Shown one piece after another: positions 1 through 64,000 of a stretch of DNA of 64,000 nucleotides. Each line of letters opens with the position of its first letter. Position 1 is the first letter of the stretch. The notes under the pieces were generated by a model. That model saw only the letters and a program-made list of their open reading frames with translations, searched no databases and was not told the origin of the DNA. The translations under genes and the position numbers were made by a program. Origin of the DNA: Gammaproteobacteria bacterium (GTDB lineage: Bacteria > Pseudomonadota > Gammaproteobacteria > SZUA-140); the NCBI GenBank assembly GCA_016218365.1, contig JACREF010000007.1, positions 1-64,000 on the forward strand. Reading direction: 5' to 3'.

Positions 1-137
1 CAATTCAGAGGTTCCTGCGGCACACGGATGTGCCGCCACTACCATGACAGCAGGTCATGGTAGTGAAGGAAAGTGAAAACCACGTTTTCCGCTTTCCGTG
101 CTCTGAGAATTCCAGGATGGAATTATTCAGAGCTTCA
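1..137 (+). mobile_element. Five-hairpin MITE-like element, copy 1 (left end cut by window)
   Basis: This is a second copy of the element described at 43887-44036. About 95% of aligned positions are identical (6 substitutions and one 1-base gap over 137 bases). The left terminal repeat lies outside the window. The hairpins at 17-36 (GCGGCACA/TGTGCCGC, perfect) and 40-62 (TACCATGAC/GTCATGGTA, perfect 9 bp) are stronger than in copy 2. The right end stops at about position 136-137, where GAAGCTCTGAATAATTC can be read on the minus strand. The element lies immediately upstream of pncC and may alter its 5' region. Confidence 0.85.
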
Positions 138-164
138 TTAATAGAGCAGCCGAAGGTGAGCGAT

Positions 165-674
165 ATGGATGCAGAACTGGAACAACTGGCGCAGCGTATC
201 GGTGAGCAGTTGCTGGCCCGGGGCTGGAGGCTGGCCAGCGCCGAATCCTGCACCGGGGGGCTGGCGGCGGCGCTGATCACCACAGTGGCTGGCAGTTCAC
301 AGTGGTTTGACCGTGGTTTTGTCAGCTACAGCAACCTTGCCAAACAGCAGATGCTCGGCGTCAGTGCCGCGACGTTGGAGCGTCATGGCGCCGTCAGCGA
401 GCAGACGGTGGCCGCGATGGCCGCCGGTGCGCTGCAGCACAGCCAGGCCCGGGTGGCGCTGGCCATCAGCGGCATCGCCGGACCCGGGGGCGGTACGGTG
501 GACAAGCCGGTTGGCACCGTCTGCCTGGCCTGGTGTGCTGCCGATCATCCGGGGCGCACGCTGACGACCCATTTTACCGGGGACCGGGAGGCCATCCGCC
601 GTCAGGCGGTCCGCGCGGCGCTGGACGGGGTGCTGATCTTGCTTGAAGGCTTGGATCGCGGGCATGGCGGATGA
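165..674 (+). CDS. pncC: Nicotinamide-nucleotide amidase, CinA C-terminal family
   Basis: The 169-residue protein matches the stand-alone CinA C-terminal domain, which deamidates nicotinamide mononucleotide to nicotinate mononucleotide in pyridine-nucleotide salvage. The family signatures are visible: an AESCTGG motif near residue 26, a VSYSN segment, and SGIAGPGGG with the PVGTV strand that follows. I chose the ATG at 165 because GAAGGTGAG lies just upstream and because the protein then has the usual family length. The frame is open back to 57, but that extension is encoded by the mobile element. Its stop overlaps thpR by 11 bases, so the two are probably cotranscribed. The position just before recA is usual in gammaproteobacteria. 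Confidence 0.9.
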   Translation: MDAELEQLAQRIGEQLLARGWRLASAESCTGGLAAALITTVAGSSQWFDRGFVSYSNLAKQQMLGVSAATLERHGAVSEQTVAAMAAGALQHSQARVALAISGIAGPGGGTVDKPVGTVCLAWCAADHPGRTLTTHFTGDREAIRRQAVRAALDGVLILLEGLDRGHGG

Positions 675-1188
675 TCGCTGCCGCGTGTTCTTTGCGCTGT
701 GGCCCGATGGCGCGCTGCGTGATGTGCTGGCCGCCGATGCCGGGCAGCTGCCCGCGGCACGGCCGATTGCCCGCGACCAGCTGCATATCACGCTGCTGTT
801 TCTTGGGGTCGTTACCAGCGCCCAGCGGGCCTGTTTGCTGGACGGCGCCGCCGCGATCCGGTCGCCCGCCTGTGAGCTGACGCTGGATAGCATCGGCTAC
901 TGGCGCCGTTCGCAGATCCTGTGGCGGGGGGCGCGGCAGACCCCGCCGGCCTTGCTGCAGCTGGTCGATGCCTTGCACCGGCTGGCACAGGGCTGCGGGG
1001 TGGAGGTTGGGACCCGGCCGTTTCAGGTCCATATGACGCTGGCACGGCGGGTCGAGCGCCGGCCGCGATGGGTGCCGCCGGTGTCGGTGACCTGGCCGGT
1101 TCGTCACTTTGTGCTTGTAGAATCAATGCTTGTGCCGCAGCGGGGAAGCCCGTATCGGCTCTGCGGTCGTTGGGCGTTGCTGGGGTGA
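664..1188 (+). CDS. thpR: RNA 2',3'-cyclic phosphodiesterase (ThpR/LigT family)
   Basis: The 174-residue protein belongs to the 2H phosphoesterase superfamily, which opens 2',3'-cyclic phosphates on RNA ends. Both diagnostic HxTL tetrapeptides are present: HITL in QLHITLLFLG near residue 40 and HMTL in FQVHMTLAR near residue 120. The N-terminus (CRVFFALWPD) is the typical first strand of the family. The start at 664 lies inside the end of pncC (11-base overlap), which indicates translational coupling. An in-frame ATG at 643 exists but would lengthen the protein beyond the family norm. The biological substrate in bacteria is not settled. Confidence 0.88.
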   Translation: MADDRCRVFFALWPDGALRDVLAADAGQLPAARPIARDQLHITLLFLGVVTSAQRACLLDGAAAIRSPACELTLDSIGYWRRSQILWRGARQTPPALLQLVDALHRLAQGCGVEVGTRPFQVHMTLARRVERRPRWVPPVSVTWPVRHFVLVESMLVPQRGSPYRLCGRWALLG

Positions 1189-1263
1189 CAGCGACGGATC
1201 AGGGCTGGTCGCTCGTCGCCGATCTGTGGGATAATCGCCGCGAACAACGGGGCATGTTGCCTC

Positions 1264-1279
1264 GAACTATATATAACAG
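1264..1279 (+). promoter_or_regulatory. Possible degenerate LexA (SOS) operator of recA
   Basis: GAACTATATATAACAG has the AT-rich core and the right half (ACAG) of the gammaproteobacterial LexA box CTGT-N8-ACAG, but the left half is GAAC instead of CTGT. The location just before the recA ribosome-binding site is right for an operator. It is a weak match and the call rests mainly on position. Confidence 0.35.
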
Positions 1280-1293
1280 TGGAGGGGTTCGTG

Positions 1294-2328
1294 ATGGATG
1301 ACAACAAAAAGAAGGCCTTGAGTGCCGCGTTGAGCCAGATCGAGCGCCAGTTCGGCAAGGGTTCGGTGATGCGCATGGGGGATGCCGGTGCGCCCAAGGA
1401 TATCGAGACGGTCTCGACTGGCTCGCTGGGGCTGGATATCGCCCTCGGCATCGGTGGTCTGCCACGCGGCCGGGTCGTCGAGATCTACGGGCCGGAGTCC
1501 TCCGGCAAGACCACGCTGACGCTGCAGGTGATCGCCGAGGCCCAGAAGGCCGGCGGGACCGCCGCCTTCGTCGATGCTGAACACGCGCTGGACCCGCAGT
1601 ATGCCGCCAAGCTCGGTGTCAATGTCGAGGATCTGCTGGTGTCCCAGCCCGATACCGGTGAGCAGGCGCTGGAGATCACCGACATGCTGGTGCGTTCCGG
1701 GGCCGTCGATGTCGTCGTCATCGACTCGGTGGCGGCATTGACGCCGAAGGCCGAGATCGAAGGTGAGATGGGGGACACCCATGTCGGGCTGCAGGCGCGT
1801 CTGATGTCACAGGCCTTGCGCAAGCTGACCGCCAACATCAAGCGCTCCAATACCCTGGTGATCTTTATCAACCAGATCCGCATGAAGATCGGGGTGATGT
1901 TCGGCAATCCGGAGACCACGACCGGCGGCAATGCACTGAAGTTCTACGCCTCGGTGCGTCTCGATATCCGGCGTATCGGTGCATTGAAGAAGGGTGAGGA
2001 GATCATCGGCAACGAGACCCGGGTCAAGGTCGTCAAGAACAAGATCGCGCCGCCATTCAAACAGGCGGAATTCGACATCCTGTACGGCGAAGGTGTGTCG
2101 CGCGAGAGCGAGATCCTGACCCTCGGCGTCCAGGAAGGGCTGGTCGAGAAATCCGGGGCCTGGTACAGCTACAAGGGCGAACGCATCGGCCAGGGCAAGG
2201 ACAATGTCCGTGACTACCTGAAGGCGAATCCGGCCATGGCGGCCGAACTTGAAGCGATCATCCGCGCCCGGCTGATCACCGGCAAGGCATCGCCCGCGGC
2301 GGCAGCGATCGAAGAAGCTGCAATATAA
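1294..2328 (+). CDS. recA: RecA recombinase
   Basis: The 344-residue protein is RecA, the DNA-dependent ATPase that forms filaments on single-stranded DNA, drives strand exchange and stimulates LexA self-cleavage. The Walker A motif [10 protein letters not shown] lies near residue 66, and the MAW-like segments and the L2 loop region ([22 protein letters not shown]) are intact. The start at 1294 (MDDNKKKAL) matches the family N-terminus and has GGAGG eight bases upstream. recX follows after 12 bases, as expected for a regulator-target pair. Expression is likely damage-inducible, though the operator is poor. Confidence 0.99.
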
Positions 2329-2340
2329 TTTATAGAGACG

Positions 2341-2838
2341 GTGGTGGTTGACGACACGGTTGTCGACCTGGATGTCCGCAGTGCGATCCGCACCCGGGCC
2401 ATCGGTCTGCTGGCGCGGCGTGAACACAGCCGGGCCGAACTGCAGGACAAGCTGCAGCGACGCGATTATCCACCGCGGCAGGTGGTCGAGGTGTTGACGG
2501 CACTGCAGCACGAAGGGCTGGTCAATGACCGGCGCTTTGCCGAGCAGTTTGTTCACGCCCGGCAGCAGCGCGGCCAGGGCGTGCAGCGCATCCGGCGCGA
2601 GCTGCGCGAGCGTGGTGTCGACGGTGAGCTGATCGAACAGGCGCTGGCAGGGACGATGGGGCAGGACTGGATGGCGCAGCTGCGGGCCGTGCAGCGCAAG
2701 CGTTTTGGCCGGTTGCCGCAGGATGCACGCGAGCGCGCCCGACAGGCGCGCTTTTTGTATTATCGGGGCTATACTGCCGAGCAGGTCAATCGCCTGTTCC
2801 GGATGCAGGATGATGACGGGTGGAACGGAGAACAATAA
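2341..2838 (+). CDS. recX: RecA regulatory protein RecX
   Basis: The 165-residue helical protein has the RecX repeats: [14 protein letters not shown] near residue 25, [13 protein letters not shown] near residue 60, and the final [13 protein letters not shown] helix. RecX caps RecA filaments and limits their extension. The first codon is GTG at 2341, with GTG at 2344 also possible; the upstream GAGAC is a modest ribosome-binding site. It lies 12 bases after recA and is almost certainly translated from the same message. alaS begins 17 bases after its stop. Confidence 0.93.
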
Positions 2839-2855
2839 CAGCTGTGAACAAGACC

Positions 2856-5453
2856 ATGACCAGCTCTGAAGTGCGCCAGGCGTTCCTGGATTTTTTCCGT
2901 GCGCGCAGCCATGCCGTGGTGCCCAGCAGCTCGCTGGTGCCGGCCCACGATCCGACGTTGCTGTTCACCAATGCCGGCATGGTGCAGTTCAAGGACGTAT
3001 TTCTCGGCGTCGAGAAGATCGCCGCGCCGCGTGCCGTCAGTTCACAGCGTTGTGTGCGCGCCGGCGGCAAGCATAATGACCTGGAGAACGTCGGCTATAC
3101 CGCGCGCCACCACACCTTCTTCGAGATGCTGGGCAATTTCAGCTTCGGTGATTATTTCAAGCATGACGCGATCCGCTTCGCCTGGGATTTCCTGACCGGG
3201 ACCATGAAGATCCCGGCCGACCGCTTGTGGGTCACGGTGTTTGAAGAGGATGACGAGGCGGCGGACATCTGGGTCAACGAGATCGGCGTCAGCCCGGCGC
3301 GGGTGACGCGCATCGGCGCCAAGGACAACTTCTGGGCGATGGGCGACACCGGTCCGTGCGGGCCGTGCAGCGAGATCTTCTACGATCACGGTCCGGCCGT
3401 GGCCGGCGGGCCGCCGGGCACGCCGGAGGAAGACGGTGACCGCTATGTCGAGATCTGGAATCTGGTGTTCATGCAGTACAACCGTGATGCCGATGGCACG
3501 CTGCATCCGCTGCCCAAGCCGTCGGTGGATACCGGCATGGGGCTGGAGCGCATGGCGGCGGTGATGCAGGGTGTGCACAGCAATTATGACATCGACCTGT
3601 TCCGCAACCTGATCCGTGCCGTGGCCGAGCTGGCTGGTGTCAAGGATACCCGTCATGCCTCGTTGCGGGTGATCGCCGATCATATCCGCTCAACGTCGTT
3701 CCTGATCACCGACGGGGTGCTGCCATCCAACGAAGGCCGTGGCTACGTGCTGCGCCGCATCATCCGTCGCGCGATCCGTCATGGTCACAAGCTGGGACTG
3801 AAGGGGACGTTTTTCCATAAACTGGTGGCGCCGCTGGTGCGCGAGATGGGTCAGGCCTATCCGGAGCTGCAGCGTGCCCAGGCCCAGATTGAACGGGTGC
3901 TGAAACAGGAAGAGGAACGGTTTGCCGAGACGCTGGATCAGGGTATGCATATCCTGGAGCAGGACATTGCGCAGCTGACGGGCGCAACGATCCCGGGCGC
4001 GACGGTGTTCCGCCTGTACGATACCTATGGCTTCCCGGTCGACCTGACCGCCGACATCGCCCGCGAGCGCGGCCTGACGCTGGACATGGATGGCTTCGAG
4101 CAGGCGATGACGGCGCAACGCGAGCGCGCCCGCGCCGCCGGCAGTTTTGCCGCCGATTACAATGAACGGCTGGCGGTGGACGGCAGCACCCAGTTCAGCG
4201 GTTATCAGCAATTACACGATCAGGGTCGGGTGCAGGCGCTGTTTGTCGGTCATGACAAGGCAGAGCAGCTGGAGGCCGGCCAGGACGGCATCGTCGTGCT
4301 TGACCGCACCTCGTTTTATGCCGAATCCGGTGGTCAGGCGGGTGATATTGGTGAACTGAAGACGGCGAACGCGCGTTTCATCGTCAAGGATACCCGCAAG
4401 CTGGCCGGTGGCGCCTTCATCCATGTCGGCACGATGCAGCGCGGCAGCTTCCGTCCGGGTGAGCAGATCGAGGCCAGTGTCGATCACGACAGACGGCAGC
4501 AGACCGCGCTCAATCACACGGCGACACATCTGTTGCATGCCGCACTGCGCCAGACCCTCGGTCAGCACGTGGCACAGAAGGGCTCGCTGGTCGAGGCCGA
4601 GCGGCTGCGTTTTGATTTTGCCCATTTTGAGGCGGTGTCAGCGCAGCAACTGCGCGACATCGAAGACCTGGTCAACGCGCAGATCCGCGCCAACATCGAC
4701 GTCGAGACCCAGGTCATGGCCTATGATGCGGCGGTGGCCTCCGGCGCCATGGCGCTGTTCGGCGAGAAATATGGCGACCTGGTGCGGGTGCTGCGCATCG
4801 GTGATTTCTCGGTGGAGCTGTGTGGTGGCACCCATGTCAAACGCAGCGGAGACATCGGCCTGTTCAAGATCCTGTCCGAAGGCGGCATCGCCTCCGGCGT
4901 GCGCCGCATCGAGGCGGTGACCGGCGGATATGCGCTGGCGGCGGTGGTCGAGACCGAGCAGCGGCTGGCGCAGATTGCCGGCCTGCTGAAGGGCAGCCGT
5001 GACGAGGCGGTGGCGCGCGTCGAGCAGCTGGTGCAGCGCAGCCGTCAACTCGAGAAGGAACTGGATCAACTGAAGTCCAAGCTGGCCAGCTCGGCCGGCA
5101 GCGACTTGGCCGGGCAGGCCAGGGACATCAATGGCGCGAAGGTGCTGGCGGCGCGGCTCGACGGCATCGATCCCAAGGCGCTGCGCGACACGCTGGATCA
5201 GCTGAAGAATAAACTGGGTTCGTCCGTGGTTGTGCTCGGTACCGTGACGGCCGATCGCGTCAACCTGATCGCTGGCGTGACCGCGGACCTGACCGCCAGG
5301 GTCAAGGCCGGTGAGCTGATCAACTTTGTCGCGACCCAGGTCGGCGGCAAGGGCGGCGGTCGCCCGGACATGGCGCAGGCCGGTGGCAGTGAGCCGGCCA
5401 AGCTTACTGAGGCGCTGGCCTCGGTCGAAGGCTGGGTGGCAGAAAAGTTATAA
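2856..5453 (+). CDS. alaS: Alanyl-tRNA synthetase
   Basis: The 865-residue class II synthetase charges tRNA-Ala. It has the catalytic N-terminus ([13 protein letters not shown]...[21 protein letters not shown]), the [12 protein letters not shown] segment, the editing domain with HTATHLLH (HxxxH) and CGGTH zinc ligands, and a C-terminal coiled coil plus [12 protein letters not shown]-Ala region. The length is close to the E. coli enzyme. I chose ATG 2856 ([10 protein letters not shown]) by family alignment. GTG 2844 in the same frame, nearer to a GGAG, is a real alternative. The gene sits between recX and lysC, an order widespread in gammaproteobacteria. Confidence 0.98.
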
Positions 5454-5510
5454 TTGCAGAATGCAGTCGGCGCCGGTGATGAAGGCGCATGACCTTGAGG
5501 CACAGAGATC

Positions 5511-6740
<1,230 letters not shown>

Positions 6741-6770
6741 CCGCGTTACGCAGCTTGTCCGATCCGTCGC

Positions 6771-6788
6771 GCCGCAGACCTCTGCGGC
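6771..6788 (+). terminator. Hairpin downstream of lysC
   Basis: GCCGCAGA and TCTGCGGC form a perfect 8-bp stem with a 2-base spacer, 31 bases after the lysC stop. No long T-run follows, so it could be a processing or pause hairpin rather than a true intrinsic terminator. Confidence 0.35.
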
Positions 6789-7036
6789 AGCGGGTTGTTT
6801 GCCGCAGAATTGTCGCCCTTTCTGTCGCCTGTTCCGCAGGCTGTCGTGCCGGTGCCGATTTAAGTCCGGCTTAATAATTAATCCCCCCGTATTGCATAAG
6901 ATTTAAACAGGTCATTTGCTTATCGCCGTCTTATCAATCTTGTGGCGGTAGTCAGGACCTGGTTGTAGGGCATGCCTTTGAATCTTAAATGATTCTGGCG
7001 AATATCCAAGGATCTAATACGTAGGGAGACGACCAT

Positions 7037-7249
7037 ATGCTGATCTTGACGAGACGAGTCGGTGAAACCCTGATGATCGGTGATGATGTGACGGTCACCG
7101 TGCTCGGGGTGCGGGGTAACCAGGTCCGTATCGGTGTCAATGCACCGAAGGAACTGTCGGTCCATCGCGAAGAGATCTATGCACGTATCCAGAAGGAGAA
7201 GGGGCTGGATACTGCCCTGGAAGACAAGCTCAATTCCGCCAACGCCTGA
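7037..7249 (+). CDS. csrA: Carbon storage regulator CsrA
   Basis: The 70-residue RNA-binding dimer recognises GGA motifs in leader RNAs and controls translation of central metabolism, motility and biofilm genes. The [16 protein letters not shown]-terminus and the VSVHREEIY-type region (here [12 protein letters not shown]) carrying the conserved RNA-contact arginine are intact. A GGGAGA ribosome-binding site precedes the ATG by about 8 bases. A roughly 300-base leader separates it from lysC and probably holds its own AT-rich promoter (TTAATAATTAATC...CATAAGAT). The lysC-csrA-tRNA-Ser order is conserved in many gammaproteobacteria. Confidence 0.97.
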
Positions 7250-7423
7250 CGCGGTCATACCCGTTAAAGCATTCCCCTTTGCGCGTCAGCGCCTGATCGG
7301 GTATCCTAGCCACCTCTTAAAGCAGCCCGTCCCCGTCGTCGGCATGTCGGCAGGGATGTATGAGCGGGCATTACGTCCTAGACGTTGCCCGGCCCGGCTG
7401 GTTCACTGAGCAATCCGATATCC

Positions 7424-7517
7424 GGAGAGATGGCCGAGAGGTCGAAGGCGCTCCCCTGCTAAGGGAGTATACGCCCAAAAAGGTGTATCGAGGGTTCGAC
7501 TCCCTCTCTCTCCGCCA
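7424..7517 (+). tRNA. tRNA-Ser (anticodon GCT)
   Basis: The acceptor stem GGAGAGA (7424-7430) pairs with TCTCTCC (7507-7513), followed by discriminator G and an encoded CCA (7515-7517). The anticodon stem CTCCC/GGGAG encloses the loop CTGCTAA, giving anticodon GCT at 7458-7460, which reads AGC/AGT. A long variable arm, typical of serine tRNAs, and GGTTCGACTCC in the T arm are visible. Confidence 0.97.
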
Positions 7518-7590
7518 CTTATTTGTAGATCCGGTCTTCGCGATTTCCAGTTGTTATCGATGCGCGCGGGGCTTCCGTAGCTGTCGATGA

Positions 7591-8748
7591 CTAGACCCTG
7601 CGGATCGCGAACGACAGACCCTCGCCGGTTTCATCACCCAGACAGAACACCGTGTGCCAGCAACAGTGTTCGTGATCACCCTGCGGCAGCAGGATCATGT
7701 CGCCGGGATGCAGGACATAGCCATGGCCGTGTTCCACCAGCTGCCGGGTGAAGGCCGGGCAGCGGTTCAACAGCATCTCCAGCGGCTCATTGTCGTCGTG
7801 GTCATCGAGCCAGGCGGACAGCTGGATGCGATCATGGCAGGTTTGCTGCAGCCGCTTGCGCTGCGCCATGTCGGGCAGGATGGCCGCCAGTGCCAGCGCC
7901 TGCTGCGGGTCGCGGACAAAGGTGGTGATCTCGTCGATCAGCAAAGATTTGGCGAGTGCAAACCAGAAGGTCCGGCCACTGGCCTGCAGAAACACCACGC
8001 CGTCATGGCCACGCTCCACATCCTGATGGAACTGGGCGCCGCCATTGGGGGCATTGAAATAGATGATGCGTTCAACGTACTCGATGTCGCGGCAGTCCAG
8101 CAGCGCACACAGCAGTTGTTTCAGCTGCGAATGCCGGCTGATCAACGCCGACTCCGGAAACACCGCCTCGGTCAGCGCGGCCGCCGCACGCTGGCGCGGC
8201 AGGTCGCTGGCGACGTCTTCATAGCCGGGCAGGCCAAAGGAGAAGCGGAAACGCAGTGACGGGTCATCCTCGTCATAGGACAGCCACGAGATCTTCAACC
8301 ACAGATTCTCTGCGGTGGTCTCGCCATCGGCGATGGCGTCAAACTCCAGCGTCTCGATCTCCTGCAGGTCGCTCTCGTCCTGGCTACTGGCCAGCATCTC
8401 GAAATGCGGCTGCAGCCGGGTCTGATACGGCGGTTGCTCCAGCAGTTCGTCGATGGTGTGCTCCCCATCCAGCATCTGTTCCATCAGTGTATGGGCAGCG
8501 GCGATATCCAGTGCGTACTGGCCGAGTCGCTCGCTGGCCAGGCCGGGCAGCAGCACCGGCTGAGCCGATTGCCAGGCCGTTCGGGCGGCCTCCGGGGGCT
8601 GCCGGCTGGTGCGATGCAGTTCGGTGATGGCCCCCAACGGGGTGCCACGACGCTGCAATGGCCAGCTATGGGCCAGTGCACTGTCAGGATACAGCAGCGG
8701 GTCCAGTGGTGGGATATAACGGAGCAGGGGGTGTTGATCGGGCGGCAT
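7591..8748 (-). CDS. Cupin/JmjC-like putative 2-oxoglutarate-Fe(II) oxygenase
   Basis: The 385-residue protein looks like a JmjC/cupin-8-type oxygenase. A probable metal-binding HxD lies in GGAQFHQDVERGHDG near residue 240, followed by a long strand (VVFLQASGRTFWFAL). The C-terminal segment YVLHPGDMILLPQGDHEHCCWHTVF provides candidate distal histidines. I see no signal peptide, so it is probably cytoplasmic. The substrate cannot be read from sequence; small-molecule or protein hydroxylation are both possible. It converges on the tRNA-Ser gene and is divergent from the signalling cluster that follows. Confidence 0.6.
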   Translation of the reverse strand: MPPDQHPLLRYIPPLDPLLYPDSALAHSWPLQRRGTPLGAITELHRTSRQPPEAARTAWQSAQPVLLPGLASERLGQYALDIAAAHTLMEQMLDGEHTIDELLEQPPYQTRLQPHFEMLASSQDESDLQEIETLEFDAIADGETTAENLWLKISWLSYDEDDPSLRFRFSFGLPGYEDVASDLPRQRAAAALTEAVFPESALISRHSQLKQLLCALLDCRDIEYVERIIYFNAPNGGAQFHQDVERGHDGVVFLQASGRTFWFALAKSLLIDEITTFVRDPQQALALAAILPDMAQRKRLQQTCHDRIQLSAWLDDHDDNEPLEMLLNRCPAFTRQLVEHGHGYVLHPGDMILLPQGDHEHCCWHTVFCLGDETGEGLSFAIRRV

Positions 8749-8961
8749 GGGCGCGAGTATAGCCGTTTTTTTGACTGTGGCGCAGAGGCTGCGGCGCTAT
8801 ATCCCTTCAGAATTATCGTGTAGATGCCGACCTTACATCCATTGGAGATTGACCTTGATGGTGGCCGGAGCAGGGTTAATCCTGTTGATCATTCAGTCAG
8901 TTATGATAGCTGGATGTGCAATATATTAGCAGTTACGATGGCTGGCATAGAGGGGGTGAGG

Positions 8962-9309
8962 ATGGTCAAGCTCGATCTTGTCAAACCTGGCATGGTCCTC
9001 AGCAAGCCAGCAGTTCATGCCAGCAGTGGCCGTGAGATCCTGGCCGCTGGCAGGGTGATCGAGGATAAGGACATCCGGACCTTGAAGTCCTGGGGCATCC
9101 ATGAGGTGTCCATCGAAGGTGGTGATGCCGGGCGCTACGCCTCACCAGGCAATGTTATCCCGATCGAAACCCCGGCGGTCACCGACCGGATGGGGCAGGC
9201 CTTTCGCTTTGCCGACCTCACTCATCCGCTGATGGCCGAATTGCATCGATTGGCCCAGCAACGGTATGCAGAATATCTGCTGCAGCGCAGCGCAGGCAGC
9301 GACCGATGA
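8962..9309 (+). CDS. Small protein with an HD-GYP-associated LxPGM domain
   Basis: The 115-residue protein begins MVKLDLVKPGMVLSKPA, then GREILAAGRVIEDKDIRTLKSWGI. That pattern is the small beta domain (LKPGMvL...G..L..l...GI) usually found fused to the N-terminus of HD-GYP or HDOD signalling proteins. Here it is a separate gene whose stop overlaps the ATG of the HDOD gene by four bases (ATGA), so the two are translationally coupled and probably act together. I chose ATG 8962 because AGAGGGGG lies upstream; in-frame ATG 8938 is an alternative. Function is inferred only from context. Confidence 0.65.
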   Translation: MVKLDLVKPGMVLSKPAVHASSGREILAAGRVIEDKDIRTLKSWGIHEVSIEGGDAGRYASPGNVIPIETPAVTDRMGQAFRFADLTHPLMAELHRLAQQRYAEYLLQRSAGSDR

Positions 9310-10169
9310 ACAAGCCTACACTGCAGCACCTGATCAGGGCGGTGGTGACGGTGGCCTCGTTGCCGACCATCTATCTGCGTCTGGATGAGGCGATCCGGGA
9401 GGATGCACCGCATCGGGAGGTTGCCGCCATCATCAGTGATGACGTTGGCCTGGCCTCACGATTGCTGCGTATCGCCAACAGTCCGTTCTATGGCTTTCCA
9501 TCCAAGATCGATACCATCACCCGGGCCGTGACCATCATTGGCACCCGGCAGCTGGCCCAGCTGGTACTGGCGATGTCGATGGTCAAGATGATCGATGAAA
9601 AGCTCAAGGGCAAGTTTGATCTGGAGTTATTCTGGAAACACAGCATCACCTGCGCGGCGGCAGCGCGCTTGCTGGCCTCGTACCGCCGGGAGTCGAATAT
9701 TGAAAAATATTTTGTAGCCGGGCTGCTGCACGATATCGGCCGGGTGGTGATGATGATGGTGATCCCCGACTGGGGAACACGGATCTTCGACGAGGCCATG
9801 GAAAGCCAGCGCCCGCTGTATGATGTCGAGCAGGAGCTGCTCGGTTATGATCATGCCAAGATTGGTGGTGAGTTGTTGAGAGAGTGGCGGTTGCCGCCCG
9901 CGCTGGTCGAGAGCACGATCTATCACCATCGCCCCAGATTTGCCAAAGAATATCCGGTGGATGCCGCGCTGGTTCATGTCGCCGAGGTGATCAGCAATTG
10001 TCTGCAGATCAGTGAAGGCGGTCATGGGTTTGTGCCGGCCTTGTACAGCGAGGCGTGGGATCAGCTGGAATTGCCGCTTTCAATCATTGCGCCGCTGTTC
10101 GAGCAGCTGCGGGTGCAGCGGGATGAGTCGGTCAGGCTGATCTTCCCCGACAGGATGCATGCGGCCTGA
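9306..10169 (+). CDS. HDOD domain signalling protein
   Basis: The 287-residue protein is mostly an HDOD domain: ASLPTIYLRL near residue 17, IISDDVGLASRLLRIANSPFYG at about residues 40-61, TITRAVTIIGTRQL near residue 70, and a retained GLLHDIGRVVM near residue 140. HDOD proteins lack most HD catalytic residues and usually act as regulatory partners of kinases or nucleotide-messenger enzymes. The coding region overlaps its upstream neighbour by four bases and ends two bases before the hybrid kinase gene, which argues for one operon and a shared pathway. Confidence 0.85.
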   Translation: MNKPTLQHLIRAVVTVASLPTIYLRLDEAIREDAPHREVAAIISDDVGLASRLLRIANSPFYGFPSKIDTITRAVTIIGTRQLAQLVLAMSMVKMIDEKLKGKFDLELFWKHSITCAAAARLLASYRRESNIEKYFVAGLLHDIGRVVMMMVIPDWGTRIFDEAMESQRPLYDVEQELLGYDHAKIGGELLREWRLPPALVESTIYHHRPRFAKEYPVDAALVHVAEVISNCLQISEGGHGFVPALYSEAWDQLELPLSIIAPLFEQLRVQRDESVRLIFPDRMHAA

Positions 10170-10171
10170 GC

Positions 10172-12271
10172 ATGAGCACGAAAAAGGATATAACTGACGA
10201 TACCCGCTCGCAGTATTTCGAAAACCTGTACCGCTGGTTTTCCCGTGCGATCCGGGTCGGGGTGGATATCAGTCGCAGCAACTGGGGGGAGGGCAACATC
10301 TCGGTCGAGCAGCTGCTGTGGAGCGCCCGGCCGCATCTGCAGGAGATATTCAATTTCTCATCCAGTGCATTTTTCAGTATCTCGGATCAGGACAACAGTT
10401 TCACGATGTTGAGTTGTGATCCCGAGGACGGCCGCGCGGAGATCCAGTCCGAGGTTGATTGCCTGATCGATCAGGGGATGTTCGCCTGGGCGCTGAACCA
10501 GTCGCGTGCGTTCGTAACGCCGGCCCGGGGCAGTGTCCGTACGCTGATCCTGCATCCTGTGGCGACACGCTCGCGCATCCGCGGCATGTTCGTTGGCATC
10601 ATCGAGAACGATTCGATCGATCTGAACGAAGGCTCGCTGAGCCTGCTTTCAATGATCATGCTGAATCTGTCGGCGATGCTGGAGAGTGCGGAGACCTACG
10701 AATATGTCAGGATGCAGAATGACAACCTGGAGAAGATCGTCGCACAACGCACCGGGCAATTGGTCGAGGCCAGGCTGGAGGCTGAACACGCCAGTCGGGC
10801 CAAGAGCCAGTTTCTGGCCAACATGTCGCATGAGATACGTACACCGCTGACGGCCGTGATCGGTTTTGCCGAACTGCTGCGCGACAATCACAGCCTTGAT
10901 GAACAGCAGCGTCGCCAGGCCATCGATACCATCGTCAGGACCGGCCGCCATCTTTTGACTGTCATCAACGAGATCCTTGATCTGTCCAAGATTGAATCAG
11001 ACCGGATGACGGTCGAGATGATTCCGTTCGATCCGTTCCAGACAGTGCGGGATGTCGAGTCACTGGTCAGCGTGCAGGTATGTGACAAGGGACTGGACTT
11101 TGCCGTTGATTACCGGTTTCCACTGCCGCTCCGTATCAACAGTGATCCGACCCGGCTCAAGCAGATCCTGCTGAATCTGTGTGGCAACGCGCTGAAATTC
11201 ACCGAACGCGGCGGCATCAGGGTTATGGTGTCATTCGATGTTGCGCAACAGCTGCTGCAGTTTGCCATCACGGATACCGGCATCGGCATTGCGGCGGATA
11301 AACTGCCGAAACTGTTTGACAGTTTCACGCAGGCCGACAACTCGATCACCCGGCAATATGGTGGCACCGGACTGGGGTTGCATATCTGCCGGCATTTGTC
11401 CGAATTGCTGGGGGGCTCGGTCGAGGCCTGCAGCACACCTGGCCAGGGCAGCACCTTTACGGTCATGATCGCCACCGGTGCGGTGGCTGATACCGATCTG
11501 GCCTTCAGTCTGGCCGAGGCCGAGAACAGGCGGGCCGGCGTCGGCCAGGACGATGCGGTGCCAGACCATGTCTTGTCGGGGAAGGTGTTGCTGGCCGAGG
11601 ACAACGAAGATATCAGAAATCTGGTTCGCTATTATCTCAATGACCCTGCCCTGATCCTGGACTGGGTGGGCAATGGCGAGCAGGCCGTCGAGCAGGCCCT
11701 GTCGGGTCACTATGATGTGGTGTTGATGGATATGCAGATGCCGGTGATGGGGGGTGTCGAGGCCACGGCCTGGCTGAGGCGTGCCGGTTATGCCGGGCCG
11801 GTTGTGGCGATGACCGCCAATGCGACGGCAGACGATCGCAAGCAGTTTGTCGCGGCAGGTTGCGATGGATTCCTGTCCAAGCCGATCGATCGGCGCACGT
11901 TGCGCCGGGTGCTGGTCGGCTATCTGGCGCAGACCCGCAACGGTCGTGATGACAAGGTGCATGGGTATCTGGAAGAATTTGCCGAGATTCGCCAGGCCTT
12001 CATTGACGGCTTGTCCGAGCGGATACGCAACATCCAGATTGCCCAGTCGGAACGGCGTTGGGATGATCTGTGTTCGATGGCGCATCAGCTCAAAGGCTCG
12101 GCAGGTGGCTTCGGCTTTGATGTCTTGGGCAAGATTGCGGCACAGATCGAGCACAAGGTCAGACGACTGGAATTCGATGGTCTCGATGTGCTGGCGCAGG
12201 CCTTGGCCGCGGCGGCCCGGGACGGCGGCGCCGCACAGGCTGGCATGTCCACCGGGGGCGTGGGCGGGTGA
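10172..12271 (+). CDS. Soluble hybrid histidine kinase (sensor, HisKA, HATPase, REC, Hpt)
   Basis: The 699-residue kinase has no membrane segments. The order is a GAF-like sensor region (about residues 45-170), a short coiled coil (about 180-210), HisKA with FLANMSHEIRTPL (phospho-accepting His about 220), and HATPase with the G boxes DTGIGI and GGTGLGL. A receiver (VLLAEDNEDIR...VVLMDMQMP) and a C-terminal Hpt domain (AHQLKGSAGGFG) follow. A complete phosphorelay is thus held in one protein. It ends seven bases before a lone receiver, the obvious output partner, and sits just behind the HDOD gene. The signal is unknown. Confidence 0.92.
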   Translation: MSTKKDITDDTRSQYFENLYRWFSRAIRVGVDISRSNWGEGNISVEQLLWSARPHLQEIFNFSSSAFFSISDQDNSFTMLSCDPEDGRAEIQSEVDCLIDQGMFAWALNQSRAFVTPARGSVRTLILHPVATRSRIRGMFVGIIENDSIDLNEGSLSLLSMIMLNLSAMLESAETYEYVRMQNDNLEKIVAQRTGQLVEARLEAEHASRAKSQFLANMSHEIRTPLTAVIGFAELLRDNHSLDEQQRRQAIDTIVRTGRHLLTVINEILDLSKIESDRMTVEMIPFDPFQTVRDVESLVSVQVCDKGLDFAVDYRFPLPLRINSDPTRLKQILLNLCGNALKFTERGGIRVMVSFDVAQQLLQFAITDTGIGIAADKLPKLFDSFTQADNSITRQYGGTGLGLHICRHLSELLGGSVEACSTPGQGSTFTVMIATGAVADTDLAFSLAEAENRRAGVGQDDAVPDHVLSGKVLLAEDNEDIRNLVRYYLNDPALILDWVGNGEQAVEQALSGHYDVVLMDMQMPVMGGVEATAWLRRAGYAGPVVAMTANATADDRKQFVAAGCDGFLSKPIDRRTLRRVLVGYLAQTRNGRDDKVHGYLEEFAEIRQAFIDGLSERIRNIQIAQSERRWDDLCSMAHQLKGSAGGFGFDVLGKIAAQIEHKVRRLEFDGLDVLAQALAAAARDGGAAQAGMSTGGVGG

Positions 12272-12277
12272 TGCCGG

Positions 12278-12658
12278 ATGACGATTAGTTCACTGATTGT
12301 TGATGATGATGTCTCGACGCGCAGTACCCTGGCCGCGATGTTGCGCCAGCTGGGGTATTTGCAGGTGCAGACCGCGGGCAATGGTGTGGATGCGATCCTG
12401 AAATGTGTCGAGGTGCGACCGGACGTCATATGGCTGGACATCGAGATGCCGGGCAAGGACGGCTTCCAGACCCTGCAGTCGTTACGCATGACCCGGCCCG
12501 AGGCGTTTATTGCCATGGTCAGCGGACACGGCACCATGGAATATGTCAAGCGTTCAATGGAGTTGAAGGCTAATGGCTTCATCGTCAAGCCATTTTCCAT
12601 GGCCAAGGTGGAGGGTATCCTGAAAAAATACCTGCACGAAACGGGGCGCGCAGGCTGA
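12278..12658 (+). CDS. Single-domain response regulator (CheY-like)
   Basis: The 126-residue protein consists of one receiver domain only. The acidic pocket DDD is at residues 9-11, the phosphorylatable Asp lies in VIWLDIEMPGKDG near residue 53, and the conserved Lys lies in FIVKPFSM near residue 107. With no DNA-binding or enzymatic output domain it must act by protein contact or as a phosphate shuttle, most simply for the Hpt of the preceding kinase. The gap to the kinase stop is six bases. Confidence 0.9.
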   Translation: MTISSLIVDDDVSTRSTLAAMLRQLGYLQVQTAGNGVDAILKCVEVRPDVIWLDIEMPGKDGFQTLQSLRMTRPEAFIAMVSGHGTMEYVKRSMELKANGFIVKPFSMAKVEGILKKYLHETGRAG

Positions 12659-12763
12659 AGTGGCCGCGCTGATGGTTGTCGCCGCCGCTATGCTTGCGGT
12701 CATGGTCAAGTCGGGCTAGGATAGCCGGATTTTCTGCCCTAGACTCAGGCGGGTGTTGCTTAG

Positions 12764-15457
12764 ATGTCGTTTCGCCTCAAGATCATTCTGGGTATCATCC
12801 TGATTCAGGCCTTGCTGTTGATCGTGCTGATCGCGATCAGTCTGAATTTCCTCAAGCTTTCAAACGAAGTAGAACTCAGCAAGCGCGCCTCATCGCTGGT
12901 CAGCCTGTTTTCGGTGACCGCCAGACCGCTGATCCTGGAAGGGAACAGGACCGCGCTGCAGATCCTCAGTAATACTGTTGCCGGGCAGCCAGGTGTTGAA
13001 TATGTCAGGATCCGTCACGCTGGCAAGGTGCTGGCGGCATCCGGGGATCCTGCGCGGCTGGGGCAGCCGTTTGTCGAGGATTTCATGGTTGGGGATGTCA
13101 GCGACGGCATCTTTGATACCTACGCCACGATCACCGCGGATGGCCGTACCCTCGGGCAGGTCGAGATCGGGATCTCGATCAAGGAGATCGCGACCGTCAC
13201 CAGTGCGGCCAGTCGCCAGATCTCGACGGTGGCGCTGATCGGGATGTTTTTCTCGATACTGATGTCGATAGCACTGGGCAACTATTTTGCACGCCAGCTG
13301 CACACACTGCGCAATGCGGCGCGCAGCATCGCCTCGGGGAATATCGGCTATCAGCTCTTCATCCGCGGCCATGACGAGCTGGCCCAGACGGCCAATGCCT
13401 TCAACACCATGTCACGCAAGCTGGCCGTGCTGTATTCGGAGAAGCAGTCCGCACTGAACCGCGCCGAACAGACTACCGTGGAGCTGCGTGACAATGAGCG
13501 CCGGATCCAGACCATCCTCGGCCATGCCATGGACGGCATCATCACCATTGACGACCTTGGCTTGATCGACTCCTTCAATCCTGCGGCCGAGAGGATCTTT
13601 GGTTATTCCCAGGCTGAAGTGCTGGGACAGAACGTGACGATCCTGATGCCGGAACGCATGCGTGACCGCCAGGAGGCCTTTCTGCGCGAGTATCTGCGCA
13701 GCGGCAGCAGCACTGACAATGACAAGCAGCGTCGCCGTGAATTCATCGGTCGGCGGCAAGACGGTTCGATATTCCCGATGGAACTGAACCTCAGCGAGGT
13801 CAGGATCGAGGAGCGTGCGCTGTATATCGGGATCATCCGCGACATCACTGACCGCAAGCGGGTGGAGCACGAGCTGCGGGAGGCCAAGGATCTGGCACTG
13901 GAATCAGCCCGCGCCAAGTTCGAGTTTATTGCCAATGTCAGTCATGAACTGCGATCGCCAATGAAGGGTGTACTCGGCACCATCAATATGCTGCAGCAGA
14001 CCGGGCTCAGCGCCCAGCAGCAGGAGTATGTGCATCATATCAATGAGGCGGGTGACCGACTGATTACCATCGTCAACGATATTCTGGATTTCTCGCGGCT
14101 GGAGTCAAACCGTATGAAGATCGAGAGTTTTGATTTCGACATCCGGCAGAGTATCGAGAATGTGTGCCATGGGTTGCGTGCCGCTGCGCAGCGCAAGGGG
14201 CTGCGTCTGACCTATTTCATCCCCTGTCTGGCACCGTTTGCCCTGCGCGGAGATCCGGCCCGGATACGCCAGGTACTGATCAATCTGGTGGATAATGCGA
14301 TCAAATATACCGAGCAGGGCGAGGTGGCCGTCCACGTCGAGATGATCGAGGAAAACTCCCGCCAGGTCAGGTTGAAATTCGTGGTGTCCGATACCGGGGT
14401 CGGCCTGACGCCCAAGGCGCGGCGCCGGATCTTCGACGGCTATTTCACTGCCGAAGGCGGGCCGATGACCGCCCATACCGGCGCTGGCCTGGGCCTGGCG
14501 ATCTCCAAGCGGCTGGTCGAGATGATGGGGGGTGAGATTGGCGTCGACAGTGAGCGGGGGCGCGGCAGTGTCTTCTGGTTCACGCTGATGTTTGACAAAC
14601 AGGCACCACAACTGGTCGAGAGCACGCAGAATTACGATGAACTGCGCGGCCTCAAGGTGCTGGTCGTCGACAGCCGTGATGCCTGGCGCGATTTCCTGCA
14701 TCGGCTGATGCAGGCAGCCGGGATGGAGGTCCATGATGCAGTTTCCAGCATCGAGGCGCTCGAGGATATCATCCACCAGGCCGAGAATGACGAACCGTAT
14801 GATCTGGTGATCCTGGACATGATGATGCAGGACATGACCGGGCTTGAGCTGGCGCGGCGCATCAAGAGTGATGTCAATATCTCGCAGGCGCGGTTGATCA
14901 TGGTGGCCACCACCGGTTATCGCGGCGACAGCGAAGAGGTCAGGCTGGCCGGGGTTAACGGTTATCTGACCGCGCCGATCAAGGAACGCCAGTTATATGA
15001 TTGTATGCTGGCGGTGATGCACCTGGAACTGGATTCCGAGGCGCTGATTACCCGGCATAGCCTGGCGGATAACCAGCTCACTGAGCAGGGCCAGATCCTG
15101 GTTATCGAAGAGGACCTTCAGGAGCAGAAGAATCTGCTGACCATGTTCGAGGAGCTCGATTACCGGCCGTATTTTGCCGCCAGTTCCACGGAGGCAATCG
15201 AGGCGCTGTCGCGTCATAATTATCAGTACATCATCATTGACTGCAAGATGGAGTGCCGCGACGGATTTACCGTAACCGATTTTATTCGCAATCAGCGGGT
15301 ACACGAAACCGAGCGTATGTCCGGCAAGGTCATGGCGCTGGTGCGTCCGGAGACCACGACGCAGGAGACCGAGGCCTGTTTGTCGGTGGGTATCGTTGAG
15401 GGCACACTGGATTACCCGGTATCCCGGGAAGGGCTGGTCGCACGGCTGGCGCACTGA
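12764..15457 (+). CDS. Membrane hybrid histidine kinase (HAMP-PAS-HisKA-HATPase-REC-REC)
   Basis: The 897-residue protein has a first membrane helix at residues 7-27, a periplasmic sensor of about 125 residues, and a second helix near 150-172. HAMP, a PAS domain (GIITIDDLGLIDSFNPAAERIFGYS, about 245-365) and HisKA (FIANVSHELRSPM) follow, then HATPase (DTGVGL, GAGLGLAI). Two receivers come last: one with LVILDMMMQDMTG and one with YIIIDCKMECRDG. The first receiver has VVDS where most have two acids (DD), so it may be atypical. It follows the lone receiver gene by about 105 bases and may feed the same output. Confidence 0.92.
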   Translation: MSFRLKIILGIILIQALLLIVLIAISLNFLKLSNEVELSKRASSLVSLFSVTARPLILEGNRTALQILSNTVAGQPGVEYVRIRHAGKVLAASGDPARLGQPFVEDFMVGDVSDGIFDTYATITADGRTLGQVEIGISIKEIATVTSAASRQISTVALIGMFFSILMSIALGNYFARQLHTLRNAARSIASGNIGYQLFIRGHDELAQTANAFNTMSRKLAVLYSEKQSALNRAEQTTVELRDNERRIQTILGHAMDGIITIDDLGLIDSFNPAAERIFGYSQAEVLGQNVTILMPERMRDRQEAFLREYLRSGSSTDNDKQRRREFIGRRQDGSIFPMELNLSEVRIEERALYIGIIRDITDRKRVEHELREAKDLALESARAKFEFIANVSHELRSPMKGVLGTINMLQQTGLSAQQQEYVHHINEAGDRLITIVNDILDFSRLESNRMKIESFDFDIRQSIENVCHGLRAAAQRKGLRLTYFIPCLAPFALRGDPARIRQVLINLVDNAIKYTEQGEVAVHVEMIEENSRQVRLKFVVSDTGVGLTPKARRRIFDGYFTAEGGPMTAHTGAGLGLAISKRLVEMMGGEIGVDSERGRGSVFWFTLMFDKQAPQLVESTQNYDELRGLKVLVVDSRDAWRDFLHRLMQAAGMEVHDAVSSIEALEDIIHQAENDEPYDLVILDMMMQDMTGLELARRIKSDVNISQARLIMVATTGYRGDSEEVRLAGVNGYLTAPIKERQLYDCMLAVMHLELDSEALITRHSLADNQLTEQGQILVIEEDLQEQKNLLTMFEELDYRPYFAASSTEAIEALSRHNYQYIIIDCKMECRDGFTVTDFIRNQRVHETERMSGKVMALVRPETTTQETEACLSVGIVEGTLDYPVSREGLVARLAH

Positions 15458-15500
15458 CGGCGCACTGTCTCAGTCAGCAGTCTGATCTTTGCCACTACGG

Positions 15501-16970
15501 TTATTCTGCCGGTTTATTCGGTTCGGTCTCGCTGCGGATCACCTTGATGCGCGCCTTGATGCGGGCGCTGACCGCGTTGTCACGCGACTCTTTCAGGGCG
15601 ATCTGCAGATGCTGCAGCGCGATCTCGGTACCGCCCTCACGATAATAATATTCCGCCAGCGAAAGATGGGACTCGGCAATTGCGCCGAGGCCGTTCTGGG
15701 CCTCGGCCAGGGTCTTGTACAGCAATGGTTGGCTGTCATCGCGGTCCAGGTGCCGTTTCAGCAGCTGTTCGGCCGCGTTATATTGCCGCAGGTTGACCAG
15801 CAGCTGAGCCTGATGCATGGCCAGTGAGGTGTAGTGCGGATATTGGTCGGCCAGGCGATTGTCGAGGGCCAGCGCCCGTTCACTGTTGCCACGCTGCCGG
15901 TCAATCTCCGCGACCAGCAGCTGCAGGTGGATATTGTTTCTGATCCTGGCAGGCAGGGCCCTGGTTTGTTGCTCCGCCTGCTCAAGATTGCCGAGCAGTA
16001 ATTCGCACAACGCCAGGCCATAGCGCTGCGCGGTCTCGTTGCCGGCATGCTTTTCCAGTTGCGATCGCAGGTTGTTGCGCTCGGAGCTCAGGTCATGGCT
16101 GATCAGGACCCGCAGCCTGGTCTGCATCAGGCTGAAGGTGAAGTTATCACTATGGCTGGTCGCCGGCGCCTGTGAGGCACGATTCAAGGTGTCGGCGATG
16201 CGTTCATGGGTGACCGGGTGGGTGCGCAGAAAGGCATTGGGCTGCTCGTTGTACATTAATGATGCACGTTGCAGGCGCTCAAAAAAACTCGGCATGCCGC
16301 GCGGATTGTAGCCGCTCTGCAGCAGGATCTGGATGCCGACCCGATCCGCCTCCTGTTCATTGCTGCGGGTGAAGTTGATCTCATGCTGGGCCGACCCGGC
16401 GGCGCTGGCGGCCAGTGCCGCCTCGGCAATCTGGATATTGTCCTTGCCGAGGATGATCGCGGCGATCACTGCCGCGGTCAGCGGCAGATTCATCCGCGAT
16501 GCCTCCTGGTAGGCGCGCGCCAGGTGACGCTGGGTGACATGGGCGATTTCATGGGCCAGTACACCGGCCAGTTCATCCTCGTCCTCGGCGGTCAGCAGCA
16601 GCGCACTGTGCAGACCGATATGACCCCCCGGTCCGGCAAAGGCATTGATATCGGGCGCATCGACGATGAAAAAATCAAAGCTGCGACTTCCGGCATCGCT
16701 GGCAGAGGCCAGGCGTTTGCCGAGGTCGTTGATGTAGTCGTGGAGCTGGGGATCGTTGATGATGGTGAGGTTGGCGCGCAGGTTGCGCATGAACGATTCG
16801 CCGAGGCGCTGTTCATCCTCGCTGGACAGGAAGACCTCGGTGGAATCGCCGATGTCGGGCAGTGTGATCGCGGTCTGGGCGCGGACCGATGACAGGGTCA
16901 GCAGCAGGCCGCACAGCATGACCGGCCACGACCAGATGCGGACCCGCTGCATGCTGCGCTGCACCGCCAT
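15501..16970 (-). CDS. bepA: BepA-like periplasmic M48 metalloprotease with TPR region
   Basis: The 489-residue protein has an N-terminal signal peptide (VMLCGLLLTLSSVRA), an M48 zinc protease domain and a C-terminal TPR region. The metal ligands are in LAHEIAHVTQRH near residue 140, and the downstream glutamate is in NEQEADRVG near residue 205. BepA proteins degrade or mature stalled LptD and assist Bam-mediated outer membrane assembly. The start lies three bases from the uvrA stop on the same strand, so cotranscription with uvrA is possible. Gene symbol is by family resemblance. Confidence 0.85.
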   Translation of the reverse strand: MAVQRSMQRVRIWSWPVMLCGLLLTLSSVRAQTAITLPDIGDSTEVFLSSEDEQRLGESFMRNLRANLTIINDPQLHDYINDLGKRLASASDAGSRSFDFFIVDAPDINAFAGPGGHIGLHSALLLTAEDEDELAGVLAHEIAHVTQRHLARAYQEASRMNLPLTAAVIAAIILGKDNIQIAEAALAASAAGSAQHEINFTRSNEQEADRVGIQILLQSGYNPRGMPSFFERLQRASLMYNEQPNAFLRTHPVTHERIADTLNRASQAPATSHSDNFTFSLMQTRLRVLISHDLSSERNNLRSQLEKHAGNETAQRYGLALCELLLGNLEQAEQQTRALPARIRNNIHLQLLVAEIDRQRGNSERALALDNRLADQYPHYTSLAMHQAQLLVNLRQYNAAEQLLKRHLDRDDSQPLLYKTLAEAQNGLGAIAESHLSLAEYYYREGGTEIALQHLQIALKESRDNAVSARIKARIKVIRSETEPNKPAE

Positions 16971-16973
16971 CGC

Positions 16974-19838
<2,865 letters not shown>

Positions 19839-19904
19839 GCAATTTCCTACCCTTCAGCGAACCTGATAATATACGCGCTTTTGACCCGGCGAGGCAAAAG
19901 CAGT

Positions 19905-21296
19905 ATGTCGTCACAATCGATGACCGCCCAGGAGTTGCGCGTCGCATTATCGCTGGCCAGCATTTTCTCCTTGCGAATGATGGGGTTGTTCATGGTGCTG
20001 CCGGTGTTCTCGCTGCACGCGGTCCGGCTCGATCAGGCGACACCGATGCTGGTCGGCCTTGCCGTCGGTGTCTATGGCCTGACCCAGGCGCTGTTCCAGA
20101 TCCCGTTCGGCATGTTGTCGGATCGCTACGGCCGCAAACCGATGATCATCCTCGGTCTGGTGATCTTTGCCCTCGGCAGTGTCGTCGCGGCCTATGCCGA
20201 TTCGATCTACGGCATCATCGTCGGCCGCGCCTTGCAGGGCAGCGGCGCGATCTCGGCGGCGGTGATGGCGCTGGCCTCGGACCTGACCCGCGAGGAGCAC
20301 CGCACCAAGGTGATGGCGGTGCTGGGCATGAGCATCGGCCTGTCGTTCGCGTTCTCACTGGTGATGGGACCGCTGCTCGATGCCTGGATCGGCATCGGCG
20401 GCATCTTCTGGCTGACAGCGGCGCTGGCGCTGCTCGGCATCGTGCTGGTCAAGTTCGTGGTCCCGGACCCCGGGCACAGCATCGTCCACCGTGACACCGA
20501 ATCGGTGCCGCGCTACTTCAGTGATGTGTTGCATAACGGCCAGTTGTTGCGGGTGGACTTCGGCATCTTCGTGCTGCACCTGATCCTGACCGCAACCTTT
20601 GTCACGCTGCCGTTTGCGATGCGTGATCTGGCGCTGGCCACCAATGATTACTGGAAGTTGTATCTGCCGGCCCTGCTGGTCGGCATCATCGCGATGGTGC
20701 CGCTGGTCGTCATTGCCGAGAAGCGGCGCAAGATCAAGGGCGTTTATCTGCTCGGTATCCTCGGCATCATCGCCGCCGAGGCCGCGCTGATGGCGCTGCA
20801 TGCCACGATGATCGGCCTGTTGTTCGCGTTGCTGATCTTCTTCCTGGCCTTCAACCTGCTCGAGGCCTTGCTGCCGTCGCTGGTCGCCAAATTCGCGCCG
20901 CCGGACAAGAAGGGCACGGCGATGGGTGTCTATTCGACATTGCAATTTGTCGGCGCCTTCTGCGGCGGCATCATCGGCGGCGCGCTGTATCATGATGTCG
21001 GCTACTGGAGCGTGTTCCTGGTGTGTGCGCTGGCGGCGGCGCTGTGGTGGCTGTGGGCGCGCTCGATGCAGGCGCCGCGCCACCTGAGCAACCATATGCT
21101 TCATCTCGGGGCGATGCCGGCCGGGCTGTGGCCGCAGGTCGAGTCTGAACTGCGGGCGGTACGCGGCGTCGCCGAGGTCGTCATGGTGCCGGACGAGGGG
21201 GCCGCCTATCTGAAAATAGACAGCGGAAACACCGACATGGAACAGCTGGCACAGATCACGATCCAGTATCAGCAGGATGCGCCGGCCGGGGCCTGA
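19905..21296 (+). CDS. MFS transporter with C-terminal ferredoxin-like domain (YajR-like)
   Basis: The 463-residue protein is a 12-helix major facilitator with motif A (GMLSDRYGRKPMIILGL) after helix 2. It has a soluble C-terminal tail of about 70 residues reading LRAVRGVAEVVMVPDEGAAYLKI, which resembles the ferredoxin-like YAM domain of E. coli YajR. Substrate is unknown; proton-driven efflux is the general expectation. I chose ATG 19905 because the open frame upstream to 19803 runs into the start of uvrA on the other strand. The location between uvrA and ssb is typical. Confidence 0.85.
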   Translation: MSSQSMTAQELRVALSLASIFSLRMMGLFMVLPVFSLHAVRLDQATPMLVGLAVGVYGLTQALFQIPFGMLSDRYGRKPMIILGLVIFALGSVVAAYADSIYGIIVGRALQGSGAISAAVMALASDLTREEHRTKVMAVLGMSIGLSFAFSLVMGPLLDAWIGIGGIFWLTAALALLGIVLVKFVVPDPGHSIVHRDTESVPRYFSDVLHNGQLLRVDFGIFVLHLILTATFVTLPFAMRDLALATNDYWKLYLPALLVGIIAMVPLVVIAEKRRKIKGVYLLGILGIIAAEAALMALHATMIGLLFALLIFFLAFNLLEALLPSLVAKFAPPDKKGTAMGVYSTLQFVGAFCGGIIGGALYHDVGYWSVFLVCALAAALWWLWARSMQAPRHLSNHMLHLGAMPAGLWPQVESELRAVRGVAEVVMVPDEGAAYLKIDSGNTDMEQLAQITIQYQQDAPAGA

Positions 21297-21377
21297 GGCG
21301 GCGCGGATTGGCGCTGGTCGCTGCGGCCGGGCTCAGGCTACAATAGCCGGACATTATTCCAGCAGGGGGGACAGGGC

Positions 21378-21845
21378 ATGGCGCGCGGCATCAACAAGGT
21401 GATACTGATCGGCAATCTGGGCAAGGACCCGGAGGTGAGATACATGCCATCCGGTTCGGCGGTGGCGAATTTCTCGATCGCCACGTCAGAGGCGTGGAAG
21501 GACAAGAGCAGCGGTGAGCAGCAGGAGCGCACCGAGTGGCACAACATCACGATGTACGGCCGGCTGGCCGAGATCGCCGGTGAATACCTGAAGAAGGGTT
21601 CGAAGGTGTTCGTCGAAGGCCGGCTGCAGACCGACAAATACGACAAGGACGGCGTGACCCACTACCGCACCAAGATCATCGCCAACGAGATGCAGATGCT
21701 CGATGGTCGCGGCGAGGGCAGTGGTGCAGGCGGTGGTGGTGGCTATCAGCAGCGTGCGAGCGGTTCCCAGGGCAGCTCCGCACCAGCCTCGACCCCGGCC
21801 CCGGCCGGTGGCGCCGATGATTTTGATGATGACATCCCGTTCTGA
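21378..21845 (+). CDS. ssb: Single-stranded DNA-binding protein
   Basis: The 155-residue protein has the OB-fold ([22 protein letters not shown]...[16 protein letters not shown]), a glycine/serine/proline-rich linker, and the acidic tip DFDDDIPF that recruits repair and replication proteins. GCAGGGGGGACAGGC just upstream supplies the ribosome-binding site. A strong hairpin follows at 21870-21893. Confidence 0.98.
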
Positions 21846-21869
21846 AGATGTCTGGTCATGCACATCAGC

Positions 21870-21896
21870 AAACGGAGCCTGCGGGCTCCGTTTCTG
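21870..21896 (+). terminator. Intrinsic terminator after ssb
   Basis: AAACGGAGCC (21870-21879) pairs with GGCTCCGTTT (21884-21893) around a TGCG loop, 24 bases after the ssb stop. The T-rich 3' arm and following bases are moderately suited to termination. Confidence 0.7.
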
Positions 21897-21934
21897 TTAC
21901 AGGGCGGGTTTGACATGAACACGGTGCGGGTGGC

Positions 21935-23951
<2,017 letters not shown>

Positions 23952-24005
23952 CCGCGTTTATCGCTTCTTTATACGCCGGTCATTCCCGCGAAAGCGGAAA
24001 TCCAG

Positions 24006-24040
24006 TTGGTAGGTTGGGCTGAATGAAATGAAGCCCAACT
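24006..24040 (+). repeat. GTTGGG hairpin repeat, left copy
   Basis: TTGGTAGGTTGGGC opens a 34-bp unit with stem GTTGGGCT (24013-24020) and AGCCCAAC (24032-24039). The same unit occurs inverted at 27129-27163 with about two differences. The pair brackets the accessory island. Confidence 0.8.
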
Positions 24041-24131
24041 ATATTGAGCCCGGCTATCAACAGAAGGGCGGGGTATTTTAATCCTTCCGTCCCCGTTTTC
24101 CGCGCGGGTTCAAATGAAAGGATAGGCGAGT

Positions 24132-24929
24132 ATGAAAAAATATTTTGGATCATTGTTCCTTTTGGTTGCCGTTTCTCTTGTAAATGCAGCGGGGGCAAAG
24201 TCGCTGAAGAAAGGTGATATTTACAGGGTGTTGAATGGGAGAGATGCTATAGAGGTTATTTCAAGTAGTGAATTAGAGATAACCGCGGAAGGGATAACCG
24301 GAGAAAATACGCTGCTTGCTGAGTATGATTTTAAAGGGGATAAGCTGCGTGTGGTAGCCAATGTTCTGGGGACAAAGATGGTCACGTACTATTTGCTAAC
24401 AAATGAAGGGCTGGAAGACGAAAAGACAGGGGAGGTTTACTATTCTGGGGCTGCATTAAAAAAGGCCAAATTCAAAGAGGCGGCTGAATTAAAAAAGGCC
24501 GAATTAAAAAAGGCGGCTGAATTAAAAAAGTTGATTTCCACTAATGGCACCGAGGTCACCGACCCAAAAACAGGGCTGATCTGGCGGCGTTGTAGCGAAG
24601 GCATGAATTGGGATGGTGCAAGCTGCGCCGGTGTCGCCAGCCGTTTTAATCACGAGGAAGCCTTGCTGCAGGCCGCAGCCCAGGCCAGCAGCACCGGCAT
24701 GGCTTGGCGCTTGCCGGATGTAGAGGAACTTGAAAGCCTCTTCAACTGGATCGAATCGGGGATTGACCCCATAGTTTTTCCGGATACGCCAGCGGATGCG
24801 TTTTGGTCTGCCTCGCCCTACGTGGGCTACTCCGGCCTCGCCTGGAGCGTCTATTTCGGCAATGGCAACGTCCACTTCAGCCTCCGCAGCTTCAGTTACT
24901 ATGTGCGGTTAGTGCGTGCCGGTCAGTGA
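24132..24929 (+). CDS. Exported DUF1566 (Lcl) protein with a DGR-type variable C-terminus
   Basis: The 265-residue protein has a signal peptide (residues 1-20, LFLLVAVSLVNAAGA), an AT-rich N-terminal region of unknown function (about 22-105) and a lysine/alanine helix with ELKKA-type repeats (about 107-135). A GC-rich C-terminal Lcl/DUF1566 domain begins near DPKTGLIWRRC. The end has the framework AW.V.F.NGNV......YVRLVRAG. Between 24819 and 24902, 26 of 28 codons end in C or T, against about half in the 33 codons before. The exposed positions (Y, G, S, L, H, F, R) are all one- or two-step changes from AAY codons at positions 1 and 2. This is what adenine-specific retromutagenesis leaves. No reverse transcriptase is nearby. 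Confidence 0.8.
   Translation: MKKYFGSLFLLVAVSLVNAAGAKSLKKGDIYRVLNGRDAIEVISSSELEITAEGITGENTLLAEYDFKGDKLRVVANVLGTKMVTYYLLTNEGLEDEKTGEVYYSGAALKKAKFKEAAELKKAELKKAAELKKLISTNGTEVTDPKTGLIWRRCSEGMNWDGASCAGVASRFNHEEALLQAAAQASSTGMAWRLPDVEELESLFNWIESGIDPIVFPDTPADAFWSASPYVGYSGLAWSVYFGNGNVHFSLRSFSYYVRLVRAGQ
24819..24926 (+). other. Putative DGR variable region (VR) with IMH-like end
   Basis: Codons here include TAC, GGC, TCC, CTC, AGC, TAT, CAC, TTC, CGC and AGT at variable positions, separated by conserved W, V, F, N-G-N and V-R-L-V-R framework codons. The invariant segment 24903-24926 would be the position of the initiation-of-mutagenic-homing sequence. The assignment is by pattern only: a template repeat was looked for in the window and not found. 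Confidence 0.65.
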
Positions 24930-25133
24930 TTGGGCCGCGTAGCGGCTTTGCGTGCCATTCGGATCAGCTCACTCTGACGCGGGTTTTCCTAAAATAGCTG
25001 ATCAAGTAATAATGAATGTTGTCTGTACGAATGTTCGTCGAAGAATCGCAAAATGGACAGTTCAATTGACGTGGCAAGTTTCAAGATTGGCTCCAGGCGC
25101 GCTCGAAAAAACAAAAATCTGGGTTTTCTATCG

Positions 25134-25160
25134 CGCTAAGGCGCCGACGGGCGCATAGCG
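25134..25160 (-). repeat. Palindrome overlapping the stop of the membrane-protein gene
   Basis: CGCTA (25134-25138) pairs with TAGCG (25156-25160), and GCGCC with GGCGC inside, with a small internal loop. It could terminate transcription or be a remnant recombination site; it lacks clear attC R boxes. Confidence 0.4.
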
Positions 25161-25720
25161 TCCCCGAGGTCGCTCTTGAGCGTGTGGCTGGCCGCGCTAC
25201 GTGTCCTATTGCGGAACCCCGCTAATTCCTTATGATGCATCATTCCTATTATGTAAAAACCAAGACCTAGAGCAAATGCCAAGGTGGCGTGAGAACACGA
25301 CAATTTTAGTAGCGCCATCCCCAAGATGATTGCAGAAAGACCGAGGCGTGTTTCAAACTGAAAAAATAATACGACTCGCGACACATAGGGGTTTTTCAAC
25401 CTCTGTAAATTGTCTACGTAGTAATTCCAGTCACTGTTGAATATCTCCTTGTCTATTCCCATGCACCACGGAGTAATACGATCAAGAATGCATGTCTCGA
25501 TTACTGCCTGAATAGACGCGATGATGGCGCCTAGCAGGGCAACAGCTGCTAACGAGAAAAATGATGTAATGAATTGGGCGTTAGTGGCCCAATCAAGCAT
25601 CTCTTTCAATTGCGATTCCGTCATGCCGTGAAAAATACCCGCAGCAACCGCGCCCAGTATCCCAGGCAAGAGAAACGTAACTAGAATTTCAAAACCAAAA
25701 TTTGTCGGATCTGTTTTCAT
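25136..25720 (-). CDS. Membrane protein of unknown function, possible integron cassette gene
   Basis: I do not recognise this 194-residue protein. Hydrophobic helices lie near residues 9-28 (ILVTFLLPGILGAVAAGIF), 50-72 (FFSLAAVALLGAIIASI), 125-140 and 145-160 (ATLAFALGLGFYIIGMM), which suggests four membrane passes with a loop of about 50 residues. Base composition is AT-richer than the flanking core genes. Its start is 15 bases from an attC-like site, and its stop falls inside a short palindrome (25134-25160). This is the usual layout of a promoterless cassette. Confidence 0.65.
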   Translation of the reverse strand: MKTDPTNFGFEILVTFLLPGILGAVAAGIFHGMTESQLKEMLDWATNAQFITSFFSLAAVALLGAIIASIQAVIETCILDRITPWCMGIDKEIFNSDWNYYVDNLQRLKNPYVSRVVLFFQFETRLGLSAIILGMALLKLSCSHATLAFALGLGFYIIGMMHHKELAGFRNRTRSAASHTLKSDLGDAMRPSAP

Positions 25721-25734
25721 GTTGAGTTATTTGC

Positions 25735-25812
25735 GCCTAACAGCCACATAAGGGGGCGTACTTTTTGCGCGCCCCAGTGATCGAGGCGAACGACTTAATG
25801 TGTTTGTTAGCA
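25735..25812 (-). other. attC-like integron recombination site
   Basis: Read on the minus strand, the 78-bp site starts TGCTAACA (25812-25805) and ends TGTTAGGC (25742-25735). The right core GTTAGGC fits GTTRRRY. Inside these, CACATTAAG and CTTATGTG pair with one extra T unpaired, after a two-base unpaired spacer (AA against GC). A central GGGGCG/CGCCCC stem fills the middle. This architecture of R box, spacer, L box with extrahelical base and variable terminal structure is that of attC. The upstream gene stops inside the left core, and the next gene starts 15 bases after the right one. No integrase gene is present. Confidence 0.55.
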
Positions 25813-26049
25813 TTTTTTGTAACAAAGATATATTACTACCGGTGTTCCGCGCTTAACTGTATTGATATTATTTTCTAATAAAATTGGTTTAATGTAATCA
25901 TCATGAGCCATTCCTATAGATTGCACTCTGCATTCACATTCTTCCTCTAAGCGTTTTAATGACACCTCAGTTGGCAGCACTAAATGTTTATTTTTTATCT
26001 CGTTCAGAATGTGCTTTGCGACTTTTTGGCCTGCGTCACTTAAACGCAT
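25807..26049 (-). CDS. Small hypothetical protein upstream of the attC-like site
   Basis: The 80-residue protein (MRLSDAGQKVAKHIL...) is mostly helical with a C-terminal strand (TPVVIYLCYKKC) and several cysteines. I do not recognise the family. I chose the ATG at 26049 because GAGGGAG sits seven bases upstream; the frame is open to 26109. It is AT-rich compared with the core genes, and its TAA lies in the left core of the attC-like site, as in a gene cassette. Confidence 0.5.
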   Translation of the reverse strand: MRLSDAGQKVAKHILNEIKNKHLVLPTEVSLKRLEEECECRVQSIGMAHDDYIKPILLENNINTVKRGTPVVIYLCYKKC

Positions 26050-26172
26050 ATGCTCCCTCTCTGATGTTCGTGTGGACGGTTTAGCGACAGGAAAATGGGG
26101 CGGAGGCATTATTTATTAACCACCCGCAATCACTGATCATTGTACAAGTCATCCGATCCGGGTTCTCCTTTG

Positions 26173-26370
26173 CTACGCCGCAATTCCTTCAACAATGAGA
26201 TGGCTTACATCAGTGCGCTGGCTTGCATGCTCGAAGGTGATGGCGCAGATGTTACCTTTTTCGTCGGTTTCAAGAATGGTGTTTTCGTCCAGTCCCCTGG
26301 ACTCTGCGATGTTGCTGTCGCGGAACTCGATGTACAGCGTGTCAGTGTCTTCAAGGTAGCTGACTTTCAT
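26173..26370 (-). CDS. DUF2283 family small protein
   Basis: The 65-residue protein begins MKVSYLEDTDTLYIEF and contains SRGLDENTILETDEKGNICAITFEHAS, the compact beta pattern of DUF2283 (MkvsYD.e.DaLYI......v...dGki.giEi..AS). These small proteins are common on accessory islands and near toxin-antitoxin-like gene pairs, but no function is established. It follows the 108-residue gene by 61 bases on the same strand and probably shares its transcript. Confidence 0.75.
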   Translation of the reverse strand: MKVSYLEDTDTLYIEFRDSNIAESRGLDENTILETDEKGNICAITFEHASQRTDVSHLIVEGIAA

Positions 26371-26431
26371 GGTTTGTACCTTTATCCCTGATTCGCGGCG
26401 GTTGACTGTTTTTTGGCTATGCCACAGGCAT

Positions 26432-26758
26432 TCACCGGACTTGGGGTTTGGTGTTTTTTGGTTCAGTGGCTTTAAGCAATTCAGCAGACAGGCCTGCCAG
26501 CTGGTGATCTTCCACCAAGCCCTCGCTGCGAATAAGCATCAATTGCAATTGTGCCTTTGACCTGCTGTGACCATCAAATAGCAGGCCCAGTCGCTTATCT
26601 GCGTTTTGTACCAGCTTAAAGAGATATAAATACCTTCCGTGATTTGACATGTCTTCTTTTTCGATAGCCGCTACAAAATCCGCCATGGCGTCTGCACAAA
26701 ACCGTTCCAGCGCCTCATCTTTTATTCTTTTAAATTTTTTCCAGTCAGATTCCTTCAT
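26432..26758 (-). CDS. Small charged helical hypothetical protein
   Basis: The 108-residue protein is almost entirely helical (KKFKRIKDEALERFC, then RYLYLFKLVQNADKRLGLLFDGHSRSKAQLQLM). Proteins with this pattern occur as hypotheticals on proteobacterial islands, often next to a DUF2283 gene as here. The four-helix character made me consider the DGR accessory protein Avd, but length and motifs do not convincingly match. No function can be given. Confidence 0.6.
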   Translation of the reverse strand: MKESDWKKFKRIKDEALERFCADAMADFVAAIEKEDMSNHGRYLYLFKLVQNADKRLGLLFDGHSRSKAQLQLMLIRSEGLVEDHQLAGLSAELLKATEPKNTKPQVR

Positions 26759-26965
26759 GATCTTTTGTCTTGATATGCCCTAACTGCCATCAGACGGCAA
26801 AAAATGCCGAATTCCCGGCCCGTGCCGTAAACATCCCGCGACGCCGGATATCATGGCACACTTCCGTGTTAACGACCCTTCGACTATGCCACAGCCGTTT
26901 TGATGCTGGCAAGCCGCTGATTGGGCTGGGGCGGGTTAATCCGCGGCAGGATATTATTTTGGACT

Positions 26966-27023
26966 GCGGCGACGTGTCGCCGCTTTAGGTCGGCCTGGGC
27001 CCAAAGCGGCGTCATGACGCCGC
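26966..27023. repeat. REP-like palindrome doublet A (40-bp pitch)
   Basis: GCGGCGACGTGTCGCCGC at 26966-26983 and GCGGCGTCATGACGCCGC at 27006-27023 are each perfect 8-bp stems. The distance between starts is 40 bases, the same as in the doublet at 33496/33536. Confidence 0.8.
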
Positions 27024-27128
27024 ACCCGCCCTCCCCACAAGCGGGCGCGGGGGGATTCGTTGGCTGGAGAGAGGATTAATTCCGTGAGTACGGGGGCGTA
27101 GTGACCAATGTCCGGGTTGATGGTTGAT

Positions 27129-27163
27129 GGTTGGGCTTCATTTCATTCTGCCCAACCTACCAA
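27129..27163 (-). repeat. GTTGGG hairpin repeat, right (inverted) copy
   Basis: The reverse complement reads TTGGTAGGTTGGGC followed by AGAATGAAATGAAGCCCAACC, matching 24006-24040 with about two differences. It is the opposite boundary of the accessory island. Confidence 0.8.
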
Positions 27164-27215
27164 GCTTTCTCCGCCACAGGCTCTCTCTTCGACCCTCTCC
27201 GACCCTCTCCCCAGC

Positions 27216-27247
27216 CCCTCCCCCGCGTGCGGGGGAGGGAGGTTTTT
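27216..27247 (+). repeat. GC-rich hairpin before the bamD stop
   Basis: CCCTCCCCCGC (27216-27226) pairs with GCGGGGGAGGG (27229-27239), and a T-run follows on the plus strand (27243-27247). It faces the 3' end of bamD, so it would serve plus-strand transcripts leaving the island. It may equally be a dispersed repeat of the kind common in related genomes. Confidence 0.5.
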
Positions 27248-27992
27248 ACAGTGCCGGGGTCTTGTTCAGCTCGATGACGCGCTGCGTGTCGGCGGCGAGA
27301 TCGGTCAGGCCGAGGCGGGTGTAGGCATCGGCCAGCAGTTGCAAGGTGTCGGGGACCACCGAGGTCTGGTCGAACTCTTCAAGGATGTGACGGCCACGGC
27401 CGGCGGCGGCGACAAAGGCGCCACGTCGCATATAGTAGCGGGCGACGTTCAGTTCATAACGTGCCAGATAATCGCGCAGGTAGATCATCCGTTGCCGCGC
27501 ATCGCCGGCATAGGCGCTGTCCGGGAAACGGCTGACCAGTTCGGCGAAATATTGCAGCGCCTCCTCGGCGGCGCGCGAGTTGCGCAGCGCCGGATCGCGC
27601 TTCAGCAGCCGGTCGAGGGTGCCGCTGGTCTGCTTGAAGGTGGCCAGGCCGCGCAGGTAATAGGCGTAATCGACATTCTTGTGGCGCGGGTTCATCTTGA
27701 TGAAACGGTTGGCGGTGGCCAGCGCCGATTCGGGCTCATCGTTCTTGTAATAACTGTAGGCGATGTCGAGCTGCGCCTGCAGCGCGTGGCTGCCGAACGG
27801 GTATTTGACATCCAGCTCCTCGAGGTGCTGGATCGCCAGCTGGTAATCGCCGGCCTGCAGCGCCTCGTGTGCCGCGGTATACAGCTTCTCCTCGGCCGCG
27901 TTGTCGCCGCCGCTGACACCGGGGGTCGAGGCGCAGCCGCCGAGCACAAGCAGCAGCGCCAGCACGGCGATCCATAGCAGGGTGAATCTCAT
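27246..27992 (-). CDS. bamD: Outer membrane assembly lipoprotein BamD
   Basis: The 248-residue lipoprotein has a signal sequence ending in the lipobox LGGC, then five TPR-like repeats (YTAAHEALQAGDYQLAIQHLEELDVKYPFG; QAQLDIAYSYYKNDEPESALATANRFIKMNP). The C-terminus (VARYYMRRGAFVAAAGRGRHILEEF) is characteristic. BamD is the essential scaffold of the Bam complex that folds beta-barrel proteins. I chose the ATG at 27992; the frame is open to 28046, and there is no strong ribosome-binding site at either position. A second BamD-like gene lies directly upstream on the same strand. Confidence 0.93.
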   Translation of the reverse strand: MRFTLLWIAVLALLLVLGGCASTPGVSGGDNAAEEKLYTAAHEALQAGDYQLAIQHLEELDVKYPFGSHALQAQLDIAYSYYKNDEPESALATANRFIKMNPRHKNVDYAYYLRGLATFKQTSGTLDRLLKRDPALRNSRAAEEALQYFAELVSRFPDSAYAGDARQRMIYLRDYLARYELNVARYYMRRGAFVAAAGRGRHILEEFDQTSVVPDTLQLLADAYTRLGLTDLAADTQRVIELNKTPAL

Positions 27993-28066
27993 CGATGGCA
28001 GCGGCAGCATGATCGGCACGGTCCTGGCGAGTGTAGGTCGGGGCAATTATAGGCGATCGACGGTCA

Positions 28067-29284
28067 TCAGCGCGATGTCTGGCCGGCGCGGATCGCCTGC
28101 TGGACGGCATCGAGTTGAATGACCCAGGGTTGGTTGCGGCGCACCGCATCCGGCAATTCATTGATGGCCGCCCGGGCGGCCTTGGGGCCGTCATAGCTGC
28201 CATAGGTCAGTGAGTAGACGCGGGCGCCATTTATATTTTTGCGGTAATAGACGGCCTTCTTGCCCAGATGATGCTCGGCGATGAAGCGCTGCACCGCGTG
28301 TTCGTCGCTGAGCGTCAGCAGCTGCAGCGTGTACCGGGCAGGCCTCTGCTCCAGCAGCCATTGTTCACCCGGCGTGGCGGCGTGTTGCGCCGGGCTGGCG
28401 GGCCGGGTCTCAAGTTCATTGATGGGTGCGGTTGTGGCGGTGTCAACGCGGGTTTCAGGGCCGGTGGTAGTGCTGGCCGCTGGCGTCGCCACCGCCGGTG
28501 TATCAGGGGTGGCCGCGGCCGCTGCGCTGTCCGGCGCTTGTTCGCGCGGCGCCGTCACAGTCTGTCGCGCCTTGTTCTGCAGCTGGCTGCGCGCCATGCG
28601 GCGCACGGTCTCGGCCTGTTGCACGATCGCCGGGTCGGGGTTGGCGGCGATGATCTGCTCGGCCTGGCGGATCGCATTCGGGAAGTTGCCTTCGGTGACC
28701 TGCTGCTTGGCATATTCGAGGCCGAGCCTGATCAGCTGGTCGCTCAGATAGCGGCGGCGTTTGTCGGCATCGGACTGATACTGCGAGCCGGGGTGACGCT
28801 GGGTCAGCTCATCTATATAACTGATCGCCTGCTGCACATGCCCCGAGGCGTCGGGCAACGGGACGTTGGGCGAACCGAGATCCTGGCGCGCCAGCTCGAA
28901 GGCATCGAGCGCCCGCAGGTAATAGCCATAGGCCTGGGCGCTGTGCTGCGGATAATTGTGCAGATAGTCCTCGACGGTGGTCAGCGAGGCCGGGTACTGG
29001 TGCTGGCGGAACTGGCCATAGGCCAGTTCCAGCCGCGATTGCGGCACACGCGCATGGTCGGGAAAGCGTTCCGACAGTATCCGGAAGCGCTTCTCGGCCT
29101 CGGCCAGGTTGCCGGTGGACAATGCGGCGATGCCGTCGCGATACACGGTCTCGGGGCCGCCCTGGCCATTCTTCTTTTGCGGGTCGCTGCTGCAGCCGGC
29201 CATCAGCAGCACCGTCATCACCAGCAGCATCAGCCCGCGTCGCAGGCCCGCCGCGGGTGGGTTTGGTGTACAATGCCGTGTCAT
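28067..29284 (-). CDS. BamD-like TPR lipoprotein with C-terminal SPOR domain
   Basis: The 405-residue protein has a lipobox (LLMAGC), TPR repeats like BamD (YRDGIAALSTGNLAEAEKRFRILSERFPDH; SRLELAYGQFRQHQYPASL), and an Ala/Thr/Pro-rich linker (about residues 230-310). A SPOR-type domain (YTLQLLTLSDEHAVQRFI...YSLTYGSYDG) closes the protein. SPOR domains bind denuded septal peptidoglycan. The fusion therefore suggests an envelope lipoprotein coupling a TPR scaffold to cell-wall or division sites. GGGGAAG precedes the chosen ATG. It lies where bamD alone usually borders rluD, so it looks like a diverged duplicate of its neighbour. Confidence 0.8.
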   Translation of the reverse strand: MTRHCTPNPPAAGLRRGLMLLVMTVLLMAGCSSDPQKKNGQGGPETVYRDGIAALSTGNLAEAEKRFRILSERFPDHARVPQSRLELAYGQFRQHQYPASLTTVEDYLHNYPQHSAQAYGYYLRALDAFELARQDLGSPNVPLPDASGHVQQAISYIDELTQRHPGSQYQSDADKRRRYLSDQLIRLGLEYAKQQVTEGNFPNAIRQAEQIIAANPDPAIVQQAETVRRMARSQLQNKARQTVTAPREQAPDSAAAAATPDTPAVATPAASTTTGPETRVDTATTAPINELETRPASPAQHAATPGEQWLLEQRPARYTLQLLTLSDEHAVQRFIAEHHLGKKAVYYRKNINGARVYSLTYGSYDGPKAARAAINELPDAVRRNQPWVIQLDAVQQAIRAGQTSR

Positions 29285-29362
29285 GATCTTCCCCGTAGCT
29301 GTGCCGTGATTGTTTCTGACGCACACCCTACCATAACCAGCCTGTTTGACAAGTGAGATTCA

Positions 29363-30316
29363 GTGGTGGCCGAGCATTTTGACCTGTCCGCGGTGATACC
29401 CGAGTCATTGTCCGGCGGCCGGGTCGATGCGGTGCTGGCACAGCTGTTTCCGCAGTTCTCGCGCGCCCGGTTGCAGCACTGGATCAAGGACGGTCAGGTG
29501 CGGGTCAATGGCCGCTGCCTGCGTCCGCGCGACCGGGTCATGGCCGGCGAGAGCGTGGTGCTGCAGGCCACCGTGGCCGAACAGTCGCCCTGGCAGGCGG
29601 AGCAACGCGCGCTGGACGTTGTGTACGAGGACGCGGCGCTGCTCGTCATCAACAAACCGGCCGGGCTGGTGGTGCATCCGGCCGCCGGCAACTGGCAGGG
29701 GACGCTGCTGAACGCCGTGCTCGCCCATGATCCGGCGCTGGCGGCGCTGCCGCGCGGCGGCATCGTCCATCGCCTCGACAAGGATACCAGCGGCCTGATG
29801 GTGGTGGCGCGGACGCTGGCGGCCCACACCTCACTGGTCCAGCAGCTGCAGGCGCGCAGCGTGCGCCGCGAATACCTGGCGCTGGTCTACGGGGCCTTGA
29901 CCGGTGGCGCCACCGTTGACCAGCCGATCGGCCGTCATCCACAGCAGCGCACCCGCATGGCGGTGGTCGAGGGCGGCAAACCGGCGGTGACGCATGTCCG
30001 GATCGAGGAGCGTTTTGCCGCCCATACCCTGGTGCGGGCCCGCCTCGAGACCGGCCGTACCCACCAGATCCGCGTCCATCTGTCCTGGCTGCGTCACCCG
30101 CTGGTCGGTGATCCGTTGTATGGCGGTCGGCTGCAATTGCCCAGGGGTTGCGCGCCGGCACTGGCGGCAGCGCTGCAGCAGTTCCAGCGCCAGGCGCTGC
30201 ATGCGACGCGGCTGTCATTGCTGCACCCGGTCAGCGGTGACGAGATGGACTGGGTTGCGGCGCTGCCGGCCGACATGCAGGCCCTGATCGCCGCGCTGCG
30301 TGGCTCCCCGGCCTAG
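29363..30316 (+). CDS. rluD: 23S rRNA pseudouridine synthase RluD
   Basis: The 317-residue enzyme makes pseudouridines in helix 69 of 23S rRNA. It has an N-terminal S4 domain (GRVDAVLAQLFPQFSRARLQHWIKDGQVRVNG), the catalytic-Asp motif HRLDKDTSGL near residue 135, and the C-terminal GRTHQIRVH. The start is GTG 29363, with GTG 29366 also possible. It is divergent from the BamD-like genes, the conserved bamD/rluD arrangement. Confidence 0.95.
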   Translation: MVAEHFDLSAVIPESLSGGRVDAVLAQLFPQFSRARLQHWIKDGQVRVNGRCLRPRDRVMAGESVVLQATVAEQSPWQAEQRALDVVYEDAALLVINKPAGLVVHPAAGNWQGTLLNAVLAHDPALAALPRGGIVHRLDKDTSGLMVVARTLAAHTSLVQQLQARSVRREYLALVYGALTGGATVDQPIGRHPQQRTRMAVVEGGKPAVTHVRIEERFAAHTLVRARLETGRTHQIRVHLSWLRHPLVGDPLYGGRLQLPRGCAPALAAALQQFQRQALHATRLSLLHPVSGDEMDWVAALPADMQALIAALRGSPA

Positions 30317-30320
30317 CACT

Positions 30321-30338
30321 TCGTCATGCAACTGTCAT
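30321..30338 (+). promoter_or_regulatory. Pho box of phoB
   Basis: TCGTCATGCAACTGTCAT contains two direct heptamers (TCGTCAT and CTGTCAT) four bases apart, a good PhoB site. A TACAAT hexamer lies exactly 10 bases downstream (30349-30354), replacing the usual -35-dependent layout. Confidence 0.85.
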
Positions 30339-30348
30339 CAATCCGCCC

Positions 30349-30354
30349 TACAAT
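30349..30354 (+). promoter_or_regulatory. -10 element of the phoB promoter
   Basis: TACAAT lies 10 bases after the Pho box and 7 bases from the phoB ATG at 30361. Transcription would start at or within a base or two of the ATG, and no Shine-Dalgarno sequence is present, so the phoB message is probably leaderless. Confidence 0.65.
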
Positions 30355-30360
30355 GCCCTG

Positions 30361-31053
30361 ATGACGATCTGCGTGCTGATGGTTGAGGACGAGACCGCGA
30401 TCCGCGACATGGTGCGTTTTGCCTTGCAGTCCGAGGGCTACCGGCTGCTTGAGGCCGGCGATGCGATGCAGGCCCAGGACCTGCTGCTGCAGCAGACCCC
30501 GGACCTGATCCTGCTCGACTGGATGCTGCCAGGGCGCAGCGGCGTCGAGTTCGCCCGCCACCTGCGCCGCGACGCCCGCTGGCGCGCGATCCCGCTGATC
30601 ATGCTGACGGCGCGCCGCGACGAGGATGACAAGGTGCAGGGGCTGGAGGCCGGTGCCGACGATTACATCACCAAGCCGTTCTCGGTGCGCGAGCTGAAGG
30701 CGCGGATGCAGGCGCTGTTGCGGCGCAGCGCCCAGGAACGCGGTGACGAGGTGCTGGTCGTCGATGCACTGGCGCTCGATGAGGCCGGCCACCGCATCAC
30801 CATCGGTGGCGAGGCGGTCAAGCTGGGGCCGACCGAGTTCCGGCTGCTGCAGTTCTTCATGCAGCATGTCGACCGGGTGTTCAGCCGCGAGCAATTGCTG
30901 GACAATGTCTGGGGAAAAGATATCTATGTCGACGAGCGGACCGTCGATGTCCATATCCGCCGGCTGCGCAAGGGGCTGGAACCTTTTGGCTATGACCGGT
31001 ATATTCAGACGGTACGGAGTGTCGGCTACCGATTTTCAAGAACTGAACATTGA
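30361..31053 (+). CDS. phoB: Phosphate regulon response regulator PhoB
   Basis: The 230-residue regulator has an N-terminal receiver (acidic pocket EDE near residue 8, phospho-Asp in LILLDWMLPGRSG, Lys in YITKPFSVREL) and an OmpR-type winged helix ending VHIRRLRKGL...TVRSVGYRF. It activates Pho-box promoters when phosphate is scarce, including its own (30321). phoR overlaps the stop by four bases. There is no ribosome-binding site upstream of the ATG. Confidence 0.97.
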   Translation: MTICVLMVEDETAIRDMVRFALQSEGYRLLEAGDAMQAQDLLLQQTPDLILLDWMLPGRSGVEFARHLRRDARWRAIPLIMLTARRDEDDKVQGLEAGADDYITKPFSVRELKARMQALLRRSAQERGDEVLVVDALALDEAGHRITIGGEAVKLGPTEFRLLQFFMQHVDRVFSREQLLDNVWGKDIYVDERTVDVHIRRLRKGLEPFGYDRYIQTVRSVGYRFSRTEH

Positions 31054-32375
31054 GCAATCCCTGGATCATCGAAATCCGCCGTGGACTGCTGTGGCTGCTG
31101 CTGGCCGCGGTCGCGGGGACTGTTGCCGGCCGGCCGGCGCTGGCCTTGCTGCTGACGCTGGGGGCGCTGGTGGCCTGGCATGCGCTGCATCTGGTGCGGT
31201 TCGTCACCTATCTGCAGGGTGGTGGCGCCGCGCCGCAGCAGGAGATGCCCGGCATCTGGGGTGAGCTGTATTATCTGGTGCACCGGCTGCGCGAGCGCAA
31301 CCGCAGGAGCAAACGCCGGCTGACCGACCTGCTGGCGCGGTTCCGCGCCTCGACCGCCGCCTTGCCTGACGGCATCATCCTGCTCGATACCGACAACGTC
31401 ATTGAATGGTTCAACGAGATGGCGATGCAGCTGCTCGAGCTCGATCCGCAATCTGACATCGGTCAGCGCATCGACAACCTGCTGCGCCATCCGGAGTTCG
31501 TCGCCTATCTGCGCGGCACCGAATACCGCGAACCGCTGAAGCTGCGTTCGCCGGTCGATGACCGGACCATGCTGCAGTTTCATCTGGTGCCCTATGGTGA
31601 ACGCCAGTTCCTGCTGGTGGTGCGTAACATCACCCGCACCTATCAACTGGAGATGATGCGGCGCGATTTCGTCGCCAACGTCTCGCATGAGCTGGTGACG
31701 CCGCTGACGGTGATGGCCGGCTATCTGGAAAGCCTGAGCGTGGACGAGTCGGTGCGCCGGGCGCCATGGCGCGGGGCGCTGGACGAGATGCTGCACCAGA
31801 CCCAGCGCATGCAGCATATCGTCGACGATCTGCTGCTGCTGTCGCGGCTGGAGATGGCCTCGCCGCATGCCACCGCGCAACTGCCGATCGATATCGCGGC
31901 GATGTGTCAGGAGCTGCAGCACCAGGCCGGGACGCTGAGCGGCATCGCCCAGCATCGCATCATCGTCGAGGCCGACCCGACCCTGCAGGTGCTCGGCGAC
32001 GCCGATCAGCTGTACAGCGCCTTCGCCAATCTGACCAATAACGCAGTGAAATACACCCCGCCCGGCGGCGAGATCGTTATCCGCTGGCAGGCCGACGGTG
32101 ACGGGGCGGTGTTCGAGGTTGCCGATAGCGGCATCGGTATCCCGGCCCAGTATATCCCGCGCCTGACTGAGCGTTTTTTCCGTGTCGATGTCGGCCGTTC
32201 GCGCCAGAGCGGCGGCACCGGACTGGGGCTGGCGATCGCCAAACATGTGCTGAACCTGCACGATGCCACGCTGCAGATCCACAGCGTGCCGGACCAGGGC
32301 AGCCGCTTCCGCTGCTGTTTCCCGTCCAGCCGTGTCATCGAGGTACGTGACCCGCAACGCGTCAGTGTGCTGTGA
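31050..32375 (+). CDS. phoR: Phosphate regulon sensor kinase PhoR
   Basis: The 441-residue kinase has an N-terminal membrane hairpin (LLWLLLAAVAGTVAGRPAL, then LLLTLGALVAW), a PAS-like domain (ALPDGIILLDTDNVIEWFNEMA), HisKA and HATPase (DSGIGIP, GGTGLGLAI). It receives phosphate status from PstSCAB-PhoU. The start appears to be TTG at 31050, overlapping the phoB TGA; no ATG is suitably placed. The H-box reads SHELVTPLTV where nearly all relatives have SHELRTPLTV. The arginine-to-valine change just after the phospho-accepting His is unusual. Confidence 0.95.
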   Translation: MSNPWIIEIRRGLLWLLLAAVAGTVAGRPALALLLTLGALVAWHALHLVRFVTYLQGGGAAPQQEMPGIWGELYYLVHRLRERNRRSKRRLTDLLARFRASTAALPDGIILLDTDNVIEWFNEMAMQLLELDPQSDIGQRIDNLLRHPEFVAYLRGTEYREPLKLRSPVDDRTMLQFHLVPYGERQFLLVVRNITRTYQLEMMRRDFVANVSHELVTPLTVMAGYLESLSVDESVRRAPWRGALDEMLHQTQRMQHIVDDLLLLSRLEMASPHATAQLPIDIAAMCQELQHQAGTLSGIAQHRIIVEADPTLQVLGDADQLYSAFANLTNNAVKYTPPGGEIVIRWQADGDGAVFEVADSGIGIPAQYIPRLTERFFRVDVGRSRQSGGTGLGLAIAKHVLNLHDATLQIHSVPDQGSRFRCCFPSSRVIEVRDPQRVSVL

Positions 32376-32389
32376 GCGGTGGCCGCAGG

Positions 32390-32407
32390 CTGTCATGTTC
32401 CTGTCAC
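32390..32407 (+). promoter_or_regulatory. Pho box of pstS
   Basis: CTGTCATGTTCCTGTCAC matches the PhoB consensus of two CTGTCAY heptamers separated by four bases almost perfectly. A CATAGT -10-like hexamer follows after exactly 10 bases (32418-32423). Confidence 0.92.
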
Positions 32408-32464
32408 ACTGATCGCGCATAGTATGTCCCGGGCCACCCGGCCATCCATGATGAGGAGCAAGCA

Positions 32465-33439
32465 ATGAAATTGATCAGAAGGTTGTTGATCGGCGGTCTG
32501 TCGGCGAGCCTGGTCTCAGGCGCGGTGCTGGCGGACGTGATCACGGTTGATGCCAGTGTGCCGGCCTACAGCAAGACCAGCGGGGTGTCCGGAAATCTGT
32601 CCAGCGTCGGTTCCGATACGCTGGCGAATCTGATGACGCTGTGGACCGAAGACTTCAAGCGCCTGTACCCCAATGTCAATATCCAGGTCCAGGCGGCCGG
32701 ATCATCGACCGCGCCGCCGGCGCTGACCGAAGGGACGTCGAACCTCGGGCCGATGAGTCGCAAGATGAAGGACAATGAACTGCAGGCCTTCGAGAAGAAG
32801 TTCGGCTACAAGCCGACGGCGGTGCCGGTGGCGATCGATGCGCTGGCGGTGTTTGTCCACAAGGACAACCCGCTCAAGGGGCTGACGATGGCGCAGGTCG
32901 ATGCGATCTTCTCCCGGACCCGCGCCTGCGGGGCTGCCCAGGATGTCACCACCTGGGGTGATCTGGGGTTGACCGGCTCGTGGCAGCGGCGTGACATGCA
33001 GCTGTATGGCCGTAACTCGGTGTCCGGCACCTACGGCTATTTCAAGGAGCATGCGCTGTGCAAGGGCGACTTCAAAAACAATGTCAATGAACAGCCGGGT
33101 TCGGCCTCGGTCGTCCAGTCGGTCAATGCCTCGCTGAACGGTGTCGGCTATTCCGGGATCGGTTATGTCACCTCGGGGGTCAAGGCGGTGCCGCTGGCGG
33201 CCAAGGAAGGTCAGGAGTTCATCGCGGCCACGGCCGAGAACGCACTGGATGGCAGCTATCCGCTGGCGCGTTATCTGTACGTCTATGTCAACAAGCAGCC
33301 GAACAAGGCACTGCCACCGCTGGAAGGCGAGTTCGTCAAGATGGTGCTGTCGAAGACCGGCCAGACCAGCGTCGTCAAGGATGGCTTCATCCCGCTGCCG
33401 GCCAAGGTCGTCACCAAGGCGCTGGAGCAGTTGAAGTAA
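32465..33439 (+). CDS. pstS: Phosphate ABC transporter substrate-binding protein PstS
   Basis: The 324-residue periplasmic protein has a Sec signal peptide ([17 protein letters not shown]) and phosphate-pocket loops typical of the long PstS subgroup ([11 protein letters not shown] near residue 47, [24 protein letters not shown]). It delivers phosphate to the PstC-PstA channel. GATGAGGAGCA gives the ribosome-binding site. The gene has its own Pho box and an intrinsic terminator, so it can be expressed in excess of the permease genes. Confidence 0.96.
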
Positions 33440-33460
33440 GCAGCAGCAAACAGTGGTAAT

Positions 33461-33490
33461 AAAAAAGCCCCGCTAAGCGGGGCTTTTTTT
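33461..33490 (+). terminator. Intrinsic terminator after pstS
   Basis: GCCCCGC (33467-33473) pairs with GCGGGGC (33477-33483) around TAA, flanked by A6 and T7. It is symmetrical and may also serve the converging SET-domain gene. Confidence 0.92.
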
Positions 33491-33495
33491 GGAGG

Positions 33496-33553
33496 GCGGC
33501 GACGTGTCGCCGCGTTGGTTTATCAGCGTGGAAGGGCGGCAACGTGTTGCCGC
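33496..33553. repeat. REP-like palindrome doublet B (40-bp pitch)
   Basis: GCGGCGACGTGTCGCCGC at 33496-33513 is identical to the unit at 26966. GCGGCAACGTGTTGCCGC at 33536-33553 differs by one compensated base pair (G:C to A:T). The pitch is again 40 bases. Both units are preceded by a GGAGG- or GAAGG-like sequence. Confidence 0.85.
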
Positions 33554-33566
33554 ACTCGATACGCTA

Positions 33567-34262
33567 TCAACCAGCGCTGTCGCCGGCGGCGCGCAGCGTC
33601 TGCAGCATCAGCTCACCGGAGCTGTTGCTGGTGGCGGTGCTGCTGCGCTTGGCCGGGAAGCGGCGGACCTTGCCCGGTGTCTTTCCTTTCAGCGTCAGCA
33701 CCGAGCGGTAGTCCTCGCGGCCGGCCAGATAATCGAGCACGCCGTCGCGGGTGGCGGCATCGAGCAGTTCCCACAGCGGCTGGTGCACCTCCTGGGCCTC
33801 CTGCAGCGCCGACACGATCATGGTGTCCCAGATCTGGTGATAGTTGTCGATATCATCGGGGCGCAGCACCTGGCGGCAGTTGAAGCAGCCGCAGGAGATC
33901 TGCAGCTCGACCGGGATGTTGAACAGGCCGTATTCGTCGGTGACCTCGTCACCGGCCTCGATGTCGCGCAGCGCGATCTCGAAACCATAACCGGTACTCA
34001 TGGTGTTGCAGTCACAGTTGTGGTTGACGTATTTGGCATGGTCCCAGCTGATAATCCGCACCCCGCGCTGGTCGATGTAGGAGAACTTGTCGGCGAGACG
34101 CCGGTGCGCCACATCGAGACGGGTGTACTGGCGGGGCGTCAGTTCGATCTCCAGCTGATCCTTGACGTAGACGATGGTCCCTTTCGGGATCCGTGCCGTC
34201 GCAAAGATGCCATAGCCGATCTCCGGGCTGACGAAACGCAGTTCTGTGTTTGGATGTATCAT
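33567..34262 (-). CDS. SET-domain protein (putative lysine methyltransferase)
   Basis: The 231-residue protein shows SET-domain features: GYGIFATARIPKGTIVY near residue 17, the NHNCDCNT cofactor/substrate motif near residue 90, and GDEVTDEYGLF near residue 115. A post-SET-like cysteine cluster (CGCFNCR) follows, which would bind zinc with the upstream Cys. A helical C-terminal region and a Ser/Thr-rich tail follow. GAGGAGAAC precedes the ATG. It lies on the opposite strand between pstS and pstC, splitting the pst genes. The substrate is unknown. Confidence 0.8.
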   Translation of the reverse strand: MIHPNTELRFVSPEIGYGIFATARIPKGTIVYVKDQLEIELTPRQYTRLDVAHRRLADKFSYIDQRGVRIISWDHAKYVNHNCDCNTMSTGYGFEIALRDIEAGDEVTDEYGLFNIPVELQISCGCFNCRQVLRPDDIDNYHQIWDTMIVSALQEAQEVHQPLWELLDAATRDGVLDYLAGREDYRSVLTLKGKTPGKVRRFPAKRSSTATSNSSGELMLQTLRAAGDSAG

Positions 34263-34726
34263 GTTCTCCTCGTTGGCTGACGTGCTGTGATCATCGTGCG
34301 GTATTCAGCCTTGCCACCGCCGATGTCCGGTTGGGAACATACGCCTGTAGATAACCAGGCACCTCTGGTTCGATTGTCGGGTACCCGCAAAAAAACTTTA
34401 GTTTTATACCAAGTCCCGTCGCGTTTGACTATCGTTTTGTGCGGGCTGGCGGCGTGGCGTGAGCGCGGTGTCCGGTACGGCGGCGCGGCCGCTCGCGACG
34501 TGGCGCAACAGCGGATGTGTCTGATAGGGGGTAGCGGGGTGACCGCGGGAAACGGGTCTGGGTCGGGGGATGTCACAGGAGACCTGTCATCGTCTGTTCC
34601 CTCGATGTGCGGACCGGTGGCGTGGCCCGTCGTCACAGCCGGCCCCGGTTTCGGGTCGGCCTGACAGCTATCGCGAAACTTAGCACATCCAAATCGGCAG
34701 GTGAACACTTTTTTGACGAGGCAGGT
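34263..34726. other. Gene-free region between the SET gene and pstC
   Basis: Nothing in these 464 bases looks coding. A hairpin AACCAG/CTGGTT (34353-34370) and an AT-rich stretch (34389-34412; TATAAA on the minus strand) upstream of the SET gene may belong to its promoter and leader. The remainder is GC-rich with no motif I recognise. Confidence 0.5.
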
Positions 34727-34744
34727 TTGTAACACTCCTGTCAT
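34727..34744 (+). promoter_or_regulatory. Pho box of pstC
   Basis: TTGTAACACTCCTGTCAT has one perfect heptamer (CTGTCAT) and one with five of seven matches (TTGTAAC). A CATACT hexamer follows after exactly 10 bases (34755-34760), the same geometry as before phoB and pstS. Confidence 0.75.
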
Positions 34745-34782
34745 AATTGGCGACCATACTGTCCCGTCGACCGGAGGCTGTC

Positions 34783-37035
34783 ATGCTCAACAGGATCCAG
34801 ATACGGGATGCCCAGGCGCGGCGCTGGCGGCTGAGATTGTTCAAGGAACACCTGGCCCGTTATTGCATGGGGATAGGCGGCATCGCCGTCATCGCCGCCA
34901 TTGCGCTGATCTTTATTTATCTGGTCAAGGTCGTGATCCCGTTGTTCATGCCGGCGTCGCTGGAGGCGCGGGCCAGTTATCCGGCGCCGGGCGGACACGC
35001 GGCCGCCACGCTGTATCTGGCCATGGAAGAGCAGAACGAGGTCGGGCTGCGGGTCACGGCCGATGGCCGGGTGCTGTTCTTCAAGGTGGCCGATGGCATG
35101 CCGGTGGCCGAGTATCCGCTGCCGCTCCCTCCCCGGACGCAGATCACCGCCTTCACCGTCAGTGATGAGGTCCAGGGGCAACTGGCCTTCGGCCTGTCCA
35201 ATGGCACGGTGCTGCTGGTGCGTCACAGTTACCAGAGCAGCTATCCTGACGGGCGCCGGGTCATCACGCCGCTGCTCGAGTACCCGCTGGGTGAGCAGCC
35301 GCTGCTGATCGACAGCAAACACCGTCCGCTGCGGCAGCTCGCGGCCCAGGGTGCGGACGATCAGGTGACGGTGACGGCCTGGACCGAGGACGGGCGGTTG
35401 CTGTTCAGCCATCTGCAGCGCGGCGAGTCGCTGTTTGACGAACCGGCGCCGCTGCAGCAGCAGACCCAGCTGCTGGAGGCGGCGTCGATCCGTCCCGATT
35501 TCATGCTGCTGGATCGCGAGCAGCGCAGCCTGTATCTGGCCAATCGCTCAGGCGAGGCCCAGTATTTCGATGTCACAGACAAGGCCGCGCCGCGGCTGAT
35601 CGAGACCCTGGCGCTGACCGATGGCGCGCAGCTGACCGGCGTGCGCTTTCTGACCGGCCAGGTGTCGCTGCTGGCGGCGGAATCGAATGGCCGCATCTCG
35701 CAGTGGTTCAAGGTGCGCGACGAACAGAACCAGTCGCATCTGCAGAAGATCCGCCAGTTCCGGGCGCAGCGCAGCCCGATCAGCGCGCTGGCGGCCGAAT
35801 ATGGCCGCAAGGGATTCATCGCCGCCGATGAGGCCGGCAAGGTTGGCATCTATTACACGACCTCGGAGCGGGTGTTGAAGGTGCAGCGCCTGGTAGCGCA
35901 GCCGATCACCCATCTGGCGATCGGTCCGCGCGCCAACGGCCTGCTGGCCGAGGACCGGGACGGGGCGCTGCATGCCTGGGCCATCGACAATCCCCACCCC
36001 GAGATCTCGATGAAGGCGCTGTGGGGCAAGATCTGGTACGAGGGTTATCAGGCACCGGAGTATGTCTGGCAGTCGACGTCGGCCAACAGCGATTTCGAGC
36101 CCAAGCTCAGTTTCATGCCGCTGGCCTTTGGCACCTTGAAGGCGGCGTTCTATGCCATGTTGCTGGCGGTGCCGCTGGCGATCATGGGTGCGATCTATAC
36201 CGCCTCGTTCATGGCGCCGCGGATGCGGCGCGTCGTCAAGCCCGGCATCGAGATCATGGAGGCCTTGCCGACGGTGATCCTCGGCTTCCTCGCCGGCCTG
36301 TGGCTGGCACCGGTGGTCGAGGACAACCTGCCCGGCATCATCACCATGCTGATTGTCGTGCCGCTGGGCATCGTGGCGTTTGCCTTTGTCTGGCAGCGTC
36401 TGCCGCCGGATGTGCGGGGCCGGGTCCCCGAGGGCTGGGACGCCGCACTGCTGATCCCGGTGGTGGTCATCCTGGGCTGGGCTGCCGTGGCGTCGAGCCC
36501 GTGGCTGGAGGTGGCATTCTTTGATGGCAGCATGCGGCACTGGATGGCCGATGAGCTGGGCATCGATTACGACCAGCGCAATGCGCTGGTCGTCGGTCTG
36601 GCGATGGGATTTGCCGTGATCCCGACCATCTTTTCGATGGCAGAAGACGCCATCTTCAGCGTGCCCAAGCATCTGTGGAACGGTTCGCTGGCGCTCGGCG
36701 CGACACCGTGGCAGACCTTGACCCGGGTGGTGCTGCTGACCGCCAGTCCCGGTATCTTTGCCGCGATCATGATCGGCTTTGGCCGTGCCATCGGCGAGAC
36801 GATGATCGTGTTGATGGCGACCGGCAATACCGCGGTCATGGATCCGAGCATCTTCCAGGGCATGCGCACCTTGTCGGCGAACATCGCAGTCGAGATGCCG
36901 GAGTCCGAGGTCGCCAGCTCACACTACCGGCTGCTGTTCCTGGCGGCGCTGATCCTGTTTGCGTTCACCTTTGTCTTCAACACCCTCGGCGAGGTGGTGC
37001 GTCAGCACCTGCGCCGCAAATACAGCAATCTGTAG
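34783..37035 (+). CDS. pstC: Phosphate ABC transporter permease PstC, large form
   Basis: The 750-residue protein is more than twice the length of E. coli PstC. A membrane helix near residues 25-55 is followed by a soluble, presumably periplasmic region of about 390 residues. This has repeated beta-strand blocks (LYLAMEEQNEVGLRV, LYLANRSGEAQYFDV, GFIAADEAGKVGIYY) resembling a propeller. The canonical permease follows (PLAFGTLKAAFYAMLLAVPLA and the EAA loop SLALGATPWQTLTRVVL). GGAGG precedes the chosen ATG. Large PstC forms with such an insert are known in other gammaproteobacteria; the role of the insert is unclear. Confidence 0.93.
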   Translation: MLNRIQIRDAQARRWRLRLFKEHLARYCMGIGGIAVIAAIALIFIYLVKVVIPLFMPASLEARASYPAPGGHAAATLYLAMEEQNEVGLRVTADGRVLFFKVADGMPVAEYPLPLPPRTQITAFTVSDEVQGQLAFGLSNGTVLLVRHSYQSSYPDGRRVITPLLEYPLGEQPLLIDSKHRPLRQLAAQGADDQVTVTAWTEDGRLLFSHLQRGESLFDEPAPLQQQTQLLEAASIRPDFMLLDREQRSLYLANRSGEAQYFDVTDKAAPRLIETLALTDGAQLTGVRFLTGQVSLLAAESNGRISQWFKVRDEQNQSHLQKIRQFRAQRSPISALAAEYGRKGFIAADEAGKVGIYYTTSERVLKVQRLVAQPITHLAIGPRANGLLAEDRDGALHAWAIDNPHPEISMKALWGKIWYEGYQAPEYVWQSTSANSDFEPKLSFMPLAFGTLKAAFYAMLLAVPLAIMGAIYTASFMAPRMRRVVKPGIEIMEALPTVILGFLAGLWLAPVVEDNLPGIITMLIVVPLGIVAFAFVWQRLPPDVRGRVPEGWDAALLIPVVVILGWAAVASSPWLEVAFFDGSMRHWMADELGIDYDQRNALVVGLAMGFAVIPTIFSMAEDAIFSVPKHLWNGSLALGATPWQTLTRVVLLTASPGIFAAIMIGFGRAIGETMIVLMATGNTAVMDPSIFQGMRTLSANIAVEMPESEVASSHYRLLFLAALILFAFTFVFNTLGEVVRQHLRRKYSNL

Positions 37036-37043
37036 AGGCGCCG

Positions 37044-38702
37044 ATGACCCGACTCAAGACATGGTTTCGGAGTGGCAGCCCGTGGATCTGGCTCAATGCC
37101 GGGGCGGTCAGCATCTCGATCGTCCTCGTCGTCGGACTGCTGCTGATGATCGCCGTCCGCGGGCTTGGCCATTTCTGGCCGGCGGCGCTGGTCGAGATGG
37201 AGGTCAGTGAAAATGGCCAGACCCTGACACTGGTCGGCGAGTTGCGCGACAGCGAGCAGGTGCATGGTACGGTACTCAGCGAGTCCGGTTATCCGGGCGC
37301 CGATCCCGCGGCCATGTATACCCGGTTGCTGGTCAAGACCGGCAACCGTGACCTGTATGGCAGCGACTTCCGCTGGGTGATGGAGCAGGATCTGCGCAAC
37401 CGCCGTTATCCGCCGCAGCTGCTGGCCGTCGAACGCCGCGAGTGGGGGGTATTATACGGTTATCTGGCGCAGGTCAGGGAGAACGGCCAGGTGGTGGCGA
37501 GTGGTGATGGTGCATGGCAGGTGTTGCAGCAGCGCAGCCGGCGCGCACTGGAGCTGTACCAGAGGATCCGCCATCTCGAACAGAGTGACATCGGCGCCAT
37601 CAACCATCAGCTGGAGCGGCTGCGGCTGAAGGAGCGGCGCCGCCAGCTGGACGGTGAACTGGACGCCCAGACCCAGGCCTACCTGGCCGCGGCGCGCTCC
37701 GATCTGCAGAGCCAATACCAGCAGCACATGTCGCGCCAGGAGCAGCTGTATCAGCAGATCGCCCGCGACAGTGTGGTGATTCGCACCGTGGATGGCCGCG
37801 AGGTTGAGGTGCCGTTGTCCAAGGTGGTGCGCAGCTACCGGCCCAACACCATGTCGGTGTTTGCCAAGATCGGTTTCTATGGCGAGAAGCTGTGGGAATT
37901 CATGGCCGACGAGCCGCGCGAGGCCAATACCGAAGGCGGCATCTTCCCGGCGATCTTCGGCACGGTGATGATGGTGATCATCATGACGCTGATCGTGACG
38001 CCGTTCGGCGTCATCGCCGCGATCTATATGCGTGAATATGCCCGCCAGGGCCTGCTGACGCGGATCATCCGCATCGCGGTCAATAATCTGGCCGGGGTGC
38101 CGGCCATCGTCTACGGGGTATTCGGCCTCGGCTTCTTCGTCTATTTCCTCGGCGGTAATCTCGATCAGCTGTTCTTCCCCGAGGCGCTGCCGGCGCCGAC
38201 CATCGGCACCCCGGGTCTGTTGTGGTCGGCGGTGACGCTGGCGCTGCTGACGGTGCCGGTGGTGATCGTCGCCACCGAGGAAGGGTTGTCACGGGTGCCG
38301 CGCAACATCCGCGAAGGTAGCCTGGCGCTGGGCGCGACCAAGGCCGAAACCTTGTGGCGTACTGTGCTGCCGATGGCCAGCCCGGCGATCATGACCGGCA
38401 TGATCCTGGCGATTGCACGGGCCGCCGGCGAGGTGGCGCCGCTGATGCTGGTCGGTGTCGTCAAGCTGGCGCCGTCCTTGCCGCTGGACGGCAATGCACC
38501 GTTTTTGCACCTGGACCGCAAGTTCATGCATCTGGGGTTTCATATCTATGACGTCGGGTTCCAGAGCCCGAACGTCGAGGCCGCACGGCCGCTGGTGTAT
38601 GCCACGGCCCTGTTGCTGGTACTGGTGATCGTGGTGCTGAATCTGGCAGCGATCTCGATCCGTAATCGTCTGCGCGAGAAATATCGCGCCCTTGAAAGCT
38701 AG
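37044..38702 (+). CDS. pstA: Phosphate ABC transporter permease PstA, large form
   Basis: The 552-residue protein carries an N-terminal extension (a membrane helix at about residues 18-40, then a periplasmic region with a coiled coil rich in Glu, Arg and Gln) of the kind called DUF3333 in large PstA proteins. The permease core begins near GIFPAIFGTVMMVIIMTLIVTPFG. The EAA loop reads SLALGATKAETLWRTVLP. It starts eight bases after the pstC stop. The frame is open upstream within pstC, but ATG 37044 gives the expected MTRLKTW...WLNAG start. Confidence 0.93.
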   Translation: MTRLKTWFRSGSPWIWLNAGAVSISIVLVVGLLLMIAVRGLGHFWPAALVEMEVSENGQTLTLVGELRDSEQVHGTVLSESGYPGADPAAMYTRLLVKTGNRDLYGSDFRWVMEQDLRNRRYPPQLLAVERREWGVLYGYLAQVRENGQVVASGDGAWQVLQQRSRRALELYQRIRHLEQSDIGAINHQLERLRLKERRRQLDGELDAQTQAYLAAARSDLQSQYQQHMSRQEQLYQQIARDSVVIRTVDGREVEVPLSKVVRSYRPNTMSVFAKIGFYGEKLWEFMADEPREANTEGGIFPAIFGTVMMVIIMTLIVTPFGVIAAIYMREYARQGLLTRIIRIAVNNLAGVPAIVYGVFGLGFFVYFLGGNLDQLFFPEALPAPTIGTPGLLWSAVTLALLTVPVVIVATEEGLSRVPRNIREGSLALGATKAETLWRTVLPMASPAIMTGMILAIARAAGEVAPLMLVGVVKLAPSLPLDGNAPFLHLDRKFMHLGFHIYDVGFQSPNVEAARPLVYATALLLVLVIVVLNLAAISIRNRLREKYRALES

Positions 38703-38714
38703 GGTGGACTACTG

Positions 38715-39542
38715 ATGAACGCACCAACCATGACCCATGGCATCGACCTGTCACTGCTGGGACGCGGTGATGCCGCGCAGGATGTGCCGCAGACCTGCCT
38801 GGATGTTCGGGGGCTGAATCTCTATTACGGCGGCAAGCAGGCGCTGACCGACATCAACATGGAGATCCCGAGCCAGCGCGTCACCGCCTTCATCGGGCCG
38901 AGCGGCTGCGGCAAGTCGACGCTGCTGCGCTGCTTCAACCGCATGAATGACCTGGTGGACGGCGTCAAGGTCGATGGCCAGATCCTGCTCAACGGCAAGG
39001 ATATCTACCATCGCCATGTCAATGTCGTCGATCTGCGGCGCCAGGTCGGCATGGTGTTCCAGAAGCCGAACCCGTTTCCCAAGACCGTCTACGAGAACGT
39101 CGCCTATGGTCTGCGTATCCAGGGCATCAACAAGCGCCATGTACTGGATGAGGCGGTGGAGAGCGCGTTGCAACGCGCCGCATTATGGGACGAGGTCAAG
39201 GACCGCTTGCATGAGAGCGCGCTGGGCATGTCCGGTGGCCAGCAGCAGCGTCTGGTGATCGCCCGTTCGATCGCGGTCGAGCCCAATGTGCTGCTGCTTG
39301 ATGAGCCGGCGTCGGCGCTGGATCCGATCTCGACGCTGAAGATCGAGGAGCTGATCACCGAGCTCAAGGACCGCTACACCATCCTGATCGTGACCCATAA
39401 CATGCAGCAGGCGGCGCGGGTATCGGACTATACTGCCTTTATGTACATGGGGGAGCTGGTGGAGTTCGGTTCGACCAACAGCCTGTTCACCAACCCGAAA
39501 AAGAAACAGACCGAAGACTACATCACCGGACGTTATGGTTGA
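38715..39542 (+). CDS. pstB: Phosphate ABC transporter ATP-binding protein PstB
   Basis: The 275-residue ATPase powers phosphate import. It has Walker [20 protein letters not shown] near residue 56, signature [16 protein letters not shown], Walker [14 protein letters not shown] and the H-loop IVTHNMQQA. It starts 12 bases after pstA and is in the same operon; phoU follows 44 bases later. Confidence 0.98.
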
Positions 39543-39586
39543 CGTCTTGCAGCAGCATCAACGAGCGCATATCACAGGAGCGGGTC

Positions 39587-40306
39587 ATGGCAGATAATCT
39601 TTTTGGACACCACATCTCCAAGCAGTTCAACGCCGAGCTGGAGGACATCCGGCATCGGGTACTGGCGATGGGGGGGCTGGTCGAGCAGCAGATCGCCGAT
39701 GCCATCCAGTCGCTGGTTGAGGGCAGCAGCGGGCTGGCGCAACGCGTCAAGGACAACGAGATCAAGGTCAATGCGCTGGAGGTGGCGCTCGATGAGGAGT
39801 GCACCCAGGTGCTGGCACGCCGCCAGCCCACCGCCAGCGACCTGCGGCTGGTCATTGCCGTGATCAAGACCATCACCGATCTGGAACGGATCGGTGACCA
39901 GGCCGAGAAGATCGCCCGTATCGGCGAACAACTGGCCGAACTCGAACGGCCGCGCAACCAGTACATGGAATTGCAGCATCTGGCCGATGGCGTCAAGGCG
40001 ATGTTGCACGAGGTGCTGGATGCCTTTGCCCGCATGGATGCCGAGGCCGCAGTGCGCGTCGCGCGCCGTGACGAGATCATCGATAATGAATATGAGGCGG
40101 TGATGCGCCAGACCGTGACCTTCATGATGGAGGATTCGCGTTCGATCAAGCGTTCGCTGGAGATCATCTGGGCGGCGCGGGCGATGGAGCGTATCGGTGA
40201 TCATGCCAAAAACATTTGCGAATATGTCATCTACCTGGTCAAGGGCAAGGATGTACGCCATATCAGTTTCGACGAAAAAGAGGCGGCGGCGCGCAGCGAT
40301 CGTTGA
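39587..40306 (+). CDS. phoU: Phosphate signalling protein PhoU
   Basis: The 239-residue protein has the two three-helix bundles of PhoU with the paired metal-binding motifs DLRLVIAVIKTITDLERIGDQAEKIA and ARAMERIGDHAKNICEYVIYLV. PhoU couples PstSCAB activity to PhoR inhibition when phosphate is abundant. CAGGAG lies just upstream of ATG 39587. It is the last gene of the pst operon and is followed by a 129-bp long palindrome. Confidence 0.97.
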   Translation: MADNLFGHHISKQFNAELEDIRHRVLAMGGLVEQQIADAIQSLVEGSSGLAQRVKDNEIKVNALEVALDEECTQVLARRQPTASDLRLVIAVIKTITDLERIGDQAEKIARIGEQLAELERPRNQYMELQHLADGVKAMLHEVLDAFARMDAEAAVRVARRDEIIDNEYEAVMRQTVTFMMEDSRSIKRSLEIIWAARAMERIGDHAKNICEYVIYLVKGKDVRHISFDEKEAAARSDR

Positions 40307-40324
40307 CCACCAAGGGGGCGGCGT

Positions 40325-40453
40325 GCTGAAAAACGTGATCAGGGGATGCAGCGTAAGGCGGCAATGGGCGAAAAAGCGCAGTTTACAGGTGGTAAATGAG
40401 CATTTTGAGGGCGTTGCCAACGCCGCGATGCGCCCCTCAGTGCGTTTTTCAGC
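40325..40453. repeat. 129-bp long imperfect palindromic repeat
   Basis: The ends GCTGAAAAACG (40325-40335) and CGTTTTTCAGC (40443-40453) are perfect inverted repeats. Partial complementarity continues inward (AGGGG/CCCCT) to a central TTTAC-AGGTG-GTAAA (40382-40396), whose midpoint (40389) is exactly that of the whole unit. The sequence resembles dispersed repeats I associate with related gammaproteobacteria. It fills nearly all of the phoU-pgeF gap and could fold into a long RNA hairpin just before the pgeF start. Confidence 0.7.
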
Positions 40454-40463
40454 GGGTCGCTAG

Positions 40464-41204
40464 ATGTCTGCCTGGCTGATCCCGGAGTGGCCGGCCCCGC
40501 CGCGGGTCCGGGCCTGCACGACGACCCGTGGTGCCGGCGTCAGTCAGGGACGGTATGCCTCCTTCAATCTGGCGACTCATGTCGGCGACGATCCGCAGCA
40601 TGTCAGCGCCAACCGGGCGTGGCTGCGCGACACCTTTCCGTTGCCCGCTGAACCCTGCTGGCTGAATCAGGTGCATGGCCGCCGTGTGGTGCGTCTCGAT
40701 GGCGCGCATGAAGTTCAGCCCGAGGCTGATGGTGCCTGCACCAGCCAACCTGATGTGGTCTGCGCGGTGTTGACGGCCGATTGCCTGCCTGTGTTGCTTT
40801 GCGATCGTGCCGGGCGTAATGTAGCCGCCGTTCATGCCGGCTGGCGCGGCCTGGTAGCCGACGTCATCGAGGCCGGGATCGAGCAGCTGGCGCAACCGGC
40901 AGGGTCGCTGCTGGCGTGGCTGGGGCCGGCGATCGGTCCACAGTCCTTTGAGGTCGGTGACGATGTCCGCGATGCCTGTCTGGCCGCAGACGGCGGGGCG
41001 GCAGTGGCTTTCACCCGTTCTGGCGACCGCTGGTGTGCCGATCTGTACCAGCTGGCGCGACGCCGTCTGGCGCGCCGGGGGATCACCCGGGTGTACGGCG
41101 GCGACTACTGTACCTGGCGCGACGCCCGGCAATTTTATTCCTATCGCCGCGACGGTGTGACCGGACGCATGGCGACCCTGATATGGATAGATGGCAAGCA
41201 ATGA
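40464..41204 (+). CDS. pgeF: Multicopper purine nucleoside phosphorylase/oxidase family (PgeF, YfiH, LACC1)
   Basis: The 246-residue protein has the family metal-site motifs LNQVHG near residue 68, LTADCLPVLL near residue 107 and AAVHAGWRGL near residue 124. Members have been described as purine nucleoside phosphorylases, as polyphenol oxidases, and as peptidoglycan editing factors that remove misincorporated serine precursors. There is no obvious ribosome-binding site; the start lies 11 bases after the long palindrome. The stop overlaps the next gene (ATGA), so they are coupled. Confidence 0.9.
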   Translation: MSAWLIPEWPAPPRVRACTTTRGAGVSQGRYASFNLATHVGDDPQHVSANRAWLRDTFPLPAEPCWLNQVHGRRVVRLDGAHEVQPEADGACTSQPDVVCAVLTADCLPVLLCDRAGRNVAAVHAGWRGLVADVIEAGIEQLAQPAGSLLAWLGPAIGPQSFEVGDDVRDACLAADGGAAVAFTRSGDRWCADLYQLARRRLARRGITRVYGGDYCTWRDARQFYSYRRDGVTGRMATLIWIDGKQ

Positions 41205-41959
41205 CAAGCAGCATGAGATGGTTTTTGTTACTGGTGGTGCTGGTGCTGGCCGGTTGCGGCCAGCCACCGTTGATCAATGCGCTGAATGAAGGGACCGACC
41301 TGCAGGTCCGCGCGCTGATCGAGGGCGGCGCCGACATCAATGCCCGGGGGCCCAGCGATGACAGCGCACTGACGATTGCGATCCGCAACAAGCGTCTTGA
41401 TGCCGCACGGCTGCTGATCAGCCGCGGTGCCGATCTGACCTTGAAGGGTGACCTGGGCGTGACGCCGCTGATGATGGCGGTGGCCGAGGGGCATACGCCG
41501 CTGGTGCAGGAGCTGCTGGCGGCCAAGGCGCCGGTCGACGAGCGCGACCGCTTCATGAACACCCCGCTGATGGTGCAGCCGCTGCAGGACACGCCGGAGA
41601 TCTCGCGGCTGCTGCTTTCCGCGGGCGCCGCTGTCAATGCCACGGACAATCACGGGCTGACACCGCTGATGGTGGCGGCGTATCTTGGTCATGTCGAGAC
41701 CTGCAAGGTGCTGATTGCAGCGGGCGCCAAGGTCAATGCCGTGACCGATGATGGTCACAGCGCGCTGATGCGTGCGGCACGGCAGGGTAAACGGCCGGCG
41801 GTGGAACTGTTGCTGGCCAGCGGTGCCGATCCATCGATCCGCAACAACAAGTATCAAACCGCCGCCGACTGGGCGCACAAGAAGGGTCATGACGACATTG
41901 CCGCGCTGCTGCGTCCACTGGAGCGCCCGCTGGAACGGCCGGCCGGGGGCGGGCAGTGA
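41201..41959 (+). CDS. Ankyrin-repeat lipoprotein
   Basis: The 252-residue protein has a signal sequence with lipobox LVLAGC (Cys near residue 17), followed by about six ankyrin repeats (ALIEGGADINARGPSDDSALTIAIRNKRLDAARLLISRGAD; then GVTPLMMAVAEGH, GLTPLMVAAYLGH, GHSALMRAARQGK). It is probably a periplasmic protein-interaction scaffold anchored to a membrane. It overlaps pgeF by four bases. If PgeF does edit peptidoglycan precursors, an envelope partner would make sense, but that is inference. Confidence 0.85.
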   Translation: MTSSMRWFLLLVVLVLAGCGQPPLINALNEGTDLQVRALIEGGADINARGPSDDSALTIAIRNKRLDAARLLISRGADLTLKGDLGVTPLMMAVAEGHTPLVQELLAAKAPVDERDRFMNTPLMVQPLQDTPEISRLLLSAGAAVNATDNHGLTPLMVAAYLGHVETCKVLIAAGAKVNAVTDDGHSALMRAARQGKRPAVELLLASGADPSIRNNKYQTAADWAHKKGHDDIAALLRPLERPLERPAGGGQ

Positions 41960-42735
41960 TGACGCTGGGCTGGGTCATCGTCGCCTGTCTGCTGGCAGGG
42001 GGGCTCAGCGTGCTGGCGGCGGCATTTTTTCTGACGCTGGATGAGCAGCGGCGTCATCAGCTGCTGCCACACCTGATCAGTTTCGCCACCGGTTCGTTGC
42101 TGGGTGCCGCGTTCCTGGTGCTGCTGCCGCATGCGCTGGAATATCCGGGGGCCGAGATCGCTCACCAGGTTTCGTTCACGGTGCTGCTGGGCCTGCTGGG
42201 GTTTTTCGTCATGGAGAAGCTGGTGTTGTGGCGACACTGTCACCACGATCCCTGCGAGGCCCATGCGCCGGACGGGGGCGCCACGGCCAAGATGACCGGC
42301 ACACTGCTGTTCATCGGCGACGGGATCCATAATCTGATCCATGGGGTGTTGCTGGCGGCATCGTTCATGACCGATTTCCATGTCGGCCTGGTCACCGCCA
42401 TCGCTATCATCGCCCACCAGATCCCGCAGCAGCTCGGCAATTTCGCCGTGTTGCTGCACAGCGGCTTCTCCCGGTCACGGGCGTTGGTGATGAATGTGTT
42501 GTCGAGCCTGGTGGCGGTGATCGGTGGCATTATTGGTTTTGTCGGTCTGGAACAGTTTAGCGGGCTGCTGCCACACATGCTGGCGGTTGCGGTCGCCAGC
42601 TGCATCTATATCGCGGTCTCCGATCTGATCCCGGACATGCACAAGACGCCACACCCCAGGGTATCGCTGCAGCAGGGGGTGATGATCAGCGCCGGTGTTA
42701 TCGTGATCATGGCCACCCATTCGTGGCTGCATTGA
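41959..42735 (+). CDS. ZIP-family metal transporter
   Basis: The 258-residue membrane protein has eight predicted helices. Helix 4 carries the metal-site pattern GDGIHNLIHGVLL near residue 118 and helix 5 carries IIAHQIPQQLGNFAVLL near residue 152, the HN..(D/H) and HE/HQ-P signatures of ZIP importers. A His/Cys-rich loop (RHCHHDPCEAHA) precedes helix 4. Zinc or another divalent cation is the likely substrate. ATG 41959 overlaps the upstream stop by one base; GTG 41956 is an alternative. Confidence 0.88.
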   Translation: MTLGWVIVACLLAGGLSVLAAAFFLTLDEQRRHQLLPHLISFATGSLLGAAFLVLLPHALEYPGAEIAHQVSFTVLLGLLGFFVMEKLVLWRHCHHDPCEAHAPDGGATAKMTGTLLFIGDGIHNLIHGVLLAASFMTDFHVGLVTAIAIIAHQIPQQLGNFAVLLHSGFSRSRALVMNVLSSLVAVIGGIIGFVGLEQFSGLLPHMLAVAVASCIYIAVSDLIPDMHKTPHPRVSLQQGVMISAGVIVIMATHSWLH

Positions 42736-42760
42736 GCGTGCAGGCGGCTAAGGAGGGGAT

Positions 42761-43282
42761 ATGAAGAAATGGTTCGTGCTGACGGTAGTGGGCGCCGACC
42801 GGCCGGGTATTGTCGCCCATCTGACGGCGGCGTTGTATGACGGTGGTTGCAACCTCGGCGAGGCCTCGATGCTGCGGCTCGGCGGCAACTTCACCATCAT
42901 GGTGATGGTGCAGCATCAGGGTACGGCCCATCAGCTGCAGCAGCTGGTGCAGCCGGTGGCCGAATCGCTGGGACTGCGGGTGCATGTCGATGTCAGCCAG
43001 GGCGGGCCGCATCAGCATCTGGAGCCTGATGTCATCATCCGTATTGCCGGTGCCGATCGCACCGGTATTGTTGCGCGGGTCACGCAGCTGCTGGCCAGCG
43101 CCGGGCTGAATATCCTGAATCTGGAATCGGATGTGGCCGGCACTGTTCAGCAGCCGTTGTATATCATGCATATCGAGGGCCAGGCCGTTGCCGGCGTGGC
43201 GGCACTCGAGTCGGCGCTGCAGATCATTCGCCGCGATGGTGTCGATGCCACGTTGCAGCGGATCGACACCGTGATCGGTTAG
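42761..43282 (+). CDS. GcvR-like protein with two ACT domains
   Basis: The 173-residue protein is two ACT domains in tandem: residues about 5-80 (VLTVVGADRPGIVAHLTAALYDGGCNLGEAS) and about 90-165 (IIRIAGADRTGIVARVTQLLASAGLNILNLES). E. coli GcvR, the glycine-responsive partner of the GcvA activator, has this architecture. An amino-acid sensing role is the best guess. AGGAGGGG gives a strong ribosome-binding site. The deformylase gene follows four bases after the stop. Confidence 0.8.
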   Translation: MKKWFVLTVVGADRPGIVAHLTAALYDGGCNLGEASMLRLGGNFTIMVMVQHQGTAHQLQQLVQPVAESLGLRVHVDVSQGGPHQHLEPDVIIRIAGADRTGIVARVTQLLASAGLNILNLESDVAGTVQQPLYIMHIEGQAVAGVAALESALQIIRRDGVDATLQRIDTVIG

Positions 43283-43286
43283 TTCG

Positions 43287-43796
43287 ATGGCGGTGCGCGA
43301 CATCTTGTTATACCCGAACCCGCAACTGAAGCAGGTGGCGCAGCCGGTGCAGCACTTTGATGCGGCGCTGCAGGCGGCGCTCACTGACCTGCTCGATACG
43401 ATGTATGCCTGTCCCGGCACCGTTGGTATCGCTGCGCCGCAGCTTGCCATCGATCTGCGGCTGGTGATCGTTGATGCCAGTTGTGCCCGTAAACCGCCGG
43501 ACCAGCCGGTGCATGGCCGGCTGGTGCTGGTCAATCCGCAGATCATGGAGGCGCACGGCGAGGTGCTGGGTCGCGAGGGCTGTCTGTCGGTGCCTGATTA
43601 CACCGGCAATGTACAGCGTGCCGAGGAGATCACCGTGGTCGCACGGGATGCCGAGGGGGACGTGCAGCAGTACCAGTTTGCCGGATATGAGGCGCGCATC
43701 GTCCAGCATGAGCTGGACCATCTGGACGGGATATTATTCTTGGACCGGGTCGTCAGTCGCCGTACCGACCTGTTCCCGCGCAAAAAATACCGGTAA
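43287..43796 (+). CDS. def: Peptide deformylase
   Basis: The 169-residue metalloenzyme removes the N-terminal formyl group from nascent proteins. All three motifs are present: GIAAPQ near residue 48, EGCLSVP near residue 96 and QHELDHLDG near residue 138, which hold the metal-binding Cys and two His and the catalytic Glu. It is not beside fmt here and may be a second paralogue; this cannot be judged from one window. The mobile element inserted about 90 bases after its stop. Confidence 0.95.
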   Translation: MAVRDILLYPNPQLKQVAQPVQHFDAALQAALTDLLDTMYACPGTVGIAAPQLAIDLRLVIVDASCARKPPDQPVHGRLVLVNPQIMEAHGEVLGREGCLSVPDYTGNVQRAEEITVVARDAEGDVQQYQFAGYEARIVQHELDHLDGILFLDRVVSRRTDLFPRKKYR

Positions 43797-43886
43797 GGGC
43801 TGTTTCCGCCGTTGCGCGTCGAGGTAAGCACCGCTACGGGCAGCGGTGGCGGCAGCGTAAGCAGCAAGTAACAAATAATATCTATA

Positions 43887-44036
43887 GGAACCTCTGATCA
43901 ATTCAGAGGTTCCTGCGGCACACGGATGTGCCACCACTACAATGACAGCAGGTCATTGAAAATGAAGGAAAGTGAAAACCACGTTTTCCGCTTTCCGTGC
44001 TCTGAGAATTCCAGGATGGAATTATTCAGAGCTTCC
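43887..44036 (+). mobile_element. Five-hairpin MITE-like element, copy 2 (complete)
   Basis: The 150-bp element starts GGAACCTCTGATCAATTC, and its right end reads GGAAGCTCTGAATAATTC on the minus strand, giving terminal inverted repeats with 15 of 18 matches. TATA flanks both ends (43883-43886 and 44037-44040) as a likely target duplication. Inside, five hairpins follow each other: 43887-43913 (11-bp stem), 43915-43934, 43940-43958, 43967-43996 (GGAAAG.GAAAAC) and 43999-44032 (GCTCTGA.AATTCC). There is no transposase, so mobilisation would need a related IS elsewhere. Transcribed, it would be a tightly folded RNA. Confidence 0.85.
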
Positions 44037-44178
44037 TATAGAGAGTATAAGACCAGAAGCAGAAATTCCTTTGGGCCTGCCCTGACTATTATGCTAGCAT
44101 TAACCATATAACCATCATATTGATATATGTAATATATATTTTTGGGTGATAGGGTCTCAGCTGCACACGGAGGCGTAA
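44037..44178 (+). promoter_or_regulatory. AT-rich leader upstream of the lipoprotein gene
   Basis: The 140 bases after the mobile element include a very AT-rich stretch (about 44104-44141, TATATGTAATATATATTTTT) in a GC-rich neighbourhood, probably holding the promoter. A purine-rich CACGGAGGCG gives the ribosome-binding site for 44179. Confidence 0.5.
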
Positions 44179-46434
44179 ATGGTCCGGGTTTGCAATCTCC
44201 GCACGATCCAGGTGATCGTCGCGGGCTTATTGTCCTTGCTGCTGGTGATGCTGGCGGGCTGTGGTGATACTCGACAGGCGCTGGCGCCTGGGTCGGATGA
44301 CACCGTGGTGCGGGCCGTGCAACGCATTAACGTCGCAGGGATGATCTATGCCCCGCCGACACAGCTGGCAGCACTGGGCCGGCCCTCATGGTCCGCGCGT
44401 ATGCTGCAGCTGATAATCCCGGACAGCGTGGCCGCGGTGACGGGCCTGAACCCGGTGCTCAATGCCACCGTGGAGCTGCAGCAGCTGAACAGCCAGGGCC
44501 AGCTGGCAGCTGTGATCGCGAGCTATACCACCAGCGACGGCACCTTCAGTTTTCCGGATACCATACCGGGCAGCACCTTCATCGTGACGGTGGCCGGTCA
44601 GGCCACGACGATGCGCGCCTTTGTGACCGGTGCGACCGTCGACATCACACCGCAGAGTGAAGCGGTCGTCGCGGCCGTGCTGGGCGGGCTGCCGGGTTCG
44701 GGCCGGCTGCTTGAGAACTATACCGTCGCGGAGCTGCAGGCCCTGCTGGGTGTGGTCAATGACCGAAATGTTGATGTCTCGGCACTGACCTTTGCACAAG
44801 CGGTGGCGGCCCTGAGCACCGATAGCACGGCGATCGTCACCAGTCTGGTTAGCGGCTATGGCGCAGCCGGTGCGGCGGTCATCTCCAGCAGTGATCTGGA
44901 CCTGTTTGCACTGAATGAGCACTCGATCCATCTGGCCGACCCGGCCGGGGCGCCCGCTGCGATCACCACCCAGACCGGGCAGGGCACCGGTTATGGTTCA
45001 CTGGCACGTGGTTCACTGGCCGGGGTATTGAGCCTGCCGGAGCATAATCAGATCAATGGTGGCATATTGACCCAGGGTGATAGCCGCGCGACAGCGGTGC
45101 TTAAGGCCAGCCAGATCGAAGACAACGCGACCACGTCCGCGGAACTGACGCAGCTGCAGAATACCGCGTGTGGACCGGGCTATCCATGTGCCGCCAATTC
45201 GAACTGGGCCAACGAGGTCGATCACCCGTTGCTGACGCCGGCGGCCAACGGCCAGGTGGTGGTGCAGGCCGAGGACGGCACCACGGTCGTGGGTTTCATG
45301 ACCCGGGATGGCCAGCTGCTGGTCTATCCTGTGGAGCAGACCATCGGCACCACGCAGCATGTGCGCGGCGTGCGGCTGCTGACCAAAAAGTGGGACACCA
45401 ATGCCTGCACCACCAATTGCTCTGTCCAGACCTTCAGTTATGGCGTGTCGAATGCGAAGCTGTCCGGCTCGTATTCGATGATCGAGTATCTGCAGATGTA
45501 CGGCGGCGCCAATTACGGCAGCTACAACATCCCGGATTATCACCTGCTGACCAGCTCGACCAGTCAGATGAACTTTGACGGCCAGGCCGTAGCCGGGCGG
45601 CTCAATGATCCGGCCTCGTCGGCCTTGACCGGCATGGTCAGTGTCGGCGCCTTCCCCGGCGCCGCGATCCCGTTCAGGATGCTGTCGGTAAAACCGGTGG
45701 CCGGCGGCGCCTTGTTCCAGGTCAGCAAGACCACGGGCACCTATCCCTATTTCAGCGGCATCTATTCGCTGGCCGGGGCGGATGCGGCGCATGGCACCGG
45801 CCTGTATTATTATTATGCCGTCCACAAGACCGGTGAGGTTGAGCTGTGGGACGGTAGCCGCCAGTTTCATTATGGCGTCGGCGGCATGACGGCGGATGGC
45901 GAGGTCGTCGTCGTACCACCGACCAATTATTACGCCAGCAATCCGAAGATCCGCGGGCTCAATGTCTATGGCAAGCGCAGCGCCGCCAACACCGGCCTGA
46001 CCGCCGCGGCCCTGGCCGGCACCTACAATGTTGTTGCCCACGGCAGCTTTGTCAGCGACGGTGCAACGGTCAACAGCACCGCATCCTACCGCTATGGCAG
46101 CGTGACACTGAACGCCAATGGCACGGTCGGCGCCGGCGAGCTGCTGTATAACGGCGCGACGATGAACTTTACCAATATGAAGACCACAACCCCGCCGGGG
46201 GTCAGCGCTGCGCCGCCGTCACGGCAGCTGATCAGTGGTGGCAGCTGGACCGTCAGCAATGGCGTCATCACGGTCACGCTGAACCTGGCTGACAGCGCCG
46301 GCACTGCATTGCCAACGCTGTCGGGAGACGGCTTTGCCGCCAAGCAGGGGGATTTCATCGCGTTGCAGATGAATTCCGATCTGACGGCGACCAGCGGCGA
46401 GCGCGGGGCATTTTTCCTTGGTCGCCAGTATTGA
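44179..46434 (+). CDS. Large lipoprotein of unknown function
   Basis: I do not recognise this 751-residue protein as a whole. It has a lipoprotein signal (LLVMLAGC, Cys near residue 28) and a region around residues 90-150 that looks like a carboxypeptidase-regulatory-like beta sandwich (NATVELQQLNSQGQ...TSDGTFSFPDTIPGSTFIVTV). A long Gly/Ser/Tyr-rich beta-type remainder ends in GERGAFFLGRQY. Near residue 695 it shares WTVSNGVI with the WTVTNGVI of the next gene. Both probably sit on the cell surface and form one unit; the gap is 24 bases. Confidence 0.7.
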   Translation: MVRVCNLRTIQVIVAGLLSLLLVMLAGCGDTRQALAPGSDDTVVRAVQRINVAGMIYAPPTQLAALGRPSWSARMLQLIIPDSVAAVTGLNPVLNATVELQQLNSQGQLAAVIASYTTSDGTFSFPDTIPGSTFIVTVAGQATTMRAFVTGATVDITPQSEAVVAAVLGGLPGSGRLLENYTVAELQALLGVVNDRNVDVSALTFAQAVAALSTDSTAIVTSLVSGYGAAGAAVISSSDLDLFALNEHSIHLADPAGAPAAITTQTGQGTGYGSLARGSLAGVLSLPEHNQINGGILTQGDSRATAVLKASQIEDNATTSAELTQLQNTACGPGYPCAANSNWANEVDHPLLTPAANGQVVVQAEDGTTVVGFMTRDGQLLVYPVEQTIGTTQHVRGVRLLTKKWDTNACTTNCSVQTFSYGVSNAKLSGSYSMIEYLQMYGGANYGSYNIPDYHLLTSSTSQMNFDGQAVAGRLNDPASSALTGMVSVGAFPGAAIPFRMLSVKPVAGGALFQVSKTTGTYPYFSGIYSLAGADAAHGTGLYYYYAVHKTGEVELWDGSRQFHYGVGGMTADGEVVVVPPTNYYASNPKIRGLNVYGKRSAANTGLTAAALAGTYNVVAHGSFVSDGATVNSTASYRYGSVTLNANGTVGAGELLYNGATMNFTNMKTTTPPGVSAAPPSRQLISGGSWTVSNGVITVTLNLADSAGTALPTLSGDGFAAKQGDFIALQMNSDLTATSGERGAFFLGRQY

Positions 46435-46458
46435 TGGCGTGATGGTGGGAGCCGCTGC

Positions 46459-48750
46459 ATGAGTGCGCTTTCATACAATGACGCCCCCAGTGCCGGATCG
46501 CCTGTTATGGTGTCGGCGGCCGGTCTGCCTCGTATATTGATGGGGGTCACTGCCAGTTGGCGGCCGCTTGCAGCCGGGTTGGTGCTGCTGATGACCAGCG
46601 CCGGCGTGCAGGCCTACGGCGGCTGGACCGTCACCAATGGTGTGATCGCGGCGCCCTGCCCGACGGGTGCATTATCCTGCGGCCAGACCATCCAGGACAA
46701 TGGCTTTCTGATGCGCAAGGTGACGCCTGGCCTCGGCGCGGCACCGTATTACCAATACATCATGACTGCACTCGACGCGACCGGCAGCCCGGATGTCTCG
46801 CCGTTTGCCGCCAATGGCTTGGGTTTTGCCAACGAGACCATCGCCCTGGCCAACAATACCCCCAACAACTTCAGCGGCACCACGATCTCGCAAAAGACCC
46901 TCATCGCCGAGAGCTGGCTGCGCCCGGACAATACCGAGGACCGCTGGTCGCTGGTGGCCACCGCCGCGGGCGGTATGGGCGTCACGCTGGATCAGCAGGT
47001 CAGCCAGATCGACTGGAGCCAGGGGGTTGCTGCACCGATCGAGTTGATGAGCAGCCGCTTCAGGGCCAAGGGCCTTGTTGCGGGCGGGGGAGGCGGAGTC
47101 TTCTTTGATCTGATACTGACCGGTTCGGTGAACCTTGGCGGTTCAGGCGTGCAGAAGTTTCAGTGGCAGAAGGATCTGCAGACCGGCGTCACACATACCG
47201 CCGGAACCGGGACACCGGTGCTGCCTGGCGGCAGCAATGGCGGTGACTTCACGATCTACGCGTTGGGTGGTGTGGCGAATCAGCTGTATGCAACCTGGAT
47301 CGGGCAGACGCGCACTGATACACCGGCACCCGCGGCCTTTGGCCAGACGGCCTATACCTATTATGGCACCGGTTATATCAACGGTGCCCTGACCAGTGTC
47401 GTCAATGAGACCAGGCTGACCAGCCTCGACAGCGCCAATCCGCCAAGCAACATCAACAGCTATTTTGCACCCAATACCTTCTTTAACGAGGCGCCTGATA
47501 TCGCTGCACCGCCGGCACCGATCGTCCAGACGGCGTGGGTGACGCCGACCGATCGTGCTGCGGCACGCAATGACCATGTCGCAACACCGCTGGCGCTGCC
47601 GTCCTCCGGGACCGGTGCCGGCGGCCCGCCGATGGCGATGAATGACTGGACTGTCACCAACGGCATCATCACGCCGGGACCGTGTCCGCTGAACATGACC
47701 TGCGGCGAGACCATCGCCTATGACGGTTTCCTGCAGCGTGCGGTGTATGCCGCCGATGGCACCAAGTACCTGCAGCTGATCATCACCGACAAGAACGCGA
47801 CCGGTGACCCCAAGGTTTATCCTGCCGTGACGACGGCAGCAAAGGCGGGTGAGACCATTGCCTTGAATCCAACCTGGTCCGTCATCATACCACCGGGGCC
47901 GGGGCCGTATCCGACGCCGCTGGTCCCGGCGCGCCAGCCGTTCGTCCCCGGGCTGCTGACCTTTGCCAACGAGACCTTCATCAGACCCGGCTCCGAGGGG
48001 ATCGCCAACAGCATGAAGCTGGCTGCCTTCACCGAATCGGCCGGCACCTGGCATTGGATCACCAACTATCTTGGTGCCCCGACCTATAATTATCGATTGG
48101 ATTATGACAGTTATATCTTCAGCGGTGGTGTGCAACCACTGGCCATCAGCACTGTACTGAATAATGGCTGGGCGCAAGGGGCCGGCGCGACACCGACGCT
48201 GCAGATCAAGCAGGTGCTGGGGCTGGATGGCGACCCGAACGGCGGCGCCCGGGCCTCGAACCTGTTTCTCGGCTATAAAGATGGCAGCCAGTTCGACCTG
48301 ACGATGGCGGCGAACGGGGCCAAGGACTATTCATTCTTCGCTGTCACGCCGCGCGGTCAGGGCCAGTATTTCCGCGTCATCGAGGGTGGCGTGCAGACCA
48401 CCCGTCACAGTGCGCAGACCGATCCGATCCTGGTCGCCGGCGGCACCAATGGCGGCACCATCGACTGGCTGGCCGGCGACAGCCTGTCGGTGTTGTGGTG
48501 GGGCGGGAACAGCTCCGGAATTTACGGTGTACCCGGCACCGGTGGGTCAGGCTTCCTGTCCTACACCAACCTGACGACCGGCGAGCGTACCTCGTATAGT
48601 TCAACCTCGCGACTGAAGACCCCGCTCGTCAATCCTCGCGACCCGGCGCCGCTGTCCGATCCGCCATCAAGCTGGGCCGCGCCGTTTAACCTGCCGGCAC
48701 CACCCGCGGGCAGCGCCTTTGCGTGGCCCGGACAGAATCTGAGCTGGTGA
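46459..48750 (+). CDS. Exported protein with an internal duplication, unknown function
   Basis: The 763-residue protein has a signal-like hydrophobic stretch near residues 30-52 (PLAAGLVLLMTSAGVQA) after an unusually long N-terminal lead. Two related halves begin with GWTVTNGVI (about residue 55) and DWTVTNGII (about residue 395). Each continues with C-P..-C-G-(Q/E)-T-I, a YY-or-KY-plus-LQ/QY strand, ...ATG(S/D)P..., and later a GG(S/T)NGG block. Paired cysteines in each half could form disulphides. No family is recognised. GGTGGGAG upstream supports ATG 46459; starts at 46507 or 46546 would give a normal-length signal peptide. Confidence 0.65.
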   Translation: MSALSYNDAPSAGSPVMVSAAGLPRILMGVTASWRPLAAGLVLLMTSAGVQAYGGWTVTNGVIAAPCPTGALSCGQTIQDNGFLMRKVTPGLGAAPYYQYIMTALDATGSPDVSPFAANGLGFANETIALANNTPNNFSGTTISQKTLIAESWLRPDNTEDRWSLVATAAGGMGVTLDQQVSQIDWSQGVAAPIELMSSRFRAKGLVAGGGGGVFFDLILTGSVNLGGSGVQKFQWQKDLQTGVTHTAGTGTPVLPGGSNGGDFTIYALGGVANQLYATWIGQTRTDTPAPAAFGQTAYTYYGTGYINGALTSVVNETRLTSLDSANPPSNINSYFAPNTFFNEAPDIAAPPAPIVQTAWVTPTDRAAARNDHVATPLALPSSGTGAGGPPMAMNDWTVTNGIITPGPCPLNMTCGETIAYDGFLQRAVYAADGTKYLQLIITDKNATGDPKVYPAVTTAAKAGETIALNPTWSVIIPPGPGPYPTPLVPARQPFVPGLLTFANETFIRPGSEGIANSMKLAAFTESAGTWHWITNYLGAPTYNYRLDYDSYIFSGGVQPLAISTVLNNGWAQGAGATPTLQIKQVLGLDGDPNGGARASNLFLGYKDGSQFDLTMAANGAKDYSFFAVTPRGQGQYFRVIEGGVQTTRHSAQTDPILVAGGTNGGTIDWLAGDSLSVLWWGGNSSGIYGVPGTGGSGFLSYTNLTTGERTSYSSTSRLKTPLVNPRDPAPLSDPPSSWAAPFNLPAPPAGSAFAWPGQNLSW

Positions 48751-48829
48751 TGCCCGGCTGTCACAGCCGCGCCGTTGTCGATGGTAATCGCGCCATCTGA
48801 CGGGCTGTTGCAAAACACACGGAATCATC

Positions 48830-49333
48830 GTGGCCAAACGACTATTGCGTACGCTGCAAGACTATCAGCGCCGTCGGGTGATCCCGCATTGCGCCGTTTG
48901 CAGCCGGCCGTGCTGCCGGCTGACCGATGTGGTGCTGGAGTTCGACTGGCCGCAGCTGGCGCAGTTGTATCGTATCGATACAGCGAAACGGACGTTTGAT
49001 CGCAGCCTGCAGGATGGCAGCGGGCCGCAGTATGTGCGCAAGATGGATGGACGTTATTTTACCCATGGCAGCCCCTGTCCGGCCTATGACCAGCGCAGCA
49101 AGCAGTGTGCAGTCTACAGCACTGGGCTGAAGCCGCAGGGTTGCAGCGATTTTCCGCTCTATGTTGATGGCGCGGCGATCATCGCCGACACCCGCTGCGA
49201 GGCGCTCGACATCGATGAATTGCTTGGTCAGTTGCAGCAGCAGGCGCCGGAACGGGTAGTCGCCGTCCGGCCCGATGAGCAGTTCCCGGTCATCAAGCGG
49301 ATCACGCTGCGGCGCGTGGTGGACGACGGCTGA
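48830..49333 (+). CDS. YkgJ/YcgN-type cysteine cluster protein
   Basis: The 167-residue protein has a zinc- or iron-sulfur-type cysteine arrangement: CAVCSRPCCRLTD near residues 21-29, then SPCPAYDQRSKQCAVYSTGLKPQGCSDFPLY near residues 82-112. This fits the CxnCxxCC family (YkgJ/YcgN), whose molecular role is not established. The start is GTG 48830 with a weak CGGA upstream. The gene lies 80 bases after the duplicated exported protein and nine bases from the 3' end of the converging PilZ gene. Confidence 0.8.
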   Translation: MAKRLLRTLQDYQRRRVIPHCAVCSRPCCRLTDVVLEFDWPQLAQLYRIDTAKRTFDRSLQDGSGPQYVRKMDGRYFTHGSPCPAYDQRSKQCAVYSTGLKPQGCSDFPLYVDGAAIIADTRCEALDIDELLGQLQQQAPERVVAVRPDEQFPVIKRITLRRVVDDG

Positions 49334-49341
49334 CCGACGGC

Positions 49342-49707
49342 CTACGGGCCCAGTTCACCGATCTCGCGATGGATCATCGCCACATCACCGGTGTTGAGCT
49401 CCATCAGCCGCTTCAGATGGGTCATGCTGTCGACATCGATGCGCAGGCAGTGCAGGCCTATGTAGCCCTGTTTCAGATGGGCCACTGTCACATCGTCCAT
49501 GCGGATCACCTGTTCGCTGCCGCTCAAATGAAATTCCAGCGTGTAGTGATCGCCGAGCTTGCCAGTCCAGGTCTCCGGCAGCCGCAGCAGTGCCCCTTTC
49601 AGCGAGACATCGATCAGACCGGTCAGCCAGTTCTGGCCGTGGGCATTGATCAGGCGCGCCATATTATTGAATGGCACGCGACTGTAGCGTCGTCGTTCGT
49701 TGGCCAT
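49342..49707 (-). CDS. PilZ-domain protein (candidate c-di-GMP receptor)
   Basis: The 121-residue protein is a single PilZ domain. The c-di-GMP binding signatures are both intact: the RRxxR-type motif in ERRRYSRVPF at residues 4-13 and DVSLKGALL (DxSxxG) near residue 33. It therefore probably binds the second messenger, with output by protein contact. It lies downstream of, and separate from, dapE on the same strand (39-base gap). Confidence 0.9.
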   Translation of the reverse strand: MANERRRYSRVPFNNMARLINAHGQNWLTGLIDVSLKGALLRLPETWTGKLGDHYTLEFHLSGSEQVIRMDDVTVAHLKQGYIGLHCLRIDVDSMTHLKRLMELNTGDVAMIHREIGELGP

Positions 49708-49746
49708 AGCGGTTTCCCTCCCGTCGTTATCAGCTCTGTTAATGCC

Positions 49747-51230
<1,484 letters not shown>

Positions 51231-51351
51231 AAAATAATCATCAGGGATTTGTGTTTTTGGCCGAATCTGTCTAGGCTATTTTAGACAATTGCCGGGCAAA
51301 TGACATGTTGAATTTACGGCGTATGGGTATGGGTCACTACGGGGGTCATTG

Positions 51352-51825
51352 ATGCTGAGGATCATGCTTGCAGTGCTGCTGGCGCTTGCGCTTGTGCAGG
51401 CGTCGGCATCGGCCATGGCCGGCAACCGTCTGGTCGGGACCTGGAAATCGGACAGCGAGGCCAGCCTGCGGGGGGTGCGCAGCCAGGCCGGGTTGACCCG
51501 CGACCAGGTCAGGATGATTGAGCAGGTGGTCGGCCAGATGACGATGAGCTTCACCGACAAGCGCCTGAAGGTGACGATGCCGGACATCAACGTGGTGCTC
51601 AATGACCGGACCGTCGAGTTGTATGGCGATGAGCGCGAGGTCAGTTATCAGGTGGTCAGGGATCAACCCGAACTGATGGCGGTCAAGGTCGTCGGCCTTG
51701 AGTATGGTGAGGATACGGTTGAGTATCACTTTGAAGGCAATGACCTGTTCTGGGTCTATTCCGACAGTATGCAGGGTATTGCCGGCGACACCCGGGTCCG
51801 CGAATATTTCCGGCGGGTCAAATAA
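51352..51825 (+). CDS. Exported small beta protein, unknown function
   Basis: The 157-residue protein has a cleavable signal peptide (MLAVLLALALVQASASAMA), then a compact beta-rich domain starting LVGTWKSDSEASL, a lipocalin-like opening, with repeated strands (TMSFTDKRLKVTMPDINVVLN; YGEDTVEYHFEGNDLFWVY). ATG 51352 follows a TTG in the same frame. It is inserted on the opposite strand between yffB-dapE and dapD-dapC. Confidence 0.65.
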   Translation: MLRIMLAVLLALALVQASASAMAGNRLVGTWKSDSEASLRGVRSQAGLTRDQVRMIEQVVGQMTMSFTDKRLKVTMPDINVVLNDRTVELYGDEREVSYQVVRDQPELMAVKVVGLEYGEDTVEYHFEGNDLFWVYSDSMQGIAGDTRVREYFRRVK

Positions 51826-51949
51826 TCGCTGTTGCCCCATCCTGCTGCGGCTGCAGATTGCTGTCAAGGTGAAGCGTCAGGTGTTGTCGCGTAGCGAGAA
51901 GATTCACGACTGGGTGTCGGGAGTCATGACAGGGCTCGCCGGCCAGTGT

Positions 51950-51975
51950 CCCCGCGCCCGTTTGCGGGCGCGGGG
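51950..51975. terminator. GC-rich hairpin between converging genes
   Basis: CCCCGCGCCCG (51950-51960) pairs perfectly with CGGGCGCGGGG (51965-51975). It sits between the 3' ends of the 51352-51825 gene and dapD and may limit read-through in both directions; neither side has a T-run. Confidence 0.5.
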
Positions 51976-51996
51976 CAGGGTGTATGCACCGCGGCG

Positions 51997-52815
51997 TCAG
52001 TCGCGCAGCAGTTCGTTGATGCCGACCTTGCTGCGGGTCTTCTCGTCGACCATCTTGATGATCACGGCGCAATACAGGCTGTGGCTGCCGTCCTTGGCCG
52101 GCAGTGAACCCGGGACGACGACGGCGCCGGCCGGTACCCGGCCATAAAGGGTCTCGCCGGTCAGCCGGTTGTAGATCTTGGTGCTCTTGCCGATGTAGAC
52201 GCCCATCGACACCACCGCGCCTTGTTCGACGATGACACCTTCGACGATCTCGGAGCGGGCGCCGATGAAGCAGTTATCCTCGATGATGGTCGGGCTGGCC
52301 TGCAGCGGTTCCAGTACGCCGCCGATGCCGACGCCGCCAGACAGGTGGACGTTCTTGCCGATCTGCGCGCACGAGCCGACGGTGGCCCAGGTGTCGACCA
52401 TGGTGCCGGCATCGACATAGGCGCCGATGTTGACATAGGACGGCATCAGCACCACACCCGGGGCGAGGTAGGCGCCGCGCCGCGCCGTGGCCGGCGGCAC
52501 CACCCGCACCCCGGTGTCACGGAAGGTGCGCGAGTTCATGTCGGCGTATTTCGGCGGCACCTTGTCGTAATAGTTGGTGAAGCCGCCCTTCATGAAGTCA
52601 TTGTCCTCGATGCGGAACGACAGCAGCACCGCCTTTTTCAGCCATTCGTTGACGACCCAGCCGCCGCCCTGTTTTTCGGCGACCCGCGCCTTGCCGCTGT
52701 CGAGCAGCATGATGGCCTCGATGACGGCATCGCGGACGTGGGTGTCGACGTTGCGCGGCGTGATCTCGGCGCGGTGTTCAAAGGCTTCTTCTATGATGGT
52801 CTTGATGGCGGTCAT
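51997..52815 (-). CDS. dapD: Tetrahydrodipicolinate N-succinyltransferase
   Basis: The 272-residue left-handed beta-helix acyltransferase succinylates tetrahydrodipicolinate, the step before DapC. Hexapeptide repeats run from about residue 110 ([37 protein letters not shown]) to 235. It ends three genes before dapE in pathway order and lies 37 bases downstream of dapC on the same strand. Confidence 0.97.
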
Positions 52816-52852
52816 CGTCTTCTCCGGTTGGGCAGCATGATTATTACACGGG

Positions 52853-54052
52853 TTACAGTGATTCTACGACGTGGCGGATACGCCGCGCGGCATCGATACA
52901 TTCATCGAGCGGGGCGACCAATGCAATGCGTACATGGCGCGCGCCCGGATTGCAGCCATGGGCCGGTCGTGACAGATAACTGCCGGGCAGCACGGTGACA
53001 TGCTGTTCGGCGTACAACCGCCGGGCAAACACCGTGTCATCGACCGGCAGCTGCGGCCACAGATAGAAGGCGGCGGGTGGCACCTCGACCGGCAGCGCCG
53101 GCTCCAGGATCTCCAGCACCTGCACGAATTTCTGGCGATAGATGCGGCGATTGTCGATGACATGCTGCTCGTCGTTCCAAGCGGCGATGCTGGCGGCCTG
53201 GATCGCCGGCGCCATCGCGCAGCCATGATAGGTGCGGTAGCGATAGAAATCCTCGATGATCGCGGCATCGCCGGCCACGAAACCGGAACGCATGCCCGGC
53301 ACATTGGAACGTTTCGACAGGCTGTGGAACACTACGCAGCGCCTGAATTCGGTGTTGCCGATCTGATGCGCGACTTGCAGCAGGCCGGGCGGCGGTTGCT
53401 GTTCATCAAAATAGATCTCGGAATAACATTCATCGGAGGCGATGATGAAGTCGTGTTGCTCGGCGAGGTTGATCAGCCGTTGCAGCGTCGCGGCATCGAG
53501 CACGGCGCCGCTCGGGTTGCCCGGGGTGCACAGATACAGCAGCTGGCAGCGCTGCCATACCGCGTCAGGTACGCTGGCGAAATCAGGGACCTGGCCGCTG
53601 TCGGCGGTGGCGTTGATGAAATAGGGCGCGGCGCCGGCCAGCAGCGCGGCGCCTTCATAGATCTGATAGAACGGGTTCGGCATCGCCACCACCGGGTGCA
53701 GCGGGCGGCGGTCGACGACGCACTGGGCGAAGGCGAACAGGGCCTCGCGGCTGCCGTTGACCGGCAGGATCTGGGTCTCGGGGTCGACGGCGCCGGACGG
53801 CAGCGCAAAGCGCCGGGTCAACCAGCCGGCGATCGCCTGGCGCAGCTCCGGCATGCCGCGGGTCGTCGGGTAGCTGCCGAGGGTGTGCAGGTGGGCGAGC
53901 AGCGCCTCGTTGATGAAGGCCGGGGTCGGGTGTTTCGGTTCCCCGATCGACAGATTGATCGGCGAGCGGCCGGCCGGCGGCGTGATGCCGGCCTTCAGGC
54001 GGGCCAGCTTCTCGAACGGATAGGGCTGGAGCAGCGAAAGATCTGGGTTCAT
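52853..54052 (-). CDS. dapC: Succinyldiaminopimelate aminotransferase
   Basis: The 399-residue PLP-dependent class I aminotransferase makes N-succinyl-diaminopimelate for DapE. Visible motifs are [11 protein letters not shown] near residue 38, [10 protein letters not shown] near residue 100, [13 protein letters not shown] near residue 165 and the PLP lysine in [17 protein letters not shown] near residue 238. ATG 54052 ([16 protein letters not shown]) fits the family start. It is divergent from the DMT transporter. Confidence 0.93.
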
Positions 54053-54131
54053 GGGCCGCCGGCGTTGCGTAGGGGGTGAGTGTGGTATAACAGGTGCCAG
54101 GTAACAGACACCGATTATAAACAATCATACG

Positions 54132-55019
54132 ATGCCGACCAAACCGGGAATTTCGATGCTGCCAGTTGCCGCACTGCTGATCGGCGCCAGCATGTGGGGG
54201 GTGATCTGGTATCCGCTGCGGCTGTTCGAGCAGGCCGGGCTGTCCGGGCTGTGGGCGACGCTGCTGATCTACCTGGCGGCACTGCCGGTCGGCTTGCTGG
54301 TCTTTATCCTGCGCCGCTCCAGCATCCACAACCTGGGCAGCCTGGCGTTGCTGGCGCTGGCCAGCGGCTGGTGCAATGTCGCCTTCATCCTCGCCGTGCT
54401 CGATGGCAACGTGGTCAGGATCTACCTGTTGTTCTATCTGTCGCCGTTGTGGACGGTGCTGCTGGGGTGGTTGCTGCTCGGTGAACGGATCGACCGGCAT
54501 GGCTGGATCACGCTGGGCTGCGCGATGCTCGGCGCGGTGATCATGCTCTACGATCCGCTGCTGGGGCTGCCCTGGCCGCAAGATGGCGCCGACTGGCTCA
54601 GCATTACCTCGGGCATGGCGTTTGCGCTGTCGAATGTGCTGGTGCGCAAGCTCGACGGTGAATCGGTGTGGACCAAGACGGTGTTTGCCTGGCTCGGTGT
54701 GCTGCTGCTGGCCTGGGGTTGGATCGTCGTCGCCGAGGAACCGGTGCCGGAGGTACCGGGGCAGCTGATCCTGTCGGCGCTGGCGCTGGGCGGGGTGGCG
54801 ATGGTCATCATGTCTACGTGTGTGATCTATGGCCTGACGCATCTGCCGGCGCACCGTGCGGCGATTTTGTTGCTGTTTGAGCTAGTGGCGGCGGCCTTGT
54901 CGGCGCAATGGCTGACCGATGAGCGGGTGTTGTTGCGTGAGGCGGCCGGCGGGGCGCTGGTGTTGCTGGCCGGCTATCTTGCCGCGCGCCGCCACATGCA
55001 GACGGCCCGCGATCAGTGA
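54132..55019 (+). CDS. EamA/DMT-family transporter
   Basis: The 295-residue protein has ten predicted membrane helices in two EamA repeats (LLIGASMWGVIWYPLRLFEQAG; LSITSGMAFALSNVLVRKL), with YLLFYLSPLWTVLLGWLLLGERI closing the first half and LFELVAAALSAQWLTDE the second. Substrate is unknown; metabolite export is usual for the family. It is divergent from dapC with 79 bases between. Confidence 0.88.
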   Translation: MPTKPGISMLPVAALLIGASMWGVIWYPLRLFEQAGLSGLWATLLIYLAALPVGLLVFILRRSSIHNLGSLALLALASGWCNVAFILAVLDGNVVRIYLLFYLSPLWTVLLGWLLLGERIDRHGWITLGCAMLGAVIMLYDPLLGLPWPQDGADWLSITSGMAFALSNVLVRKLDGESVWTKTVFAWLGVLLLAWGWIVVAEEPVPEVPGQLILSALALGGVAMVIMSTCVIYGLTHLPAHRAAILLLFELVAAALSAQWLTDERVLLREAAGGALVLLAGYLAARRHMQTARDQ

Positions 55020-55191
55020 TTGCCCCGGGGTCTGGCGACCTGTTATGATGGGCCGTTGACGTTTTGTGGCCTGTAGCAGGGCGTGGCGTCAAGGGTTGGG
55101 CCTCGTGCCTGTTTCACTGTCGCCCGATTTGTGAGCTTGGTCAGGGTGCAGTGTATTTTCGATCAAGCTACTTTTTTGTGAGACAGTTTAG

Positions 55192-55473
55192 ATGAATATT
55201 TATGTCGGTAATCTCGCTTACGGTGTCAGCGATGACGATTTGCGTCAGGCCTTCTCCGCCTTTGGTGAAGTCAGCAACGCCAACATCATCATGGACAAGC
55301 TTTCTGGCCGCTCCAAGGGTTTCGGTTTCGTCGAGATGCCGGACAAGTCCCAGGCCGAGGCTGCCATCAAGGCAATGGAAGGTCAGTCGCTGAAGGGCCG
55401 TCCGGTCAAGGTCAATGAGGCCAAGCCGCGCGAAGATCGTCCGCAGCAATCACGTCGTCCGCGTCCGTACTGA
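55192..55473 (+). CDS. Small RNA-binding protein with one RRM
   Basis: The 93-residue protein is a single RNA recognition motif: RNP2 IYVGNL at residues 3-8 and RNP1 KGFGFVEM at residues 43-50, then a short basic Arg/Pro tail (REDRPQQSRRPRPY). Bacterial proteins of this type are often induced by cold or stress. The 172 bases upstream are gene-free and could form a regulatory leader. An intrinsic terminator follows at 55498. Confidence 0.93.
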   Translation: MNIYVGNLAYGVSDDDLRQAFSAFGEVSNANIIMDKLSGRSKGFGFVEMPDKSQAEAAIKAMEGQSLKGRPVKVNEAKPREDRPQQSRRPRPY

Positions 55474-55497
55474 TCGACAGCGCTGATTGAAAGATGC

Positions 55498-55527
55498 ACA
55501 ACGGCCCGTCAGGGCCGTTGTCTTTTT
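55498..55527 (+). terminator. Intrinsic terminator after the RRM gene
   Basis: ACAACGGCCC (55498-55507) and GGGCCGTTGT (55512-55521) form a perfect 10-bp stem with loop GTCA, followed by CTTTTTC. Confidence 0.9.
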
Positions 55528-55542
55528 CGGGGTCACAGCTTG

Positions 55543-56409
55543 TCAGTGCAGCAAACTGGCCAGCCGGCGCCGGTTGCGCTGCACCAATTCGTGGCGTTCA
55601 CCAAGGATATCAAATACCGCCAGCAACGCCCGCCGCGCCAGGTCATCCCCGAACTGGCGGTCCTGCTGCAGTATCGTCAGCAGCAACTCGATGCCGACCG
55701 CGTAGTCCTCGGCCAGGATCAGATGTGAGGCCAGCTGGAAGCGCACCTGCAGATTACCCGGTTCGTTATGGGCCTGCTGCTGTACTGCGGCCAGGTCATC
55801 ATTCTGCAGCTTGGCGCGGGCAAACAGCCCGAGTGCCAGCAGCTGCCGGACGCTGTCTTCGCTGCGGAATTGCGCCGGCAGCGCGCGCAGCAAGGTCTCG
55901 GCATCATCGATGTTCCCGGTCTGCATCTGTAGCCCTGCCAGCTCGATGGTCAAGCGGTGGTTGGCGGGATCTTCAGCGTGGGCGTGCTGCAACAGTGTCA
56001 GCGCCTGTGCGATGTCACCCTGTTGCAATGCCGTCACTGCCCGTTGATGGCTGGCCGCCGACGGCCGTGCGATGTGTTCGTCGATCAGCTCGCGGATCAC
56101 CGACTCCGGCTGCACGCCGCTGAATTCGCCGACGACCTCGCCATCCCTGAACAGCTTGACGGTCGGCAGGCTGCGGATGCCATAGGCATTGGCCAGTTCC
56201 GGTTGCTCGTCACTGTTGACCGTGGCCAGCCGCACCTGGCCATCATAGCTGGCGACGATCGTCTGCAGCAGCGGCATCAGCACCCGGCACGGCGCACACC
56301 ACGCGGCCCAGAAGTCGACCAGCACCGGCACGCGGGCGGATGGCTGCAATACCTGTTCATCAAAGGTCTGCTGCGTGATCGCATCGAGAATGGTGGTAGG
56401 TTCGGTCAT
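55543..56409 (-). CDS. cnoX: Thioredoxin-TPR co-chaperone (CnoX/YbbN family)
   Basis: The 288-residue protein has an N-terminal thioredoxin domain with the active site WCAPC (AAWCAPCRVLMPLLQ, near residue 36) and a C-terminal TPR region of about 150 residues (ALQQGDIAQALTLLQHAHAEDPAN; NDDLAAVQQQAHNEPGNLQVRFQLA). CnoX proteins protect substrates during oxidative stress and hand them to GroEL or DnaK. Both redox cysteines are present, unlike E. coli YbbN, so a redox activity is likely. It converges with the RRM gene. Confidence 0.9.
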   Translation of the reverse strand: MTEPTTILDAITQQTFDEQVLQPSARVPVLVDFWAAWCAPCRVLMPLLQTIVASYDGQVRLATVNSDEQPELANAYGIRSLPTVKLFRDGEVVGEFSGVQPESVIRELIDEHIARPSAASHQRAVTALQQGDIAQALTLLQHAHAEDPANHRLTIELAGLQMQTGNIDDAETLLRALPAQFRSEDSVRQLLALGLFARAKLQNDDLAAVQQQAHNEPGNLQVRFQLASHLILAEDYAVGIELLLTILQQDRQFGDDLARRALLAVFDILGERHELVQRNRRRLASLLH

Positions 56410-56576
56410 GTCAGAGATCTCTGTTGCTAATGTTATCCCCGCATGATGGGGCTGGCCGAGGTAACGTTCAAAGCCGTGACAAGCTTAGCTGATCACGTTT
56501 TGCCGTCTGCCGGTAATGGCGACGTTATAATCAGTTCCAGATTGCACAGGCGGGGGTGCTGGTCATGTTGAGGGTG

Positions 56577-57290
56577 TCAGGCAGGAAGGAACCGGTAACC
56601 GATGCCCGTCTCGGTGATCAGATGTTTGGGCCGTGTGGGATTGTCCTCCAGCTTCTGTCGCAGGTGCCCCATGTAGATGCGCAGGTAATGGCTGTGCTCG
56701 ACGTGCGATGGCCCCCAGACTTCGCGCAGCAATTGCCGGTGTGTCAGAACCTTTTCCGGGTGACTCGACAACACCGACAGCAGACGGAATTCGATCTGCG
56801 TCAAATGCACCGGCACACCAGTTTTCGTTACTCGGCGATTTGCCAGGTCGATAACGACATCGCCAAAATACACCATGGAACCTTTTTCCTCACCGCTGTG
56901 CATGCGGCGGCGTAACGTGGCGCGCACCCGCGCCATGAGTTCGGCGACGCCGAACGGTTTGCTGAGGTAGTCGTCCGCGCCTGCATCCAGCGCGTCGACC
57001 TTGTCGTTCTCCTCGATGCGCGCGGACAATACAATAATCGGCACATCGTTCCACGTGCGTACACCGCGTATGAAGTCCTTGCCGTCGCCGTCGGGTAAAC
57101 CAAGGTCGAGGACGATGAGATCGGGCTTGCGCGTACCGGTCTCGATCAGGCCACGCTGCAGGTTATCCGCCTCGAACACATGATAGCCTTCCGCCTCCAG
57201 CGCACGGCGCGCGAAGCGGCGGATTTCCTTTTCATCCTCGACGATCAAAATGTTGGCATGTACTTCACCTGGTGTCTCTCGCGGCATCAT
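56577..57290 (-). CDS. kdpE: KDP operon response regulator KdpE
   Basis: The 237-residue OmpR-family regulator has a receiver (IVEDEKEIRRFARRAL; phospho-Asp in LIVLDLGLPDGDG; Lys in YLSKPFGVAEL) and a winged-helix domain ending HYLRIYMGHLRQKLEDNP. It activates kdpFABC in response to KdpD. The start overlaps the kdpD stop by four bases, the expected coupling. Confidence 0.95.
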   Translation of the reverse strand: MMPRETPGEVHANILIVEDEKEIRRFARRALEAEGYHVFEADNLQRGLIETGTRKPDLIVLDLGLPDGDGKDFIRGVRTWNDVPIIVLSARIEENDKVDALDAGADDYLSKPFGVAELMARVRATLRRRMHSGEEKGSMVYFGDVVIDLANRRVTKTGVPVHLTQIEFRLLSVLSSHPEKVLTHRQLLREVWGPSHVEHSHYLRIYMGHLRQKLEDNPTRPKHLITETGIGYRFLPA

Positions 57291-59989
57291 TGCGCCTCGG
57301 GTTCCACGTTCGGTTGCGTGTCAAGCGGCAGCGTAAAGACGAAACGCGCCCCACGGGGCACGCGATTTTCAGCCCAGATCTTACCCGCATGCGCCAGCAC
57401 GATCGCCTCGCAGATCGCCAGTCCCAGGCCGGTGCCGGGAATCACTGACTCTTTCTCGCCGCGCGCAAATTTTTCGAAGATGACCCGCTCCTGACCGGGC
57501 GGCAAGCCCGGGCCTTCGTCCCACACCTCAACGCGCATGATGCCGTCGGTTTTGCCTGCAGTGATACCGATGGTCGTTCCAGGTGGTGTGTATTTTGTGC
57601 AGTTCTCGATGAGGTTGACCAGCACACGTTCGATCAATATGGCATCACATTTTACCAGCGGCAGATCCGCTGGCAGGTCGAGCCTGAGTGGGTGCCCGGC
57701 CAGCAGTGTGTCGAGCCCTTTCAGCGTGCCGCCTACGATCTCCTCGATCGACTGCCAGTCCTTGCGCGGTCTCAACTCGCCTGATTGCAGCCGCGCCATC
57801 TCGAGCAGGTTGTGCACCAGCCGGCTGGTGCGCAACGCCTGCTCGCGGATGGCATCGGCCTTGTCGGCATGGCCCGATTGCGCCGCCACCAGATCGAGTG
57901 CCAGCGTCTCAGCCAGCCCAATCAGAGCGGTCAACGGCGTTTTCAAATCGTGGGAGAGGGCGGCCAGCAGCGAGTTGCGCAGCCGTTCGGATTCCATCTT
58001 GACCAGGGTATCCTGCGCGATTGTGACGAAATGGATGCGTTCGAGCGCGATAGCGACCAGCATCGCGAAGGTGTCGAGCAGGCGGCGCTGTTCCGGGATC
58101 ATCAGCAGGCGCGGGTTGTGCGGCTCCAGCGCCAGCACGCCGCGTACGTGCATCGGTGCCTTGAGTGGCAGGTAGAGTTGGGCGCTTGCGGGTAGGGTAT
58201 CGGTGCCCGCGCCGGCCGGCACGTTCTTGTCAAAACACCATTGGGCGATGGCCGGATCCAGCGCCGGCAGCTTGCCGTGCGCCAGTGGTGTGCGCAACTT
58301 GGCGGCGTCATCGGGCAACAGGATGGCCGCCTTGGCGCGGAAGGTGGCTTCGACGAATTTGTCACTGATCTCGACCACCTGTTCCTCGACCAGCGCTGAC
58401 GACAGCGCCTTGGACATCTCATACAGGCTCTGCGCACGTTCCTCGCGGTAGCGCGCCACCCGCAGCTGATAACGCAGACTCGAGGTAAGATGTCCGGTCA
58501 CGATGCCGACGATCAGCATTACGGCGAAGGTGAGCAGGTACTGAACATCACTTACCCGCATGGTGAATCGCGGACTTACAAAGAAGAAGTCGAAGAATAT
58601 GACACTGAGCACGGCGGCAAGCACCGCCGGGCGTCTGCCGAAGCGAAAGGCGACGAACACCACGCCGAGCAGAAACAGCATCACGATGTTGGTCTGTTCG
58701 AGCGGACCCAGCAAAGGTGTCACGGCTACCGTGATGCCGATGCAGGTCAGTGCCGCATACAGATAACCGCGCCAGCGTTCCCGGCGCTTGCTGACCGGAC
58801 GTTCCGCTTCAGCTTCGTCGCCGAGTTCCCAGTGTAGCCGTTTGCTCTCGCGCGCCACGGTGATCAGGTCGATGTCGGGCGCCAGTGCGCCCAATCTGCG
58901 GAGAAACGACGATTGTCCCGGCCAATGCAAGCGCTGGCGTGTGCTGCGTCCGACCACGATCTTGCCAAGATTGTTGCGGCGCGCATAATCGAGTACGGCC
59001 TCGGCGGCTTCCTGGGCCGCCAGGGTCGCCGTCTTTGCCCCGAGATCCTGGGCGAGCTTGATGGTCTTGAGGATGGCGCGCCGCCGCTGCTCGGACAGGC
59101 GCTGCAGACCAGGGGTTTCCACGTAGACCGCGTGCCAGTCGGTGCCGAGCCTAGCGGCGAGGCGCGCCGCCGCACGTACCACCTTGTCGTCGAGATCGCC
59201 GGGGCCAATGCAGGCAAGCAGGGTATCGCGCGTCTGCCACACCTGTTCGTCCATGATGCTGTGGCGAAACGCCCGCATCTGGTTATCGACCCGGTCAGCG
59301 GTCAGCCGCAGCGCCAGTTCGCGCAGCGCGATCAGATTGCCCTTGCGGAAGAAGTTCTGGATTGCGCGTTCGGCTTGGTCGGGCAGGTAGACCTTGCCCT
59401 CGCGCAGGCGAATCAGCAAATCATCCGGCGGCAGATCGACCAGTACGATGTCGCTAGCCTCGGCGAAGATGCGGTCTGGCACGGTTTCCTGGACGCGGAT
59501 GCCAGTGATGCCGCCGACGATATCATTCAGGCTTTCGATATGCTGGACATTGACGGTAGTCAGCACATCGACGCCGGCCGCCAGCAGTTCTTCCACGTCC
59601 TGCCAGCGTTTGGGATGGCGGCAGCCGGGGGCGTTGCTGTGGGCGAGTTCGTCGACCAGCATCACCACCGGTCGGCGTTTGAGAGCCGCGTCGAGGTCGA
59701 ATTCCTGCAATGTGCGCCCTCGATGCTGGACCTGTTTGGCGGGCACGCATTCCAGCCCTTGCACCAGCACCGCAGTTTCGCTGCGGCCGTGGGTTTCTAT
59801 GACGCCGATCACGACATCCTGGCCCTGGGCACGTAGGCGCTGGGCCTCGGCCAGCATCGCATAGGTCTTGCCGACGCCGGGGGAGGCGCCAAAGAAGATT
59901 TTCAGTTTGCCACGACGTGACTGGGCCGCTTCCTCTTTGATCTTAGAGAGCAGTTGGTCCGGATCAGGGCGCTGGTCAGTCGTGGTCAT
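57287..59989 (-). CDS. kdpD: Potassium-responsive sensor kinase KdpD
   Basis: The 900-residue kinase has the full KdpD layout. An N-terminal ATPase-like KdpD domain (Walker A GASPGVGKTYAML near residue 31; IETHGR) comes first, then a USP-like domain (about 250-375), four short membrane helices (about 405-505) and a GAF-like region. HisKA follows (ALSHDLKTPLTALIGLAETL near residue 675), then HATPase (DEGPGLPPG, GTGLGLAI). It senses K+ limitation and phosphorylates KdpE. It lies downstream of kdpC across a 98-base gap. Confidence 0.96.
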   Translation of the reverse strand: MTTTDQRPDPDQLLSKIKEEAAQSRRGKLKIFFGASPGVGKTYAMLAEAQRLRAQGQDVVIGVIETHGRSETAVLVQGLECVPAKQVQHRGRTLQEFDLDAALKRRPVVMLVDELAHSNAPGCRHPKRWQDVEELLAAGVDVLTTVNVQHIESLNDIVGGITGIRVQETVPDRIFAEASDIVLVDLPPDDLLIRLREGKVYLPDQAERAIQNFFRKGNLIALRELALRLTADRVDNQMRAFRHSIMDEQVWQTRDTLLACIGPGDLDDKVVRAAARLAARLGTDWHAVYVETPGLQRLSEQRRRAILKTIKLAQDLGAKTATLAAQEAAEAVLDYARRNNLGKIVVGRSTRQRLHWPGQSSFLRRLGALAPDIDLITVARESKRLHWELGDEAEAERPVSKRRERWRGYLYAALTCIGITVAVTPLLGPLEQTNIVMLFLLGVVFVAFRFGRRPAVLAAVLSVIFFDFFFVSPRFTMRVSDVQYLLTFAVMLIVGIVTGHLTSSLRYQLRVARYREERAQSLYEMSKALSSALVEEQVVEISDKFVEATFRAKAAILLPDDAAKLRTPLAHGKLPALDPAIAQWCFDKNVPAGAGTDTLPASAQLYLPLKAPMHVRGVLALEPHNPRLLMIPEQRRLLDTFAMLVAIALERIHFVTIAQDTLVKMESERLRNSLLAALSHDLKTPLTALIGLAETLALDLVAAQSGHADKADAIREQALRTSRLVHNLLEMARLQSGELRPRKDWQSIEEIVGGTLKGLDTLLAGHPLRLDLPADLPLVKCDAILIERVLVNLIENCTKYTPPGTTIGITAGKTDGIMRVEVWDEGPGLPPGQERVIFEKFARGEKESVIPGTGLGLAICEAIVLAHAGKIWAENRVPRGARFVFTLPLDTQPNVEPEAQ

Positions 59990-60046
59990 GCATCGCCCGT
60001 GTCGATGATTGTTACTGAATAATCGCAGCAGAATGTCATGATCAAG

Positions 60047-60061
60047 GTACTATTGTAGTAC
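60047..60061. promoter_or_regulatory. Small palindrome between kdpC and kdpD
   Basis: GTACTATTGTAGTAC is a perfect 6-bp inverted repeat around TTG in the 98-base kdpC-kdpD gap. It could be a protein site or weak hairpin setting kdpDE expression relative to kdpABC; nothing else supports a role. Confidence 0.25.
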
Positions 60062-60087
60062 ATGTTGATGGTTTGCGGACCAGACAC

Positions 60088-60675
60088 TCATTTGAACTGG
60101 GCGGCATGGACAGTGTCGAGGGCCAGATTCAGTTCGAGCACATTCACATGCGGCTCTCCGAGAAAGCCCAGCCAACTATGTATTGCATGTTGATGGATCA
60201 ACGATTGCACTTGCCCGACGGCAAGGCCACGATTGCGGGCGACGCGTGTCACTTGATAATCTGCCGCCGCCAGCGAGATGTCCGGGTCGAGCCCGCTGGC
60301 CGACGCGGTCACTAGGTCGATGGGTACCGGTTGCTCATTGCCAGGATCAGCAGCCTTCAATGCCGTGATCCGCGCCTGCACGGCGTCGGTCAGCGCCGGG
60401 TTGAGCGGCCCGAGGTTCGAGCCGCTCGAGGCGGCAGCGTTGTAGGGTTGCGGGCCGGTCGCCGATGCCCGGCCCCAGAAGTAGCCGGGCGACGAGAACT
60501 GCTGACCGATGAGCGCGGAACCGACTGCCTTACCGTTCACCATCACGATCGAGCCGTTGGCCGCTTGCGGAAACAACAGCTGGCCGATACCGGTAACTGC
60601 AAGCGGATAAACGACACCCGTCAGCACAGTGAGCAACGCGAATAACGTCAGAGCAGGACGTAGTAGAGTCTTCAT
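60088..60675 (-). CDS. kdpC: Potassium-transporting ATPase subunit KdpC
   Basis: The 195-residue protein has one N-terminal membrane helix ([28 protein letters not shown]) and the periplasmic/cytoplasmic KdpC domain ([47 protein letters not shown]...RVARNRG). KdpC stabilises the KdpFABC complex and raises ATP affinity. The start is 12 bases after the kdpB stop. Confidence 0.97.
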
Positions 60676-60687
60676 AGTGTTTTCTCC

Positions 60688-62766
60688 TTACACCAGACCC
60701 ACGGCCACAAGGCCGAGGTCGATGAGCTTGATACCGACGAACGGAACCAGGATGCCGCCCAAGCCATAGATCGCGAGATTGCGCCGCAACACCACGTTGG
60801 CGCTCTGCGGGCGGTATTTGACACCCTTGAGTGCCAGCGGGATTAGCGCCACGATGATCAAGGCATTGAAGATCACCGCCGACAGGATCGCAGACATCGG
60901 GCTGGCCAGCCCCATGACATTGAGGGCATTCAGCTGCGGGTACATCGCCACGAACATGGCCGGGACGATGGTGAAGTACTTGGCGACGTCGTTGGCGATG
61001 CTGAAGGTCGTCAGCGCACCGCGGGTCATCAACATCTGCTTGCCGACCTCCACCACCTCGAGCAGCTTGGTTGGGTTCGAGTCGAGATCGACCATGTTGC
61101 CGGCCTCCTTGGCCGCCTGGGTGCCGCTGTGCATCGCCACTGCGACGTCGGCCTGGGCGAGCGCCGGTGCGTCGTTGGTGCCGTCTCCTGTCATCGCTAC
61201 CAGCCGGCCCTCGGCCTGGTACTGGCGGATCAGCGCGAGCTTGGCCTCGGGCGTGGCCTCGGCGAGGAAGTCGTCGACACCGGCCTCGGCGGCGATGGCC
61301 GCGGCGGTCAGGCGGTTGTCGCCAGTGATCATCACGGTTTTGATGCCCATGCGACGCAGCTCGACGAAGCGTTCCTTGATGCCGCCCTTGACGATGTCCT
61401 TGAGTTCGATCACACCCAACACGCGTGTTCCGTCGGCGACCACAAGCGGGGTACTACCGCGCCGTGATACATCGTCCGCGGACTGCAGCGCCTGATTCGG
61501 GAAGACACCGCCGCTGGTCTCGACATGCTTGCGGATCGCATCCATCGCCCCCTTGCGAATCTGCCGACCCTCGATGTTGACGCCGCTCATGCGCGTGTGT
61601 GCGGAGAACGGTACGAAGGTCGCACCCAACGCAAGGATGTCACGTTCGCGCAGGTTGAAGCGTTTTTTGGCAAGTACCACGATGCTGCGGCCTTCGGGTG
61701 TTTCGTCGGCAAGCGAGGCGAGTTGCGCGGCATCGGCCAGTTGCTGCTCCGCCACGCCATGTACCGGCAGGAACGCGGAGGCCTGGCGGTTGCCGAGGGT
61801 GATGGTGCCGGTTTTGTCGAGCAGCAGCACGTCGACGTCACCGGCCGCTTCGACCGCACGTCCGGAGGTCGCGATGACGTTCGCACCCAGCATGCGGCTC
61901 ATCCCGGCAATACCGATGGCTGACAGCAGCGCACCGATAGTGGTCGGGATCAGGCACACCAGCAGCGCCACCAGCGCGGTGAGCGTGACCGGCTGGCCGG
62001 CCTTGGCCACTTCCACCGCGAACAACGAGTAGGGCAGTAACGTGACAGTGGCCAGCAGGAAGACCAGTGTGAGCGCCACCAGCAGGATGGTGAGCGCGAT
62101 TTCGTTCGGTGTCTTCTGGCGCTTCGCGCCTTCGATCAGGGCGATCATCCGGTCGATGAAGGCCTCGCCAGGATTGACGGTGATGCGCACGACGATCCAG
62201 TCGGACAGCACCGTGGTGCCGCCGGTGACAGCGGAGAAGTCGCCACCCGCTTCGCGAATGACGGGTGCGGACTCGCCGGTGATAGCGCTCTCGTTGACCG
62301 AGGCGACGCCTTCGATCACCTCGCCGTCGGCCGGGATCATGTCACCGGCCTTCACCAGCACCACGTCACCACGCCGCAGGTCGATGCCACGCACTTCATC
62401 AACCACGGCACCGTAGTGCGGTTCGTGCAGCTTCCTGGCGATCACGCCCTTCTTGGCACCACGCAGCGCGGCAGCCTGTGCCCGGCTGCGGCCCTCGGCC
62501 ATCGCCTCGGCGAAGTTGGCGAACAGCACCGTGAACCACAGCCACAGGGTGGTGACGCCGATGAACCAGGCTGGCGCCTCACCACGGCCTTCAAACAAGG
62601 CCTGTATCCACAGTCCGGTGGTGAAGATGCTGCCCACGTATACCACAAACATCACCGGGTTCCTGAGCTGGACGCGTAGAGCGAGTTTACGGAAGGCCGC
62701 GACCAGCGCCGGTTTGATCAGGGTCGGATCGAACATGGAATATTTCTTTGTCATCATGATGGTCAC
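60688..62766 (-). CDS. kdpB: Potassium-transporting P-type ATPase subunit KdpB
   Basis: The 692-residue P-type ATPase energises high-affinity K+ uptake. It has the actuator TGES ([12 protein letters not shown]), the phosphorylation motif [13 protein letters not shown] near residue 315 and the hinge motif [21 protein letters not shown]. The start [14 protein letters not shown] has several possible ATGs within 30 bases; the first is one base from the kdpA stop. Confidence 0.97.
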
Positions 62767-62767
62767 C

Positions 62768-64000
62768 TCAGTTTCCGGCCCACAGGATTAGGTGCTCAAC
62801 CGCTGGCCCCAGTGCCAGGGCCGGTACATAGGTCAACGCGCCAACCAGCAGCACGGTGCCAATCAGGAGTCCCACGAACATTGGCCCGTGTGTGGGCATG
62901 GTACCGGGGCCGTGTGCCAGGCGTTTCTTAGTGGCCAGTGAACCGGCGATGGCCAGCACCGGCACGATCACGGCGAAGCGCCCGAACCACATGGCCACGC
63001 CGAGCCAGCCGTTGTAGAACGGGGTGTTGGCGCCCAGGCCCGCGAAGGCGCTGCCGTTGTTGTTGGCAGCGGACGAGAACGCGTACAACACCTCAGAGAA
63101 GCCGTGCACACCCGGATTGAAAATGGTCGCCGTGCCGCCGCCCGCCATCACCGCGATCGCAGTGCCGAGCAGCACCAGTGCCGGGGTCATCAGGATGCCG
63201 ACCGCAACCATCTTCATGTCGAAGGCCTCGATCTTCTTGCCGAGGTATTCGGGCGTGCGGCCGATCATCAGGCCGGCGACGAACACTGCCATGATGGCGT
63301 AGAGCAGCATGCCATATAGACCCGAACCGACGCCGCCGAACACCACCTCGCCCAGTTGCATCATCCACAGTGGTACCAGCCCGCCGAGCGGCGTGAATGA
63401 GTCATGCATGCCATTGACCGCCCCGCACGAGGCGGCGGTGGTGATGGTGGCGAACAGCCCCGAGGCCCCGATACCGAAGCGGGTTTCCTTGCCCTCCATA
63501 TTGCCACCCGATTGTAGTGCGCTCACCGCCTGATCGGCGCCAAGCTTGGCGAGCAGCGGGTTGCCCTGTTGCTCAAACATCATCGCCGCGATCGCAGCAC
63601 CGACGAAGATCACCGTCATCGCTGCCAGCACCGCCCAGCCCTGGCGCGTGTCCCCGGTCGCTCGGCCGAATGCATAGACCAATCCCGCCGGGATCAGGAA
63701 GATCGTCAGCATCTGCAAAAAGTTGGTCAGGGCGCTTGGGTTCTCGAACGGGTGCGTCGAGTTGGCATTGAGGAAGCCGCCGCCGTTGGTGCCGAGCATC
63801 TTGATTGCCTCCTGAGAGGCAATCGGTCCCATTGGCAAGGTCTGTGTCGGCACGCTAATCGTCGCGGTGACCACGGCGCCTGTGGCGTCCTTGACCGTCT
63901 GTCCGGCGGTGTCGAGTTTTGGTGTCTCGTAGATTGTCGGTTCGAGCGTGGTGACCTGCTGGTAGGCGGAGAAGTTCTGGATCACGCCTTGGCTCACCAA
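62768..64000 (-). CDS. kdpA: Potassium-transporting ATPase subunit KdpA (N-terminus beyond window)
   Basis: The window holds the last 410 residues of the channel-like K+-binding subunit; roughly 150 N-terminal residues lie past 64000. Selectivity-filter-type loops are seen as [20 protein letters not shown], then [20 protein letters not shown] and [14 protein letters not shown]. kdpA, kdpB and kdpC follow each other with gaps under 13 bases and are read with kdpDE. kdpF and the kdp promoter, if present, lie outside. Confidence 0.96.

Follow-up and report, generated by a model that had tools for sequence, protein, structure and literature searches.

Genes carrying a variable region (VR) of the kind written by diversity-generating retroelements (DGRs), yet standing apart from any reverse transcriptase (RT) or template repeat (TR), have been described in two groups of bacteria. 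Treponema denticola isolates without core DGRs keep target genes that lack both RT and TR, and these have been read either as leftovers of a lost system or as genes acquired alone (PMC4891356). In cyanobacteria, all3226 is a remnant whose VR has no RT nearby, remote C-type-lectin variable proteins with grafted N-terminal domains are encoded far from the RT, and removal of the machinery once an optimal variant has been selected has been proposed (PMC7517822). Of the Pfam domains that occur in DGR targets, DUF1566 is reported to be the commonest (PMC6642488), and the domain that gave the Lcl_C/DUF1566 family its name, the C-terminal domain of Legionella Lcl (8q4e/8qk8), binds glycosaminoglycans (PMC11162425).

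Here we analyzed an open reading frame of 265 aa, P0001 (24132-24929, forward strand), in a 64-kb stretch of a gammaproteobacterial contig, referred to as the window. Like the T. denticola orphans it appears to be a VR gene without RT and TR, but it lies in a foreign island, has another domain architecture and lacks a known matching TR, which for T. denticola exists in sister isolates (PMC4891356). With the cyanobacterial remote proteins it shares a putative C-type-lectin-type domain, separation from any RT and a grafted N-terminus; those genes are tied to DGRs via TR-VR homology (PMC7517822), whereas no homologous TR was found in the genome of P0001. Legionella Lcl shares the Lcl_C/DUF1566 domain, but P0001 has no collagen-like stalk and its Lcl_C part yields just a weak profile match to 8q4e (E 0.057). 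Orphan DGR targets are thus already known from T. denticola and cyanobacteria, and P0001 adds to them an island context and a template-aligned codon test. We consider it moderately probable that P0001 encodes a formerly DGR-diversified, horizontally acquired binding protein that is now frozen without its machinery.

Architecture of P0001 and its genomic island

P0001 is the sole Lcl_C gene of its genome, and all of its parts described below lie on the forward strand. Inspection of the N-terminus (MKK, a hydrophobic run and NAAGA) points to a probable Sec signal peptide at aa 1-22 (24132-24197), and the product is probably exported. By sequence and Pfam comparison, an N-terminal domain of unassigned function and without Pfam match follows (24198-24452), succeeded by a Lys/Ala/Glu-rich linker in which inspection revealed repeats (KKAELKKAAELKK; 24453-24530). 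The first 127 residues (24132-24512) share 64-67% identity with the N-terminus of an ankyrin-repeat protein from a Thermodesulfovibrionia MAG (L016), and P0001 is therefore a mosaic. The N-terminal domain has apparently been shuffled between phyla.

The only Pfam domain of the open reading frame is Lcl_C (DUF1566; aa 142-262, 24555-24917), matched by PF07603 at E 7.9e-24 and 84.6 bits against a gathering cut-off of 34.9. An earlier note, made from the letters of this DNA alone, had proposed a DUF1566 C-terminus with conserved framework motifs, and both are present. The Lcl_C family is described as C-type-lectin-like, and DUF1566 domains are common outside DGRs. The putative VR (24819-24902) lies at the 3' end of the gene and stops about nine codons ahead of the stop codon; by codon count, its 15 variable columns (aa 232-254) all carry codons ending in C or T (NNY). 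Sequence comparison places a constant tail, GTGCGGTTAGTGCGTGCCGG (VRLVRAG, 24903-24922), directly behind it, at the position where an IMH-like tail would stand. A single-sequence AlphaFold model of the domain was set aside (pLDDT 33.5), and PHROGs and PDB searches with the single P0001 sequence returned nothing useful.

The gene is contained in a 3.3-kb low-GC island (23952-27245) delimited by GC content and synteny, with about 40-58% GC versus 61-69% in the flanks; the fall between glnB and bamD starts from a level of about 64%. The flanks of the empty site are glnB, encoding P-II (23613-23951, forward strand), on the left and bamD (yfiO; 27246-28046, reverse strand; PF13525, E 1e-65) on the right. 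The reverse strand of the island, between 25136 and 26758, carries a DUF2283 gene (26185-26370) and three open reading frames for which Pfam gave no hit. Family relatives that conserve the NAD synthetase-glnB pair have a bamD-like lipoprotein gene next, sometimes with a nitroreductase-like open reading frame intervening, and no homologue of P0001 occurs at this site in them; among the relatives, the genus is represented by one genome. In a plasmid search, the island DNA had no match and all Lcl_C matches stayed below 60% identity.

Codon footprint of the putative variable region

A recount gave 26 C/T-ending codons among the 28 of 24819-24902 and 17 among the 33 directly upstream, in agreement with the earlier note. 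None of the 3,599 stretches of 28 codons in neighboring core genes reaches 26. Conditional on the encoded amino acids, 15 of the 16 codons that have a synonymous choice carry C or T at the third position, where 8.5-10.7 are expected (P = 0.0009 with core-gene usage, 0.00025 with the usage of P0001 itself and 0.009 with the upstream Lcl_C part only). Leucine is encoded twice by CTC, whereas C/T-ending codons make up 16% of Leu codons in neighboring genes. On codon usage alone, the pyrimidine-ending bias goes modestly beyond chance, the Fisher and codon-usage P values being moderate (0.00025 to 0.016). The additional argument that all variable codons are reachable from AAC or AAT is true but empty, because any NNY codon can be reached from AAY; the tests that do inform about the VR are the choice among synonymous codons and the alignment to real templates.

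For calibration across the class, NNY codons were counted at the 15 columns in a sample of 111 Lcl_C domains from 369 class genomes and family relatives. Where a DGR targets Lcl_C (two genomes), the mean NNY fraction is 0.97 and 18 of 22 domains, one of which is the template itself, reach 15/15. Genomes without a detected DGR RT yield a mean of 0.73, with 15/15 in 3 of 58 domains (P0001 excluded), and none of the 25 domains from genomes unchecked for an RT reaches 14/15 or more. P0001, in which all 15 variable columns are AAY-derivable NNY codons set in a constant framework, behaves like a real variable region in this comparison, the rate of false positives being about 4-5%.

Lcl_C domains with 15/15 despite no detected DGR RT were found in three genomes (G066, G249 and G267). 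The first of these (2.0 Mb, 100% complete) has at least eight Lcl_C loci, including L037, L108, L125 and L132, several of which score 14-15/15, and searches of it with the DGR-RT profile and the generic TR pattern found no DGR RT and no template. Its paralogues differ at a fraction of 0.62 of third positions, compared with 0.68 and 0.65 of first and second positions; among the G134 paralogues, which belong to a true DGR, third positions are conserved (0.31 differing). As G066 scores high without shared third positions, the NNY score by itself is not proof.

Alignment with complete systems and viral templates

Two genomes of the same class as the source, G079 (L086) and G134 (L087), harbor complete DGRs adjoining Lcl_C targets and served as positive controls. 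Their RTs match RVT_1 at 51-54 bits; the small gene beside the RT is a sub-threshold bAvd match in G134 and is assigned by sequence resemblance alone in G079. In both systems, the differences between template and targets fall on A. Both resemble P0001 in the Lcl_C domain, in the segment that is diversified, in the AAY columns and in the VRLVR tail, but their RT, Avd-like gene and TR adjoin the target, whereas P0001 has none of these.

The G134 template encodes FWSASAYANNSNNAWNVNFNNGNANNNNKNNAFQVRLVRA and the corresponding segment of P0001 reads FWSASPYVGYSGLAWSVYFGNGNVHFSLRSFSYYVRLVRA, with 40 codons aligned gap-free. All 15 AAY codons of the template are NNY in P0001. At codon positions 1 and 2, mismatches occur at 22 of 34 template-A sites versus 8 of 48 non-A sites, a result that is supportive but not specific, because differences at Asn columns are to be expected of every Lcl_C loop. 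It is the third-position test, rather than this A-site mismatch test, that carries weight for the P0001 footprint.

The tail CGGTTAGTNCGT of P0001 is common to the template and the VRs of the G079 DGR. Just past the stop codon follows a small inverted repeat, GCCGC-GTA-GCGGC (24934-24946, forward strand; 5-bp stem, 3-nt loop), located at +31, the same offset as that of the 8-bp hairpins after both G079 VRs. Homing of BPP-1 requires a downstream hairpin, and the GC-rich stems of phage DGRs measure 7-10 bp and carry a 4-nt GRNA loop (PMC3240598). The likeness of the P0001 repeat to such a target-site trait is only suggestive and may be due to chance, because its stem has fewer base pairs and ~5% of other homologues have short stems of this kind; folding of the whole region is ordinary (z 0.15). 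The hairpins of the two G079 targets (L086, reverse-strand offsets 1542 and 4207) themselves differ in stem sequence and have 3-nt loops, as opposed to the 4-nt GRNA loops of phage DGRs, and the G079 template copy is without a hairpin.

Viral templates were approached by back-reversion: the variable codons of P0001 were set to AAY and a viral collection was scanned for the nucleotide pattern of AWNVNFNNGNVN. A total of 49 viral contigs contain this pattern as a template, and in 46 of them a protein with a DGR-RT profile match is encoded as well. Aligned with viral templates such as AWNVNFNNGNVNNNHRNNN, P0001 agrees at 7 of the 8 framework residues, and each of the 11 Asn columns is occupied by an NNY codon. 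No contig of the viral collection matches the exact A-or-same pattern for the VR core, and the closest viral TR shows 27 non-A differences from the VR over 129 bases. Scans of a phage collection and of viral proteins, performed with the Lcl_C part and with the N-terminus, yielded no relatives.

Machinery search and origin of the gene

According to the earlier note, template and RT would lie elsewhere in the same genome, where a near-copy of the VR beside an RT gene should be sought. The assembly, which comprises 2.26 Mb in 33 contigs and is 97.16% complete, contains one RT above cut-off, a group II intron RT/maturase of 461 aa (L012, contig C11:20261-20884; profile match) with 410 bits to TIGR04416 and a GIIM domain. 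The DGR-RT profile detects only this enzyme, at 92 bits versus 535-557 in the positive controls. Four template searches of the assembly came back empty: two by BLAST, one for the VR and one for the predicted TR, and two by pattern, one A-only IUPAC (3 mismatches) and one a generic TR pattern that recovered both the G079 and the G134 TR at 0 mismatches. With the predicted TR as query, BLAST returned the VR at 123 bits, and all other matches were chance ones of 14-19 bp. Neither a DGR-clade RT nor a template repeat was thus found in this 97%-complete draft, which, within the limits of such a draft, is the outcome that the earlier note had named as refuting its reading. The window, island included, holds no RT, Avd-like gene or remnant of either. 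A DGR-type variable region stays the best reading of 24819-24902 as judged from its sequence, and an RT is indeed missing nearby; the placement of the machinery within the genome found no support, and in our best model a location elsewhere in the genome gives way to absence from the genome to the extent that it is assembled.

A weak BLAST match on contig C18 (38 bp, 79%, E 0.03) was dismissed as chance, as were 2-mismatch matches of the generic TR pattern in this genome and in G066, the context of which is not AAC-rich. Matches of the A1 profile in other family members were not accepted as DGR RTs, because group II RTs match this profile too.

The empty searches count more heavily against an active remote target within this genome than against a former DGR target. 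An active target would draw on an RT, accessory gene and template located on a piece missing from the draft, be it extrachromosomal or left out of assembly or binning, such as a plasmid or prophage. The fragmented draft is in keeping with this, precedents exist for remote targets and for DGRs with several targets (PMC7517822, PMC6642488) and G134 appears to have one, the 15 variable codons show no visible third-position decay, and P0001 resembles the G079 target site in its tail and its small hairpin. We nevertheless regard it as unlikely, given that the assembly is without RT and TR and the window without RT or Avd remnant, that the only Lcl_C gene of the genome sits in an acquired island, and that the phage collection and viral protein scans hold no Lcl_C relative. 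It would be highly improbable, in our estimate, that the VR is still rewritten in trans by the DGR of a passing phage or plasmid or, in a milder form, that pre-diversified foreign domains are routinely captured via N-terminal shuffling; if rewriting in trans were true, a host gene would be the target of another genome's mutator.

Alternatively, the Lcl_C domain of P0001 might be an ordinary one without any history of DGR diversification, and its run of NNY codons would arise from a Y/G/S/N/F-rich loop composition combined with codon preference, or from chance. About 5% of the domains from genomes without a DGR RT reach 15/15 and 20% reach 14/15, several such domains are found in G066, which has neither a DGR RT nor a TR and whose paralogues do not keep third positions in common, the P values are moderate and DUF1566 is widespread beyond DGRs. 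P0001 nonetheless scores like verified VRs and above all but few non-DGR homologues, it uses the locally rare C/T-ending Leu codon CTC twice, and its framework equals a common framework of DGR templates; we rate this explanation as rather doubtful.

Under the favored reading of a formerly diversified protein, P0001 would be exported, its N-terminal domain and charged linker bearing the C-terminal Lcl_C domain. An ancestral DGR would have reverse-transcribed an AAC/AAT-rich template with random errors at adenines and pasted the mutated copy into the 3' end of the gene, converting AAY into NNY codons while the framework was kept, and the exposed loop residues of Lcl_C may once have been written in this way. 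The gene would then have come into this genome on the small foreign island that now separates glnB from bamD, unaccompanied by RT, Avd or template, and its machinery would have been lost or not transferred. We propose that the putative binding surface is therefore now fixed and altered only by ordinary mutation.

DGR-made binding domains may hence outlive their mutator and travel without it, and surveys that demand a nearby RT would therefore miss part of the DGR footprint. One such survey itself states that remote targets are undetectable by its approach (PMC8144416). The calibrated NNY test at template-aligned columns offers a way to seek orphans in RT-less genomes.

In the draft genome G134, many multi-domain Lcl_C proteins encoded at scattered loci (L087, L101, L102, L104-L107, L109 and L111) appear to draw on one DGR template, and a single protein often carries two variable domains in tandem.

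Follow-up and report, generated by a model that had tools for sequence, protein, structure and literature searches.

A candidate transposon-mobilised CsrA/RsmA decoy RNA in Gammaproteobacteria

Structure of the element and covariation of its hairpins

The analysed stretch of DNA (the window) comprises positions 1 to 64,000 of contig JACREF010000007.1 from a Gammaproteobacteria bacterium of the lineage SZUA-140 (assembly GCA_016218365.1). It contains a short non-coding element, whose features are listed in Table 1. The sequence-only reading had described a 150-bp element with TATA on both sides, 18-bp terminal inverted repeats and five adjoining hairpins, and all of this held. The terminal repeats GGAACCTCTGATCAATTC and GGAAGCTCTGAATAATTC agree at 15 of 18 positions, and an inverted-repeat search at the element returned a 30-nt inverted pair with 83% identity. 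The RNA fold has an energy of -73.5 kcal/mol (z -9.0 against dinucleotide shuffles) and the DNA fold has z -9.3. Both are thus about 9 standard deviations below the shuffles, and none of 200 shuffles was as low in either case.

A second copy occupies positions 1-146 of the window and is 93.9% identical to the element; the contig begins inside it. The reported replacement of C43:G59 in this copy by A43941:T43957 in the element is correct. It was not mentioned in the sequence-only reading that hairpin 3 of the window copy carries mismatches in its outer part, where the left arm of one variant is combined with the right arm of another.

Table 1. Positions of the element, its parts and the second copy in the window
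Feature	Positions	Strand	Remark or basis
Element GGAA..TTCC, family A copy of the IS5-group MITE	43887-44036	+	150 bp, non-coding; score 165.1 bits with covariance model R1
Left target duplication TATA	43883-43886	.	4-bp duplication is the rule for the family
Right target duplication TATA	44037-44040	.	read from sequence
Hairpin 1, left transposon end and inverted copy of that end, AGGAACCTCTGA-TCAAT-TCAGAGGTTCCT	43886-43914	+	12/12 pairs covary in alignment A3
Hairpin 2, first CsrA/RsmA-type hairpin	43915-43934	+	fold, covariation, loop counts
CANGGANG site (CACGGATG), hexaloop A-N-GGA-X closed by C:G	43921-43928	+	loop counts; published consensus
Hairpin 3, without conserved loop, arms chimeric in the window copy	43935-43964	+	arm variants, covariation
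Hairpin 4, GAAAACCACGTTTTC-type tip	43967-43996	+	fold, covariation
Hairpin 5, outer arms formed by the right end of the transposon and the inverted copy of that end, tip with second GGA loop	43999-44032	+	fold, covariation, loop counts
Second GGA site CAGGATG	44012-44018	+	loop counts
Second window copy (C21:1-138), truncated on its 5' side by contig start	1-138	+	R1 match

Covariation was analysed in alignment A3, which has 69 rows from the 67 loci searched. Standard pairs occupy 95.0% of its cells (79.1% after shuffling), and both partners have changed in 52 of 59 pairs (28.9 after shuffling). The covariation score is 0.433, compared with 0.139 in shuffled alignments and 0.055-0.088 when the partners are slid, and all five hairpins contribute to it. 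In the 20 copies (19 loci) from the search of the phylum, 93.5% of cells are paired, 47 of 59 pairs are changed on both sides, and the score is 0.497. The alignments were fitted to the model and are thus biased toward its structure. However, given the controls with slid partners and the size of the effect, this bias is insufficient as an explanation. The sequence-only reading had asked for a test of stem covariation, and would have been refuted if only two copies existed without further covariation. Neither holds: there are many copies, and covariation is far above chance in all five hairpins. On this basis there is little doubt that a five-hairpin structure of the + strand RNA has been kept by selection.

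The earlier claim was that the selected molecule is folded single-stranded DNA or RNA. A one-base change in a Watson-Crick pair yields G:U or A:C equally often unless pairing in the + strand RNA is selected. Over all pairs there is a small excess of G:U over A:C (135 vs 96). When pairs below 75% canonical are left out, the counts become 130 vs 53 in the 69 rows, 78 vs 28 in a subset of 44 rows, and 37 vs 13 in the phylum copies. This filter was set after three positions without real pairing had been noticed, and related rows are not independent. Therefore the excess is support for + strand RNA rather than proof, and it tips the balance from single-stranded DNA toward RNA.

Copies, transposon ends and distribution

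The genome containing the window (2.26 Mb in 33 contigs) was searched for further copies. A DNA search found about 20 of them at 79-98% identity, as well as many matches to the ends only. The covariance model R1, built from 34 sequences, gave 43 matches at E 1e-4; 30 of these, the collection that the sequence-only reading had called for, score above 60 bits, and a few of the 13 weaker ones merely repeat, on the opposite strand, copies that are already in the count. The copies fall into two families, A and B, that differ in their ends. Contigs C1, C19, C21, C23 and C26 end inside copies of the element, and therefore the copy number in this genome is a lower bound.

The sequence-only reading had also considered the element mobile, noted a resemblance of its ends to those of IS5-like transposons, and proposed a search for an insertion sequence with matching ends. 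These claims held. On contig C14 of the same genome, two matches to the ends only lie 1.17 kb from each other and enclose an intact IS5-family insertion sequence. This encodes a DDE transposase (PF01609; NF033581 at 2e-104), has GGAACCTCTGATTAAT at either end and is flanked by a perfect 4-bp duplication. Relatives of this transposase were found in nine of the 37 strong carriers. Insertion sequences with ends like those of the MITE also occur in genomes G099, G028, G143, G109 and G279. The ends are readable in six genomes, and in five of them (all but G028, where no MITE copies were read) the insertion sequence and the MITE have ends of the same type, not identical letter for letter.

Perfect 4-bp target duplications were observed in 69 of the 107 copies with readable flanks. 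This set was narrowed from 229 through 207 to 107 by removal of weak matches on the opposite strand, duplicates, and copies with cut or divergent ends. The duplication is TTAA in 27 copies, TTAG in ten, CTAA in nine, CTAG in five, and another sequence in 18, so that 51 of the 69 conform to YTAR; the TATA of the window copy does not. The YTAR target is the rule of the IS5 group. The element satisfies the tested criteria for a MITE, being short, non-coding and multicopy, and that for the IS5 group, as it shares its terminal inverted repeats with an IS5-family element found in its own genome. Because of the mostly YTAR 4-bp duplications and the IS5-family elements with matching ends, it is very likely a non-autonomous IS5-group transposon, transposition in trans being inferred from sequence. 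Genome G143 has identically scoring copies of the element and five transposase matches, which suggests that the element has moved there recently.

Family B in the same genome includes L243, L246, L248, L250, L003:2861-3014, L015:967-1117 and some truncated copies. Their ends are CAGGNTGTTGAAAAA, their core hairpins follow one another as in family A, and each of their loops, CGCAAGGACGCG and GGCATGGACGGCC, conforms to CANGGANG. Two copies from the phylum draw, L303 and L307, have GTTGA-type and AGAGCCTGTCGCAG-type ends. With every end type (A, B, L303, L307) the end is doubled as a palindrome, once in hairpin 1 and once in the outer arms of hairpin 5. The core hairpins keep their loops under these other end types, which supports the earlier claim that the fold is selected beyond the needs of transposase ends.

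Several other repeats were observed in the same genome. MITEs on contigs C9, C29 and C26 (L029:1499-1631, L259, L261) have the same or similar GGAACCTCTGA ends and a different interior with a ATTCCCGCTTTCGCGGGAATGAC hairpin and no core. A third MITE type on C28 and C24 (L247, L249) has ends CAGCTTGTTGAAAAACGCATC, no GGA core hairpins and, in one of the two, a CTAG duplication. The family B copy L003:2861-3014 is inserted at TTAA inside the end of an L029-type MITE, forming a nested insertion. Since repeats with shared ends and without the core exist in this genome, the core is not required by the ends.

In the class draw, 72 of 369 genomes (64 of the 314 of good quality) carry the element according to R1. 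The carriers span some 44 families, as counted from the table, and usually have several copies per genome. The element was not found by R1 in the three other genomes of the same family in this draw, nor by DNA search in any of 19 relatives from that family. Among 398 genomes drawn from the phylum there were 44 carriers at E 1e-8, all outside the class except G000, G383 and G490, and mostly from one family. A GGA pattern scan of named genomes returned Gammaproteobacteria MAGs, Halothiobacillus, Thioalkalivibrio, Immundisolibacter and Chromatiales MAGs. It yielded at least 113 stretches, and only loci among 80 of these were used. The family A consensus had no match in the plasmid collection.

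Some copies have an altered architecture. Genome G038 contains tandem arrays of units lacking hairpin 1. These arrays (L047, L057, L079, L080, L082, L083) consist of units of about 115-150 bp with hairpins 2-5, so that the GGA sites are multiplied. In the copy L299:490-711, hairpins 2 and 3 are separated by some 70 additional bases, which contain a further GGA hairpin.

GGA loops and similarity to Rsm RNAs

No function for the fold had been proposed in the sequence-only reading; the loops now point to CsrA/RsmA. Hairpin 2 has the consensus A-C-A-N-G-G-A-N-G-U in 67 of the 69 rows of A3, the other two being left out. The C/A, the GGA and the following G show little or no variation; each N position uses all four bases. 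Because part of the set had been found with a GGA pattern, the main counts were restricted to the 44 rows found independently of it. In these rows GGA is present in 43/43 loops of hairpin 2, with CANGGANG in 40/43, and in 44/44 loops of hairpin 5, where the full CANGGANG match is seen only in 8/44. It is nearly absent from the other loops (0/42 in hairpin 1, 3/44 in hairpin 3, 0/44 in hairpin 4). The most usual sequence of hairpin 5 is CCAGGAUGG, which includes CAGGAUG, the CsrB repeat. In alignment A2, where 29 of 103 rows were dropped for scores below 65 bits and identical rows were then merged, all 71 distinct rows, degraded copies included, give GGA in 66/68 loops of hairpin 2 and 70/71 of hairpin 5.

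The stems of the phylum copies are new (GCAGCC..GGCTGC, CTAC..GTAG), yet GGA is retained in 18 of 20 in hairpin 2 and 19 of 20 in hairpin 5. CANGGANG is found in 15/20 and 7/20 of these hairpins, respectively, and in 8/20 copies hairpin 5 has a CAGGANG pentaloop. It should be noted that the model favours the loops of its training rows, and strongly divergent loops would be under-sampled.

The consensus of RsmE sites is (A/U)CANGGANG(U/A) (PMC6849547), and the high-affinity form is an ANGGAX hexaloop directly on the stem, N and X being looped out (PMC4005645). Hairpin 2 is such a hexaloop on a C:G pair, and its free positions match those looped out in the RsmE complexes. Thus the tested sequence criteria for a decoy RNA are fulfilled: hairpin loops carry GGA, one or more of them is an ANGGAX hexaloop placed on a stem, and there are at least two sites per RNA (hairpins 2 and 5). 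Binding of the element RNA to CsrA/RsmA is inferred from sequence, without binding data; it is likely, and the best explanation by a wide margin.

The genome containing the window has two CsrA matches and so also satisfies the host criterion for a decoy RNA. In the class draw CsrA was matched in 312 of 369 genomes, and its presence is no different in carriers (64/72) and non-carriers (248/297; Fisher p 0.36). All 37 carriers whose best element match has E up to 1e-28 have CsrA (Fisher p 0.003). However, this cut-off was chosen after the table had been seen, and the test ignores relatedness. The eight carriers without a CsrA match have weaker element matches, and several of these genomes are incomplete.

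With Rfam at permissive settings, the best non-tRNA match to family B copies is RsmW (RF02809) of Pseudomonas aeruginosa, at 41.9, 35.5, 30.7 and 30.5 bits. The top match (E 2.5e-4) covers the full length of the model (1-124 of 124). L307, from another lineage, also matches it at full length (35.9 bits, E 0.022). Aligned along their whole length, these copies agree with RsmW in the order of hairpins and in the two GGA hairpins, so that family B and L307 meet the full-length alignment criterion for the four-hairpin layout of RsmW. However, none of the matches (30.5-41.9 bits) reaches the gathering score of 52 bits. None of the family A copies scanned with Rfam matches RsmW, and the window copy gave only a 14.9-bit RsmV fragment. 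RsmW was matched in only one of the 19 phylum loci, and a class-wide search with strict filters found it in 0/369 genomes, which carries no information as the controls were silent too.

RsmW has a Kd of 11.5 nM for RsmA, and an rsmY rsmZ mutant regains biofilm in its presence (PMC4950607). RsmW lacks a promoter of its own, is released from the PA4570 3' UTR by processing, and has been described as missing from other pseudomonads (PMC4950607), as would be expected of an insertion-derived RNA. On the other hand, it is described as a single gene, not as a repeat or transposon (PMC4950607). Homology of RsmW and the family B element, inferred from a full-length match below threshold, is likely. It is also plausible that RsmW is a settled copy of the element, although the P. 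aeruginosa locus itself is outside our data.

The element thus resembles several known systems and differs from each of them. GGAA-type ends, YTAR 4-bp duplications and multiple copies are common to it and to IS5-group MITEs and IS5-family insertion sequences (NF033581), from which it differs in its conserved RNA module with CsrA-type loops and in its ends, doubled into locally folding palindromes. The decoy RNAs CsrB, RsmX, RsmY and RsmZ also have at least two GGA loop motifs per RNA and the high-affinity ANGGAX loop. However, they are fixed host genes, usually controlled by GacA, whereas the element is mobile, multicopy and without a recognised promoter. The 5'tnpA RNA of IS200 is a transposon-derived sRNA for which Hfq binding was shown and CsrA binding only suggested (PMC12594629). 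It is, as the element is inferred to be, a regulatory RNA from a transposon, but it is a part of the transposase mRNA. The TwoAYGGAY motif is a table entry without accession (PMC2864571); its name implies two AYGGAY loops. In the literature searched, which largely excluded subscription sources, no description of a MITE or repeat with CsrA sites was found.

Alternative explanations and proposed mechanism

One alternative is a plain IS5-group MITE without RNA function, in which polymerase template switching on quasi-palindromes keeps the hairpin arms alike. Indeed, the arms of hairpin 3 occur as concerted variants (CATTTTC/GAAAATG, CACTAC/GTAGTG, CATCGTC/GACGATG), chimeric arms are found in L001, L003 and L018, the insertions have no orientation bias, and MITEs of the same genome share the ends without the core. 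However, template switching corrects arms and not loops, and 40/43 rows retain the CANGGANG loop, whereas the loops of hairpins 1 and 3 vary. The loops also persist outside the class despite different stems, and the excess of G:U over A:C would not be expected if only DNA palindromes were corrected. Thus this explanation is unlikely. Still less likely is that the structure acts as single-stranded DNA or DNA hairpins, in a transposition intermediate or through cruciform recognition. In its favour are the DNA fold far below the shuffles (z -9.3) and the palindromised ends in hairpins 1 and 5. Against it, the movers are DDE-type transposases, the partner insertion sequence in the same genome has only the ends in common with the element, the loop consensus is that of an RNA-binding protein, and the G:U excess favours + strand RNA.

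Another possibility is a structured RNA with a different partner or role (RNase III, Hfq/ProQ, stabilisation of transcripts, insulation of insertions), the GGA loops not serving CsrA. Five stable stems would be substrates of RNase III, as are NEMIS- and ERIC-like repeats, and a transposon-derived sRNA binding Hfq is known (IS200 5'tnpA, PMC12594629). However, this leaves unexplained both why two hairpins present GGA loops in which N and X are free and why the best Rfam matches are in the Rsm clan, and we consider it improbable.

The best reading overall is therefore that of a transposon-mobilised CsrA/RsmA decoy RNA, which is likely but inferred, as there are no transcript or binding data. In the proposed mechanism, IS5-family transposases recognise the ends of the element and insert it at YTAR-like sites with 4-bp duplication, as the sequences show. 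Its + strand, ends included, encodes the five-hairpin RNA that covariation shows to be kept by selection. The further steps are inferred. A copy would be transcribed, probably by read-through from adjacent genes, as is RsmW. A CsrA/RsmA dimer would clamp the loops of hairpins 2 and 5, and the RNA would act as a decoy titrating the protein away from mRNAs. Such activity would be the reason why the fold and the loops are kept while stem sequences and transposon ends change. Whether the effect in the cell is measurable could go either way, in the absence of expression data.

The genomic context of 124 sites was analysed with a simple ORF caller: 36 are in sense and 30 in antisense orientation to neighbouring genes, 20 lie between convergent and 23 between divergent genes, and 15 are inside ORFs. 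No orientation bias was found among the 66 sites between co-directional genes (36 sense vs 30 antisense), and therefore read-through is not visibly selected. A promoter and terminator scan of one copy found no promoter-like site inside the element.

A bolder reading, slightly less likely than not, is that of a selfish class of regulatory RNAs: a CsrA/RsmA decoy that would spread as a transposon and seed dozens of sites for the regulator per genome. As parts of the same joint reading, the decoy would swap transposon ends on moving to another insertion sequence lineage, its immobilised descendants would become host sRNAs, RsmW of P. aeruginosa among them, and the copy number would set the cellular CsrA buffer. 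It is no more than a guess that titration of CsrA may favour the element itself, e.g. by relieving repression of the transposase or adjacent genes. Some transposase leaders have GGA near the start codon; as this GGA overlaps the Shine-Dalgarno region, it lends the guess no support. In many bacteria CsrA/RsmA governs carbon use, motility, biofilm and virulence; its decoys are regarded as fixed host genes. If the reading is true, a decoy multiplying by transposition rewires global regulation one insertion at a time, orphan Rsm RNAs such as RsmW acquire an origin, and selection for function operates inside a bacterial MITE, a class usually seen as junk.

The pattern scan also matched loci in Tahibacter, which were rejected as copies of the element, being a different repeat. 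In Tahibacter harae this repeat (L116:2545-2660 and L152:4410-4530) contains the GGA hairpins GCACAAGGATGTGC, GGGCCAGGATGGCCC and GGGCAGGATGCCC, and it is possibly another repeat of the CsrA type.
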